From Mycoemilia scoparia (lineage: Eukaryota > Kickxellomycota > Kickxellomycetes > Kickxellales > Kickxellaceae), in the NCBI GenBank assembly GCA_027575805.1, contig JANBPU010000029.1, forward strand, positions 62,001 through 126,000: DNA of 64,000 nucleotides, written 5' to 3'. How positions within the stretch are numbered: the first letter of the stretch is position 1; every line of letters starts with the position of its first letter. The notes under the pieces are model-generated. The model had not been told where the DNA came from and did not search any database. It was given only the letters and a program-made list of their open reading frames with translations. Positions 1-64,000 of the stretch are shown here, piece after piece. The position numbers and the translations under genes are program-made.

Positions 1-3000
1 TGTTGAAAATATCTGGGTTATTATCATTGGGGTGGTTCTCTGTTTCTCATCAACATTTTCGCCATTATAGCTATTAGCAATAGTATTCTGGAGTGGATCA
101 ACGAATCTATCCCAAAATTCAATCAACTTTCCCTTAGTGACATTCTTTAGTTCACGAATCTTCTCGTGGTGACTAAAGAACTTGTAAATGGACTTATTAA
201 TCCATGACCAATAGCGATCAAATTCAGCCGAAGTATTAGGATCAGGCATCTCGTAGGCCGCAATCATTGACTCAACTTGACTTTGAATATCCTTTTCGGG
301 AAGCTCCACAAGATATTTGTTTCTAAAGTCACGGACCAATTCGTTGAATCTCAAATGTATATATAGAGGATTGGCTTCTCCCTTTACAAAGACCCTGATG
401 CCAGTGTAGTTCATCGTATACTGGATGCGAAGACAATGTGCCATGTATCCAATTTGTTCCTTGGTACGAAGCTGCTTATAGATCTGGTCGTTGAGCAAAG
501 AAGCCAATAAATCGTTATATACAACAATTTGAGAATCCCATACTGGTCCAATAATGATGTTGATGTTGAGCGCAGAATTCAATGTCTTTTGGTTAGTTGC
601 TTTATTCTGTACAACCAACTTTTCGGGATTCTGGCGAATATATCGGTTCTGATAATTGAGTTCCTTGTCTTGTGGCTTGGGATTGAGTCTTTCTCTAATC
701 AACCTGTACACACTCAACGATGATACTTCTTCGAAATTACCAACCGTAAGGATCTGGAAATAAAACCCTGCAACCAGATTTCTCGAATACTCTTTAATGT
801 CATCAAGTGTGACCTTTTTGAGCTCGTCAAGGCTATCCTTTGGATCAAAGAATGCAGTGTTGGTTAATTGCAATGTCTGCAGATTGGCTTGAGAATCAGG
901 TTCTTGGTGAATTTCACTTTCAAGGCCACGATAAAATGCGTCAATGGTAGTTTTGAATCGAGTCTCCGAGGGATTAAATGATTTAATCGTATCAATAATA
1001 ATCTCCCAAACAGACAACATTTTTGGTGTTTTGCCATTGATTTTAAAGAATATACAATCAAGTCCAGTTTCGAGCATAAATCCCATCCCGGCACTGAATA
1101 TTTCACTAACCGGCTCGCGAAGTTCTTGACGAAGTATCATGCAGTAAATGTCAAGATAGACGCTGTGCTTTGGATCCTTTCGGCCGTTAGGAACTACCAG
1201 CTTTAGAATAAATTCGCCAGTTGGAACCAAAAATCTATCATCTTTACGATGCCAGACCTCGCCGTAGTTGTTTTTGAGCAACAATGTGGGCTGAAGATCT
1301 GGGTTTAGGTTCTTTTCTTCACCAGTTACAAGGTCGGATGGCAAACCATCACACATGAAACGATTCTTTTGTGGGAGCTTGAATTCCCTGTACGGTGCAA
1401 TGATTTCGAGCTCTTGCAAGAGGGCGTCTTCGATTTGATCGATACGATACTTTATATCGTAGTGCTCTTCAGAAAAAGGGTACTCATAGCGACCATCTTT
1501 GTCCTCAGTTCCAATGGTCATAAAACAGTTCCTGGCTGTCAGGTAACCAAGGAAATCAACAATGTCTTTGGGTGAATAGAAGTCTACTAACTCGTGACCA
1601 GTAAACAATTTATGTGCTGGAAAGTATGGGTGCAGCATGCGGTCAGTGCAAGATTTTGCCAGTTTGAAGCCATAGTCAATAGGGTCGAATTCGAAACTAT
1701 TGTCCTGATTCTTTGTAATTTCTTTGAATATGGCCTCCGATGGACCAACTTGACGCAGCATATTGAGGTATGAGAATATGGCTCTCAAAACATCTTTATA
1801 TGATTCGCACCCAGTTTCGGTAAGGTGAACAAATATGCTGTATACACCCAGATACTTGGGGAGGCTTTCTCTGACTGTGCCATATATACTATTTACCCAG
1901 TTCTTTGAGTCCAGATAAGCAAATAAAGAAGTTTTCCCTCTATGTACGAGCAGGTGAGAAATATATATGTATGGCTTGGATGCATAATACTTGCTGGAGT
2001 CGAATGTTGGGAATGTGATCTTGAGAGTGTACTGTTTGCGGATTGTCTTGTATCTGATAAGGCGACCAAGTTCCTGAGGTCTAAATGCAATTACGTCGCT
2101 CTTGTCGTCATCACCCTCTGTTTTGCTGTTACTGTTGTTGCTGGATTCGGGTACAGTGTGACCTTTATTTATGACACCAGAAAACTTTGCCACGACCGAC
2201 TCAGTCATCTGGTCCAATGATGAGCTACAGACAATGGCCAACTTCATCATTTCAGCTGAATAATACCTGTTATAAAACTGCAAGAGAACGTCACGGAGGC
2301 TCACACCCCTGCTCTCTGCGTTCTTGGCCAGAGTCTGGTAGCTGCCAGTCATGAAGTTCGAGTACGGGTGATTTGGGTTTGCCAGCACCTGGTTTAGTCG
2401 ATGAGCACGGCGTGCATCCTCATATATATTCTTCTTGTGCTCAGAGTCAACAGCCTTTACTTCACGATCAGCATACTCGGCATTGAAAAGAGGACTTATA
2501 AAGAATTGAGAAAATCTGTCTAGAGCGCCCTCAAATCCTACATTTGTTGCCGGCATTTCAAAAAAGAACGATGTGCTGGTTGGGCCCGTACATGCATTTG
2601 AAAAGCCATTGTTTTTGGTCAAGTATGCCTCAAAATCTCCGGCCACTGGATATTTTTCGTTGCCCAAAAACAGCATGTGCTCACAAAAATGGGCTATGCC
2701 CGGAAACTCTGGTGGGTCCTGTAAGCCACCCACTCCAATCGACAATGCTGCGCCGGCACTGTTTTTTTCAGTATCTCTGATCAACATGACTTCCATGTTA
2801 TTTTTTAGTCTCAAGAGACGGTATTCTCTGGTATCAGTGCCCCAGACCTTGATGGGCTCTCCAATGTACTCGTAGTACTTTATGGTGGTTTTCTTGACAT
2901 CGCCATCATTACCCTTCTTCTCACTACCATCGTCGTTTTTGGCATCGACGACTTCAATTGTCTTGCAGGCATACAATGACTGATCCTCTACATCCTTGGG

Positions 3001-3132
3001 CTTGCGTGCGTCGCAAAGCAGACTGAGAGACACAGAATGTGCGGCACCCTTGCTACCGTCGTGAGTTGGCTCACCAAGCGCCCTGGAATCATTGAGCTTG
3101 GATGCTATCGTTGCAGTCGGTGGCATAGTCAT
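1..3132 (-). CDS. Insulin-degrading enzyme-like zinc metallopeptidase (M16A), 3' end outside window
   Basis: One uninterrupted minus-strand frame of 1044 codons is open from an ATG at 3132 to the left edge, so the C-terminus is missing. Residues at 2671-2700 read PGIAHFCEHML, the inverted HxxEH zinc motif of pitrilysin/insulysin peptidases. About 75 residues later an AVDSEHKKN stretch supplies the glutamate that is the third zinc ligand in this family. The following text matches insulysin throughout its second to fourth domains, and the length seen already equals animal IDE (about 1019 aa) or yeast Ste23 (1027 aa), so only a few residues should be missing. The family degrades short peptides in the cytosol, and Ste23 also helps process a-factor. 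The start was chosen because an in-frame stop lies about 24 codons upstream with no other ATG between; a second ATG two codons in is possible. Confidence 0.93.
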   Translation of the reverse strand, partial: MTMPPTATIASKLNDSRALGEPTHDGSKGAAHSVSLSLLCDARKPKDVEDQSLYACKTIEVVDAKNDDGSEKKGNDGDVKKTTIKYYEYIGEPIKVWGTDTREYRLLRLKNNMEVMLIRDTEKNSAGAALSIGVGGLQDPPEFPGIAHFCEHMLFLGNEKYPVAGDFEAYLTKNNGFSNACTGPTSTSFFFEMPATNVGFEGALDRFSQFFISPLFNAEYADREVKAVDSEHKKNIYEDARRAHRLNQVLANPNHPYSNFMTGSYQTLAKNAESRGVSLRDVLLQFYNRYYSAEMMKLAIVCSSSLDQMTESVVAKFSGVINKGHTVPESSNNSNSKTEGDDDKSDVIAFRPQELGRLIRYKTIRKQYTLKITFPTFDSSKYYASKPYIYISHLLVHRGKTSLFAYLDSKNWVNSIYGTVRESLPKYLGVYSIFVHLTETGCESYKDVLRAIFSYLNMLRQVGPSEAIFKEITKNQDNSFEFDPIDYGFKLAKSCTDRMLHPYFPAHKLFTGHELVDFYSPKDIVDFLGYLTARNCFMTIGTEDKDGRYEYPFSEEHYDIKYRIDQIEDALLQELEIIAPYREFKLPQKNRFMCDGLPSDLVTGEEKNLNPDLQPTLLLKNNYGEVWHRKDDRFLVPTGEFILKLVVPNGRKDPKHSVYLDIYCMILRQELREPVSEIFSAGMGFMLETGLDCIFFKINGKTPKMLSVWEIIIDTIKSFNPSETRFKTTIDAFYRGLESEIHQEPDSQANLQTLQLTNTAFFDPKDSLDELKKVTLDDIKEYSRNLVAGFYFQILTVGNFEEVSSLSVYRLIRERLNPKPQDKELNYQNRYIRQNPEKLVVQNKATNQKTLNSALNINIIIGPVWDSQIVVYNDLLASLLNDQIYKQLRTKEQIGYMAHCLRIQYTMNYTGIRVFVKGEANPLYIHLRFNELVRDFRNKYLVELPEKDIQSQVESMIAAYEMPDPNTSAEFDRYWSWINKSIYKFFSHHEKIRELKNVTKGKLIEFWDRFVDPLQNTIANSYNGENVDEKQRTTPMIITQIFST

Positions 3133-4380
3133 GTATGTAGTATGATGTGGTGCGTAGTATGAGTACAGTACAGTAGTATATATGCTTTTTGAAATGAAGA
3201 ATATTATCAAATAGAAAAAATGACAAAAAGAATAAATTGAAATGGCCCTGTGATGATTTGAGCGCAGGCTCAGTCTTTAAATATATTATATAGCTATACA
3301 AGCACTGACACTAGCATACACGGAAAAGTAATCTGGGGAGACAGCAACGTGCAATAATAAAGGCCTACTATGTCCCATTTATATATCCCCCTCCTCCTCC
3401 TTGTCATTGCCATAGTCGTAACCCTTATTTAGGATTTGGAGGTTGCCACGGTTTAACCAACTGTGAAAGAGATAAATAGATGATAGAACGAATATTGGAG
3501 CACTAGCAATAACAACAGCATCATTGTAAAAATAGCCAAGATTTTACTATTTATTGTTTCGCTCACTCATTCACTCAGACTTCATCAGCCTAATGACTGA
3601 AGAATATTCTTGTGTACAGTCAGTGACGACGACTGGCTCCCAAACCAGTAGAAAAATAGTGAACAATAGGAAAACCTATTGTTGTTAGCCAAATAAAGTA
3701 ATTGGTTGCCATTAAATGTACTCTCGTGTGTATGTGCGAACTGATCTTAGATTTGGATTCCACCCTTCATTCATCCACCCCCCCCCGTTAATAATAAAGA
3801 CAACCACCACTATCACAAACCAATTGTGCGCCATGTTGGAGGTGGTAGTAGTTGTTATTGTGGCAGTAATCGCTAACTGACAACAATAACGATTGGAATA
3901 AACGCACTGCTAAGCTAACCACCTCCAATACACAAACAAACCAAGTATGCATAGTTAAGCGTACAAGAATAGTCTCTATAGGGTAGATTCAGCATTTGAT
4001 CAACAAGAAGTACCACACTCTATTCTTTGCATACTATGGCTGAATAGCACCCACACACTTGCTTGCAAGCCATGATGTCCCAAAAAGTAACCACACAGTC
4101 GTTCTTTACCAGTGCGTGTACACCAATTTCTCGTCCCACTGAGAAAAAGTAACTACTTTTCACACATAATGCAATGGCTCTTTCCTGCTCTGAGAAACTA
4201 CTCATAAGCCAGGGCTATAAACTCAGCCAGACACAATAAAGAATCAACTCTCAACCTCCTCACCAGCATCCCGTTATTTCTTTCTTTGTGCACATGCATG
4301 CATGTCTTCTTGTCACTGGTGCTGATGTTGCAATCTTACACCATATACGATTTCAAGAAATAGATTGTCAGTAACAATTC

Positions 4381-4394
4381 AGAGAGAGAGAGAA
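4381..4394. repeat. GA microsatellite
   Basis: A short run of AG/GA dinucleotides. A second similar run lies at about 4559-4576 and a third, imperfect one at about 4648-4660. Confidence 0.7.
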
Positions 4395-5133
4395 AGCCGC
4401 GTAATTTTACTTTTATCGTGGTGGTCATAGCCATCCATTCATTTCCCCCTTATCCGCCGCCTCCTTCGATTACATTATCACATAATGGTTCCCAGCCTTA
4501 GATTATATACCCAAGTCATGCATGAAGAGAACTTGCTATGCCATTAGCATTGTGCCCGGAGAGAGAGAGAGAGAGGCGTGCGCACATACAAATCGCAGGA
4601 GCTTCTCATTATCTGCAACCAAGCATTCATAATTGGATGAGTACAGAGAGAAAGAGAGAGATGTCTGTGTTGGTTCTGGCTGGTGATCTCTTGTCTTGGG
4701 AACATGGTGGACTCATAACGTGATGCGTATTTGTGAATTGTGATCTAACTGCTGACCCATTTTTACCCGTACAACAGTCTAATGAATGCCAAAGCTTATC
4801 CTGGCATCCTACTAATGAACACGGGCTAATTTACTTGTAATAAACAACTTTTCAGACCTATTTATATATACGTCCAACAAGTTTTCAATTAGGGTCAAAC
4901 ACACAAATCCTGATAGAACATTGCAAGAGCGAGAGTGAGTCCTGTCTTGGCTATAAAAAATCCAAACTATTTATAGCACATAATCATCATGATAAAACAA
5001 ATCATGGAAGATCTTGTTTAGTTGCCCTGTTCTTTTTTTGACAGAGGTTGCTTGGCTTAATGTTACTTTTTTAGCGAAATTTACATTTGGCAACTAAGTT
5101 TTTTCGGCCGCGATTTCCTTAAGTGTATATGGC

Positions 5134-5272
5134 GAAATCTCACTAGTGATCAAGTGTGAGATAGCCAGAAATGGATCCCACCCAAGACTTGGCCAAGCTA
5201 TCGCTCAGTTTATATGCACTTCCTGGAAACCCACTCTGGTCTATTTCACACCTGATCATTAATGAAATTGAC
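5134..5272. repeat. Inverted-repeat element, second type
   Basis: The arm at 5134-5168 (core CACTAGTGATCAAGTGTGAG) is roughly 80% complementary to the arm at 5236-5272 (core CACACCTGATCATTAATGAA). Together they form a 139 bp element able to fold on itself. It ends just before the TIR element at 5279. A partial match to its outer arm (TATGGTGAAAATTCACTAGT) occurs at about 9292, suggesting a dispersed family. It looks like a non-autonomous transposable element, but I cannot name a superfamily. Confidence 0.5.
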
Positions 5273-5278
5273 ATCTGA

Positions 5279-5406
5279 GTAGTTATTTTTGAAGGACTAA
5301 GTTTTACTAGTAGGCCAGTTTCAACTTGCATACTAATCACCATATATTTTCATTGGCCTATGCATCATTATGCACTATCTGCATTTAGCCCTTCAAAAAT
5401 AACTAC
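5279..5406. mobile_element. MITE-like element, copy A
   Basis: A perfect 17 bp terminal inverted repeat: GTAGTTATTTTTGAAGG at 5279-5295 and its exact reverse complement at 5390-5406. The interior is AT-rich and non-coding. The same termini, and a clearly related interior (TTTACTAGTAGGCCAGTTTC versus its inverse), recur at 18857-18984 and 57205-57376. There is no transposase inside, so it would be non-autonomous. Confidence 0.8.
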
Positions 5407-5535
5407 CCATATATGTGTGTATGCATTGAAGATCTTTTCCTCCCTCGACTTTATTATCATTACTGCAGCTTGCAGGAACAAATTTAAAGAGTTCTATAGA
5501 GACATTGCTGCATCCAATGTCATCGTCGTCGTCAT

Positions 5536-5561
5536 TATCATCATCATCATCATCATCATAT
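5536..5561. repeat. ATC trinucleotide microsatellite
   Basis: An uninterrupted run of about eight ATC units in intergenic DNA. Confidence 0.85.
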
Positions 5562-6039
5562 AAGGCTTATTTCTGCAACTCGGAATTGATTGCAGTTTAT
5601 ATTGATTTACATTAGTAAATTATTGAGAGCGTCATTGACTTGAAGCCAATACATCTTTAATAGTCATGGGATGTGATAAATTGACAAAAGTGAGAGTAAG
5701 TGTGTGCGCTAAACCACTGAGCCATAACACAGATCATTACAACAATGAGTATTGATATTAATAATAATAAAAGTGTAGCCATATGGTAGTAGTGGCTGGT
5801 GGATCATAAATGTCAGGAGGATGATGGCTGTGACGATCTGTAATACCAGGCCAATTCTCTATTCAATTGCTTAACAGCAGCAATAATAAAGAACATTCTA
5901 TAATAATGATACTCTCACTTTCAATACATTACGCTTTATAATAAGCCTTTTTCCCTATTTTTTTCTTTTTACGCTTTTCAAATCGATAATTTTTCGATAT
6001 AACCCACACACTCATGTGTAAAGCTATTAACACACACAC

Positions 6040-6078
6040 TCGCTCACTCACTCACTCACTCACTCACTCACTCACTCA
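6040..6078. repeat. ACTC tetranucleotide microsatellite
   Basis: About nine tandem CACT/ACTC units in intergenic DNA between the peptidase and carboxypeptidase genes. Confidence 0.85.
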
Positions 6079-7110
6079 AATATTTATATATGCAGGACAT
6101 CAAGAGTTAGTAGCTTGTGCTTTCTACTATCCCCCAAAAGTGGCTTAAACTATACATTTTTACTGTCACCAGCTAACATTTCCTTAGCCACCTAAACCTC
6201 CATAATCATCGAGCCTTACTTCATGAATGTGAGTATTCGAATAATTGACCGCTCTTCCTTTTCTAAAAACTCTCATCTCATTCTGTCAGCAATCAGTAAT
6301 GTAAAGCCTTATTCTACTATGCTTAAAAGCCACTAAATGGCTGATAGATGTGGATGTGTCAACAAGATAGCCTTTCTGAATGGCTTGAATCCAATTTCAA
6401 TGCCTTGATGATGGTGGTGGATAATTCTTTAGGTTTAGGGAAATTTGGAAAAAAAAGAATACAAGCGCTTACTCAGGACAAATACCTGAAGGACTGCTTG
6501 TTTGAAAAATTAAAGTTTAGAATACATTCCTGTATTAACAAGTATGGATGAATGCCAATCTTTTTCAACACATCAAATCTTTTTATTACCAGCATTTGTT
6601 TATAATAGTATGGCGGCTCTTTAAACTTGATAAATGAAGTAATCCCAGCTATAATGGTATTAATAAAATAGCCGACCAATGTTGGCTGGCAACACTAATA
6701 GTTTTTTGTTACTGATAATAATGGCCAGGTTTAACCCGTGATCAAGCATAAAACAAGTACAAGGGCTGAAGAATGAAAATACATTATAATTATACTTGAA
6801 GCATTGCATGTAGCAGTCTCTATAAAGTAGAGCAGGATAAGCATATATTTAAGTTTCTCTGAAAGATCGAGCAAAGATCCATACGATTGTAACCAAATTT
6901 CATCCAAACACCATCGCTAATAACAAATTATAATATCCCATATGGCATCATCACCCATAAACCATACTTTTTCAATAATGTCTTTTAGGTGAATATGATT
7001 AATCAGTACTGGGAATTTCAAAATAACTGCACAAATTCTTTATTTAGGATCCTACCTTTCGGTCCATCATTGCCTCACACGTGACCCATTCAGTTATACT
7101 CAATCTATAT

Positions 7111-9132
7111 ATGAGCCCGTATCTCAAGACAGACAAGATATACTATCACAATGGAAGAAGTAGTCCTAGATATTGGATAAAACATGTCATACAGTCGTCA
7201 AGGCTTGTCAGACTTTTGATAATCACAACACTGGTCACCATCGTCATCATAGTAATGGCCCGATTTTCTTATACCAAATACATTCCCAATAATGCGATTT
7301 TTAATCGAGATATCGCTGGTGGTATTGCTCAACAGCAACGACAGCGAGTAAAGCTTCCAACAGGTCTTCCCAACCCAGTATATGGGTTACCCATGAGGCC
7401 TGGTCAGCAACCCATTTTGGAACAGTATGCTGGGCTTATAAAAGTCAGAGAATGGGATACACCCGAAGGCAAGAATAAGGGTCACTCGTCAATATTTTAT
7501 TGGTATTTCCCAGCAATTGTCAAAAGTAACTACAAACGGCCTAATACTCAATCATCATCATCATCGTCACAGCAGCCACCATTGTTGCTATGGATTCAGG
7601 GTGGTCCTGGTTCAACATCAATGATTGGGTTGTTTACAGAAATGGGACCTCTTAAAGTTCATAAGGACGGTACACTGTCTCGTCGTAATATCACTTGGGC
7701 CAACGAGTATGATATCCTTTTTGTTGACCAACCGGTTGGTACTGGATTCAGCTATGTTTATCCTCCCCACAATGACTCTAGTTCAGAAGCTAATTTGAAT
7801 GAAAAAGGAGACGTTGATGATACTGATGGAGCATTCGGAGCGCCGGCTATAAATATTGGTAGGCCTGTTACTTCTGACAACACAATCCCTGAATTCAACA
7901 TGACTTATATTGATAATGTAGTTCACAAAGTTCTTGAAGCAGCAGAAAGTGTGTCAACACCATGGCCAAAGGAATTAGAGCCATTCAGATATCTCTTGAA
8001 TAGAAGAGCTGAAAATCTTTATGATCCCAAGTTTGATATGAATAGTCTCAGAAAAAATCTCATTGATCGTAACTCTGTTCTCACCAGTTCCAGAAAATCA
8101 TCATCATCATCTTCTTCTTCTTCTTCGCCATGGGGATCTATTGGGTTAGATCCAAATGATACATCCAAAGATTTCATAAACGGGTATCCTACCAATATGA
8201 GAGCCGTAGGCAAAGACATGCACACATTTATGCTAAAATTCTTTGAACTTTATCCTCATCTCCGGTCCCGCGATTTCTACATAACCTCAGAATCATATGG
8301 CGGGCGATTTGTACCTGGAATTGCAACCTACATTGATCAAGAAAACCACAAACTAACATCCACAGACGACAAATACATTAACCTCAAAGGAATGGCAGTC
8401 GGAAACAGTTGGGTAGACCCACTCGCACAGTTACCTGCCCATGGAACACTTGGATTTTATAATGGCCTTTTGGGAATGAAAGAAGCCGATATCGTTGACG
8501 TTTTAGCATTCCGCTCCATAAACTTAACTATCCACAATCAACTAGAAGCTGCAATTGAAGCCCGGCTTGATATGTTTGATTATTTCCGTAACGTTACAGG
8601 TAAAATAAATTGGTACGATATCCGCCGTGTCAATCATCCCTACATCAGAAGACACATGAACAACTTCCTCAACTTGGCCGAAACCAAAAGGAGTCTCAAT
8701 GTCCCAGATGATATCAAGTCATTCAAGGATCCAGGAGTATACCATTACTTGAAACAGGATATTATGAGAACTTCTATGCCTCTTTACCCACATCTGATTG
8801 AACGCTATGGCGTAACTTTGTATCAGGGACAGTTTGATTTCCGTGATGGCGTGGTTGGCAATACCGCGTGGATTAGCGGGTTGAAGTGGGAAGGAAGTGA
8901 TCAATTTAAAGCTGCTAAAAGACAACAATGGTATTTGAAGGATGGTATTAAAGATCCTAATGCTGATGAGGATGATTTTGTACAAAGACTATTTTTGGCT
9001 GGATACCTCCAGAGCGGTGGAAACTTGAATCATTATACGGTCTTGGGTGGTGGACATATGACACCTGGTGATAATCCTCAAGCATGCCTGGATATCATTC
9101 ATAACTTGACAGGTTATTATAACCGACATTAA
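7111..9132 (+). CDS. Membrane-anchored serine carboxypeptidase, S10 family
   Basis: A single exon encodes 673 aa from the ATG at 7111; an earlier in-frame GTG at 7081 is not a likely start. Residues about 33-50 form one hydrophobic segment after a basic stretch, which reads as a type II signal anchor. S10 landmarks appear in order: IQGGPGSTSMIG (oxyanion loop), DILFVDQPVGTGFSYV, TSESYGGRFVPG with the nucleophile Ser near residue 395, a YQGQFDFRDG segment where the catalytic Asp is expected, and GGGHMTPGDNP with the catalytic His near residue 649. The usual GGPGCSS cysteine is replaced, as in retinoid-inducible and vitellogenic-like carboxypeptidases. An insertion of about 130 residues (roughly 220-355) holds a polyserine run. 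The likely role is C-terminal trimming of peptides in the secretory pathway or vacuole; the substrate is unknown. Confidence 0.9.
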   Translation: MSPYLKTDKIYYHNGRSSPRYWIKHVIQSSRLVRLLIITTLVTIVIIVMARFSYTKYIPNNAIFNRDIAGGIAQQQRQRVKLPTGLPNPVYGLPMRPGQQPILEQYAGLIKVREWDTPEGKNKGHSSIFYWYFPAIVKSNYKRPNTQSSSSSSQQPPLLLWIQGGPGSTSMIGLFTEMGPLKVHKDGTLSRRNITWANEYDILFVDQPVGTGFSYVYPPHNDSSSEANLNEKGDVDDTDGAFGAPAINIGRPVTSDNTIPEFNMTYIDNVVHKVLEAAESVSTPWPKELEPFRYLLNRRAENLYDPKFDMNSLRKNLIDRNSVLTSSRKSSSSSSSSSSPWGSIGLDPNDTSKDFINGYPTNMRAVGKDMHTFMLKFFELYPHLRSRDFYITSESYGGRFVPGIATYIDQENHKLTSTDDKYINLKGMAVGNSWVDPLAQLPAHGTLGFYNGLLGMKEADIVDVLAFRSINLTIHNQLEAAIEARLDMFDYFRNVTGKINWYDIRRVNHPYIRRHMNNFLNLAETKRSLNVPDDIKSFKDPGVYHYLKQDIMRTSMPLYPHLIERYGVTLYQGQFDFRDGVVGNTAWISGLKWEGSDQFKAAKRQQWYLKDGIKDPNADEDDFVQRLFLAGYLQSGGNLNHYTVLGGGHMTPGDNPQACLDIIHNLTGYYNRH

Positions 9133-10006
9133 CAAGCTCATTATTATATATACTAACTTTTATTCTTTATTGATTTTGAAATTGCTATAATTATTAATAT
9201 CGCAGCAGCAGCAACAGCAGGTCTTTATTGAAATTACTTTACTTTTTCAACTAGCACAGCAATTTATAATTTTGTCATTTGCTCAATAATATGGTGAAAA
9301 TTCACTAGTGATCGAATCTATGCTAGGTGGAGATGGGAACTTTGATTTTGGCCCAATAATTAGCAATTTTACATGCAGCTCTTTGGGATTCACATTTGAA
9401 CTAGGACCATTTATGTATCTGTGGCAGATTATCTATAAAGAAAGCTAGTCGATCTGCCCTAAACCTCACTGGATAGAAATCACACTAACTACATATTATT
9501 GATTCGAGGTTTTCAGTATTACTTATACACCAAGCGTCATTCTGCTATGGCTTTGGACCAAACACTTATATATTGCCCCTCAAATAATATAAACATTGTT
9601 TGGTTGAGGAAATGCTAGGATTGGCATCAATGAAGAGTAAGCACATATGTATACGCTTTGAAACTTGAGCTCATGCTAGGATACTAGCATTGTTCTTGGT
9701 TTTTAATAAAGTTCAAGTCTCTTAATATATTTTTGTAATAAAGCAACAACATGAATACTGTCAGATACTATGAAGCATTCAAAAAAACTTGCTGCATTAC
9801 CATTATCAGGCTATTGACTTTATTTACCAAGATCCTATTACTAGCAATATAAACAAAGTATTTAAAAGGTTAAAATTCCTCCTTTTCTTTATTTTGCTAG
9901 CATATCACATACAATAATTTCTTATATTTCTATTCTTCACTTACTCTGTACAACAAAGTGAACTGCATTTGGGTGAAATCCAGAGTGACAGACTTCAAAT
10001 TCAACA
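9133..10006 (+). other. Intergenic, no gene seen
   Basis: AT-rich DNA between the carboxypeptidase and the small hypothetical gene. It contains one copy of the CACTAGTGATC palindrome (near 9304) shared with the element at 5134. Nothing else is recognisable. Confidence 0.5.
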
Positions 10007-10629
10007 ATGTCTTCTAATAGCCAACCCAATAACTTCAATTCTCCATACAGGAAGCAAAGAAGCAAGAGAAATAATTCAAATGAAGGTATAAATAAAACCA
10101 TAATATAGAAAAATAAATATATAGCTCAATTTGTACAATTCCAGAAGTCTAAAAACAAATATTTATTAATGATATAGCAAACCAAAGCAATTTAAATATT
10201 TCAACACTAGTCAAGTCACGATCCCACTACTCAATGTCAATGGATAATAAAACTAAGTCAGAAAGTGATCATAAAACCGAGTGTAAAGAAGAAGCAATGT
10301 CCATGGTTGAGCAATACTTGAAAGAAAATGAAGATGGTATCCTGGACCTTGCTCAGCCCAGAGATAAGACAATGCAGGAGCTGTCCATTGATATTGTTGG
10401 TTCTATTATGGACATACATCAAAAGCTTATCCATCAATTTAAGAATATAAAGATAGTCACAAAAGGCAAAGTAGCTATAAAAAGTAAACAAATTGTTGAA
10501 TTAAAATATATCTTGGACAAGCCTTTGGATGATGATATAATTACAGAGCATTACAAACTCTGGAGGTGGATTGATAATAATAGTTCTAACAAAAAGCTAA
10601 AAGAGCATGATATGTATCTATTAATATAG
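10007..10629 (+). CDS. Hypothetical protein, two exons, about 176 aa
   Basis: Predicted exons 10007-10085 and 10178-10629, joined across a 92 nt intron with a GTATAA donor and TAG acceptor; the frame continues exactly. The product starts MSSNSQPNNFNSPYRKQRSK, has a basic, Asn/Ser-rich N-terminus, a charged middle (KTKSESDHKTECKEEA), and a more ordered C-terminal half with amphipathic segments such as DIHQKLIHQFKNIKIVTKGK. I do not recognise a family. The C-terminal ORF could also be read from its own ATG at 10234 (131 aa). Codon composition is AT-rich, like the flanking DNA, so it may be lineage-specific or not a gene at all. Confidence 0.4.
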
Positions 10630-11671
10630 TCACTTGTTCTGTTTATTGCCCATTCATTCTTATACTTTTCTCAATACTACCTACAACTCCAATAATACAG
10701 CTCTAAACTACCACTTATCCTTCTATATAAAAAGACTGACACAAAGCCCAATAACTCAGATGATCAAACTTATATTGATATTGGCCTTGTAAAGGTTTAT
10801 GGGTTCCCTTTACATGCTTTATTTATAATATCTATACTCTGAAGTCAATATTAGCTTTAGAATAGCCTTTTAGTATGATAGTCAAAGAGTATGGACTTAG
10901 ACTTATCATAGTCTCTACAAGTGTATAAAGCTAATTGTAAATTGGTCTCTTTGTGACAGCAACCAATGTGGCTATGATAGCACAATATTCCAAGATAACA
11001 TGGGTTATTGGTATATTGACTGTCCATTAAATGATAATGATGATACAAAGAGGTATTATATTACAATGATGCTGATGTCAGCAGATTGACTATTTGGACA
11101 CCATACACGATGACAGACCAGGGTCGTCCAGGACGAGCCTCAACTGTTCTGGATAAGTTGTCACTGAAAAGACTTTTGTTCAGAATGGTTCAAAATCGTT
11201 CAGAACGGGATTAAGGGAAAAGCACAAGGGTGCGTAAATAATAGAATAAGAATATCGTTCAGGATGAATCTGAACGGGGAAAGGAGTGTGAATAAGGATT
11301 ATCAAATAGAACTCGTCCTGAATGGAAATGGACGGTAAGGAATGATTTTATACGGTAAGAAATAAGGTTTACTTATAATACTTCAAATCCTTTCAACCAC
11401 AACTTTATTTTTAAACAAATAAAAGTATGATTCTATAAAAGGTAATGAAGATAGTGAAACTCTTCATTGAACTAAACTAAACTAATAAAAGGCAAATGAG
11501 GAATGTAGTCCTCAGATTATAATCATGATTGATTCAGAATCACTCTGATCAACTGAAAGTTGTTCAGGGCGATCCTAAATCATTCAGGACAGAATAATCC
11601 CATCTGGAATCATTCAGGGTGGACCATGTGGGCTACGGCCCAACACATGATGCTTTCTTGCTACTGATGTG
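10630..11671. other. Intergenic with reiterated TTCAG-type motif
   Basis: No supported gene. From about 11120 to 11630 there are many imperfect repeats of a TTCAGRA/TCCTGAA core in both orientations, for example ATCGTTCAGGATGAATCTGA near 11252 and ATCATTCAGGACAG near 11579. The block stops where the FunK1 remnant begins. Confidence 0.45.
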
Positions 11672-12820
11672 ATGCCAAAGGACAACAATGTTAAAAAAGT
11701 CAAGCCAACTGTTGTTATAAAGGATGCCTGGACATATGCAACTGAGGATCCAGGCCAAGATACCTGTGATGAAATCAAGTTCCTGAGGAGGATTAATGAG
11801 AGATTAGCAGATGATGACTCTGATATTATATATCCAAAGCTTATGGCAGGTGGCCGAGTAAAGATCACTTATGCCAGCACAGGCAATGTGATAGAAGATA
11901 GTACGGCAACCATCCTTGGTAAGCTCTATGATCCTAGTGGTGAGAGCAATGCAAAGATCCCTTTCCGTGCTCACAAACGACTGGTTATGAGTCCAATTGG
12001 ACAGCCATTGAAGACAGCAAACTCATTTGATGAATTTGTAGCTGTGATATGCGATGCCATGAAATGTCATACCAGGATTTACAACCAATGCAACATATTG
12101 CACCGGGATATATCTGATAACAACATACTTGTGGTTCGTGGAGAGAATAATTCTGTACAAGGACTGCTGATTGATTTTGACAATGCTGTGGATCTGAACG
12201 AATCTATAATGGGGGCACGACCTGAGCGGACTGGAACATTCCCCTTTATGTCCATCAACAACCTAATGGCATGTCCTGTCCGTCGTACTGCCCTTGATGA
12301 CTGGGAGTCGCTATTGTATGTGATCTGCTATTATGCAACAATTGGACTGGATAAAAAGCATCGGCCAACTCCTACCGAAATGGCAGAATATGCTGTGAAA
12401 AAATGGGCTGATGGACCTGCATCAAGTGTAGCTGCCACAAAGCAGGCCAATTTGGCTACTATTGGTGTATTTGAAGAAAAATTCATAAAGAAATTCAACT
12501 CGCGAGGAAGCAATGATATTGGTTTGATATCTTGAATGGCAAAGGAGCTATATAGAGCTCTGTTCCAAAATGATGAGTTTGAGCCCAAGTTCCATGGTAC
12601 TAACCCAGTCTCCGAAGGTCCTAGAAAATGGTTGACAGCCCTCCCGGAAGATGGTATTCTAGAACCCGCAATTGTCAACAATACTGATCCATTTTTGGAG
12701 CGAGCAACTGAGGTTAAGACTATTGCGAAGTCTCTAATGGCCGTTGTAGAAAAGTATCAAGGTTTTGCGTATAAAAGATTGGAGATCACAAATCAGTCCC
12801 ACCCTGCGGAATCAAAGTAG
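11672..12820 (+). pseudogene. FunK1-family protein kinase, broken by an in-frame TGA and truncated at the N-terminus
   Basis: A FunK1-type kinase-like frame runs from the ATG at 11672 to 12820, interrupted in the same frame by one TGA at 12533-12535. Upstream the match begins with TVVIKDAWTYATEDP, a typical FunK1 block. The catalytic loop reads LHRDISDNNILV (HRD plus Asn), followed by LLIDFDNAV in place of DFG, then DDWESLLYVICYY. Downstream of the stop the frame continues with an ATG and KELYRALFQNDEFEPKFHG, the expected FunK1 tail. FunK1 proteins normally carry a longer N-terminal region; here a stop lies at 11648-11650 and no exon is apparent. I read this as a decaying copy. It could still give a truncated 287-aa kinase-like protein. 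FunK1 function is unknown; the family is expanded in fungi. Confidence 0.75.
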
Positions 12821-13118
12821 CTGGTCTACTACTTGGCATTGAATTTGTGAAAAGCATTAGTTTTTATAGTCTTGCTCCGATATTGAAAATAAAGAGTGTT
12901 ATTTCATTTTATTATTAATGTATAACGTATATTTTTCAACAAGATACTATAAAATTAAACAAACAAAGACAAAGATCAGGACAGAAAGAAAAGGTAATTA
13001 TAAAACTGAGATTAAAAACAATTATATCAGGACAAAGATAAGTAATAGTTATTAATAATACGATTATTATACTATATGAACATAGTGATCGTAGAGATCA
13101 AGATATAAGCCTTATAAT

Positions 13119-13808
13119 TTAGCTAATATGAACCTTCATAGCAGTGTTGTGGCACATAGCACTAGTTGCTTTTAATGAAGGAAGCTGAACCATCTCATCG
13201 TCAAGAAGTTCAATGTAAATACTGAATTTGCCGCCATTCTTGAGACCTTCACGACAAGCATTGGCAATATCAACCTGAGTGACTTTGCCACCATTTTTCC
13301 AAACAGCCTCGTTGACATAGTCGCCAACTTCAGGAGCATTAGAGTAGTTGACGTTGCTTGGATCCCAGTCGCTAGACTTGGCCTTAAAGATTTCCAAAGC
13401 CAAATCCCTAGCTACAATAGCAGATGCACCAGAAGTATCAGGGAACTCAAGCTTACATTCGTTGATCTTGCCGTCCTTTGGAATATCATGGGAAATATCG
13501 AACCCGACCAAAACACGAGAGAACGATCTGAGAACCTTGGAGTTCTTTTGACCGTCGAATACGAGGGCGATTTCATCTGCAGTGTTGCATTTTGAGCAAT
13601 CCCTATCGGAACATGCGGGGCATGAATTCTTGGGATCTGATTTGTCGTCGGGCGGGAAGAATACTGTTGTTTCCTTGATCGCCTTTATGCCCGAGTTGTC
13701 TGCTGGACACTGATCGGCACGCCTAAAGTTTATTGCGGCTCCGAGTGCTGTGGTTGCAGCAGTGAGTGCAAAAACAAAGAGATAGGCTGTAGATGGGACA
13801 AGCTTCAT
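13119..13808 (-). CDS. Secreted DNRLRE/CBM96-like protein
   Basis: A single exon encodes 229 aa. The first 23 residues (MKLVPSTAYLFVFALTAATT and on) form a clear signal peptide. A cysteine cluster (CPACSDRDCSKC) follows near residues 60-75. The rest resembles DNRLRE/CBM96 domains: SFSRVLVGFDIS, an ECKLEF strand, LEIFKAKSSDWDPSNVNYSN, and a terminal FSIYIELL strand. Members of this fold are extracellular and several bind polysaccharide, so a cell-wall or matrix role is plausible, but I see no catalytic residues. The assignment is by motif pattern only. Confidence 0.7.
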   Translation of the reverse strand: MKLVPSTAYLFVFALTAATTALGAAINFRRADQCPADNSGIKAIKETTVFFPPDDKSDPKNSCPACSDRDCSKCNTADEIALVFDGQKNSKVLRSFSRVLVGFDISHDIPKDGKINECKLEFPDTSGASAIVARDLALEIFKAKSSDWDPSNVNYSNAPEVGDYVNEAVWKNGGKVTQVDIANACREGLKNGGKFSIYIELLDDEMVQLPSLKATSAMCHNTAMKVHIS

Positions 13809-16800
13809 TATATGGGGGTAGTGATATTTGTTGGAGTTGTTGCTGTGGTAGTAGTTATGTTCCTGAATATATAATCTAGATTATTAGAGTAGGAACTACT
13901 GTAATGGTAAGATAATACAAGCAAAAGAGTATAGTAGTAGTAGTAGTAGTAAAACAACAAGTCACAGCTGATCAAGTGGTGCTAAAATTATGTATGAGAA
14001 AAACCAAAACGGCACAAACTATAGGAAAAGGAATATGAGGATGAGGAAAATAAAAGGCAGTATCGATGTCGTTGAAATAGTAGTAGTAATAGAAACCAAA
14101 GAATTCCGAATAATCACTTTGTAGCAAGAAACCCCAAGCCCATTATATATTTATAAGAAAACGACCCAGCGCAGCATCAGAGGCAGCGGAAGAGCAGCAT
14201 GGAAAAATTCAAGTCCGTTGTGTGGACTATCACAACAGAATCAGCATCCAAAAAAGAGGCCCTCCCAGTCCCACATATAATACATGGGATCAAGTGCTGT
14301 CTGCTACTGCTAACGCTGATGAGAACAATTAGAATAGCCAAAACCACCTGATATACGAACAGCAGCACCAGCACCTGGAGCGGAGAGGCGATAGGCTTGA
14401 GCCTTTGCTCAAAACACCCAAACAGATGCTGGTTTGAATCAGCGAGTGGGAAGATTGTGCGGTGTGTTGTGTAGAAACAAACAGTACAGACATCCTATAG
14501 CCGCTATCCTATGACATAGCGCTTCACATTCTTGAGAAAGCCAAGGTACAGTGAACTCTATGCCTCTCTCTATTTAGCCACAACAATGTGACCCGCCAAA
14601 TCAGTTCCCACACATATCCATTAACATCATCTTGTGACTTTCCCAGTTTAGAAAAAAACTGCACACATTGGAATCTAGAGTAAAGAAAAAAGGACATGAA
14701 TATGAAACATTGAACGAATGATGGGTTTGCTTACTTGCTTGCATCAGTGGTTGATTAGCAACCTACAAGTCCCTTTTTACTTGCTTCTGGACTCTCACGT
14801 TGCTAAGGCACATGCCCATAGATATACATGGGCTTAGAATGCCATAAAGGTTTCAAGAAACAACAGCTAAGCTTGAATACTAGTGCTCCGATCTTTCTTT
14901 TAATTTTGATATATAACCCCGTTGTCTTTGGTCCATTCTGAAGCAAATGACAAAGCAGGGAAAACATCTCGCCTGTATCAAAGACAGATTATCTCTCACC
15001 CTCTCCTTGTTGAATATTAGAGACAAATTCTCAAGTTTATACCTGCAACAACTATATAAATACCCTGGAGGTAGCAGGGTTTCTGACCAAGACCTATCCT
15101 CTATGTAATTAATTGAAAACAGCACTAGGACCGTTTTGCCAATGACGACAACAGTTACAGTCATGAGTCGTTACATTGACAGAGTGAAACGGGGCAAGGG
15201 ATAATTCCTGGACCTATACTGTATCAGTTTTACAAGGATATGAGCACAGATTTGCCCATACTATATATCATTTCATGTCTGGCATCAGAGGCAAACAATA
15301 AAGAGATAATAAAATAATGATGATGAATATATTCATTTGTGAATCAGCATTTATCTGTGCATAATGTGCATGGATATGTGGATCCCTTGTCCTGGAAAAC
15401 TCCTATCAGCTCTTCAGTCTCATGCAAGCAATTATACTCCTGTTAATGTTCATGTGCTCAGGGAAGAGGATATAAAACTTAATGCAAGAATATTCCGTAC
15501 ATATATCTACACACATTTACTGATGTAAGGAGCACAAGTATTTATTATTTTTACATCCCTGTTCTGATGCATGCCACAGCTTAATAATTTATCAATATGA
15601 GGATAGCGGATCTCTGAGTCCATGTCATACTCACTAGTATTTTATATTCTTATCTTTCTTTATTTGTAAAATAGAATCTCCATACACTCGAGTATGATTT
15701 ATGGATACTTGTAAAAGTACCAGAGCAAGCGTGTGAATTTTTTCATAATCTTGTAATTGTTTTTTATACACATTTTATTAGGTATGAGGTCATAATTCTC
15801 AAATGCCATGAGGAAATCAGGGTCCTTCTATTCCCACAGTGCACAACGGTATTAGCTTCAGCTAAATCAACAGGGCATTCATCATATATCGGGAAATTGG
15901 TTGATTGCCTTTTTGGAACTTTCTAATCCATAAAGAGTCAAACTCAAAAAACACTAAGTACATGGGCAAGCTATTTGAATTAATATGGTGGTTTATATTC
16001 TCACAGTCTTCCAGACTCTTCCCTTTCTTTCGAATGTGGGAGATTCCAAATACCCAAATAAATTAATAAACTAAAACGACTTTATTCTGATCTTTTATTC
16101 ACCACTAAAAAGAAATGCGTTTTGAAAAAAGCAATTATATCTATTATTGCGTTACAGATAGCCAATCTTCAGAAATAAAAACGATCCAGTATGCTTTTTT
16201 CCACCTCATTGTGGAGAGAGTGATATTTAGATACAGCCTTTTCGGATTCTCAATTTTACTCATGTCTTGGCAAATTACAATTACTTTTAAACTAGGAAAC
16301 ATTGATAACACATAATCCCGTTTCCACATACTAAGGGCAGTCCCAAGACTCAATTTGTGATCTGTATATAATTAAACAACACAACCTTTTTCCTTCTTTT
16401 TCTCGACCTTTTCCAAAACTTATCACAATCTGCCTTGTCGATATGTTTGCCGAGTCTCTCCAATCCAAGAAGTTGTTCAAGAAAGTAAAATATTTGCAGG
16501 GTGTAGCAGACGTACTGTAAACCAAGCACCTCAATGTTGGCAATTCCAGCACCTATTACACTTGAAGGGAAAAGCCTGCTGCAATTACGTAGATCCTCAC
16601 ATGTATATTTACCCCCGTTTTTCAAGAATAGATCATTATTGCAACCTAAACTCCACCCATGCCCGACATCAAATATATTTAGCTCGTGGTATTATGTTGT
16701 TATCAAGAAGTGTATTTAATGGTGGCAATGGTGCTTATTGAAAAAGTTGATACTTTTGCAAGTCAGTGCCCAAAGCCTGCGACAACGAGCTGTGACTATT

Positions 16801-16859
16801 TCAGCCATTCCCTGGTTAAGAATTATGGTGTTAAGGAACTAGAGGCTATTAAATATGTT
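13809..16859. other. Long intergenic stretch
   Basis: About 3 kb with a short AGT repeat near 13930-13948 and no supported gene. A TATA-like run on the minus strand (about 14141-14156) lies some 340 bp upstream of the secreted-protein start and might belong to its promoter. Minus-strand ORFs at 16350-16625 could be decayed parts of the neighbouring F-box/LRR region, but I cannot establish that. Confidence 0.45.
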
Positions 16860-17757
16860 TCAATTATCCGTATTGTTGGCTTTGTTATAGTCATATACCC
16901 AGAATGTGTCTTTGGTTGTGAACAAAACATTGTAGTTCAAATGTTTGAGGCTGGAAAACATTTTTCTTATCCAATACAAACTAATAAATGGATTTAGAGT
17001 GATGGCATATATCACGTATATATCAAGCTTTGTAATGTTAATATAGACTGATAATGTATCAAAGTCTTCAGTAACTGGAGCTGTATAGACTAGTGGATGG
17101 CAATATTTCAGTCCCAGCGTTTTGAGATTTTTGGGCATTGTAAGTAAATTGACAAGAGTACAACAGGGTGCGTTGAAATAAACCAAAGAAAGAGATTCGA
17201 ATGTAACACCAGGGGTTGGGTATCTTCTGAACATAATGTCTCCCTGCAAATTCATGTCCCTATATCCAAATAGAATTTCCGAATTTGTGGGGTGCTTTTG
17301 ATAATCTGACAGATAGTAGTTAGCTGGGGTTATGGTACAGTAAACTTGATCCTTCCAAGATTTGGATATTATCTGACAAGTTCGCTGCATTCATAGCTTT
17401 CACTACAGCGAGAGAGGTTTAAATATAGGAAGATTATGTTCACTGTTGTCTGTTGACTTTTGTTATCCTCCAGCTTGTGTAAACTCTATGTTTGTTGATC
17501 CGACTTACTATCAGAATAAATGTGGCCACCAATCTCCCTGCCAATTTGGTGGTGTGTTAGTTCCAATGATTTGAGAGTGATGGCAGGCTCCAAAGACCAG
17601 TATCCTTTCTGACTAAAAAGCCTTGGACCATTTCTTTGCTTTGTATTACTGAGCTGTCAGGATTGCAGTCAATGTGAAGGTTAAGGTAAAGGTAGTAGCA
17701 TATCAACCTTTTGAATTCAAATGGGAGTTCATTTAGAGTAAACCTTTTCACGGTGCT
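16860..17757 (-). pseudogene. F-box/LRR-like gene remnant or unresolved spliced gene
   Basis: Two minus-strand reading frames look like one family. The piece at 17557-17757 has an F-box-like start (LNELPFEFKRLICYYLYLN). The piece at 16860-17390 has the post-F-box segment CQIISKSWKDQVYCTIT, then leucine-rich text (MPKNLKTLGLKYCHPLV; SLKHLNYNVLF). They lie in different frames. Splicing could join them: a GTAAGT donor lies near 17510, and acceptors lie at the CAG near 17387 or 17375. The stop that ends the first frame just after NHWN argues for decay. F-box proteins recruit substrates to SCF ubiquitin ligases. A related LRR protein sits at the right edge of the window. Confidence in a functional gene is low. 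Confidence 0.4.
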
Positions 17758-17781
17758 ATATATATATATATATATATATAT
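17757..17781. repeat. TA dinucleotide microsatellite
   Basis: A run of about a dozen TA units directly upstream of the F-box-like segment. Confidence 0.85.
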
Positions 17782-18303
17782 GGGTCCTAATTTTAAAGAC
17801 AGTTATATGAAAGAAACAAAAGATTGTTTTTTGATTGTTAAATACATACCAGAGATCTTTTTCTAAATAATTAGCAATATTTGAACCACGCCATCAAAGT
17901 ATCAAGATAGGGTTTGCATCAAATAAATTATATACTATACGAAAACTTGAATGATAACATAAATGATATTAAAGACCGTCTAAAATGGCGTCACTTCAAT
18001 GTAGCTAGACAGGTTATTTATACACCCGAATCTTAAATTGCAATGGGTCAAGTTTGATGTCTTTGACTGTGCACTGAAGCATGCCCATAGCTTAATTGAA
18101 GCCAAATTTGCTTCAAAGTTGATTAAAAGTTGTTGGCTATTCATCTTTTAATAATAGTTGCTATCCAATAGGATGGAACCTTTTTGTGTAGCAAACAAGA
18201 GTTATCAGTTTCCAGAGATGCTACAGGTGGTTTACTGTGAAAATAAATGTGATATAAGATGTTTAAAACATTTTTATTTTTAAAAATCATATTATTGTGA
18301 TAC
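17782..18303. other. Intergenic, no gene seen
   Basis: AT-rich sequence without a supported ORF or recognisable element. Confidence 0.4.
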
Positions 18304-18676
18304 TCAAACTATTTCATCATTACTATTTCCATGTTTTGTATATGGTGGTGGTGGCGATTCTGTAGGAATGTTCGTGTTTCCTTGCCCAGCACGCCTTTCC
18401 GCTTCCTCTTCTTCAATCCTCCTTTGAAAACGTTTTTTCATTACACGATTGTAAAGCCAAAAGATGCTTACTGAAATAATTACTGGGTTTTTAATAATAA
18501 TAAACAAAAGATGGTTAAATGAAAAGAATAAATAAAACATATTAGTTGCTCAGTGTTTATAGCATAATATAATTTTTCTATAGTTATGACATTGTTTAGT
18601 AAAAAGTATAGCATTACTTACTGACTATTAATATTCCGACAATAATATAAAGGAACATCATTAAAGAAGGATCCAT
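18304..18676 (-). CDS. Small single-pass membrane protein with a PPPPY motif
   Basis: Exon 1 is 18622-18676 (55 nt) and exon 2 is 18304-18470, joined over a 151 nt intron with a GTAAGT donor and a TTTCAG acceptor; the frame is kept. The product is 73 aa. Residues about 5-24 (LMMFLYIIVGILIVISIFWL) are one transmembrane helix with almost no lumenal N-terminus. A basic patch (RVMKKRFQRR), an acidic coil (EEEEAERR) and a proline stretch PPPPY near the C-terminus follow. PPxY motifs bind WW domains, as in Nedd4/Rsp5 ligase adaptors, so an adaptor role is possible. That is inference; I know of no named homologue. Confidence 0.55.
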
Positions 18677-19384
18677 GATGTGATTTAGTGTTGGTATGTA
18701 TATAAATGTAAAAGCAATAGAAATAGATAATTGATATTTATGTGCGTATAGTATAATAAATTTTTAAAGAAAAAACAAATTTTATGTGATTTTAAAAATA
18801 ATGCTTCCTGATATTTATACTATTATTATATGAATTCATCACAAGAGCACATGTGGGTAGTTATTTTTGAAAGGCTAAATGCAGATGTTGCATAGTGAGG
18901 CATTGGTCAATGAAAATATATGGTAACTAGTATGCAAGTTGAAACTGACATACTAGTAGAACTTAGTCCTTCAAAAATAATCACTCATGTGAGTAGATTG
19001 GTTAGGTTTATAAATCTATATTATCCAAAGGGGCTGTCTTTCTCAGTTAATTACTCAATCATTAAAATATGTGTACAGGCTCTTTTTGAATGATTAGTTT
19101 GATATTTATTCCCATGTGAGCAGCTATTACTGTTAAATAGAGGTCTATAATAAACCAAGAACATTTATTTATAAAAGATTAATCTGTTAGTAAACAATCT
19201 CCATCAAAAACATCATAAAGACGCCCATCACCACAACTAAAGGTAATGATATCTGAAATAAATAAAATCTTATTTATGTACAATTCTTGCCATTTGAAGT
19301 TTATTTGATAATAAACTAGTAGAAGCACAAAATTCAAAGTATCCCGAAATAGCAAAAAAACAGGAGCCAGTAATTGACATTTAA
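18677..19384. other. Intergenic with one MITE-like element
   Basis: Holds MITE copy B (18857-18984). No gene is seen in the rest. Confidence 0.5.
18857..18984. mobile_element. MITE-like element, copy B
   Basis: The left terminus GTAGTTATTTTTGAAAGGCT and right terminus CCTTCAAAAATAATCAC are imperfect inverted repeats matching copy A. The interior, read in reverse, parallels copy A (TAGTATGCAAGTTGAAACTG, ATATGGTAACTAG). Both flanks show CATGTG (left CACATGTG, right TCATGTGAG), which could be a target duplication. Confidence 0.75.
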
Positions 19385-21553
19385 CTAATTTAACAAATGT
19401 ACGGTCTTTGTCAAAAGTCTATCAACGCTATTGGCCCAGTCGTTAAGTGCCTTATGCTGGACAGAATCGACAGGGGATCTATATTAAAAGCATTGTTACA
19501 AATGTTAAAGAAAAACCAAAGTAAGTTTATCCGGGCATCAAGTGTAAAATAATGAATGAGGGAGAAGATACATACTGTTGGTAACGAACAAATTGGCGGG
19601 TGACCTGGTTAATAACACCATCAATCTTTTTATCAAGTATCAGCAAAGAAAGGAGATGCTCAACTTCAGCTGATGTAGTTCTTATCTTTTTTGCCAAAAA
19701 TTCAGTGCTGACAGAAGTGTATGGGCGTGTGATTTGCAATAGGGTCTGGGCTCTAGCAGCTTGGATAACATCAGTAATATTCTTTTTAATCAATGGATCA
19801 TCAAGTACAGACTCCCCATTTTCTATATATAAATGCAATTAAACGCATGATTATTAAAAAGGTAATGTTTTTATGTAAAGGAGAATAAAGTATTGGTATA
19901 TTTACCCTTTAGGATTCGCTCGGACTCAACTATGTCCTGTTTGCGATATGCCTCTACCAGAGATACCAGAGCCTTGATCTCTGGGTTGTCAACATATCTA
20001 CAGTAATTAATGAATATAGATGTGCAGAGTTAGAATGGCTAAAATATCATGCAATCCAATAAAAGTAATTGTTAGTCATTGGTCTTACGGTTTTGTTTCG
20101 CGATAATCAAATGGATTAATACCAGTCTCATCAAGCATACAGGCCAAAATCAGATACCTAACAATAAAAATAAAAGCATTAGAATTGTATAATCAATATA
20201 TTGCACCTCGCACATACGAAAATTATTCGTGGCTTAAAACTTACTTTAGTATACGAATGCGGTTTTCAATATCACCAGCCTCATCAAAGTTGCGAAAAGA
20301 TTCATAGAAATCTGTTCTAGCCAAGCTCCATTTTTCTACATTCATGGTTATAATATAAAGATATGGTTATAGCATATTTTTAAATGAGTGTACATTTAAA
20401 ACATATAACTTTCTAGCCCTTACTTTCTGACATATTGATAATTCCACCACATTCATTCACAGTGGCCTTGATTCGAGGGTGTAGTACACTAATCTTCATT
20501 GTCTTGGATCGGTTATAGACTTCCTTTAGCCTTCCAATATTCTGAGTTCGGGAATGCATCTGCAGCTCCAACGCAAAGACCTCATTGATTTGGGAACTAA
20601 ATAGCATGGCAGTTTCGGAAGTCTCGTCTGGGCACATTGCATACAACTCTTTGAGTTTCTATTAGTAAAATTATAATATTCCATCAGAATCATTATATCA
20701 ACCTCTCCATAACTAGAAGAGTCAAAAAAATGCTTACATGTTCAAGTCTTGAGTATTCACCCTGTTCTAAAAATAGTCTTCCCAGTCTCAAACCAACTTT
20801 CATTTGCAACCTGGTATTTTTTACTTGTTCGAGAATATCAAGTGTTACATTGAAGAATGCCTCGATGCGAGTAATGTCCTTAAGATCGGAGAACCGCTCT
20901 AGCATCTTGGAAATGCTCTGCTCGCCATAATCCCTTGTAACAGCTGATTCGATATACGTCAAAAGCTCTTTATATGAATCAAGTGCCTGTTATCACAACC
21001 CAAACAAAATAAAGGGAAAGTGTGCATCATTGTTATAATATCCTACTAGACAATTTTTGAGGCATTTTGAAACAATTGCTGCCATTTACCTCTGTAGGCT
21101 GATTATGTTTGAGATGCAACTTTGTTGTTTGTTTGAGTGCTCTGAATCCCCTATATGGTTATCACGGTATGGTTAAAACCCAGTGTCTTCAAAAATAGAC
21201 CAAAGCAAAATTTTGGATGACGCTGCTGTCTAAGCTTACCATTCACCCTTCTTTTTGTCATTCTTTTCTAGTTCAATGACATCCCTGAACTGATCTAGAG
21301 CGGATTTCATATCAGTCTCACGGAACTCTAAATGTCAAAAAGAAACAAATTAAATAGGTATTCGACATGTTTTCTTTTTTGAATAGAAAAATGTAATGGT
21401 TTAAACATTATTGATATTACCTTTGGCTTTGTAGTACATATTTTCGCACTTGACTTCGACATCATCGAGTATATCTTCCTCATTTTCCTCATTCTCTTCA
21501 TCCTCTTGAGAGAGATAGTCATCATCGTCATACATAAAGTCGTCGTCATCCAT
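19385..21553 (-). CDS. csn2: COP9 signalosome complex subunit 2
   Basis: Ten predicted exons on the minus strand: 21421-21553, 21240-21327, 21090-21150, 20738-20986, 20424-20658, 20245-20335, 20089-20157, 19906-19997, 19576-19822 and 19385-19478. They total 1359 nt (452 aa), close to human CSN2 (443 aa), and all phases join. The N-terminus is the typical acidic leader (MDDDDFMYDDDDYLS). Family blocks follow: IESAVTRDYGEQSISKMLER, ALELQMHSRTQN, then KYLILACMLDETGINPFDYR, DDPLIKKNITDV, and a PCI-domain winged helix (ITRPYTSVSTEFLAKKIRTT). CSN removes Nedd8 from cullins and so tunes SCF ligases; subunit 2 holds the cullin side. It diverges from the protein kinase C gene across 2 kb. Confidence 0.93.
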
Positions 21554-23581
21554 CTTTGAATTATTGTTTGTCAGATATAGACAACAAGATTATGGCTGAT
21601 AGTATGAAGATTCATTTCTGAAATCAAAATACTTTTTTAATAGCAACGTCCATAATTTAACGCATTATGGGCCAACACTATCAATTTGTTTTAAGTTTGT
21701 CTAAAATTCATACTGGCCTAAGTAGATTATTTTATTTAATTTGGTAAACACAATCTTTTTTGGTGTATGTGGCATTCAGCTGCTACCTCTCTAAGAGCAA
21801 TAAAAAATGCCTAATCATCGAATGTCTAAAACCCATACCAAAAAGATAAAATAAAAGAGCTGCAATAATCAAATGGTTTTACACATGTATGGACTTGTAT
21901 ATTGCTGGAACCAATGCTTTTAGAGTTGGCTCAAACTGGACACCCTGTTGAACAAGAATGGGTTGATGGCGATGATAATATCCATGCAATTAGGTATGGT
22001 GAATCCCGGAAGATCCTTAATGTAAAGCAAAGCTACCCAAATCTCAAAGTTTTGCATATTTTTTGAAAAATAATATGAAAATCGCCATGGCTTTGAAACG
22101 AATGGCAACTGTAGAGCAATTTTTCTAAAAGCACCTTACTCAGGGGTATGGGGTACACTCTAAATTCCAGCCAAACCCTTTACTAAAAATAGCTCTACTG
22201 TGAGAAATTTGGAACCAAATTTATTCCCAGTGATAGATGGTTTTAAAGGCTTTTGATCAATGGAGAGATCACCGTCACATCATCCATAATATGGTACTTT
22301 TCTGCCTATTGATTAGGTTAAAGACTAGACGAACAAGCACTCGATAATTCGCTTACTATTTTCCGTTTTATAAAATACCTGGCATTGTGAAATACACACT
22401 GGCGAAATCCAGAAGCACAAGAGGTACAAACAAGAATAATCACTAAGCACATAAGGCGAGTTAGTTGTAGATCATTTGACAATCATTATATCCTGCCTAC
22501 AGGAGACAGAGACGCGTTAACTATGCACTCGGGCAAGGAACCAAATGGATCATGATTTTTGAAGGGTACCTTTTGGTGGCCAGTGATTTGAAAGGGCAGC
22601 CACAGCCAAATGGGAGGATGACTATTTGTTAACAGGTGGTCACACTTCAAAAATAACCACCCATATACAGCAAACCAGAGTGCTGCGAAGCGGTCTTTGC
22701 AAATCCTTTGATCACTGGTTCTCACTAGCGCCGAAATACCTGGGATTTGAGTGTGGGCAAGACAGATAGATTCATGCACAAACTGTCGTCATTGCGGTTC
22801 TCTTGTATAGAATCAAAGTGCTGCGTCTATGGCAGACTATCAAGTCAACCACAGGCATAAACAAGGAAAGCAAGCCTGGTGGTCCAATATTTTCCAATGA
22901 TTTTCCTTAGTTTATGCTTCCATTGTGGAGCCGGAGCCCTGAATGGCATATGGCTTTTATTTATCATCTCCGGACATACTCAAGCAGCTTTGGCAGCACG
23001 AGCACAGCTTGGGAGCATTGATGCCACTATCTGCATACTGTCTTCTACCGTCTTTTTGGCTTATGTACACTGTGGCACACTCCTCTCACGGCATTCCCAA
23101 TGTGTGGTCTAGTATGTTATAAATAGACCAATTTGCTCTGTATTGGTGTATGTGTGGGATCCTAACCAACCAGCAGACATGCCCCCTTGCTAAAAAAGAG
23201 CAACAGCAGCAGCAACAGAATAGCGGCGATAGGGAAAGGGTTGGTGCTGAATTGGCCTGTCCAAGTGTACACAAACACACAGTTCCAATCAACCCTCAAA
23301 TTGGTGTGAAATTATTTTTGTCCCCCTTCCCCAGTATCTACATATTTCTTTTCTCTCTTGCTTTTTTACCAAGTACTACTGCAACACCTTTGGCCATATA
23401 CACAGCCTCCTCCCTTACTTATCTTACTAATAGTATTACTACTACTACTACCACCACCACCACCAATACCAAAGGTTATCCGTATAGTATTAGTATTAGT
23501 TTTATCTGTTGTAGTTGTAGTAGTTGTTGTACTAGTGGCTCTATATAGTCTGGAAGCTAGTTTGTCAAACTTACCCCAGAA
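21554..23581. other. Intergenic between divergent csn2 and pkc genes
   Basis: About 2 kb containing MITE copy D (22545-22666). A TATA-like TTATAAATAGA lies at about 23117, some 460 bp before the kinase start codon, and pyrimidine-rich tracts follow it, so the kinase promoter is probably here. Poly-glutamine-like and polyproline-like ORFs near 23150-23600 come from simple triplet repeats. Confidence 0.45.
22545..22666. mobile_element. MITE-like element, copy D, with mixed ends
   Basis: The left end (ATGGATCATGATTTTTGAAG) matches the subfamily of copies E and F. The right end (CTTCAAAAATAACCACCCAT) matches that of copies A and B. The interior includes GGTGGCCAGTGATTTGAAAG and CACAGCCAAATGGGAGGATG, related to E and F. 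It is non-coding. Confidence 0.7.
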
Positions 23582-26500
23582 ATGTCCAGCCAGCTCCCGC
23601 CATCCGTAAGTATGACATTTATGTCTATTGAAATCTACATATGGGCTTAGATTGTCCAACATTCAATTACCTTTCTTGCTCCTGTCTCTTTACCTTTAGC
23701 TAGAGCCATTTCAATATAAACAAACACACTAAAACCCAACTTGTATTTTTCACTCTACAGGATCTGGATGCGGCCATTCAGGACACCCGTCGTAAATTGT
23801 TTAATGAAGAAAAGATTCTCAATGCCACCAAGGTTATGCGCACCAGCCACACCAACCGCAATGCTATTGCCGAGCTTGAGTCCTCTGTCGTGGAGTCCCA
23901 GAGGCGTATCCAGTTCCTTCAGGAGCAGCTGACCAGACTCTCGATCAAAAAGCAAAACCGCGAGTCGGGAAGCTTTAATTCCCCCACAAACACTAATAAC
24001 TCTGGTGGCTCTACCCTTCATGGTTCTACTGCCAACAATACCACTGCTGGTAGCCAGAAAGTAGCCCCTGACAGTGCCAGTGGCTCGACTGCCATTGACA
24101 GTAACAGTACTAGTCGCAGGTCTCGTACAACCTCCATTTCCTACCTAGACTTGCGCAAATCGACATCTTCTTTGTCTACTCAGAAGGTTGCTTTGAAGCT
24201 GCAAGAGATTACCTACAAGCTCGGCGTTGAACGCAAGCTTCTTGAAGGCACAAACCGCATTTCTTCAATCTACACCAACGATTATTTGCGTGGAAACAAA
24301 AAGAAGATGGCCCAGGTCACTGCCGCATCATCTGTTATTGGGGAAACCAAGGAAAAGATTTTGCTTCTTGAGCGTGCTTATAAAAAGTACCATGGGCTGT
24401 GTATCGACTATATTGATGAGGATGACGAGACCGAGAACGAAGGTGTCTCTCCCTATCAGCTTGAGCCAGGTCTTCGACGCCTGATGTCTGGTAAATTGCA
24501 GCTAAGGATCATTGCTGGCCGCTATCTATACCGCGTCCAGAATTCCAGAGGTGGTCGCTACATGGGCAGCTACGTCAAGATCAAGATCGATGGCGTGGTC
24601 AAGGCCACCACCAGACTCTCGTTAAACGGAGAATGGAACGAGTTCTTTGAATTTGATGTTCATAAGGCATCTGAAGTCGAGATGAATATATACGATCGCC
24701 ACGACCGTGAGACTCTGTTGGGTATGACATGGATCAAGCTTTGTGACTTGCATGATGATATTCGCAAGCAGCAGGCCGCCCAGGAATCGGCTGATGGGTG
24801 GGCTCCGGCTGACCACATCCAAAAGGGAGTAGCTAGCGGTGCCGCCCCTGGTGGTCGCTTGTCAATGATGTCTGTGACTTCGCCTGGCGCTGGAATGATT
24901 AGCGGTCAGGTCGGCAGTGTCATTCCTGGAGAACACGGCGTACAAAGCGGTTGGGATGTCGAACCTTCTGGCCAGCTCGAACTTTGGCTCAACTTTACCA
25001 AGGATAACACGCGTCGTCGTCAGCCCTCTCGCCTGGGCCGTAAAGCCGCTGTCAGGAAGCGCAAGGGACAGTGCACCGAAATGCTTTGCCATCATTTCTA
25101 TCCCATTCACACTTATTCGATCATGAAGTGTGCCGTCTGTGAGGAACACTTGGTCAATTCGATCGGCTTCCAGTGCGAGGACTGTCAGATGTTTATCCAT
25201 GATCGTTGTGCCTCCAAGGTTGTCACTCGCTGTCTTTTGGGCGAGTCTGATGCTGGTGGCTCGATTCCTGAGGATGCCACTGATATCCTCAAGCACAGGA
25301 TTCCCCACCGCTTCGAAGTATCGACTTCCTATGGTGCCAACTGGTGCTCGCACTGTGGTTCAATGTTGGCCATCGGTCGCAAGATCAAAAAATGCTCAGA
25401 CTGTTCGATAGTCTGTCATCAGGACTGTGCCCGCTTTATCCCCAATTTCTGTGGAATGAAGCTTATGATGGCTGCTCAGCTTTTCGAGCAGCTCAGGATC
25501 ACCAAAGGTTCGTCTCTGCCCCAACCAAAGGTTCTCAGCAAACGCGAAACCATTGCCAGGGGAGCCAAAGCCCAACAACAGCAGCAACTCCAGCAAGATA
25601 CCATGGCCCAGCTTCCTAGCATCCCCAAGGTTGATTTAATGGGGGACAACAAGCTGCCATACAGCAATCAGAGTTCTATCCAGGTTGCACCGCCCCAACA
25701 TCCCCCATATGGTGCTCCACCTACTATGCAGCAGCAAGATCGTGCAGACATGCGCGTTTCTGTTCCTGGCAGTCACAGCCCTGAGATGAGTTACTATCAG
25801 CAGCAAATGCAACAGCGTCAGCACCAAAGTGCTCCAATGCCTCATTCTCCTGGCGCAATCCCACCACAGCTTCGGTCCAATGCAAATGTCCCTGGTGGTG
25901 GAATGGCCTACGGAGTAGAGCAGCCCCATCAACAGCAGCCCCAACAGCATGGACCTGGCTATCCTCAAGCCAGCAGCAGCAGTCGTCCCGATATATCTGA
26001 TCATGAAAAGGCACAGATCCGTAATGCCATGCAGCAATCCTTCCGCCCACCACCAATAAAGAGCCAGCCTCAGCAGCTTGCTGTAGTAGGTTCACCTGGT
26101 GGTGCAGCAGCACCAGCTCCTCAGAGCAGAATTCAACCTATGGCCAGACCTGCAGTGCCAGAGAAACTGCCCAAGGTTAGCATCGATGACTTCCGATTCA
26201 TTACAGTTCTTGGCAAAGGCAACTTTGGCAAGGTCATTTTGTCCGAAGAAAAAAGAACCCGCAGTCTATACGCCATCAAGGTTCTCAAGAAGCAGTTTAT
26301 TGCCGAAAATGAGGAATTCGAGAGCACACGTTCCGAAAAACGCGTACTTTTGATTGCCAACAAGGAACGTCATCCATTCTTGATTGGACTTCACTCATGT
26401 TTCCAGAACGACACCAGATTGTTCTTTGTTATGGAATACATTTCTGGTGGTGATTTGATGATGCATATCCAAACCAACCAATTTTCTGAACAGCGTGCCA

Positions 26501-28758
26501 AGTTCTACGCAGCTGAGGTTCTATTGGCCCTTGAATACTTCCATCGCAACAACATTATCTATCGTGATCTCAAGCTTGACAATATTCTGCTGTCTGCAGA
26601 TGGCCACATCAAGATTGCTGACTATGGCTTGTGTAAGGAAAATATGGGGTACGGTCAGACCACAAACACATTCTGCTTGGAAGGAAATACCCCTATCAAC
26701 CTGTTCAATGGCTTCAGTGTTCGCATTAAGGACGCAAAGAGGCTAGATGAGCTCCAGGACCTCAAACAGAAGGAATCGTTGATCATGTCGTATAACAAGA
26801 TCAGAAACTCATTGACATCCGATGGCCTTGTTAGATGGACTGACAATGGGGTAAGACCTTGTGTTGAAATTTGTTTGGCTGATGGTCGAACAATCACTGC
26901 CACCAGCGACCACAAATTCTATACCACCAATGGGTGGAAGAAGGCTGAAGATATTGAGCTTGGTAAAGACTCGCTGGTTTTGGGACCCAAGTTCCCTACT
27001 CTTGATTTGGAACTCAATGAGACTTGGTCATTCAGCGCCAAGACATTACATTTCAGTTTGAAGACTCATGCCGAGATGTTGAGGACCCTAGCATTTACCA
27101 GAATTGTTGGCCTTGTGTTGTCCAGTATGTTTACAGAGAGCAGCTCCAATGTTGCTTCATTCGCTATGACCAACAATGTGGATGTTCGTGTTTTGAAGGA
27201 GGATGTGAGACATGTACTTGATCCTTATGGTGCATCTCCTGATTCTCTTGATAAATGCTTATCCGTAGAAGTAGAGAAGGTTGAAAATTCAGATGGCTAT
27301 GGTGGTGTATGGAAGGCAACCCTTCCAGTTGCTTTATCTCAATGCATTGAATCTGTAATTGGTGTTACTGGTAATGATGGGTCTAGCAGCGAAACTATAG
27401 CCAATATCACTATTCCATCATTTATTACAGATAAGGAGTGCCCATTACCTGTCATCAAGGCATTCCTTAGTGGTCTTGTCTCTGGAAACAGTGGAATCAC
27501 CGCAAATATTGCAACAGAGTCATCCCAACAACCCGCCACCATATCTTGGAATGAGCTATTTACAATCCCCTATCAGCAATCCCAGCCCATTGTCGAATTG
27601 CTTGAGCGTTGTGGTGTATCTGATATCAGCGTGCTTTATAAGTCCGGTGTCAGCGATTTGGCCACTATTGTTCGCAAGGAACATCTAAAAGATACTTCTG
27701 TCCTTGACAACATCTCCTTCGCTTACAATACAAAGAAGCAAATTCTTGCTGAAATATGTACCTCATACATCCGCTACGTAAACCATCAGAAGCACAATGT
27801 TGTGGAGCCTGCTTTGGTCCATTTAACTGATGTTTCAAAGCAACAATTGCAGTTACAAGACCAGTCAGCTGCCGATGATAATAGCCTGAAATCTGATGAA
27901 CTTGACGATACTGTTGAGCAGATCCTGAGAAAAGCACAATTTGTTGATCTAGGAATGGTCAACAGCTCCGATTTCAACACACAAGATTTGGCTCCCAAGA
28001 AGGACAGAATTGCAAGTGTAACCATGGCTACCACAAGTCCAAAAAGCTTCCTTGAAATTGTTGGCGGTGACTCTACTCTCAGCAGCCTGCTCAAAGCCAA
28101 CGAGACTTCTTTGTTCCCAAGCAGTCGCACTGTTACTTATGAGTTGGCTGTTACCGATCGCCGCTCAGTTGGTCATCGCAGTGTATACGATTTGGCCATG
28201 CGCACATTCCACTCCTTCATCGCCTCTGGTGTAGTCACCCACAACTGTGGTACACCCGAGTTCATGGCCCCTGAAATCATTTTGGAGAACCGATATGGCA
28301 AGGCTGTCGACTGGTGGGCATTTGGTGTGCTCATCTATGAAATGTTATTGGCCCAGAGTCCATTCCGTGGCGAAGATGAAGATGAGATCTTTGAGGCTAT
28401 TCTTGATGATGAGGTCCTCTACCCAGTTGGAATGTCAAGACACTCAGTCGAGATTTGCCAAGAGCTCTTGCAACGTATTCCCCAAAAGAGATTGGGAGCT
28501 GGCCCTGAGGATGCCGAGGAAATTAAGCGTCATCCCTTCTTTAGAGGAACTAACTGGGACGATATCCTTAACAAGAGAGTTCCTCCACCATTTATTCCGG
28601 TCATTAAGTCAAGAACTGACACTTCCAACTTTGATGCTGAATTTACTTCTGAGCCACCCAGGCTGACACCATCCAACTCTGTCCTAGACTTGCATGATCA
28701 GAACCAATTCTCTGGCTTTGACTATGTATCTCCATGGGCAGTTCAAGGCATCAAGTAA
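23582..28758 (+). CDS. pkc1: Protein kinase C (Pkc1 type) containing an intein in the kinase domain
   Basis: Exon 1 is 23582-23605 (MSSQLPPS) and exon 2 is 23761-28758; the 155 nt intron has GTAAGT and CTACAG borders and keeps the frame. The precursor is 1673 aa. In order: two HR1-like coiled segments (about 10-75 and 145-225), a C2 domain (about 252-340), two C1 zinc domains (452-500 and 524-574), a Gln/Pro-rich linker, and the kinase from residue 819. The kinase has GKGNFGKV, Lys848 in YAIKVLKK, YRDLKLDN, and the DYG variant of DFG (IADYGLCKE) typical of fungal Pkc1. An intein (980-1503) splits the activation loop before Cys1504 of CGTPEFMAPE. The tail carries a turn-motif-like RLTPSNS and an FSGFDY hydrophobic motif. 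Without the intein the protein is 1149 aa, close to yeast Pkc1 (1151). Pkc1 is the Rho1 effector heading the cell-wall-integrity MAP kinase pathway. Confidence 0.96.
26674..28245 (+). other. Intein in protein kinase C, 524 residues
   Basis: The insert is in frame and free of stops, sits between AACACATTC and TGTGGTACA of the kinase activation loop, and has no GT-AG borders. Block A starts with the nucleophile Cys1 (CLEGNTPINLFNG). Block B is GRTITATSDHKFY with the T-x-x-H signature at 26902-26913. Block F is VYDLAMRTFHSFIA (from 28183). Block G is SGVVTHN, with penultimate His and terminal Asn, followed by Cys+1. All residues needed for class 1 splicing are therefore present. Between blocks B and F lie about 400 residues, the size of a homing-endonuclease region. 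The helices RIVGLVLSSM (about 27100) and CPLPVIKAFLSGLVSGNSG (27439-27495) align by eye with LAGLIDADG blocks but lack their Asp/Glu, so the endonuclease is probably dead. Confidence 0.95.
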
Positions 28759-29295
28759 TCCTATTACTAGTAGCTGCAACTATTTAAAAGGAGGTAGTTA
28801 TACAAATATTTACACATCACGTCGTAATAAAGAACATCTACCGCTGCTTCTAATATAATATTAAACACGGCTTTGGTATAAGTCTCTCTCTTACGCATAT
28901 ATAATCACAGTCCTACCTATTTCGTCAAACTATTAGTTCATATATTTTTCTTACTATTTTTTTGTTATCTAGCTTCTTTACTATCTAGTTTATTAGTTTA
29001 CAATATCTTTCCCTTTTTAATATTATTATTAAAAGAAACTAATTATTAAACCACGTAAATTCCCAATGTAGTGCATTTATTTGTTGTAAAGTGAAAATGT
29101 GGTAAATAATTTAGGTGCATAGATATGATATTTCAGGGGGGAGGGGTTCATTATTACAAGTTTGATGTAAAATTTATCTAGAAACAAGAATTATTAGGTG
29201 TGAGATTCAAAAGATGTAAAAAAAGAATATTGGATGTATCATTATAAAGTCGTTAAAAGTGCAGTGAAAGAAAGATATCAGTTTATTATTCGGCA
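28759..29295. other. Shared 3' intergenic region of convergent pkc1 and chitin synthase
   Basis: The two genes end 537 bp apart on opposite strands. The sequence is very AT-rich with several AATAAA-like and TATTATTATTA runs that could act in 3' end formation in both directions. No ORF is supported. Confidence 0.5.
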
Positions 29296-32200
29296 TTAAG
29301 GAGCATATCCATAACTCCTGCTTTTGCCGTTATTATAGCTATTATTACTACTGGTGTTGCTGTTGTTATTTGGCTTTTGTATAGGTGGCACTCGCAATGA
29401 GTTGAGTGATACCATTGACGAGTTTCTACTCTTGTTTGTTAGCTGAGATGACTGTGTTCCTATTTGGAATACTGCTGGTGGTGGTGGGAGATTAAGGAAT
29501 GGGTACTGATGGGCCTTGTTTGCCACTGTATTGCGGAGACTGGACTGGCTGCCTGAAAAGCCCTTGGACTGTGGCGTTCCACCACGACTCAATGATCTAT
29601 TTGAAAGAGCTAATGATGCTGATGATGACGATAACGTTAGTGAAGAAGAGTTGGCCATTCTGCTGATCGAGTTGGTACTGGCAATCGTTGGGATGATGAG
29701 AGGAGTCATATAACCGAGCTTTTCTAGAGTATCTGCCGCATGTGACATTCTTTTAGTATCCTCAAGCGTGTGGGCCGATGAGGATGTGATGGCTGCCTGA
29801 AGTTGAGACACCTGACCAATGCCAGGCGTGAATAAAACGCTATTTTCAGAGCTGGTGTGGCTGTGCGTTTCAGATCTCTTACTGGTGCTGATAACACTCC
29901 TGTGGCTACTAACCAAGCTTCCAAAACTGCTCGTCCCTCCAAGGGTTTGTGACTTGTTGAGCATAGATATCATCGAGTTGTGGTGGAACTCATTTCCTAG
30001 GGACAGGTGTCGCAGGTAAAGATTGTCGTAGATGCTCAATGCAACCTTTCTGAGATGCGGAGTCTCGTTGAGGATCTTTTTGGTCTTTTCTCTCTTTTCT
30101 GCTTCAAACTCGCACCAGTGTTTTCTGATGATCATGTTCTGATCAAATTCGCCCTCTCCATCACCGTGGCCCGTATCTTTACCCTCACCAGTAACCTTAC
30201 GGGTCTCGCCCCATGAGAAATCATCAAAGTGCCAGTATGCATAAGCAGGGAGGACAAAGTTCCAAATAGGAAGCGCAAAGAGATAGATGAACATCCATCC
30301 GACATATACCATTTTGCGTGTAGTAAGTCCGATCAATACAGCAGGGAGAAGCAGGATGCATGCCAAAAGGGCCAGAGGGAGATAAGGAACTGGTCTGGTG
30401 AATGTTGAAATGATGACGATATATATGGTGAATGAAATGGCAGCGGGCAAAGCAACAGTGCCTACCAGTTCCATGAAAATGACAAACTGCATAGACAAAC
30501 AGAAGGTACCACACAAATCTTTAACCAGAACCAATTCCATTAGATTATGTACCGTAGAGTTGATCCATCTACGTCTTTGGGATAGGAGAACCTTGAACTC
30601 ATCCGGCACAACGGTCTTACAAACAGCCGATGGAACAAACATCATTTTGCGTTTTGGGAATGTTTTGAGCATCAGTGTGGTTAGGTAACGATCTTCCCCA
30701 AGCAAGAGCAGATTCTTTTTGTGTAGCGTGTCAACAACATGCTCAGAATAAAGCTCGACAATGTTGGGGTTCGAGAGGATTGGAACCCAGTAGTTGTTGG
30801 TACCTTTAGGAGCCTTGATTCTGTACATGCAGAAGCAGCCTGGAAGACAAGTGACACCGCCAAACACCGATTCGAAAGCCTTGGCCTGGTGGTGGGAGAT
30901 GTAGTACTCGAATACTTGGATTGCACTTACCCACGAGTCTCGCTTGTTGGCAATCTTGGTTTCACCACAAAGACCCATGATCTGTGGATCTCGGACCATG
31001 GTCGCTACCATACGGGTTACCGAATCACCATAGACTTTCGTATCAGCATCAACCATCAGGCATATTTCAAAGTTATCAGGAGTGACCTTGGTTACATTCC
31101 ACATGGCGTTGAACAACTCATACTCCAGCTCAGTCATACGATCATCAAACATGACGTGCTGGAGGAATCTCATCAGTAAAACTTGGGAGTCACGCTTGCC
31201 ACGGTTACCTGGCTTCTTTTCGTTTGCCTCTTCTGGCGCACCACACTTGACAACAAGAATCATCGGGACTGGCTCGCGCTTGGTAGCCTCTGGAGAATCC
31301 TCGCTAGGGGCATAGTAGCCAGCGTAGATCTTGGCCATGTTTCTGCGCTTGGCTCCGGATGCAATGGCTACATAAGTATATGGCTGCACACGGTCGGGTG
31401 GAATAACAAAGTCCTTCATCATCGACAGACAAACATCCGGCGTGTACATGTCCTCGCCTGCACCTTTGATCAGGCCGTCGCAAATGACAAAGATGCACTT
31501 GTGCGAACCAGGGTAATCAGTGCCTGCCAACGAATCCAAAGTTGTTCGAATGCCCTCGACTCCCTCAGAATAGCACGTTACAAGCAGCAGGGTGTAAGCC
31601 AGCGGGAAGTCAAATGGGGAGTCGTCAACTGTTGTACCAGCGGCTGTTATAGGATCCTGGTGAGATTTATAGGCTTGATTTACAGTTATATTTGTTTGGT
31701 TCATATTCCCTGAGGGATATGTCATAAATTCGTTTTGAATTGCACTATCCTTGGGCAGATCCAACGTATACCTTGTGGTATCGTCGAGCTCGCTAATCCC
31801 CGCGGTATTTGGGTTGTCTTCGAAATGCTGGTTTGGATTTCTGGTCATGTACAAGGAGTTGAAGTAGCCACTTGCCACGGAGTTTGGGTTAACACCAACT
31901 CGTCCTCTCTTTGCGGGCTGATTCTCAATAACAGGTACCTCGCCAGGATTAAATTGCGAGAACCTACTCACGCTGGGGAGCCACCGGTGCTTGCGAGGGG
32001 TGACTGGAGGTGCAGCATTGTCGATATTATCATTGCTGTTATTAGCTGTGGCAGTACCATCAGGAGAGGCGGTTCTCTGTTGGTTCATATTGGCCATTCC
32101 TGGAGCAACTGTGTATTGGGGATTAAGGACTTCCCTTGCTCTTCCATCACTATAATAATCAGACCAGTCTTCTATCTTTTCTAACCGCTTTTTCCGTTCT

Positions 32201-33549
32201 TCTGGTGTTTCTGGTGTTATAAAGCCAAGATTCCGAGACATAAACCAACCGAAATAAAGGGCCATGAAAAACTTTGCAAAGACGGCGCCAAGAATAACGA
32301 CCAAAGAGACGTACAGGATAACATTTGAGATCATACAACCAAAGGAGGCAGTGTCGATATCGCCAACTTTGGTCAAGTCCCTCAAGCATTCCCCAGTGGT
32401 GGGGTTTTCCTTGGCAAAATACATGCTCATATCCTGCCCACGGTACTTTCCTCCCTTGATTTTTTTAATTATCGAAGGCAGCTTGACTTGAGGAAGTAGC
32501 CAGTCTAGCCTTGAAAGGTCGAGTACAACACCGTTATACACTATCATGTCCTTCTTTTTGTTCATGATGTCGTCCCATGAATAGTAAACCACTTTCTTGG
32601 GCTGCCTTTTAAGAGCGCTGCGTTCTTCATTGCTGTTGTGGCAAAATTCCTGGTTGTATGTATCTGAAGGGTCTACCTTGTCGCCTGGGGGTTGGCTAGA
32701 AACCATTTTGCATGGAAAGACATTAGCAACATTGCCATTATCATCAGCAAAGTTATCGGCATACCGAAGAACCTTTTTGCAATTGTCGTTTGGGTTTTGG
32801 AATAGCAGCGACAAGTCCCTGAATTCTGCATTGATGGGGGCGCCCAAGATATTTCCGTCGTCGATTTTTCCGACATCAGGGTGCTTGAACTTTGAAATGT
32901 CGTATGCATAGCCGCCTATTATGACGTTTCCCTTTTTGAGTCCGTTGAATTTTACTCGGTTTTCGGTACCGGAAAGGCCACAGAGCACTTGTTGCAAACC
33001 GAAGGTCAAGAATCCAATTGTGCCCATGATCATTACTATGATACTGACCAAGGCTATCTTTTCCCGCCATGCTGTCTGTATCTGCTTATCTGGTATCCCG
33101 CAGAGCTTCAGTAGAGGTGGTGGAGCCCAGAATGTCACTATTCTTGTATAAACAGTCCATGGGCCAGGAAGCCTATCAAGGAAGCTAGATTTCTCTTCTT
33201 TTTTTAAACCGTTCATTATTGCTTTCCTCCGCGACTTCTTGACCTCTCCTTTCATGGGAGTGTTTCGCCGTCTAAGAGCAGTTCCCTTTTGGAGTTGTTC
33301 ATTTTGTTCTATGCTGCTCATGCTTCCGTTTAGTTTCATATATGTGTAATAGTGTGGGTCACCAGGCTTGGGTATTGGCTGTCGCTCTGGCCTTGTCAAG
33401 GAACTACGTTTCCTAGATGAATCATTCGAATGCAGTCCAGTCTCGATGTCTCCATTTACATTGGTAAGGCTGTATCTCCGAGTTTGTCCGGAGTCGTTTC
33501 GTGCTAAATAGGCTTGCCTTTTTGGAATTTGATTTCTATCTTGATTCAT
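29296..33549 (-). CDS. Chitin synthase, Chs3 type (class IV)
   Basis: A single exon encodes 1417 aa. After a basic N-terminus come a first transmembrane helix (about 164-190), a cytochrome-b5-like region (about 201-400), and a second helix (about 405-436). A cytosolic linker and the GT2 catalytic core follow. Catalytic landmarks are [20 protein letters not shown] (about 832), [31 protein letters not shown] (about 949) and the QRRRW processivity motif (about 991). Several membrane helices follow, then a Ser/Asn-rich tail of about 250 residues. This is the Chs3/class IV architecture; yeast Chs3 is 1165 aa, so the tail and linker here are long. The enzyme polymerises GlcNAc from UDP-GlcNAc into chitin at the plasma membrane. 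It is convergent with pkc1, whose pathway controls chitin deposition in yeast. No intein is seen in it. Confidence 0.96.
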   Translation of the reverse strand: [1417 protein letters not shown]

Positions 33550-35228
33550 CTCTATATCATCCCCTTTGGGTTTACTACAATAAATATATTTTGTGTTTGT
33601 GCTTAAAATATATAGTCACTGTATATAACTCAATGGCCAAAACCTAACTAATATTAAAACAAACCACAAGCCAATGACTATAATGATATAAAAACAAATA
33701 AAGAAAATTGAAGATGTAAAAAGAATTTGAAGTGGAGTAATAAGGATATAAATGGTATTTGTATCGTAGATAAGTAGTAAAATGGCGGGGAATTAGAACT
33801 ACTACCACCACTACTACCACCGATACTATTATCATTGCTACAGCTGACATTAGTTACTGGGCTTGCATTATATTCAAAGAAAACCTATTAAGTAGTTTCA
33901 AAGCTTCGCCACTATCAAAGAGACGAAATATCGAAAAAGAAAATGATGAAATCAAAACTAAAATCAAGAATATAAAGGCCTTTGATGTTACAGAAATTTG
34001 TTCTTTAGTTTAGCGATGATGATTTGCAAGGGTGTCTATGGCACTAATCAAAGGCCTGTCTGTTGATTTCAAGTAGAAAGTTGGCCTTTGCACCAACTCC
34101 ATATAAAAAGCGACCAAGTAGTAAATCAATCCTGGTTAATGCCATGCGACCTTTATAAATTTAACTTTGAACCTTTAAAATGGCCAATACTTAAGGGATG
34201 GGCATCAAATGGATCTGTACGTCCAGTCCAAATGGAACCGTGTAACCTAATTAGCGGACTACCGAAGTATTGATTAATTTTCGAAGATATAAAGACCTTT
34301 GGAATGGATTCTGTTTATACCAAGAGGGGAGTACAGAATTTCAAATAATGGGTTATTTATGCGACAAAAAGCTACAAAATTATATTTATTTGATATGAAT
34401 GCTCTGTGATGTGACTTGATCCAATGTCTTTGTGTATGGCTATAGAACATCTTCACCACCAGACTCAATCAAAATCAACGGCTTGTTTTATTATAGCAGC
34501 TACAATTTTAACATGACATGATATTGGAAAATGATAAAGTAGTTTAATATGTTAGAGTGCTTAATATGCCAAAGAAGTGGCGTCCTTATAGTATGTTATT
34601 TTTGGTCAATTCACTACTTTCATTGCAAAAAGCACAATATCCTCAGTGGCTTTCCTTTACCAAAGAAAATGCTGTTATTGATTGGAAATGGGATACGGAC
34701 CTTGGTATTCTATGCAAAAAGTCAAAGTGCCCGCTTTGACATTACTACAACTAAAGATAGAAAATATATCATCCATGAAGTATATTGCCAGCAAGAGTTA
34801 AGTACCTATCAACGACCAAGCATAAAGCTTCTCTTTAAAATTTAACTAAATTGAGTTTCTTGCTTTATAAAAATCGCTGTTTATTGGATTGCCTTTATTG
34901 ACTTGTCATTAAGAAGCAAGATAGATTTGATATTATAATAAGTTTATGAAACCACTTGTAAATTTTGTCACCTTTTAACAGCTCTATGGATCATAATTTT
35001 TGAAGGATGAATTTTGGTGGCAACTGATTATAGGGTCAATCGCAGCCAAATGGATGTCCAGTTTTACTAGTAAACTTTCACCCTTCAAAAATTATTACCC
35101 CTATGACTAGATAGTTTGTTTGATAATATATACATTTTTATATATAAGAACTTTAATGATTTATTTTTTATATAGGAAAAATTATCTCTACTATTAAAAT
35201 AACCACAATAATTTCATCAAAACTATTT
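33550..35228. other. Intergenic with one MITE-like element
   Basis: Contains an ACT/CTACCA triplet run near 33800-33821 and MITE copy E at 34986-35104. Short ORFs near 34549-34845 show no recognisable similarity. Confidence 0.5.
34986..35104. mobile_element. MITE-like element, copy E
   Basis: Termini ATGGATCATAATTTTTGAAG and CCTTCAAAAATTATTACCCC are inverted repeats. Its interior (GCAGCCAAATGGATGTCCAG, TTTTACTAGTAAACTTTCAC) is nearly identical to the reverse complement of copy F at 62016-62135. It is non-coding, about 119 bp. Confidence 0.8.
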
Positions 35229-36630
35229 TTAACGAGATTTTCGTTTTCTCTTGCTATCCGATTTCACCGTAGCCATATCATGCCACATCTCCTCAGCTTC
35301 CTCTTCCTCGGTCTTCTCAGAACTCCAATCTACCACAACATTCGTCAATCTCTGCTTGAGATAAACTTTATGACGTAGTTTGTGGTTGGCACTATTGGTC
35401 TCATGTAGCCGCAAAAATCTATCCAAGCCAACAGTAGCTAACAAGCTACCATCCCTGTTCAGACACATGGATGTAACAGTACCGGCAAATCCCTTGAGCT
35501 GGCCAATTTCTTTTCCAGTTCTGATATCCAAATGACCAACCTTTCCCGTCGTATCAGCATAAAATACGTCATTTCCGGTGGGTGACACGGCCAGATTCCT
35601 TATAGGGTAGTCTCCAAATTCCCAATCCTTTACAGGACGTCTGCCTGACTTTGCGTCATATATGCGAATCTGCTTATAATTTGTACTGACTATGAATTTG
35701 GTGAGGTCGCCTGGCTGCGTGGCATTATCGGAGTCAAGGAACCAGGCATCGGTTATCCACACTGGTACGCGAAGCCCAAGGAAATCTGGTTCAACATTTT
35801 CGGATTCAAACAATGGTTTTGTGCTCTGTGGTTTTGCCCATGGCCAACTCTTCTGACTAGCTGTTTCTGGAATAGAGTATTCAGAGGCCAATCTCTCGAT
35901 ATCCCAAAGTCGCAGCTCATGTTCTTGCCCACCAACTATAAAGGCATTAGGACATTTATGATGAGCTCTCATTACATTGATGTCAAATGGAAGTTGAATC
36001 AATGTTGGATTGTCACTATCGTCCCATCTCTGATATCTAACTCTTCCCAAATTAGTGCAGGTCAAAAAGTGTTCTGGAGTCACATTGATGCCAACATATT
36101 TCTTTTCTGTAATAAAGTGTCCGTTAATCCGTATTTTTACTGATTGCTGAAAGTCTTGATCCAGATACGTGTGTCTTGTTTTTCCAGTTGGCAATTCAAT
36201 CGCTTCAACAGTTCCATCTCTACGAGCAACACCAACTAGTTTTGATAGTGAATGATTATCACCTTCATCCAAAGATACCAATTGCGATGTAGCTTGTATT
36301 TCTCGCTTTCTATCGACAGTGCCGTTTAATATTTTGGTTTTTACACCACCGGCAACTTGTGTATCTTTGTTGTTGGTGCTCTTTTTGGACTTTTCGGGCT
36401 TTTCGGCATCCTTTTCATCAGGCTTTGTCTTGGCCTTTTTTGCGGCCAATGCTCTAACCTGTTCGTAGCTTACATTGAGGTCCAAGTCGATAGCTATAAT
36501 GTCATAAGTATTGAAAAAATTTCTTATTAATGACAATTCATGGCTTATAACCAAATGTAATACATGAAGGGTTGTTGAATTTGTAATTACCTTTGAACAA
36601 ACCAGCCTCGTCACTAGTATAAACCCTCAT
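35229..36630 (-). CDS. nsa1: Ribosome biogenesis factor NSA1/WDR74
   Basis: Exon 1 is 36591-36630 (MRVYTSDEAGLFK) and exon 2 is 35229-36493, joined over a 97 nt intron with exact frame; 434 aa. The N-terminus matches the Nsa1/WDR74 start. Other family blocks are LWDIERLASEYSIPE, WITDAWFLDSD, FIVSTNYKQIRIYDAKSGRR and the strongly conserved GTVTSMCLNRDGSLLATVGL followed by DRFLRLHE. The C-terminus is a Lys/Arg nuclear signal (SKRKRKSR), and a charged Lys/Glu-rich insert lies near residues 30-65. The protein is a beta-propeller of the nucleolar pre-60S particle, removed by the AAA ATPase Rix7/NVL. The unspliced frame would start with unrelated intron-derived text, so the two-exon model is preferred. 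Confidence 0.92.
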
Positions 36631-37362
36631 ATCAACCTATGTATGTATATATATATATATGGACTGGAAGGTAATGGCTATTCGACCTTAGAGAGATTAT
36701 GAGGGAAAAAAGGGGTGGACACGTTAGTAATAATTCTAGGTGACGGATCAATTTTATTGTCTAATACAAGACATTTTATTTTTTCTAAAAATACTAATCA
36801 AATCTGGGATCAAAGGCTTTGTAAAAATTGGGATTTGAACATGAGTTGTAATCTTTTCATTGATAGTTGGGATCTCCATTTGATGGATATAAAATAGAAT
36901 CAGACTGCAATCCTTGAATGTAAAAAAGAAGCCAAAATATTTATGTTGAAGTACACAATAGTAAAGTAAATGATCCTAGATGAATGTCATTAAGCGATGA
37001 AATAAGCTTATGACGGAAAGATCAACATATATATATCTTGGTATGGATCAGAGATATAAAACCAAGCAACAAGCAACGCAACATCAATCTATTTCCTTCT
37101 AGCAAAGATGTGGATAGACCTTATTCAAATGAGCTATATCCATTAAAGCCAACAGTGTTTTAGAGGGGAATATTCAATAACAATGATAGATACACACATA
37201 CGCAAGTAAACATGTAAATGTAAATTCATGGGATCATACACAGCATAATTTTTTTGATAATTTCAAAATCCATTCAAATTGTGAAAATTGATATTACGGA
37301 CTTTAAAAACCCTGGATTATGTATATATGAATTGCAAACCACAAATACTGTAGTGAGGAAAT
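36631..37362. other. Intergenic, no gene seen
   Basis: AT-rich, with a short TA run near 36648-36660 next to the nsa1 start. No element or ORF is supported. Confidence 0.45.
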
Positions 37363-38291
37363 TTAGAAGCGAAGCTTAGTGAAGAACCACTTGTTCTTTC
37401 CGGACAAGTATCTCTGCTTCAAGGTCTTCTTGAGCTCTTGGTTAAGAGTCTTGCGCTCGCTGGGAACATCAGAAAGCTTGGTACCGACAGTCTCCTTGAT
37501 GTTGTCCAATTCAATACCATAGCGAGTTGGCATAAGGTGGTTGTAGTTGATGACGCGAACAAAAGACTTGACGCGAGAACGCTTCTCAACTCTGGCTTTG
37601 CCCATTCTCTTGGTAACCTTAAGAGGGTAGCGTTCAATACCAACAACGAGGGCGTGTCCGTAGGGGCGCTCCTTGGTACCTTCGTCAACGTTCTTGACAA
37701 TGACGGCCTTCTTACCGGCGTAACGGCCTTGGAGAACAATTACGACCTATAAAGATTGAAGTAATTTGGCGTATTAGCAAATATTCAAAGTAATATAACG
37801 AGTAATTTGGAAAGGAATATATATTACAGGTTTGATATTTTTGATTTGGTTGTGGGGAGAGGGACTTAGTAGTGAATTTAAATACGGAAAATGCATTTTC
37901 ATTCAGGATAGGAATTTAAGGCATTTTAGATTGCTTTTCTCATTTTGGTGGTTGGATAGGAGGTGGAGAAAGGGAACGGGATATTGGCTAATATTCATGG
38001 TATTGTTAAAATGATGAATTGGTCTTTATATGTTGACACAACAACCACTTTAGAAGTGACAGGCTTTATCGCGATTTAAAAATGGGTGTTGCATTTGCAA
38101 AGCGGGGGATTAAAGATTCGCCTTTTTATCAAATGCTACGAATTTCATGGTTTTGGGAATGAAATTGAAACGGGGGGTCAAGCGCCAGGGATATTCACAT
38201 CCATCAGGATACGCCTGGTCTCGTGTTCTGGTATGGTGGATGGACATATTATGAAGTTACTTACTTTGCCTGGCTTCAAGAATTTGGGCAT
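37363..38291 (-). CDS. rpl27: 60S ribosomal protein eL27
   Basis: Exon 1 is 38265-38291 (27 nt, MPKFLKPGK) and exon 2 is 37363-37746, separated by a 518 nt intron with GTAAGT donor and TATAG acceptor. The joined product is exactly 136 aa, the standard length of eL27. Conserved text includes VVIVLQGRYAGKKAVIVKN, GIERYPLKVTKRMGKA, RSRVKSFVRVINYNHLMPTR and the C-terminal KNKWFFTKLRF. It is a component of the large cytosolic ribosomal subunit. A long first intron placed a few codons after the start is typical of ribosomal protein genes in fungi. Confidence 0.96.
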
Positions 38292-38873
38292 TTTGTGTAT
38301 ATTTATAGTGGATGCCTTGGTCCGTAAAGATGTGAGGAAGAGGACGTTCCTATATTGGCAGGGATGAATCCATATAATATTCGCCTCTCATCAACCCAGC
38401 CTAGTGTGCATGTTTTCACATCTTTCACCAAATTGCCCTCAGCCATTCACAGTTTTGCTGGAAACACAAAGCAGGACAGCAATGGTACTATAGAGTTGAT
38501 TACCCATCCTAATCAATCTAAAGATTTAATCAGTGATCGAAACATTGGTTAGCCCAGATATTAGTATAAATATTTGCGTCTAGACTGGCTTTATTTGAAT
38601 TGACCTGTAACAGCCAGCCATAATCCTGCTACTAGGATACAAGAGTTGCTCATCAACTCCAAACACATGTCTGATAAAGTACACGACAATACGCGCCACA
38701 GTAATAATAGTGCGTTAGGACTGACAAGCAAATTGTAAGACAGTCTTACAGAATGACATATAGTTTATTGAAAAAGTATCACATTACAAATGGTGGCAGT
38801 AAATAAATATAGAAAGAATCGTATTCTGCACTAACTAATCTCATGACTGTTGATGGGATAGTGTGTCTAATAG
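38292..38873. other. Intergenic between rpl27 and the I9-like gene
   Basis: The rpl27 promoter should lie here. Nothing else is recognisable; short ORFs have no family signature. Confidence 0.4.
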
Positions 38874-39368
38874 TTAGTTCTCAATGGGATCGATCGATAT
38901 AGTCTTGTCCTCTTCAACGACCTCGATTTCTGGGCGCTTCTCTACTTTAGCAAGGGTGTCTTGGTCGAAGGATGCCAAATACATGAAGGTGTTTTCGAAG
39001 ACCTTCTTTACTCTGTTGGTGCACTTCTGGGTTTGGACGCTTTGGCTATCATCAGAAGGAGGTTTGACATTTTCAGTACCAATAACTGAGCCGAGCCACT
39101 CAAGATGCTTGTCTAGTTTCTCTTTGGGCTGCTCCTCAGTCTTGCTTCCGCTCTCAGCAGTGACTGTGTCCTGCTTCTGGGATATAACCACAATGTAGTC
39201 CTTGTAAGCGACGTTGTTGGTGGTGCAGGCAGAAGTGTCTTGGCCGCTCATTATGTGATTAGCGCGTGTAGCAATTGAAATTGAAGAAAATGTGGAAAGT
39301 AGAAAAAGGGCGAGAAGAGATATATGAAGGTATGAAAAGAAGACCGAGTTCCTTTGAAATATATACAT
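38874..39368 (-). CDS. Secreted inhibitor-I9-like protein (peptidase propeptide fold)
   Basis: A single exon; the frame is open further upstream, but the ATG at 39368 gives a proper signal peptide (YLHISLLALFLLSTFSSISI), so I start there for 164 aa. The mature part fits the inhibitor I9 fold of subtilisin propeptides and yeast Pbi2: YKDYIVVISQK as the first strand, KLDKHLEWLGSVIG as the first helix, FENTFMYLASFDQDTLAKVE and the terminal EIEVVEEDKTISI. No subtilisin catalytic domain follows, so this is a stand-alone protein. It may inhibit or chaperone a secreted or vacuolar subtilase. The assignment is by motif pattern. Confidence 0.75.
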   Translation of the reverse strand: MYIFQRNSVFFSYLHISLLALFLLSTFSSISIATRANHIMSGQDTSACTTNNVAYKDYIVVISQKQDTVTAESGSKTEEQPKEKLDKHLEWLGSVIGTENVKPPSDDSQSVQTQKCTNRVKKVFENTFMYLASFDQDTLAKVEKRPEIEVVEEDKTISIDPIEN

Positions 39369-40585
39369 GGCTTTTGTTGGCGTGTGTGAGGGGTATTCGA
39401 AAGTCTGCTGCTGACGCAAGTGTGTAACTAGTTTAGAGCGAAAGAGCAATGGTGTAAAATATATGGCGATCGACTGAAAAGCGTATATTTTACAGCTGAA
39501 GCTTGGCAAAGCTTAGGTGTGTGATGTGCAAGGACTAGGGTGGTAAACTTGGGAAAGTAGAGCGATGACAGCCTTTGGCGCAGTCGGGCATGCTTCCAAC
39601 ACTTAAAGTGCTCTATTGGCCAATAGAATGTGAGACATATTAAAGGCGCTTGGGATTATTCTGAATCAAAGGAAATATAAAGCATGCAGCCAATCCAAAG
39701 GGTGGCCAAAATTCAAAACTTAATAGTAAAGAGAGATAGATGCCATTTTTGAGGGGAGGAGAGGGTCTAGAAGCAAATAAAGGGGGTGATAGTCTTGTAA
39801 CTCATGCGCTACCCTTGATCATTACAGAAATGTCCAATGGGCCACACCTTAAGCACCTCAACACCATAAAGTAAGCGGCTATTGCAACAGGATGGAATGA
39901 CATAGCCAACCGAGAACATCAGCAATCAAGTTTACTTTGGTTTGGAATATTAACACTTTGCAAGGTGATTTGAGGGTAGTATGGTTCATCGCATTGGATA
40001 TCTTTGCATGTTAGATGTGCACTGGTGTGTTATTTCCACTTTACTGAGAGAGATATTTGCGCACAATTGTTTATTAAAGCATGGATTTCTATTAAATATG
40101 AATTCAGCAAGCATTCGATGTCGTAAGTATGAGATGTATGATTGATGGTTGACACAGATATGTCTCTGTGAAGTTGGACCAAGCTTGTAAGCACTGTCTT
40201 TCAAATAAGCTAAAGTAAACAATCATTGGTGAGGCAGCCATTTCAATGATTTTATAGTTGAAAAAGCAATTGAACAAGTAAATATTTATTTTGGATTAAG
40301 GGTATACTGGACTGGTATATCTATTCAATTTTGCTCCTCAATTGACACCACCTTTGGTGGATACGTCATAAACTAAAGAAAATTTAATAACATCAGAACT
40401 GTCTATAGAAAGAAACCCATAGCCGAGAGTATTGGCATTGGTTTTGTTTTATATCAAAGAGCAAGTACATACTTTAGCCCTTTACTTACTGGAAGGCAAA
40501 AGGTAGTAGGCATTTGAAAACTCACTTCTAAAACTTCTGCTGATAATTTACTCGCTATCGTTTGTTACCTTTCTAAGTATTGGCA
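39369..40585. other. Intergenic, divergent promoters of the I9-like gene and ufd2
   Basis: No gene or repeat recognised in about 1.2 kb. Confidence 0.4.
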
Positions 40586-43500
40586 ATGGTAAGTGTCCAT
40601 ATTTAATGAACAAAATTCCAATTCATTAATATAACCACATTTCTCAATGTATTTGGTCTATCCTGGATAGGACTCAGTCGAATTTAGTAGATGGCAGGAC
40701 AATGCCTTTTCAAAGATTTTGAACGCCACTTTAAAGGTAGGTAAAGAATTCCATGTTAAGCATAGACCTACATTACTGGCGGCTGGTACCAATGTTAGCA
40801 GAAATATAACCATTATAAACAAAATTACATTCATTTGATTCCCATGGCACATATAGCCAAGCCCAAAACGCGCCAATAGGTATTTGATTGAAGATGATTC
40901 TCTAGTTACTAGTGAAGGTATAGAAAATGCAGCACACCAGGGAGCATAGTGCCAAATCTATCATTTTAGTATATATGCTTTTATATAAATTTGATCAATG
41001 CCTAATTATCAAGCTCTATCAATATGATATATAGGAGAAGAGAAATTTATCACCATTGACAACCTTGACTCGGCGCTATTTTGCTGCATAACAAGTGGCG
41101 GTCCATATGGAGGAATCCCTCCCATGCTGTATATTTTGAGATGCTTCAAAATTGCATCCGAGGTTCTAGAAAACATACAAGGAGGACGCGGCAAAAACAT
41201 AGAGCAGGCTGTACGTGAAGCCCGTATTGGCATCCTCGAAAAATCTAGGGATGTATTTCTGGAGTACTTTATAACTATACTCCAGGATCCAAGTGCATTT
41301 CCCTCTCCAAATGAATCTCCAAATCCAGAAGTCGATTTTGTTCAGCTAATCCTTAACCAAGGCAAAGATGGCGTTGAAGAACTTCCCCCAAGATTTGTTG
41401 AAATACTGTTTGATAAGCTTTCTAATGGACATTCAGACCTAACTACTATATCTGTGCTTATCCTTCGGACCATATCAGGAATTGCTAACCAGATTACTGA
41501 TTACCCTGGAAATATACACGCCTTGCTTGACATTGTGAGCGAATTGATGGCCAACAAAGTGATTTCGACTGCTGTAGTTCAGGATCCATCATTTGCGCTT
41601 TCTAATGTAACTGTGCTCGGAAAGCCAGTAGCAAAGAAGATGGAAACCGACACCACCCTGGGTCCTCTGCTGAGCGTTAGTGCATACCCTGGCGACAATC
41701 CACAAATAATCAGCGCCTTCTTTTCAGGCCTAAACGATCATGTCGATGGCGAAAGCATTGACGACGATGCAGATATCAGGCAGGCTTCCGCACAGTTCAA
41801 CACACTGAGAACAGCGACCAGTATGCTTCAGCGCAGATACTTTGAGATATTCAACATGCTTGTTAGATCATCAGAGGTTATTCGTAATGGCGTTATGATA
41901 TATTTTGCTAGAATTGCGGCAGCAAATACCAGTCGTAATGGAATTAAGGTTGATCTTAAAACGATGGCTGGAGATGGCATTATGGATAATCTTTCGTCTA
42001 TAGTGCTTCACTTTTGCGACCCATTCACAAATGATATAAGATTGTCAAAGATTCCTAAGGTGAACTCTGAGTGGGTAAGACAGAGAGCCTTTAAGATCAG
42101 CGGCGTTGGTGAAGTCTGGCGTGAGATGGTGCGCGTTTGTGCTGACAAAACATCGGCAGATACTTGGGACACTGCATCTGAAATCGAATATGTTAAGCCC
42201 AACTTTATATCGGAGTGTTTCTTTATCTGCTCACATGTATTACATATTGGTACAATTGCCACTCAAAACCAGTTCAACAACTTCCTTAGACAGCACGATG
42301 ATTTCGCCCGAGAACTCAAACGGATTAAAAGCCAAGGGCAGTTGTCTAATGGCCAATCCGGTCCAATGTTTGAATTCATGCTGAAGCGTTATGAAACCGA
42401 GTTCAAAAGACAAAGACAGTACCGCGCTGCGCTAACAGCTCAAGTTCTTGATCCGGAAAGACTCCGCAATACCCTACAGTTCTATAGGTTCTCTATGGCC
42501 TACACCCTTTCACTCATTGACCCCAATCTGACTATTGCTAACCTGACCAGTGCCCAATCAATCAATCTTCCTGATGAGCAAGAGCTCTCCAGAAATAGCA
42601 GGAACCTCGAGTACCTCCCAGATTTTTTGATCGAGGATCCTGCCGACTTTCTTCTGTTTGTCATCCGCAATGCTCCAGATGTCCTATACAGCGAAGGATA
42701 TTCGACATTCCCAGATACCCTAAACACTATTATACCAGCATTTATCATTACTCTTCTTTCTCGTCCAGGTCTGATAAGAAATCCTTATCTAAAGGCAAAG
42801 CTTGTAGATATCTTGCACATGCTCACATATAGGCCACCAGAAGAGGATGATGATTATGTATCTACCTTTGTCCCATTAAATATCCAACCAAGACTTAACC
42901 TCCACCCTATTATTGGCCGATTCCATAGTATACTGGATACTAATTCACTGGCAAGACAGTATCTAATTCCCGCTTTGCTTCGTTTCTACGCAGACATCGA
43001 ACAAACTGGCGCATCGTCCCAATTCTACGACAAGTTTAACATCCGCTATCATATTGCGAGAACCTTGAGGACCTTATGGTCAAAACGCGCCAGCTACGCA
43101 ACAGCCACATTTGATTTCTTTGGGCGTGGTCAAGCCGAACATGATCATGGCAGTGCTATGCAGGGATCTGGCAAAGTTCAAACATCTACTGGTTCTTTAG
43201 CTCAGGATAAGTCAGTCATTGACCAGTTTGTTGCTCGCCTTATGACCGACACTACTTATTTGCTTGACGAGCTTCTCAGTAAATTGGCGGAAGTACATAG
43301 ACTAGAGTCAGGAAGAGCCAGTGAGTCACCAAATAGCGGTAGTGCGCAAGCAGAAAGCAACAACGACGAGCAGTCTAACGACCAAGACCGACAGAATCAA
43401 GAGGATGGAGGAGGCAATGAAAATCCTGAGGAACAAGGCCCGGATAGCGATCCAGCAAGACAGTTGGCAGCAGCCGAGAGACATGTGCAATCATACGTTT

Positions 43501-44261
43501 CGCTTGCTCACGAGACAATCCATATGCTTGCGTATCTTTCATATCTGGTTCCAAAGAGCTTCTTGGTACCCGAGATTGTGGAGCGTCTGGCCCATATGCT
43601 TGATTACAACTTGAAGCAGCTGGCTGGACCAAAGTGTTCTCAACTCAAAGTACGAGATATGGAAACACGCTTCCAATTCCGACCAAGGGTGCTTCTTTCT
43701 GAGCTGACTAGTATATACGCAAATCTTGGCTTACCACAAAAAGTAAATCCGCTTGATGCATCGTCTTTAGGTATGATGGATGTTGAGGAGGAAGATGAAG
43801 AGGACCAGGAGAGTGGTAAACAGATGCTGGAAGACGAAGACAGACAAAGGTTTATTTCCATGGTTGCTCAAGATTCGAGAAGTTATTCAAAGAACGTATT
43901 TGGCAAGGCCATCGGAATTATCGAAAGGCGCGGTTTGAAGTCTGCACACGATATTAATCAGCTCAAGAAGTTTGTGGTTCTCGTTGAAAAGGCAAAGGAA
44001 GCAGCCGAGACTGAGGAGGCTACCTTTGAAGATGCACCTGAAGAGTTCTATGACCCCATTCTGTATACTCTAATGAAAGATCCAGTTCTTTTGCCCACAT
44101 CGGGAAACATTATGGATAGGGCAACCATTAAAGGTTACCTGCTGAATGACCCTAGAGATCCTTTCAATCGTAAGCCACTAAAGATTGAGGATCTTGTTCC
44201 TCAAGATGAATTGCGCGAAAGAATCATAGCATACCGTGAATCAAAGAAGAACTCTTCTTGA
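40586..44261 (+). CDS. ufd2: Ubiquitin conjugation factor E4 (Ufd2)
   Basis: Four predicted exons: 40586-40588 (only the ATG), 40671-40736, 40857-40917 and 41035-44261; phases join to give 1118 aa. The second exon reads DSVEFSRWQDNAFSKILNA, matching the Ufd2 N-terminal W-x-x-x-x-F block. The third continues SPKRANRYLIEDDSL. The big exon carries the armadillo-like core (for example QRRYFEIFNMLVRSSEVIRN and RRYETEFKRQRQYRAALTAQ-like helices) and ends in a U-box (EEFYDPILYTLMKDPVLLPT, then IMDRATIKGYLLNDPRDPFN). Ufd2 extends ubiquitin chains on substrates delivered by Cdc48 in the UFD and ERAD pathways. Length fits the family (yeast 961, human UBE4B 1302). The start exon is the least certain part; a longer upstream leader is possible. 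Confidence 0.92.
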
Positions 44262-44569
44262 TTCACTTTGTAGGACGAACTTGCCATATGTGTTTTGTTT
44301 TATACGTGTTCTCATTCTGTGTAGCGCAATTTGTTAGGGGTTTGCCTTTTTTGTATTCCTAATGGATATTTACTAGTAGCTTTTGATTTTGGGATGTGAC
44401 AAAGGGGGATATAGAATGTGTGCATTTATTCAAACACAGGAGGATTTTTCAAAAGGCAGCTTTTAAAATATTTTAGTCATTTTGCAATGAAGAGGGTCTG
44501 ACATACAGGGGGTGGTGCTAGAGCGTTTATCATGCTATAAAAATCGATTCATCCTTTATTTGGCAAGCT
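44262..44569. other. 3' intergenic of convergent ufd2 and rfc2
   Basis: Short, AT-rich spacer between two gene ends, with no feature recognised. Confidence 0.4.
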
Positions 44570-45896
44570 TTAGCATTCAAAGTCCTTTGCAGGCATGGTT
44601 TGGCGGCATAGTCTGGCAACCAAGCCAGACAGCTGAACCAGCGTCTGTAGTCCATCAACTATTTTCATGTGAGTAAACCCAATCTCGCGAATATAGGCCA
44701 ACTTTAGTTCTTCGCTCAGCACTTCGCTATTCTTTACAACTCTGAACAAAGTGGTTATGATATCGATAGCAGAATAGCCCTGGTACCAAAGTGCCGAAAC
44801 GCAATTGATGGCATCGTTGACTTCTGATTTCTGGCAGTAGTCAATCATTTTTTCGAGCACAACTGGGTGAGGCTGGTCACAAATCTTGTACACATTCTCC
44901 GCATTTATATAAGCGAATCCGGACCAGGTGGACTGCAAATTATTGATCGCTTGTCTCATATCGCCATCGGATGCAAACAGTATTGCTTCAAGGCCTTCGG
45001 GTATATATTCGACCTTTTCTGCTCGACTGATTTCTATTAGTCTGCGAAGAATTTGTTCGTTTTCTAGTTTTCCAAAGCGTAGGATGGCACAGCGAGACTG
45101 GATGGGCTCAATGATCTTGCTAGACATGTTGCAGGCCAATGCAAACCGGGTTGTGTTGGAGTAGATTTCCATTGTTCGGCGGAGGGCTTGTTGGGCCCCG
45201 GGTGTCATGCTGTCGGCCTCATCCAAAATTACAATCTTGTGTCGTCCTTTGGGCAAAGTAACCTTTTTTTGAGCAAACATTTTGATTTTATTACGAACCA
45301 CATCGATTCCCCTATCGGTTAAATTATAATGTTTAGCATGGCGTTGCTTTGGCCTGTTTTTCTGTGTATTTAAATACATTGGGTAATGGCTGGTTTACCT
45401 GTCGTCTGATGCGTTGAGTTCCAAAACTGCCTCTTTAACTGTAGGTCCGAGCAATGTGTTGGCCAAACATAGAATGCTTGTGGTTTTGCCTATTCCCGGT
45501 GCGCCCTATATTAAAAAATAGGTCATCGCGTTGCCACATTTGTTAGAGTGCACCTGGATCATGTATGCATGGCTTTAAAGCATACAAAACACGTTGCTAT
45601 ACACCATAGTCTATGGTTATTTGCTTACTGATAGAATCAAGTTTGGCATGTTTCCGGATTGGGCAATTATATTCAGGCGCGAAACGGTCTCATCGTTTCC
45701 AACCACATCTTTGAGTGTAACTGGGCGATATTTTTCAACCCTACAAATATATAATATGCGGCGGTATTTACCAATGTGCCTGCTTTTTGAGGATTGATAT
45801 GCTAAAGTTTGTGCTATTTACGTTTATATTTGTAAGAGATACATACCATGGGAGCTCTTGCTTCGATACACCATTGCTGTTATTACTCGTTGTCAT
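44570..45896 (-). CDS. rfc2: Replication factor C small subunit (RFC2; yeast Rfc4)
   Basis: Four exons, 45847-45896, 45629-45740, 45399-45505 and 44570-45311, all in phase, give 336 aa (human RFC2 is 354). The protein has [20 protein letters not shown] at the N-terminus, Walker [30 protein letters not shown], Walker [10 protein letters not shown] and the clamp-loader SRC motif in [12 protein letters not shown]. It then has [16 protein letters not shown] and the C-terminal collar with [15 protein letters not shown]. The sequence follows human RFC2/yeast Rfc4 rather than the other small subunits. RFC loads PCNA at primer-template junctions in the nucleus. The gene diverges from mrpl32. Confidence 0.95.
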
Positions 45897-46361
45897 CGTG
45901 AGATCTTATTATAATTGTGTGTAGCTCTATGCCGACTTAGACCAGTAGCTGTATGATAACAGGGTAATTGAAAATATTAGCTAGCCTATTTTTGTTGCAT
46001 CCCCGAAGCAAGATGTCATCAAATAACAAGTAAACAAGAATGATTTGTTTATGGGTAGACAGGAAAAGAAAACACAGTGATCAGTAAAACCCAGCCAGCC
46101 TTGATCAGATTTAAAATTTGAGTCCTATGGATCAAAATCTCTTCATGATAGTTAATTTCCTTCCCGCCTGTTACCACACAAACACACACCCACAGAGAGA
46201 GATTACATAGAGACTGCAATTGCTGTGAGTGGTTGGTTGGTTGGCTAGTGTTAACACACATGGGTATGCGTAAAATTGCTTTTTGCTTTATCTTCCTAAT
46301 TTAGACCATTTGCCCCTGACTGATTTCTACACAAACCAAAGAAGAAGAGGAGATAAAGAAA
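45897..46361. other. Divergent promoter region between rfc2 and mrpl32
   Basis: 465 bp with no ORF or repeat beyond short CACACA and GAGA runs near 46180-46202. Confidence 0.4.
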
Positions 46362-46736
46362 ATGACAACTATAGCCAGATCAAATATCATGCCCAGGCTG
46401 GCATATGCTATCGCAAGAAATAGATTCCAAATCGCCCTAGCATCGGCAACGCTTCGTACCCAGGCACCAGCCATAGAGAATTTAAGCAACCGCATTTCAA
46501 ATTGGTGGCAAGACGTAGGGCGCATCGGGGAGCTTTTACGAGAATCGATATTAAGAGCCGCACCCAAGCAAAGAACATCACATTCAAAGAAACGCATGCG
46601 CGCTTCCAACAAGGGTCTCAAAAATAAAAAAGACATCGTACCATGTCGTAGCTGTGGACGGTCCAAGCTCTCAGCACATATCTGTCCCCATTGCTACAAA
46701 GATATCAGAACTACCATGAAGAGCCTCACATCATAA
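46362..46736 (+). CDS. mrpl32: Mitochondrial ribosomal protein bL32m
   Basis: A single exon encodes 124 aa. The first 40 or so residues are basic and amphipathic (MTTIARSNIMPRLAYAIARN), a mitochondrial presequence. The mature part starts near APKQRTSHSKKRMRASNKGL, the signature of bL32. The zinc-binding end CRSCGRSKLSAHICPHCY provides a CxxC plus CxxC pair. In yeast and mammals this protein is matured by the m-AAA protease before assembly into the large mitoribosomal subunit. It is convergent with mL45. Confidence 0.93.
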   Translation: MTTIARSNIMPRLAYAIARNRFQIALASATLRTQAPAIENLSNRISNWWQDVGRIGELLRESILRAAPKQRTSHSKKRMRASNKGLKNKKDIVPCRSCGRSKLSAHICPHCYKDIRTTMKSLTS

Positions 46737-46922
46737 AACACACATCTATTTAGTCTGGTAAAAATTATTTATATTATATTTTTGTTCAAAACTCCTTAGT
46801 AGTTGGTTTTTTGCATAAAATCGCCAAAATGTTGAATAAAAGAATGCTATATTTGGTAGAATTTGACAAAAAACATCCCACATTTTTAGTCTAGAATGAA
46901 ATGAATAGCGTCAGCATTATTC

Positions 46923-48145
46923 TTAGTTTACGCCTTCTTCCAAACGGCCATAGATTTGCCATCTGGAGTTGGGATCAGTGATCATGCTCTGATAAACTAT
47001 ATACTCCTTTACGTATACTGGCTTTTCCGGGTCTCCGGCAATCAATTTGCCATTTTTATTGTACGCTGCTATTGTCTGCTCCTGTTCAATCTTGACGACC
47101 ATTTGGCCTAGGCTCATCCCCTTGGAGATTTTTCCTACTCGTGCTTGTACTACGGTTGGCGGGACAACTGTGCGGACTTTCTTCCACTCGAATCTACCGA
47201 CCTGGTTCTTCATGTCGCTTTTTAATTTCTATGAAAGGCCCATGCAAAGGCAAGATGGTTAGTATAGCCTAGATGATTGTTAAATGTAGTGCTGGATTCT
47301 TATTTATGTTGGGGCCTTCCAAGGATACTTACTGCGTACATTCCTTTCATGCATATTTTTTCCAGGACGTTCCTATCGCCCCTATATAAATAACAGTTCA
47401 AATGACAATTAGAAACTTCATTTCTTCAAAACATATGGATGGCCAGTGATAGTCAGGGTAGCTTTACTGCAGCATACTTTGCGAAAGCATCGTTCATGAT
47501 CTCGTAGAGTGATTCTGCAGTTTGCTCGAAATCAGCTCTCTTCCATCCACGGATCTTGAATTGAATAATCTTGAGCCTATGGTGTGTGCAAAAATAAACA
47601 ACATTTTAATTACAGTACCATACTATAAAATTGTCAAACACTTTTACAAATATTAAATAAAGCAAGTATTTACCCAATAAATGATGATACCCAGTTCTTA
47701 AATTGACGGATATTAACCTTATATCCATTCTTTGAAAATAACGAAGGGCGTGATTCTTTAGACAAAGGTACAAATGAATCTAACCTCAAAATCAATCACA
47801 AAATTGTTAGTATGGTATTATTTTAGGGATAGCCAAAGATCATGATATGAGCCAAGATAAGCTCAGTTTATCATAGACTCTCCAAAATGTTGTAATTCGC
47901 TTTGCAATTTTAAACAATGTACACTTACCAAGAAGGCCATATTCTGTCAATAAAAATCGCTCTCTGAATCTATCCATATGCTTATCAGAATACATGCGGT
48001 ATGATACGGCTCCTTGGCGAGCTACCTGGCTGCGGAGTCTATCCATGAAGCCATTGCGAATTCCAGTTGCATTGGCTATACCGATTGCCTGATAACCCTG
48101 GAAAAGGGATCTATTGATAGCGCTGTTCACTCCTAGTCGTAACAT
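46923..48145 (-). CDS. mrpl45: Tim44-like mitochondrial ribosomal protein mL45
   Basis: Five exons, 47929-48145, 47674-47779, 47478-47576, 47333-47381 and 46923-47228, join in phase to 258 aa. The start at 48145 is the first ATG; a TTG ten codons upstream in the same frame was not used. The N-terminus (MLRLGVNSAINRSLFQGYQA) looks like a mitochondrial presequence. The Tim44-like fold is seen in KRADFEQTAESLYEIMNDAF, LEKICMKGMYAKLK, and the strand-rich C-terminus QARVGKISKGMSLGQMVVKI, then YQSMITDPNSRWQIYGRLE. mL45 and yeast Mba1 tether the mitoribosome to the inner membrane for cotranslational insertion. A generic Tim44-domain protein is the alternative. Confidence 0.85.
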
Positions 48146-48612
48146 GATGGGGGAGGGGCTTATTCTGGTTTTCAAACTACTAAGCTGGTTAAGCCAATAG
48201 CTGCCAATTCAATTATTTAACTATGAAGAAGAAATAAAAATGAAGAACAAAGTCAAGTAACTGACTGGGATCTTCTAGACCCCTTTTTTGTGTCTATCAA
48301 CTAACTGGCAGGAGCTCTAATCAAAAAAATAGTACCAGCTTTTGATCATTGATGACTGTAGTAGTTGGCTTGGTCATTATGGAAAAAATATGTGGATGTA
48401 CCACTTCCATTTAAAAGCCGGGTGATGACCTCCTGTCCATTGATCCCAAGCCGAAACTTGATCTTTTTAATTTGATAATCCAAATAAGACGCAAACCCCC
48501 TCATATTCAATATTACTTCATTGAAAAGTCACCACCACATTTGGCTTAAAGCCAAATTATTTCTCCCTCGCACATATAATTTATTTTTATTGTTGACATC
48601 ACATTTACACAA
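48146..48612. other. Divergent promoter region between mrpl45 and tfb1
   Basis: No gene, repeat or element recognised. Confidence 0.4.
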
Positions 48613-50888
48613 ATGGGGGTAGTTTTTGAAGACGGAGAAGTCCAGGAACACAAGTCGACTGCATTTACAGACAAGAAACGCGGCACTCTCTACTTAACTG
48701 ACAGGCGAATAATATGGATAGAAAACGATGCAAAATCGCCCTCATTTAATAAGCTGTGGAAAGAGGTAACCAGTAAGTGTTGAGTATTTGGAGCTAGTTA
48801 AATTTCGCTAGAACATGTCTATAGATATATAAATATGCACCATAAGAGTCCATTTGTTTAACGGGCCTTGCTTTGAATATCTTGGATGAAAGTAGAACCT
48901 CAGCCTAATAAGCCTGACAGCAAAACTCCAAAGCTTCGTGTAACTATTATCGGCAGTAGTAGTAATGAGCCACACATAACATTCACATGGATAAATTCAA
49001 ATAGAACAGAAAGTATTGAAACAAGAGATAAAGTTAAGCAATTGGTTCTTGGACACACCCAAAGGGCTGCCGAAGGCTCAAATAATACCCCAGCCGAAGG
49101 GCCAGGAGCAACACAAAACAATGAGCCTAGAACTTCTGGCCGACCATCAAATGACACGTCAGTCTCTGCATCGGCTATCAACGAAGCTATTATCAAGGTC
49201 GGCAGCAAAGATGTGCCACCAGAAGAATTGGAACTACGCAAGATTGTTCTTTCGCGCAATAGAGATCTGGCTAGACTACACAAAAATTTGGTAATCAGAG
49301 GGCTGATCAATGAGGATGAATTTTGGAACACAAGAAGAGTAGGCCCAATTTCTGTATTGCATGGTACATTTTACAATATGCATTTGGCAAATATATGGTA
49401 CTAATACATATTTCTACTATGCATTTTTGTTGATTATAGCATCTATTGGATGGCCAGACATTGCTTCTGCACCAAAAGAAAGGCCCACAGTCATCTTTAT
49501 TGGAATTGGCGCCCGCTACCCAGGACAATGGGGATTTCAAATATACATTGACTCCAGAAACAGCACGTAAAATTTTCAAGCAGTATCCGCAGGTCCGGAG
49601 AGCATATATCGACAATGTGCCTCACAAAGTAACAGAAAAACAGTTTTGGAAACGCTTCTTTGCATCAAGGATTTTTAATCGTAATAGATCTGCCACAGTA
49701 GCTATGAAGGCCGATCGTGATGACATATTTGACAAATGCTTAGAGGAAGAAGATCAAACGTTAAATAGTATGGCCAATATTGATTCCAAGCTTATATTCC
49801 GACTTCTAGACTTGACCCAAACCGAAGAGGATGGTGCCGGGTCATTTACTTTCCCTGATTTTACAATGAAACCAGCAAAGGGCCAAGAAAACCTATCACT
49901 TATACGGAGATTCAATAGACACTCACAGCAAGTGCTTAAAGACTCTGTTAATGTATTCAAGTCAGGCGAAAATGCCGAATCAGATCCTTTAATTCGGAAT
50001 GACGACGAGGAAATTGCAAAAGAAATAGAAATCAAGGAACTCGAAGTGCCTAGTGCCCCATCAAAGATAAGGCTCAATATTACAGATCAGTCGAGGTATT
50101 TCGAGAGTCAGACTCGCTTAAAGAGAACATCTGATGGTGTGGCAGATGACTATAGCCTATTGCTAAAGAAGGCAAAGCAAGATATCCAGGGTATAACCCC
50201 AGAGCTCGATGTCAACTGTATTGAACTAAGAATTGCTAACGAAGCCATGAACAGGATTAGCGAAACTATCCAGAAAAAGGCTAGACAAAACAAACCCAAT
50301 CGACTTCAAGGTAAAGAACATTAATGCTTCTATTGTTGTGGCTGGTGTTGTAAATACCTAGTATTGTCAATTACGGCATTCAATGGTTTGTAATGAAAAT
50401 GACATTTCCATGGTATTTCCTGTTTCCCTCTTACTAACTAATGTTGGCTGCAATAATTGAAAACATTACTAGAAAACACGCTACCAAAGGAGATCACACG
50501 GCAAATATCTAGCTGCCATAACCTTGGCAGCGAAATGCTCCGGCATCTATGGGTTTTGATGAACCTACCGCCAACCAACGAAAGGCTAAACAGAGCCACC
50601 AAAGTTGCTGGGACATTAAAACCCATTAGACGGAGAGCAATGGATATTATTTCAAGAGCAGCTGGAGTTAACCCAGATTTTGGAAGCCAGGTAGAAAAGG
50701 TAAATAATACATGGGGAATGCATCATTGCCAGTCAGTCATCCATGCACAATACTCTAACTTGTAAAATTCTGGGCTCAAAACTTTCATTTGCTCTTGTAT
50801 TGTTTGGTAGATGCTTCATCCAATATTCAAGTCGTTGGATGCTGGTGAATTGGCCTTTCAGAATTTCATAAAAGCAAGAAAGTCTTAA
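48613..50888 (+). CDS. tfb1: TFIIH core subunit Tfb1/p62
   Basis: Five exons, 48613-48772, 48896-49338, 49440-50310, 50473-50699 and 50811-50888, join in phase to 592 aa (yeast 642, human GTF2H1 548). Exon 1 and the start of exon 2 form the N-terminal PH domain (KKRGTLYLTDRRIIWIENDA, PHITFTWINSN). Two BSD modules follow: RNRDLARLHKNLVIRGLINE with DEFWNTRR, and VPHKVTEKQFWKRFFASRIF. The C-terminus has SEMLRHLWVLMNLPP and FQNFIKARKS, which match the family end. Tfb1 scaffolds the TFIIH core in RNA polymerase II initiation and nucleotide excision repair, and its PH domain binds acidic activators and XPC/XPG. Confidence 0.93.
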
Positions 50889-51471
50889 CACCATTTTGTA
50901 GTGTAGTATTTTTAAAGCTTGCATTTGGACATCTTTATCTTGGTACCGTTAGTTCTCAATAAACATTGGTGTGTGACATCACCACAAGCTTCTGAAATGA
51001 ATGGTTGCTTCTACCTTCTCTAAATAGCTTATGGCAGGCATTAGGCCTATACAAGAATTGATATTATTTTAAACGATCTTGCTGCTTGACTGGTCATAAA
51101 TGGCGCCAGCAAGGCAGTGCATGGTGCTGCAAGCGCTTGCTTGAATGCTGTGATCATGGCCTTGGGCTTGAAGCGGCTCACAACTTCAGGGACCTGTTCT
51201 CACTGACTGGGGTGATCACCAACAGCATGCGTGTAGACCATAGATTTTCGTTCTAGATTGTTTTCAAACACTATTGCTTTCGTCTTTCCTCATAAACCTT
51301 GTGACTTTGACTCTTCATCGCTACCATTTCTACCTCTCCTTTGCTTTTCCTATCGCCACACCCCACCCACACCCACATATATATATTAATATACATTTCA
51401 TATCTTGTTTGCTCGTCTCTTATTCTTATTACCAAACTAATTTGTACTCTATAAACTGAACGACATTTTCC
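50889..51471. other. Intergenic between tfb1 and the EH-domain gene
   Basis: The stretch before the EH-domain gene (about 51340-51460) is rich in CCACACCC-like and TATATATA runs and may be its promoter. No gene is seen. Confidence 0.4.
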
Positions 51472-54400
51472 ATGTCACAAAGTACGTGTGCTCCTCGCAT
51501 AAGTATAAATGTGTCTGTTTTTATGCATGATAGAGAGCTACCTTTCAACCCATTTCCCATTCAGATACTTGCAATCTACTCCAATGCGCCTATACTGAAT
51601 TTGGTTTATTTGATATAAATGTGTATAAATATATATATAGCCTTGTCATTTATACAGCCCCAGGCCCTTGAAAAATACACGAGGGCCTTCCAGGCTGCGG
51701 TTGGTCGAGATTCAAAGACAATATCTGGTAAGCAAAAGTGTTTACGTATATCAGCTTAATTGTCATTCGGATTCACGTGCGGACTATCGTGAACCTAAAA
51801 TCCCCAATTTCCTTCCAATTCTTGCAAGAAGTTTGTATAAAACTCCAAATATCTACTGACACTACTACCCTCCATTGTTTTGTATAATTAAACAGGATCG
51901 GCTGCTGGATCGATACTTGCCAAGTCTGGTTTGCCAAAGAATGTTCTTCATTCGATCTGGTAAGCTTTAATAGTAGCTTAAACGCATTGTAATGTCAACT
52001 AACAACAAAGTTGCTTTGTAATAACCACTGAGACTTTAACATTTGGTGTATTTTAATCTACAAACCAAAAAATGTTTATAGGGAGCTGTCTGATATAAGA
52101 CAGGCCGGTGCTCTATCGTTTCCGGAATTTGCTTTAGCAATGTTTTTAGCTGAAGCCAAGATCCAAAACAAGCCCGTGCCTTCACAGCTGCCTCAAAACA
52201 TTCGTAATGAAGTGCTCCAGGCCACCAATAAGCTCCTCCACCAAAGCAATGTTGGACCACTGGGATTTGCATTTTCTGGTTCATCCGGCGTTCAGCCCTC
52301 AGTAGTCCCCACAATGCCCACCACTCAAACAAATAAAGAAAATGTCGAAGATTCTGAAGAGAACTTTGAATCCCGATTTCCTGATATAAACCCATCTGAT
52401 CCTGAAGGAAGTAGTGCTGTTGTTGACATTGCTAGTGGCTCGAATGCGAATAACTTTAGCAGCAACAATGCTTTCCTTACAGGTGCAAGTACACCAGTTT
52501 CATTGCCAGGCGGGGTTCCTGACCCATTGTCCAGGGGGATGAGTGGGCTCAACTTTTCTTTTGAAGCTGACTTGCTAGGCCAAAGAGTGGGTGAAAGCGA
52601 ACACAAGTGGGCTATATCTCCACAAGAGAAGGCCCAATACGAGGTCATTTTCCGCAAATGGGACTTGAATTGTCGTGGATTCTTGTCTGGAGACCAGGCG
52701 CGCGAGGTATTTACACAGTCAGGTCTGAGCAAGAAGGAGCTCGGAAAAATATGGCAGCTCTCTGACATCCATAACCAAGGGAAACTGAATTTAGACGAAT
52801 TCGCTGTTGCTATGCACCTTATATTCCGCAGATTGGCCGGGCAGCCCTTGCCCAACCAGCTTCCGCCAGATTTGGTCCCAAAGAGTAGTCATGACTTTGA
52901 TCTTTCTCTAATGAATATAAAGGAGCAGCTTATGTTCAGAAATATTGGAAAGCCAAAATCTTCTGCACCCAACTCCAGATCATCTTCCAGGGCTGACATC
53001 GCAGGCTCTAAAGCCTCCCAACGTGCAGTCGAGACAGCATACGATGATGATAAGGATATACCTACATACAAGAGCTCTCGCCGACGTAGAAAACAAGATA
53101 CTCCAACACCAACTGACCCATACCGTGACACATATTCAAGTGCATACAGCGATTCTGGATACAACCAAACAGATTCTGCTGCCAACAAAGGGTCAGTTGG
53201 ACATTCTATTGACGACTTAAAGAGGGTGATTGAAACGCGCCTCGAGGATATTGAGAAGGCCAAGGAACGACTTGCGACAAGTCGCGCTGAAGCGTCACAG
53301 AAACGACTCTCTGACAAGTGGAAGATCGAAGAGCTAAAGAAACAAATTCGTGATCTTCATATCAGCACTCCAGACATAGATAATGTCATCCAAGAGCTTT
53401 CTTCTCCTGGATCTCAAGAAGCTATCAAGCTTCAAGAAAAGAGGAGTAAGCTTATTGACAGCATCAACTTGAGTATTAATAGCATACCAGCATTGATCGA
53501 GGACTATGAAGACATCTCTAAAAAACTCTATGAAGCACGCAATGAGCTTGCCGAAACACGAAAGAAAAAGGCGGAAAAAGAGCCACTTCAAAGCCCTGAT
53601 GGAACGATGGATAAAAAAGCTCGTGCTGCCCTACTTCTTGCTCAAAGAATGCAAGCTTTGACAGGAAAATCTTTTTCTCCTGCTGGGTCTGCTGGAGTAG
53701 GTGGCGGTGCTAGTAGCAGTGCCAAAAAATACCAGGCTGAGTTGGAAGAGTCCCAGAGTAAGCATGACCAAGAGATAGAACGGCTCGGTGCAATTAACCA
53801 TGAGATGAAGCGTATTGAGAGGACCCTGGATAGACTAAAGCCCAGACTCAATGACTCTGATTTGATTACCAGTAATCAGTCTTGGGATATGGGTGTAGGT
53901 ATCCATAATGATGAGATCAAGGCCCTGATCGAGGAATTGAGTACATTGAAGCCCAAATCGGTGACCATTAGTCGTGATACAGACATTTCACGTGGGCTAT
54001 CAACAGGTACAGAGTCTGAACCCCATTTCGGCGCATCACAGGATGATACGAGGTCAGAAAAGCTTGTTAATGCTACATCCAGCGAAGATCGTAAAGAGAT
54101 TCTAAAAGATCTTGCCAGGAAAAAGCTTGAAGAGCGCATGAGCAAGATGGGTATACAAAGGGCATCTACTAAAAAGGATTCCACACCGGATACTGGTGCA
54201 CTTAATATACCTTTAACACAGCAAAAATCCTCATCCAATCCCTTCGAATCTTCTATTTCCTTGACTTCGCCTTTTGAACCCGAACCTAGCTCAAAAGAGC
54301 CTTCAAAGGAAGTGCATCATAAAGATGATGATGACAATAAGAAATCTAGTGGAATTGGTAGCTACCTTCAGAGCTATCAGCCTAAGCAATCACTTGAGCA

Positions 54401-55169
54401 TGGACATCATGAAGACGACGATGATAATAGCAGCATTGGAACTTCAGATTCTTCAGATTCAGACTTCGAGACACCCAATGAACATATTCAGAGCTCTGCA
54501 TCATTGACTGGACCAACAACTGATGACGATATATTTAAATCTGTATTTCCTGATGTGTCTGAAATATCCGCAAACCCTGTAGAACCAAGAACAAAGGAAA
54601 CATCATCTAGCCTTGGGTTCTTGGAGCATGATTTCTATTCGCATAGGGGCAATGATTTAGATGATGATAATTCGTCTTCATCTTCTGGTGAAGAGGACTG
54701 GCTAGCCTCCAATTATAATGACCCAGAAAACCTAGAAAAAGCCTCCAAGAAGGATAAAGCAAAATCACCACAAATACCTGACTCTCTGCTTGAGAAGCTC
54801 AACTCTATGACTGCTGCATCTAATGAGGAAAGAGCAAGTACCAGCAAAGAAACAAATCTGATAGATGCCGTACCTGAAAGACCACGTTCCAAATCCCCAA
54901 CCTCTGAAGCATTCCATAATGTTCAACAGACACTTTCTTCGAAGCTGTTTGGATCCGGCGATAGCCGATCAGGCAGGACCGTAGAAAATATCAAAGATGA
55001 CAATAATGATGAGGATAGCTGGACTGATGCATCTCTGTCTTACTCTGAGAACTCTACCCCAGTTCATTTGGATTTGGAAGATTTGAAGCAGTCCACCCAA
55101 GTCTCAGCCGATAGTTCGTTGACACAGATGCACCCCAGTAATCCATTCGCCAAACACACAAAGTCCTAA
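51472..55169 (+). CDS. EH-domain endocytic scaffold protein (Pan1/Eps15-like)
   Basis: Four exons, 51472-51481 (10 nt), 51641-51727, 51896-51959 and 52082-55169, join in phase to 1082 aa. The first EH domain spans the small exons and the start of exon 4 (ALEKYTRAFQAAVGRDSKTI, AKSGLPKNVLHSIWELSDIR, FALAMFLAEAKI). The second is near residues 240-335 (FRKWDLNCRGFLSGDQAREV, IWQLSDIHNQGKLNLDEFAV, AMHLIFRRLAG). A long charged coiled coil follows (about 430-650), then an acidic, Ser-rich tail with NPF tripeptides (SSNPFESS, SNPFAKH), which are themselves EH-domain ligands. This layout fits Pan1/Ede1/Eps15 scaffolds of clathrin endocytosis and actin patches. I cannot decide between Pan1 and Eps15 orthology; the second EH domain looks most like Pan1. 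Confidence 0.88.
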
Positions 55170-55506
55170 CTATTTTCATCTCAATTTAGCAATACAGTTT
55201 TCATAGTTTAATAAAGCCTATATGTGCTATCTAATCACACCACTTGTTTATAAAATTTGTCACGCTTAGCAAGTATAAACTTGCATTCTTTTCTGAAACA
55301 TTTTGTTAAAGCTCTTCTAGATAACTTTATTCTAACTTTGGTATGGCATAAGAATAAAGGGTAATCAGATACCCATAATTTGATCATAAATGGCAGCACA
55401 GGTTGATAACATTTCCTTTATTGATAGTGGTCATTATCTAGAACCAGAGATCAAACGGGCATGAGGATTTAAGAACATTTTGAACTAGAGAAGTTGTAAT
55501 ACTAAA
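55170..55506. other. Intergenic between the EH-domain gene and cox20
   Basis: 337 bp, AT-rich, with no feature recognised. Confidence 0.4.
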
Positions 55507-56301
55507 ATGGCGATTGAGGATACCAATGTAAATTCGGATCAGGCAAAAAATACTCAGGGAGTCCCCAACACCACACAAACTCCAACTGATCCACCCTCAT
55601 CATCTACTAGCAGTGAACAGCAAAATAAGCAAAGACCCACATTTTCCGAAAGTTTCAGGGTAAGATAGCAGCATTGTCTAGAAATAACCAACACCTATTC
55701 GGAATTGAAAACCATTTCATATATTGACCAGATACTATAAAAACAACTTTTTACTATTTAGAATCAATCAATAGATGGATTCAAAAATGTAGCGAAACTT
55801 CCTTGTGCTAGAGAGGGATTAATGTATGGTATCGGGACAGGATTTGTGGCTGGTGTTTTACGATTCATACAAAAGGGTATGTATGAGTATCCCTAGTTTA
55901 TTATAATATATGTAAATGTATTGATTCTAACTTTTATTTATGTCTGACTATTAAAGGAAATGTTATGAGCGCGGGAAATTGGGCTGTTGGAACATTTGTT
56001 GCAGTAGCAATCATTGGAAAGTAAGTTTGATATACTGATGTTTACCAAAATACGATTACAAAAAGCAAAAGTTGATTCAATTCACCTTTTCTGTGCTAAA
56101 TTGTCAATATATGAATATAGGGAGGCATGTCATTTCCAACGTCGTCACCAACATGCCAAGATTGCAACTGCGCTTAAAAACGCTAGTGTTAAGAGCACTA
56201 TGAAAGTAGAAAAAGTTGGCGATGAAGCTCCTGGTAATGCGACTGCACCCAAGAGAAACAGCGACAATCCTAGTAATGACACCACATCAACACAGTTATA
56301 A
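55507..56301 (+). CDS. cox20: Cytochrome c oxidase assembly protein COX20
   Basis: Four exons, 55507-55659, 55762-55876, 55957-56020 and 56121-56301, join in phase to 170 aa. The conserved core is KLPCAREGLMYGIGTGFVAG, then LRFIQKGNVMSAGNWAVGTF and AVAIIGKEACHFQRR, which gives the two transmembrane helices and the Cys/Arg-Arg signature of COX20/FAM36A. The N-terminal 50 residues are Ser/Thr/Gln-rich and the C-terminus is hydrophilic. COX20 chaperones the Cox2 subunit in the mitochondrial inner membrane. It is tail-to-tail with the pacifastin-like gene, the ends being 111 bp apart. Confidence 0.9.
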
Positions 56302-56412
56302 ACATATTTTATATAGATTTCTTGTTTTATTGAACAAAAAATGTCAAAAGAAATAGAAAATTTAATGGAGCATTTATAAACCATTTATCGAATCTTGATA
56401 TGTTTGCTAGTT

Positions 56413-56739
56413 CTATGACCCACTATTCGTGATACAGACGGCTCTGCCCTTTGTTGGACATCTGCAGTACATTCCATTGTACATCCACTCTCCCTCAACT
56501 CTTCCGTGATTTGGGCAATCGAACCTGTAATCATTCTCGAGCTCTGTGCATTTTTTCAAAGAACATCCGGTTGCACCACTTCCTTCACAAGCACATCTGT
56601 TGCATCCATCGCTCCATGACTCTTGACCAAAGTGTTCGTCGATGCATTTTTGTTGGCGTGGATCTCTGACCTTAGCTCCATTAGCAGCTGAATAAAGTAA
56701 ACACGGCAGTGTCAAAAAGATGATCTGAGCTAGTTTCAT
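56413..56739 (-). CDS. Secreted pacifastin-like cysteine-rich protein
   Basis: A single exon encodes 108 aa. The first 21 residues (MKLAQIIFLTLPCLLYSAAN) are a signal peptide. The mature protein has ten cysteines. The block CNRCACEGSGATGCSLKKC, with the preceding Cys 14 positions earlier, fits the pacifastin light-chain inhibitor pattern (C-x9-12-C-N-x-C-x-C-x2-3-G-x3-6-C-T-x3-C), apart from Ser for Thr and a slightly longer first loop. The second half (DCPNHGRVEGEWMYNGMYCR) is a different four-cysteine unit I cannot name. Pacifastins inhibit trypsin- and chymotrypsin-like peptidases and are best known from arthropods. A defence or host-interaction role is inference. Confidence 0.75.
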   Translation of the reverse strand: MKLAQIIFLTLPCLLYSAANGAKVRDPRQQKCIDEHFGQESWSDGCNRCACEGSGATGCSLKKCTELENDYRFDCPNHGRVEGEWMYNGMYCRCPTKGRAVCITNSGS

Positions 56740-57458
56740 TGTAATGAGAATGTTTAGTTGAAAGAAAATGATAGAGGTAATGAATTAAAGTTTAATATTC
56801 TATAGACAGGATATCATGTAGAATTTATACCAAAATTATTTCAGGGGTTATCTTGAATGAGATTATTCAAAGGCATATTGCAAAATAACTTTAAAGAATC
56901 GTGTAAATAAGCCTTAATTGCTTTGAACAAAGCTCATACCTGATCTAACAAACTTTCTTCATATTTACCCACATTATTTTATTATAAGCATTATAGATCT
57001 ACTAGTGAACTGAACTTGTAAAAGAAAAATGGGCTTATAAAAACTCAAACTTCCATATTAACCGAAGCCATACATATAGTCCAATTGGCCTGAAAGAGCA
57101 ACTTCCTAAAGCACTTTTTGGCCACTATATTTACATACTAACAAAAATCAAAAACGAATGAAAAATAGACTAAGCAAAAAGGAAAACAAAACTACCATGC
57201 AGCTATATGGGAGATTATTTTTGAAGGGCTAATTTTTGTTAGTAGGCCACAGTTTCAATATGCATATTATTGGCCAGCCTATATCATCATCACCATCATC
57301 ATTGATAAATGCATTGCCACACACACATGCAGAGAGGATATTATGCATTTAGCCCTTCAAAAACAATCTCCCATATTTGAAGGAATGCTATGATTACGGA
57401 AACAGATAGATGAGTAGGAATTACTAAAGAAACAAGTTGGTGTTGAAATGAGATAATA
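56740..57458. other. Intergenic with one MITE-like element
   Basis: Contains MITE copy C (57205-57376). The rest is AT-rich without an ORF. Confidence 0.5.
57205..57376. mobile_element. MITE-like element, copy C
   Basis: The 27 bp termini ATATGGGAGATTATTTTTGA... and ...TCAAAAACAATCTCCCATAT are inverted repeats with one mismatch. The interior contains CATCATCACCATCATCATTG, a local ATC expansion, and sequence related to copy A (AGTAGGCCACAGTTTCAATA). It lies 83 bp beyond the 3' end of the LtrA-like gene. Confidence 0.85.
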
Positions 57459-60235
57459 TTACTGGACAAGACTAGCACCAGGATTTTTTTCAGAAGCCAA
57501 TGGTCTTGATAGCCTTCGATCCTCAAATTTGACAGCAGTGCGGACAAATATGTTTCCACCAAGTCTCCTGGATGTCGACGGTTTGGATGAGACTGGGGAT
57601 GGTAGCACGGAATTCTGCGATCTTTCTGTGGGTGGTCTGGATACACTAGTGCTTGCTGTATTTGGCCGAGTCCCGCCAGGAAGTGATGAAGTATGTGCAG
57701 TTTCAGGCCTTGTGATCCCGGTGAAGGATAGTTGGGGAGGTGGATCAAAGTTGATGATGCCATGGGCTGGATGCGATTGAGGGAATGATGTTTTTGATTT
57801 ACCCTCGTCGGCAGAATACAGAGAACCTCCTGAAGGATATATTTCGGGCAAGCCGCCATATAAATAGGCATCGTCGTCACCTTCGTTTAGATACCTTGAA
57901 TGAGCTTCGTATATTCTGGCTGGGTTCTGATCTTTTTGATTTAGGGAATGATTGTGGTGATGCAGGGCGCTTAGCTCAAAGCTAGGAATATGAACAGAGA
58001 TCTCCCACATGGGCTCGGGAGTCTCTGGGAGGATTACTTCTGGGTAGTTGAATCTGGAGTCGTTTGTGAGTGGCGCAACCAATGTGTTGTTCTGGGTATC
58101 CAAGCCGATCGAGTCGAACCTAAATGGAGGAGTAAACAACGAGTCGCTGCGTGGGAATTCAGGACCATTCTCTACACGCTCCACCGCATTTAATTTGAGA
58201 CGCCCAAACATCTCGAAGACTGTCTGTGCGATAGTAATTGTTGAGTAGATGGCAATTAGGCGAGTCTCGCTTTTTTCGAGTGGGTCATAAAGGAAGGGTA
58301 TCAGGGTCATGAAAATGCCCACAATTGCTCTTGCGGTCAGCCTATACTTTTTCTTGATTCGAGTAGGTTTCTCTGACTCGAGGCTCTTGTGGCTTATTCC
58401 AAGGATAGTCAAGGATATCAAAGTGATGCCGAGCCCAAGCCCAAACATCCAAACTAGTTGGTTGGTAGCGACCTCACCACTGCTGAACCCAACAAGCATT
58501 GAGAGGGATGTAGTGGTGGCAACAAGAGACATACCCAAGATAACATGGATGACATTCCATACAAATGTCGACCACCTTGCTCGCTTCAAGGCATGTCTTA
58601 TCTGTCTCGATTCCTCGCACTCGAAATACAGCCAATGGAGACAGGAGACCAAGGCAATGCTCAGGGCAAGCTTGCCAAAGCGGTAGTCAAAGCTCCCTGA
58701 GCTCTTGTAGAACACGCCAAGGCCGAACTCACCGATAGAAATCAGTATGTATTCACCGTGACGGTGCTTGTGGTGGTCAGGATCAAGAGCCAGCAGATAC
58801 CGAGGGGAATAGCCACGGTCAATGGCAATGTTCTGGACATACTTTACGCACCAGGGAAGAATGTAATCTATCCCACATATCACACTCCAAATTGCTATTC
58901 TTTCTTCGCTGAACAGGTTAAACAGGGCCAATATTCCTGGCACAAGATAACAGCCAATACGGATTAATAGGTCAACACGAAATTGGTGCCACAGATACGA
59001 CAGATGTATGGCGTAGATAATGGCAAAGGTGAACTTTGACAGTGCGTAGCATATGGTAAACTGGAAGCTTTTTTCGTGTGGAAATATGTCAAAGTTGACT
59101 CCGATTCCAACGACTAGTGTAAGTTGCTAGAAAAAGGAATTGGATATAAGTGGTTAGCTGCATTTGAACTGGGTATGAAAACAACTCTGTTGATATCATT
59201 TGGGATTATGAAAAATGCTCACCCATATGACAAAGGCGCGATGGAAAATATCGTTGGTGCCAAACATGTTTGTCCAATAGTGCACATCCAGCCTATAAAA
59301 AGATATAAGGAATTGGCACGTGGGCAGGAGTTAATATCGGCCAAATAAATTGGTTATTATTCTGATACATATATTACTGTGCCCGATGCCAAGAGAGGTG
59401 CTGGCATTAATAGCGAGCAAATATAGTTGACGTTTTTCTTACCAGAGCTTCCATAGAATGGAATAGATGATGATATAATATCCAATAATGTTGGCCAGCT
59501 CAAGCGTGGTTGCTCTCATTGAAAGGATGTGACCGATTGTGTATATGGCTCCCACAATGGTCAGATCCCAGAAAAGCTCGAGCGGACTTGTTGACCTGTG
59601 CTTGGGTGGACGGTAAAGGCGACCCTGGAAAATATACTGGCGCGGTGGCGATAGCCTAAACAATGGCTCATTGGTGATGAGGTGATGTTTCGAAGACACA
59701 TCTTTTGGTTTACTCTTCCAAAAGTTGTCAATCCCTCGCTTTTCATCCTTATCAATGTTGTCCCAAGAGAACGCAGGGTCCTTGTTTGGATGCTCTGTCC
59801 TGGTCGAAACCACTGACAAGTGATACATGTCGCCATCATCATCCATGTTAGTTCTACCATTGCCATTATTGACATTGGCATTGTTGCTATTGTCTGCCCT
59901 CGAGCTTGCAACTCTGCTACCATCGTCATTGAGGCGGTTGTTGGCTTCGCCCAAAGTTATAGTCACTGTTCTGGGGAGAGTAAGTGTTTCCGGAGACGAA
60001 GCTCCATTTGAGTTGACTCTTGGGCTGGGATTCCTTCCTATCGTCAACATAGAAAGACACATATTCCACAGTCTAGAGTGATTAATAAACTGACCAAAGC
60101 TGGCATTATAGACCTGGGCTATGTTTGAGAACAGAGGTTATAATTTGGAGTTCGTTTAAACTATATAGACTTACCTATCTTCCATTGACTGTCGGGCCTA
60201 CTACTACTACTACCACTACCAATATTATTATCCAT
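57459..60235 (-). CDS. LtrA-like multi-pass membrane protein
   Basis: Four exons, 60175-60235, 59443-60118, 59223-59292 and 57459-59126, join in phase to 824 aa. The domain starts at LELFWDLTIVGAIYTIGHIL, the signature of the low-temperature-requirement A family. It continues YYIIIYSILWKLWLDVHYWT, TNDIFHRAFVIWQLTLVVGI and later helices (IISLTILGISHKSL-type text), about nine transmembrane segments ending near residue 550. The first 140 residues and the last 270 are hydrophilic and Ser/Pro/Asn-rich, presumably cytosolic. LtrA was named in Listeria for growth in the cold; fungal members are common but have no settled function. It may be a transporter, but no substrate can be inferred. Confidence 0.85.
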
Positions 60236-62853
60236 TATATATTCTAGATGTCACGTATATTGTAGGAATTAAAAGAGGCCGTTATATCGACCAAAAATCA
60301 CAAAATACCGAACCCTTCGCATAGAGGAATCCTGCCCTCTATTTAAATTTTTTATTCTTGGCGACTGGCTCTAGCTCAACCCCGCCTTGTCATCAGGTAA
60401 ACTTTGAGGTTCACAAATTGATTGTTGACCAGAAATGGAAAGCAGCATAGTGACTATATTTTCATTAGTCATAGTTGGGCGGATGTTGACTGTGAAAGCA
60501 TTTTGAGAATCCTTCCCAATAAACTTGGCATCTACAAAGTACCCTTAACTTCTCCAGCAGCTTATTTTATTGAAAACAAATTCCTGTGTGGCACAGGCCG
60601 CACTGTATCGATACATCCCTTTTGGCAAATTAAACCACAATCGATGCCGCGCCCGTTCCTTCTAGAACAGGATCTCTTCATAAACTTTTAGGCCCCCTTT
60701 CATTGTTCCACTGCCTGTTTCCTAACATGGTCAATTCTTGGTATTTTGTACTGGTAACCAATTCCCTCAACCCACACTAGCGCACCTGCATTTGCATTTC
60801 AGTTCTTTTGTCTGAGCATGTATGGCACTGGTTATTTTTATAAACAGCGTCGGAATGGGCCGGAGGGCACAGTTGTAACTGTATCAACATGAGGCTCTAG
60901 GTTTGAGTAGCCAGGCTTAGATGAATTGATATCCAGACCTATCCGTGCATCCCCGTGACAATGTGGGCGTTTTTGTATGGACAAGTAAACTGACCACAAA
61001 TACCCTTTTTTATTATCAATACATGTGTTTGATTTTTTACTTGTGAGAAGGATGCAGCATGTATGATTAAAGACGCTTCTTTACCCAAACATTTAAATTC
61101 TCTGAGTAACTGACAACGACGTGTCATGATGACCACAAGACACTCAAATTTAAAGCCAAGTCGCCATTTTCCGGATGACGCGTGTGATGTATATGTAACT
61201 TTTTAAACCTAGTCCTATTTTTTTTTAAAAAAAGCCTATATAGTTAATATGTCTCATTTCCCTAATCTATTACAAATAAGAAGAATGTGTTTAAAGAAAC
61301 ATCTCTATTGGTAGCCTGATGCAATAAGAATTTAAAGCAATAAAACATTCGCAAACTCCACTTCAAGCAATACAAATTATTTGAGGATGATGTAATTGAT
61401 TGTATGAATGTTTGCGCAAATTGTCAAGAAATTGATAAATGGATAGTCGAGCTTGTATAGACAAAAATTTGCTAGTGTGATGGGGTTATGTTGTAGATCG
61501 ATCCAGAGTTGGCAGTAACTATCATGGCTCACACTGCAAGGGTCAGTTGCATAAGATCGTCCAAGTCAAAAAGTGAAATTCATGGGAGCTTTTAATATTA
61601 CAGACCTTCCTTATTCGGCTCAGGTGCGCATATCATATAAAACTGAATACCCAGTAGTCATAAATTTATATGGTTTCTCAAACAAGTTTATTTGGGTCAA
61701 TTTTATTTCTAGAGTAAAAAATACACAAGCTGCGCAACGTGCAAATAAGACTAAAATGTTGAAACATAGAAACAAATAGGATTTGAATGCTCTATTGGAT
61801 GTGTTGAATATAGGCTGGCAATGATAGTATGTCATCCTCTACTATGACAGCTCTATTTGTGTTGAAACTACTTCTGTATTTAATAGTGAGAGTGGGAGTT
61901 TAGGTGGGTGACGCATATTGTCCGAAACCTGAGAATCTTGAAATGCTATAATGATACGGACACCATGACGGAATTGTTGGGGGATATTTACATCTTAAAT
62001 TTTCTTGCGGTGAATATATGGGCAATAATTTTTGAAGGGTGAAAGTTTACTAGTAAAATTGGACATCCATTTGGCTGTGATTTCCCCTATAATCATGGTC
62101 CCCAAAATTCACCCTTCAAAAATTATGATCCATATTAAAGATGTTACATGATATCTCGAGACACGGCATTTTATTATATCTGACACGCCTTTAAAATGTA
62201 ATATCCTCACTAAGACATTTCTTTTGTCAATTTATTCAAGGCACACAAGCTGTCAGGTGACAAGAACTTTGGAAATGTCTCTCATTCTGATTTTTTCCTT
62301 TAAAATGGCAAAAACTAAATAGGTGGTACTTTGCAAAAGAAGTACAATTCCTTGCAATTATAAAAAAATGTTGTTATTTATCTTTCACTGTGACACCAAA
62401 AGTGCTTTAATCTGTATGGGCACTCAGCAACTAATACCTCGCCTGAACATCAACATTGCTTTAAGCCTTTAGTAGGATCTTGGAATTGATATCAAAAGTA
62501 CTCAGATACAAAAATGAAAGAAATGACAAATGATGAAAAAAAAATAAAGCACACAACCCAGAAGACCTTGGCTTTAAGTTGTACCTTTCTTGTTTGAGTA
62601 TTTTTGTAAAGGCTACCGAGGATGAAAGAGTGAGAGTGAGATTAAGAGATTGGAAGAATATTATAATAACATCTCTGCTTTCCTATGAAAATATATTCCT
62701 CTGCTTGAAAAGTTAAACTCAGCAAGTGCCAAAATACTACAAATACTCCAACAGGGAGCCAACATAAACTTGTTACTCACAACCAACAACAATATCACCA
62801 TTTGGTCCCTCATCAAGAAACCACTATACTAGAGTAGAAAAGCAACTTCAAAA
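60236..62853. other. Long intergenic stretch with one MITE-like element
   Basis: 2.6 kb with MITE copy F (62016-62135). Short ORFs such as that at 61573-61779 have no recognisable family. A T-rich/A-rich hairpin-like run lies near 61218-61232. Confidence 0.5.
62016..62135. mobile_element. MITE-like element, copy F
   Basis: Termini ATATGGGCAATAATTTTTGA and TCAAAAATTATGATCCATAT are inverted repeats. Read in reverse, the interior (ACAGCCAAATGGATGTCCAA, TTTTACTAGTAAACTTTCAC) is nearly identical to copy E, by eye about 85-90%. Confidence 0.85.
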
Positions 62854-63069
62854 ATGCATTTTAACAATTCTTCATTCGAAAACCAAGAAGGTTTTCATTT
62901 GACCGATTGTATGGATTTTGCCCCATTTAATTTCAATTTGCCTTCCGGGAACTATTCATATTCCTATTCTAGTGGTCCTGGGTATGAAGAAGCCTTTTGC
63001 AATAATTGTGGAAGAGAGTTTTCCAGTTTTAATGAACTGACCTACCATGTTCCCAGATGCGGCAATTAA
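62854..63069 (+). CDS. Tiny protein with one C-terminal zinc-finger motif
   Basis: An intronless ORF of 71 aa. The N-terminal 45 residues are rich in Asn, Phe, Ser and Tyr (SGNYSYSYSSGP). The C-terminus is CNNCGREFSSFNELTYHVPRC, a C-x2-C-x12-H-x4-C finger of C2H2/C2HC type. The ATG lies in an A-rich context (CTTCAAAAATG) and no other ORF competes. It may be an independent micro-zinc-finger protein or the remnant of a larger C2H2 factor. I know of no named homologue. Confidence 0.5.
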   Translation: MHFNNSSFENQEGFHLTDCMDFAPFNFNLPSGNYSYSYSSGPGYEEAFCNNCGREFSSFNELTYHVPRCGN

Positions 63070-63652
63070 AAGCAAAGTTTGGCTGAGATTTTTCTTCGCA
63101 TGGGGTATTAGTCAATAGTTATGTGTCCTCGAAGTGCCAGGAAACCTCGATATATATACAAGTGTTTGGAAAACAAAATATTTTCAAAATTAAACTCAGT
63201 ATCAAAATGCCGCCTTGTTTAACTGAGATGCCAATCACAACCAGATAATCGGCGTTAATAAGACAGTAAAGAATTGACAAGAAAATTCCAGTCGTTTAAA
63301 ATACCAGCACACTTTCCAATTTTTCATTTATTAGGCTTCTGCTTTAGTATTGGAGCACCGAGAGTTTTTAAAAAATGTCTATTTATCCAATAAAATGATA
63401 AAAACAATAGTATAATGCTATATATACCATACTATGAAATTAAACACACAGAACCCATGCATTATTTCATTTTACTTTTGATCATACATGAGCTACATCT
63501 GTATTTAAAAATGCTTTTCAATGTGAAATGATGTACCTAGATAGTAACAATATTTAATTTTTTAAAAACTGCAATTCAAAATGCCTGAATAAAATGGACT
63601 ATTAAACTAAAACGACCTGACATGTTATGTTGGTATTTGAGATACAAAAACA
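63070..63652. other. Intergenic, no gene seen
   Basis: Very AT-rich DNA between the zinc-finger ORF and the LRR gene end. Confidence 0.4.
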
Positions 63653-64000
63653 CTAAAGTAGATCACAAATAAACGAAATATTTGGATAGCGTGCCTTTAT
63701 ACTTTTTGATAGCTTTCTAGGCTGGAATCTGAGCTTGAGAACTCTCAGGTTTGGGAATATCTTGATAAGTGCAGGCACAACAACCGACATGTCTACTTGA
63801 CCTCTAGTGCCCAGTTCAAGTATAACAAGGCTTTCGCATCGAGTAGTTGCTGCTACTCTTTCAATGGAATCAAAGTTACGCAACTGTAAATATAACTTTT
63901 CAAGCTTAGAGAATTGGCTGATTGCGAATAGAATATTTGACGAAAGTGAAGAATGGCCAAAGCTGAGATTGGTAATTGATCTGATCCGAGTTTGGATAAA
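63653..64000 (-). CDS. LRR (probably F-box/LRR) protein, 3' end only
   Basis: A minus-strand frame is open from the right edge to a stop at 63653, giving the last 115 residues. Leucine-rich units are visible: IRSITNLSFGHSSL, FSKLEKLYLQLRNFDS, CESLVILELGTRG and IFPNLRVLKLRFQPRKLSKS, ending ARYPNISFICDLL. This resembles the C-terminal LRR end of fungal F-box/LRR proteins, and the region at 16860-17757 looks like the same kind. The N-terminus, where an F-box would be, lies outside the window. Confidence 0.65.
   Translation of the reverse strand, partial: FIQTRIRSITNLSFGHSSLSSNILFAISQFSKLEKLYLQLRNFDSIERVAATTRCESLVILELGTRGQVDMSVVVPALIKIFPNLRVLKLRFQPRKLSKSIKARYPNISFICDLL

Follow-up and report, generated by a model that had tools for sequence, protein, structure and literature searches.

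A probable class 1 intein, its homing endonuclease dead, splits the activation loop of a Mycoemilia scoparia protein kinase C

A survey published in 2018 (PMC5784728) recorded 257 inteins in the nuclear and chloroplast genomes of eukaryotes, the commonest nuclear hosts in its Table 1 being Prp8, VMA1, RNA polymerase subunits, ThrRS, GLT, CHS and eIF5B, with no protein kinase among them and the word 'kinase' absent from its main text. Its multi-intein fungal examples were Rhizophagus irregularis with two and Fusarium fujikuroi with three, a later paper (PMC6805012, 2019) described seven PRP8 intein sites across eukaryotes, and an RPB2 intein had been reported in Spiromyces aspiralis (PMC1635734). 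The PRP8, VMA1, ThrRS, GLT, CHS, RNA polymerase and eIF5B inteins share with the element described here the splicing blocks, insertion at conserved sites and residence in nuclear genes. The original prediction made for this DNA had named VMA, PRP8, glutamate synthase, chitin synthase and threonyl-tRNA synthetase as hosts; these are indeed known, but the list was incomplete, RNA polymerase subunits and eIF5B being nuclear hosts already (PMC5784728, Table 1). Its further statement that no intein was known in a PKC, or in the activation loop of any eukaryotic protein kinase, agrees with our search: no earlier intein in a protein kinase was found in the titles, abstract openings and some passages of the open-licence literature. 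In the passages available, PMC8778642 treats inteins in general terms only, without Mycoemilia, PMC11481897 names an intein solely as a purification tag, and kinases appear in PMC5874633 solely as an engineering example and in PMC6805012 solely in one reference and the label of a figure. None of the open-licence titles retrieved had the inteins of Mycoemilia or its relatives as its subject. These sources support the view that the splicing chemistry is known, while a protein kinase host and this site are without precedent among them.

The window, that is, the whole stretch of 64,000 nucleotides analysed here, contains a PKC gene with a single short 5' intron (Table), whose joined translation (23582-23605 plus 23761-28758) is identical, letter for letter, to the public 1673-aa protein 'Serine/threonine kinase [Mycoemilia scoparia]' (P0002). 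Two HR1 repeats, a C2, two C1, a split protein kinase domain and a Pkinase_C were assigned by Pfam, and by these predicted domains the host is a PKC1-type fungal kinase. Homologues numbered 1418 at E <= 1e-50 in a protein search (8000 scored), and the best 120 of them included a single Mycoemilia PKC. The kinase domain is split by an insert of 1572 bases, 524 stop-free codons (CLEGNTP...VVTHN) within one long frame, bordered by ...TTNTF upstream and CGTPEFMAPE... downstream; on translation, the borders and the number of codons proved to be exactly those originally proposed. A simple single-base model with the insert's own base composition gives a run of 524 open codons a probability of about 1e-13. 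Stops number 22 and 41 in the other two forward frames, and the codon usage of the insert agrees with that of the extein. A chitin synthase gene (Chitin_synth_2; window 29296-33549, minus strand) faces the PKC gene tail to tail; chitin synthases are a known intein host family, and no intein profile was reported in this long frame (29296-33549).

Table. Coordinates of the PKC gene and its intein in the window, and of the other inteins of the M. scoparia genome. C, contigs; L, loci; a slash marks the insertion point.
Feature	Position	Strand	Remarks
PKC exon 1 (MSSQLPPS)	23582..23605	+	GTAAGT donor at 23606, ACAG acceptor ending 23760
PKC exon 2, N-extein: HR1 repeats, C2, two C1, kinase domain to TNTF	23761..26673	+	Pfam scan and reading frame
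Activation-loop Thr codon (second T of TNTF)	26668..26670	+	ungapped alignment to TTKTFCGTPDYIAPE, PKC beta 8se2_A
Intein, 524 aa, Cys1 to Asn524	26674..28245	+	profiles, whole-length relatives, fold matches
Cys1 codon (block A)	26674..26676	+	invariant in 20/20 alignment rows
Block B TSDH (Thr77, His80)	26902..26913	+	T77, H80 invariant in 20/20 rows
Degenerate LAGLIDADG motif 1 (TLAFTRIVGLVLSSMFTES)	27085..27141	+	Asp lost; kept in 18/19 relatives
Degenerate LAGLIDADG motif 2 (CPLPVIKAFLSGLVSGNSGITAN)	27439..27507	+	Asp replaced; kept in 17/19 relatives
Blocks F and G VYDLAMRTFHSFIASGVVTHN (Asp506, His523, Asn524)	28183..28245	+	
C-extein: Cys+1, CGTPEFMAPE, kinase C-lobe, Pkinase_C, stop	28246..28758	+	
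IleRS intein at FGWD/CHGLPVE	C23:12165-13382 = L004:5166-6383	+ (L004)	
RPB2 inteins a-c (446, 325, 440 aa), two just 32 residues apart	C1, L005:3528-9998	-	letters follow order by position, not published alleles
FtsH-type protease intein, VGVGA/S	C90:134108-135169 = L022:3609-4670	+ (L022)	
FtsH-type protease intein, VGVGA/S	C378:9936-11033 = L023:4437-5534	- (L023)	
PRP8, ten inteins (244-463 aa) in one 6498-codon frame	C412:173828-193321	-	
Dynein heavy chain intein, right after the GPAGTGK P-loop lysine, hydrolytic AAA site	C22:11868-12968 (L027)	-	
VMA1 intein at VYVG/CGERGNEM	C90:24799-26028 = L062:2800-4029	- (L062)	
eIF5B intein after P-loop lysine, HVDTGK/TKLLD	C212:17045-18280 = L063:4046-5281	- (L063)	

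The insert bears the marks of a class 1 intein: a cysteine at position 1 and at +1, an in-frame position from which exact removal would restore a conserved host sequence, a block B TxxH, a block F, a terminal His-Asn, and a Hint profile and fold. In an alignment of 20 rows, made of the PKC intein and 19 relatives, V504, D506, F515, H523 and N524 were invariant (20/20), and Cys1, T-x-x-H, terminal His-Asn and Cys+1, the residues on which the original prediction had relied, are all present. When the insert was compared with intein profiles, as had been suggested, Intein_splicing PF14890 (46.5 bits, cut-off 35.8) and intein_Nterm TIGR01445 (34.8 bits, cut-off 24.5) passed, whereas intein_Cterm TIGR01443 gave a mixed result, with 13.5 bits on the insert and 14.7 on the whole protein against a cut-off of 15.6, and 17.4 bits in a six-frame search. 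That search also matched PF14890 to the insert, but in two pieces (27.9 and 17.4 bits), both under its cut-off. Solved inteins headed the structure comparison with the modelled insert, a model that is weak in its middle (pLDDT < 50 for 104 of 524 residues). Residues, profiles and modelled fold thus support the identification of the insert as an intein, and we consider it very probable that the activation loop of this PKC1-type kinase holds a canonical class 1 cis-splicing intein whose homing endonuclease is dead.

At the site itself, the insert separates TNTF from CGTPEFMAPE in the activation loop, with a single Phe between the intein and the activation-loop Thr, which we take to be the PDK1 site of AGC kinases, and the +1 cysteine of the intein is the conserved activation-loop cysteine of TFCGTP. 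On paper the exteins rejoin perfectly, as predicted, the joined kinase domain being gapless at the junction when aligned with PKN2 4crs_A and PKC beta 8se2_A (TTKTFCGTPDYIAPE). The same site was surveyed in the best 120 of the 1418 homologues, one of them being the Mycoemilia protein: TFCGT(P/L)EF was unbroken in the 119 others, none of which bears an insert there, and by pattern the loop from D-x-G to APE was contiguous in 114 of these 119. Among the remaining five, it reads without a break in Spiromyces (TFCGTPEFLAPQ), in two Dimargaris sequences (TFCGTLEFMAPE) and in P0106 (TFCGTPEFMSPE); the gene model of P0033 has no pre-loop stretch, yet its TFCGTPEFMAPE is uninterrupted. According to the Pfam annotation, only the Mycoemilia protein among these 120 carries PF14890.

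A long open frame between conserved halves might also be the relic of a long spliceosomal intron comprising all or most of the segment, and a GT-AG-like pair does exist, with a donor at 26633 (GTAAGG) and an acceptor ending at 28234, which together would take out 1602 nt and keep the frame. Splicing out 26633-28234 would, however, cost the kinase KENMGYGQTTNTF, including its activation-loop Thr, and put FTHN in front of CGTP, and the exact borders of the insert are TTC/TGC and AAC/TGT rather than GT-AG. Nor would an intron keep Cys1, TxxH, VYD, HN and Cys+1, show 31-39% identity to splicing domains, or interrupt a junction that is intact in all the other listed homologues. Since the one in-frame GT-AG-like pair noted nearby would take out the activation loop, this explanation was rejected as extremely improbable.

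As an intein, the element is full-length, as first described, only in its size (524 aa): both catalytic acidic residues of the endonuclease are gone. An active LAGLIDADG enzyme has an acidic residue ending each motif; where active motifs end in ..DG, those of the PKC intein read LVLSSMF and LVSGNSG. Its Hint part was 31-39% identical to those of the 19 relatives and its middle 17-23%. Pairs at the RPB2 site that keep both Asp showed 47-63% identity in the middle and 50-56% in the Hint part, but distant pairs keeping both Asp dropped to 26-34% in the middle against 33-52% in the Hint part. The contrast in identity was therefore set aside as a weak sign of decay, and the argument for a dead endonuclease is built on the lost residues. 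Judged by these, the homing endonuclease of the PKC intein is dead, and with both catalytic acids lost the intein is probably fixed, inherited vertically and no longer homing.

As a protein query, the PKC intein retrieved 4 proteins at E <= 0.001 out of 7989 scored, one of them itself. The IleRS intein of the same genome retrieved 277 of 8000; the best 120 of these 277 include RPB2 proteins with inteins at EMERD/C, family B DNA polymerases, aconitases, XRN and SNF2 proteins. Two environmental IleRS listed among these relatives (P0142 and P0165) have their inteins at a different site, FD/CWFESGSM. An intein of this clan also sits in an environmental class I myosin (P0155, 1037 aa; Myosin_head, TH1 and SH3), a further cytoskeletal host. 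An alignment-based search returned at least 32 loci, of which L064, L067 and L094 cover query residues 1-524. When the kinase and intein were aligned together as a precursor, the intein relatives seemed badly aligned (17-24%) and the invariant columns fell in the kinase part. A set of 136 intein segments, 4 of them from Mycoemilia and the others from the listed relatives, was compared as well, from which segments shorter than 350 residues or not starting with Cys or Ser had been removed, and P0125, the Mycoemilia IleRS protein itself, left out. Among these 136 segments the best matches to the PKC intein were RPB2 inteins at EMERD/C (phmmer, 1.6e-37). Environmental inteins at that site (P0170, P0212 and others) share with it the Hint blocks A, B, F and G, Cys1, His-Asn and Cys+1, and two LAGLIDADG motifs in the same positions; the PKC intein differs in host and site, is 26-28% identical to them over its length, and has lost both catalytic acids. 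Of the 45 RPB2s that host them, 39 showed 40-45% identity to the RPB2 extein of Mycoemilia (full range 31.5-57.3), and we read these hosts as giant-virus-like or distant eukaryotes.

In a fold comparison with viral protein models, the intein hosts of Cedratvirus, Yasminevirus and Pandoravirus ranked first. These giant-virus inteins (BFVD models), found in ribonucleotide reductase, RNA polymerase and threonyl-tRNA ligase, resemble the PKC intein in fold over the whole length, the best seven reaching a TM-score on the query of 0.61-0.67; they differ from it in their viral hosts, with 13-22% identity in these seven alignments. At the DNA level, one environmental RPB2 intein used as query found no match in viral_contigs. 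Within the Mycoemilia genome the PKC intein proved homologous to that of IleRS (E 1.7e-16) and to the third of the RPB2 inteins (E 1.2e-10). The IleRS intein is homologous along the length (25-27%) and has the same splicing residues, but it is 406 aa long and keeps the first LAGLIDADG Asp, the second being Asn. Membership of the PKC intein in a clan with the RPB2 EMERD/C, giant-virus, IleRS and aconitase inteins is thus fairly clear. In a tree of 45 rows (the 136 thinned to 33, with 12 restored) it stood on a long branch (2.5) and its position was not fixed, so that no source is claimed; within-genome copying or viral transfer could each have brought it into PKC.

With an endonuclease that is dead and a branch of that length, the element has partly decayed, and it might be asked whether splicing has decayed as well, the intein cleaving without ligation, or not splicing at all, and leaving the PKC gene broken. 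All the splicing residues are nevertheless kept, and both exteins, themselves unbroken, match PKC over their full length. In model yeasts PKC1 is needed for cell wall integrity and is essential. We therefore regard a broken gene as very unlikely, and retain an intein that would still splice.

Searches of the Mycoemilia genome (21.16 Mb, 466 contigs), combined with reading of the frames, gave at least 20 inteins, amounting to 8193 residues, in 9 genes, a count that is a lower bound and to which later searches added no place (Table). All 20 sit in long open frames whose flanks continue as host protein. Their first residue is Cys in 18 and Ser in 2, they end in HN (16), GN (3) or RN (1), the +1 residue is Cys in 10, Ser in 6 and Thr in 4, and the block B region has T-x-x-H in 15 and His alone in 5. 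Pfam and NCBIfam confirmed the host families; the more specific names RPB2 (rather than RPA2 or RPC2), eIF5B and mitochondrial m-/i-AAA are our own reading. Subtraction of the ten inteins from the stop-to-stop frame of PRP8 leaves 2355 residues; the third and ninth of them are closely related to each other (E 2e-55) and weakly similar (E 4e-5 to 7e-4) to the second RPB2 intein. The two FtsH-type inteins, whose hosts are probably the m- and i-AAA proteases of mitochondria, start with Ser, share their site and are 45% identical, and either have spread between paralogues or are very old. No dynein intein was found by title in the open-licence literature. Two further candidates were set aside: C434:162981-163022, with a weak TIGR01443 match (17.2 bits) in an 81-aa frame, and C453:50834-51055 (L028), with a LAGLIDADG_3 match (21.5 bits) and internal TGA codons. 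The LAGLIDADG frames of L028 are open only when TGA is read as Trp (code 4), under which they resemble an endonuclease of a mitochondrial intron; their neighbours read like mitochondrial genes, and they are probably mitochondrial introns.

Besides the PKC intein, at least 19 others with exact junctions are thus present, 18 on other contigs and one, in the eIF5B gene, on the window's own contig, upstream of the window; the PKC intein is therefore a member of a genome-wide load and not an odd single insertion. This bears on whether the insert could be an assembly chimaera or contamination, a concern raised by the dependence on one assembly, of which the public protein, encoded on a contig of equal length (130,020 bases), is no independent copy. 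Against it, the junctions are exact to the residue, the codon usage is that of the extein, and the nearest listed homologue of the host protein comes from Spiromyces aspiralis, also of the Kickxellaceae (59% identity over 58% of the query). An artefact of this kind is barely conceivable.

The steps of splicing can be drawn from established class 1 intein chemistry. The PKC gene would be transcribed and translated with the insert included, and the Hint domain (about residues 1-110 plus 484-524) would fold and draw the kinase halves together. Cys1 would attack the Phe-Cys bond, Cys+1, the activation-loop cysteine, would then take over the N-extein, and cyclisation of Asn524, aided by His523, would allow the exteins to rejoin as TTNTF-CGTPEFMAPE. 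The computed masses are 186 kDa for the kinase with its insert and 57.6 kDa for the free intein. As the activation loop is split beside the phosphorylation site, the unspliced precursor should be inactive, and the need for the kinase would maintain selection on splicing.

Such an arrangement invites the idea of a domesticated intein, in which conditional splicing in response to redox state, metal or stress gates the activation of PKC. The intein uses the conserved cysteine of the loop as its own Cys+1 next to the phosphorylation site, it persists although its homing residues are lost, and conditional splicing has been reported for other inteins (PMC6805012). It should be considered, however, that selfish reasons also favour conserved active sites (PMC5784728), and ten inteins in the PRP8 of the same genome suggest a load rather than a fine-tuned device. 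That redox, metal or stress state sets the amount of kinase, through the splicing of an inactive precursor that can be activated only afterwards, we consider unlikely; on that reading the fungus, with its inteins in 9 core genes, would be a natural case of a core protein supply that depends in large part on protein splicing.

The meaning of the finding is twofold. By splitting the on-switch of a kinase, the PKC intein offers a natural test of whether inteins can regulate signalling. The intein load of the genome, at least 20 spread over 9 genes and ten of them in PRP8, may matter more than the kinase host, and it makes the spread of inteins within a eukaryotic genome, and its cost, directly testable in Mycoemilia.
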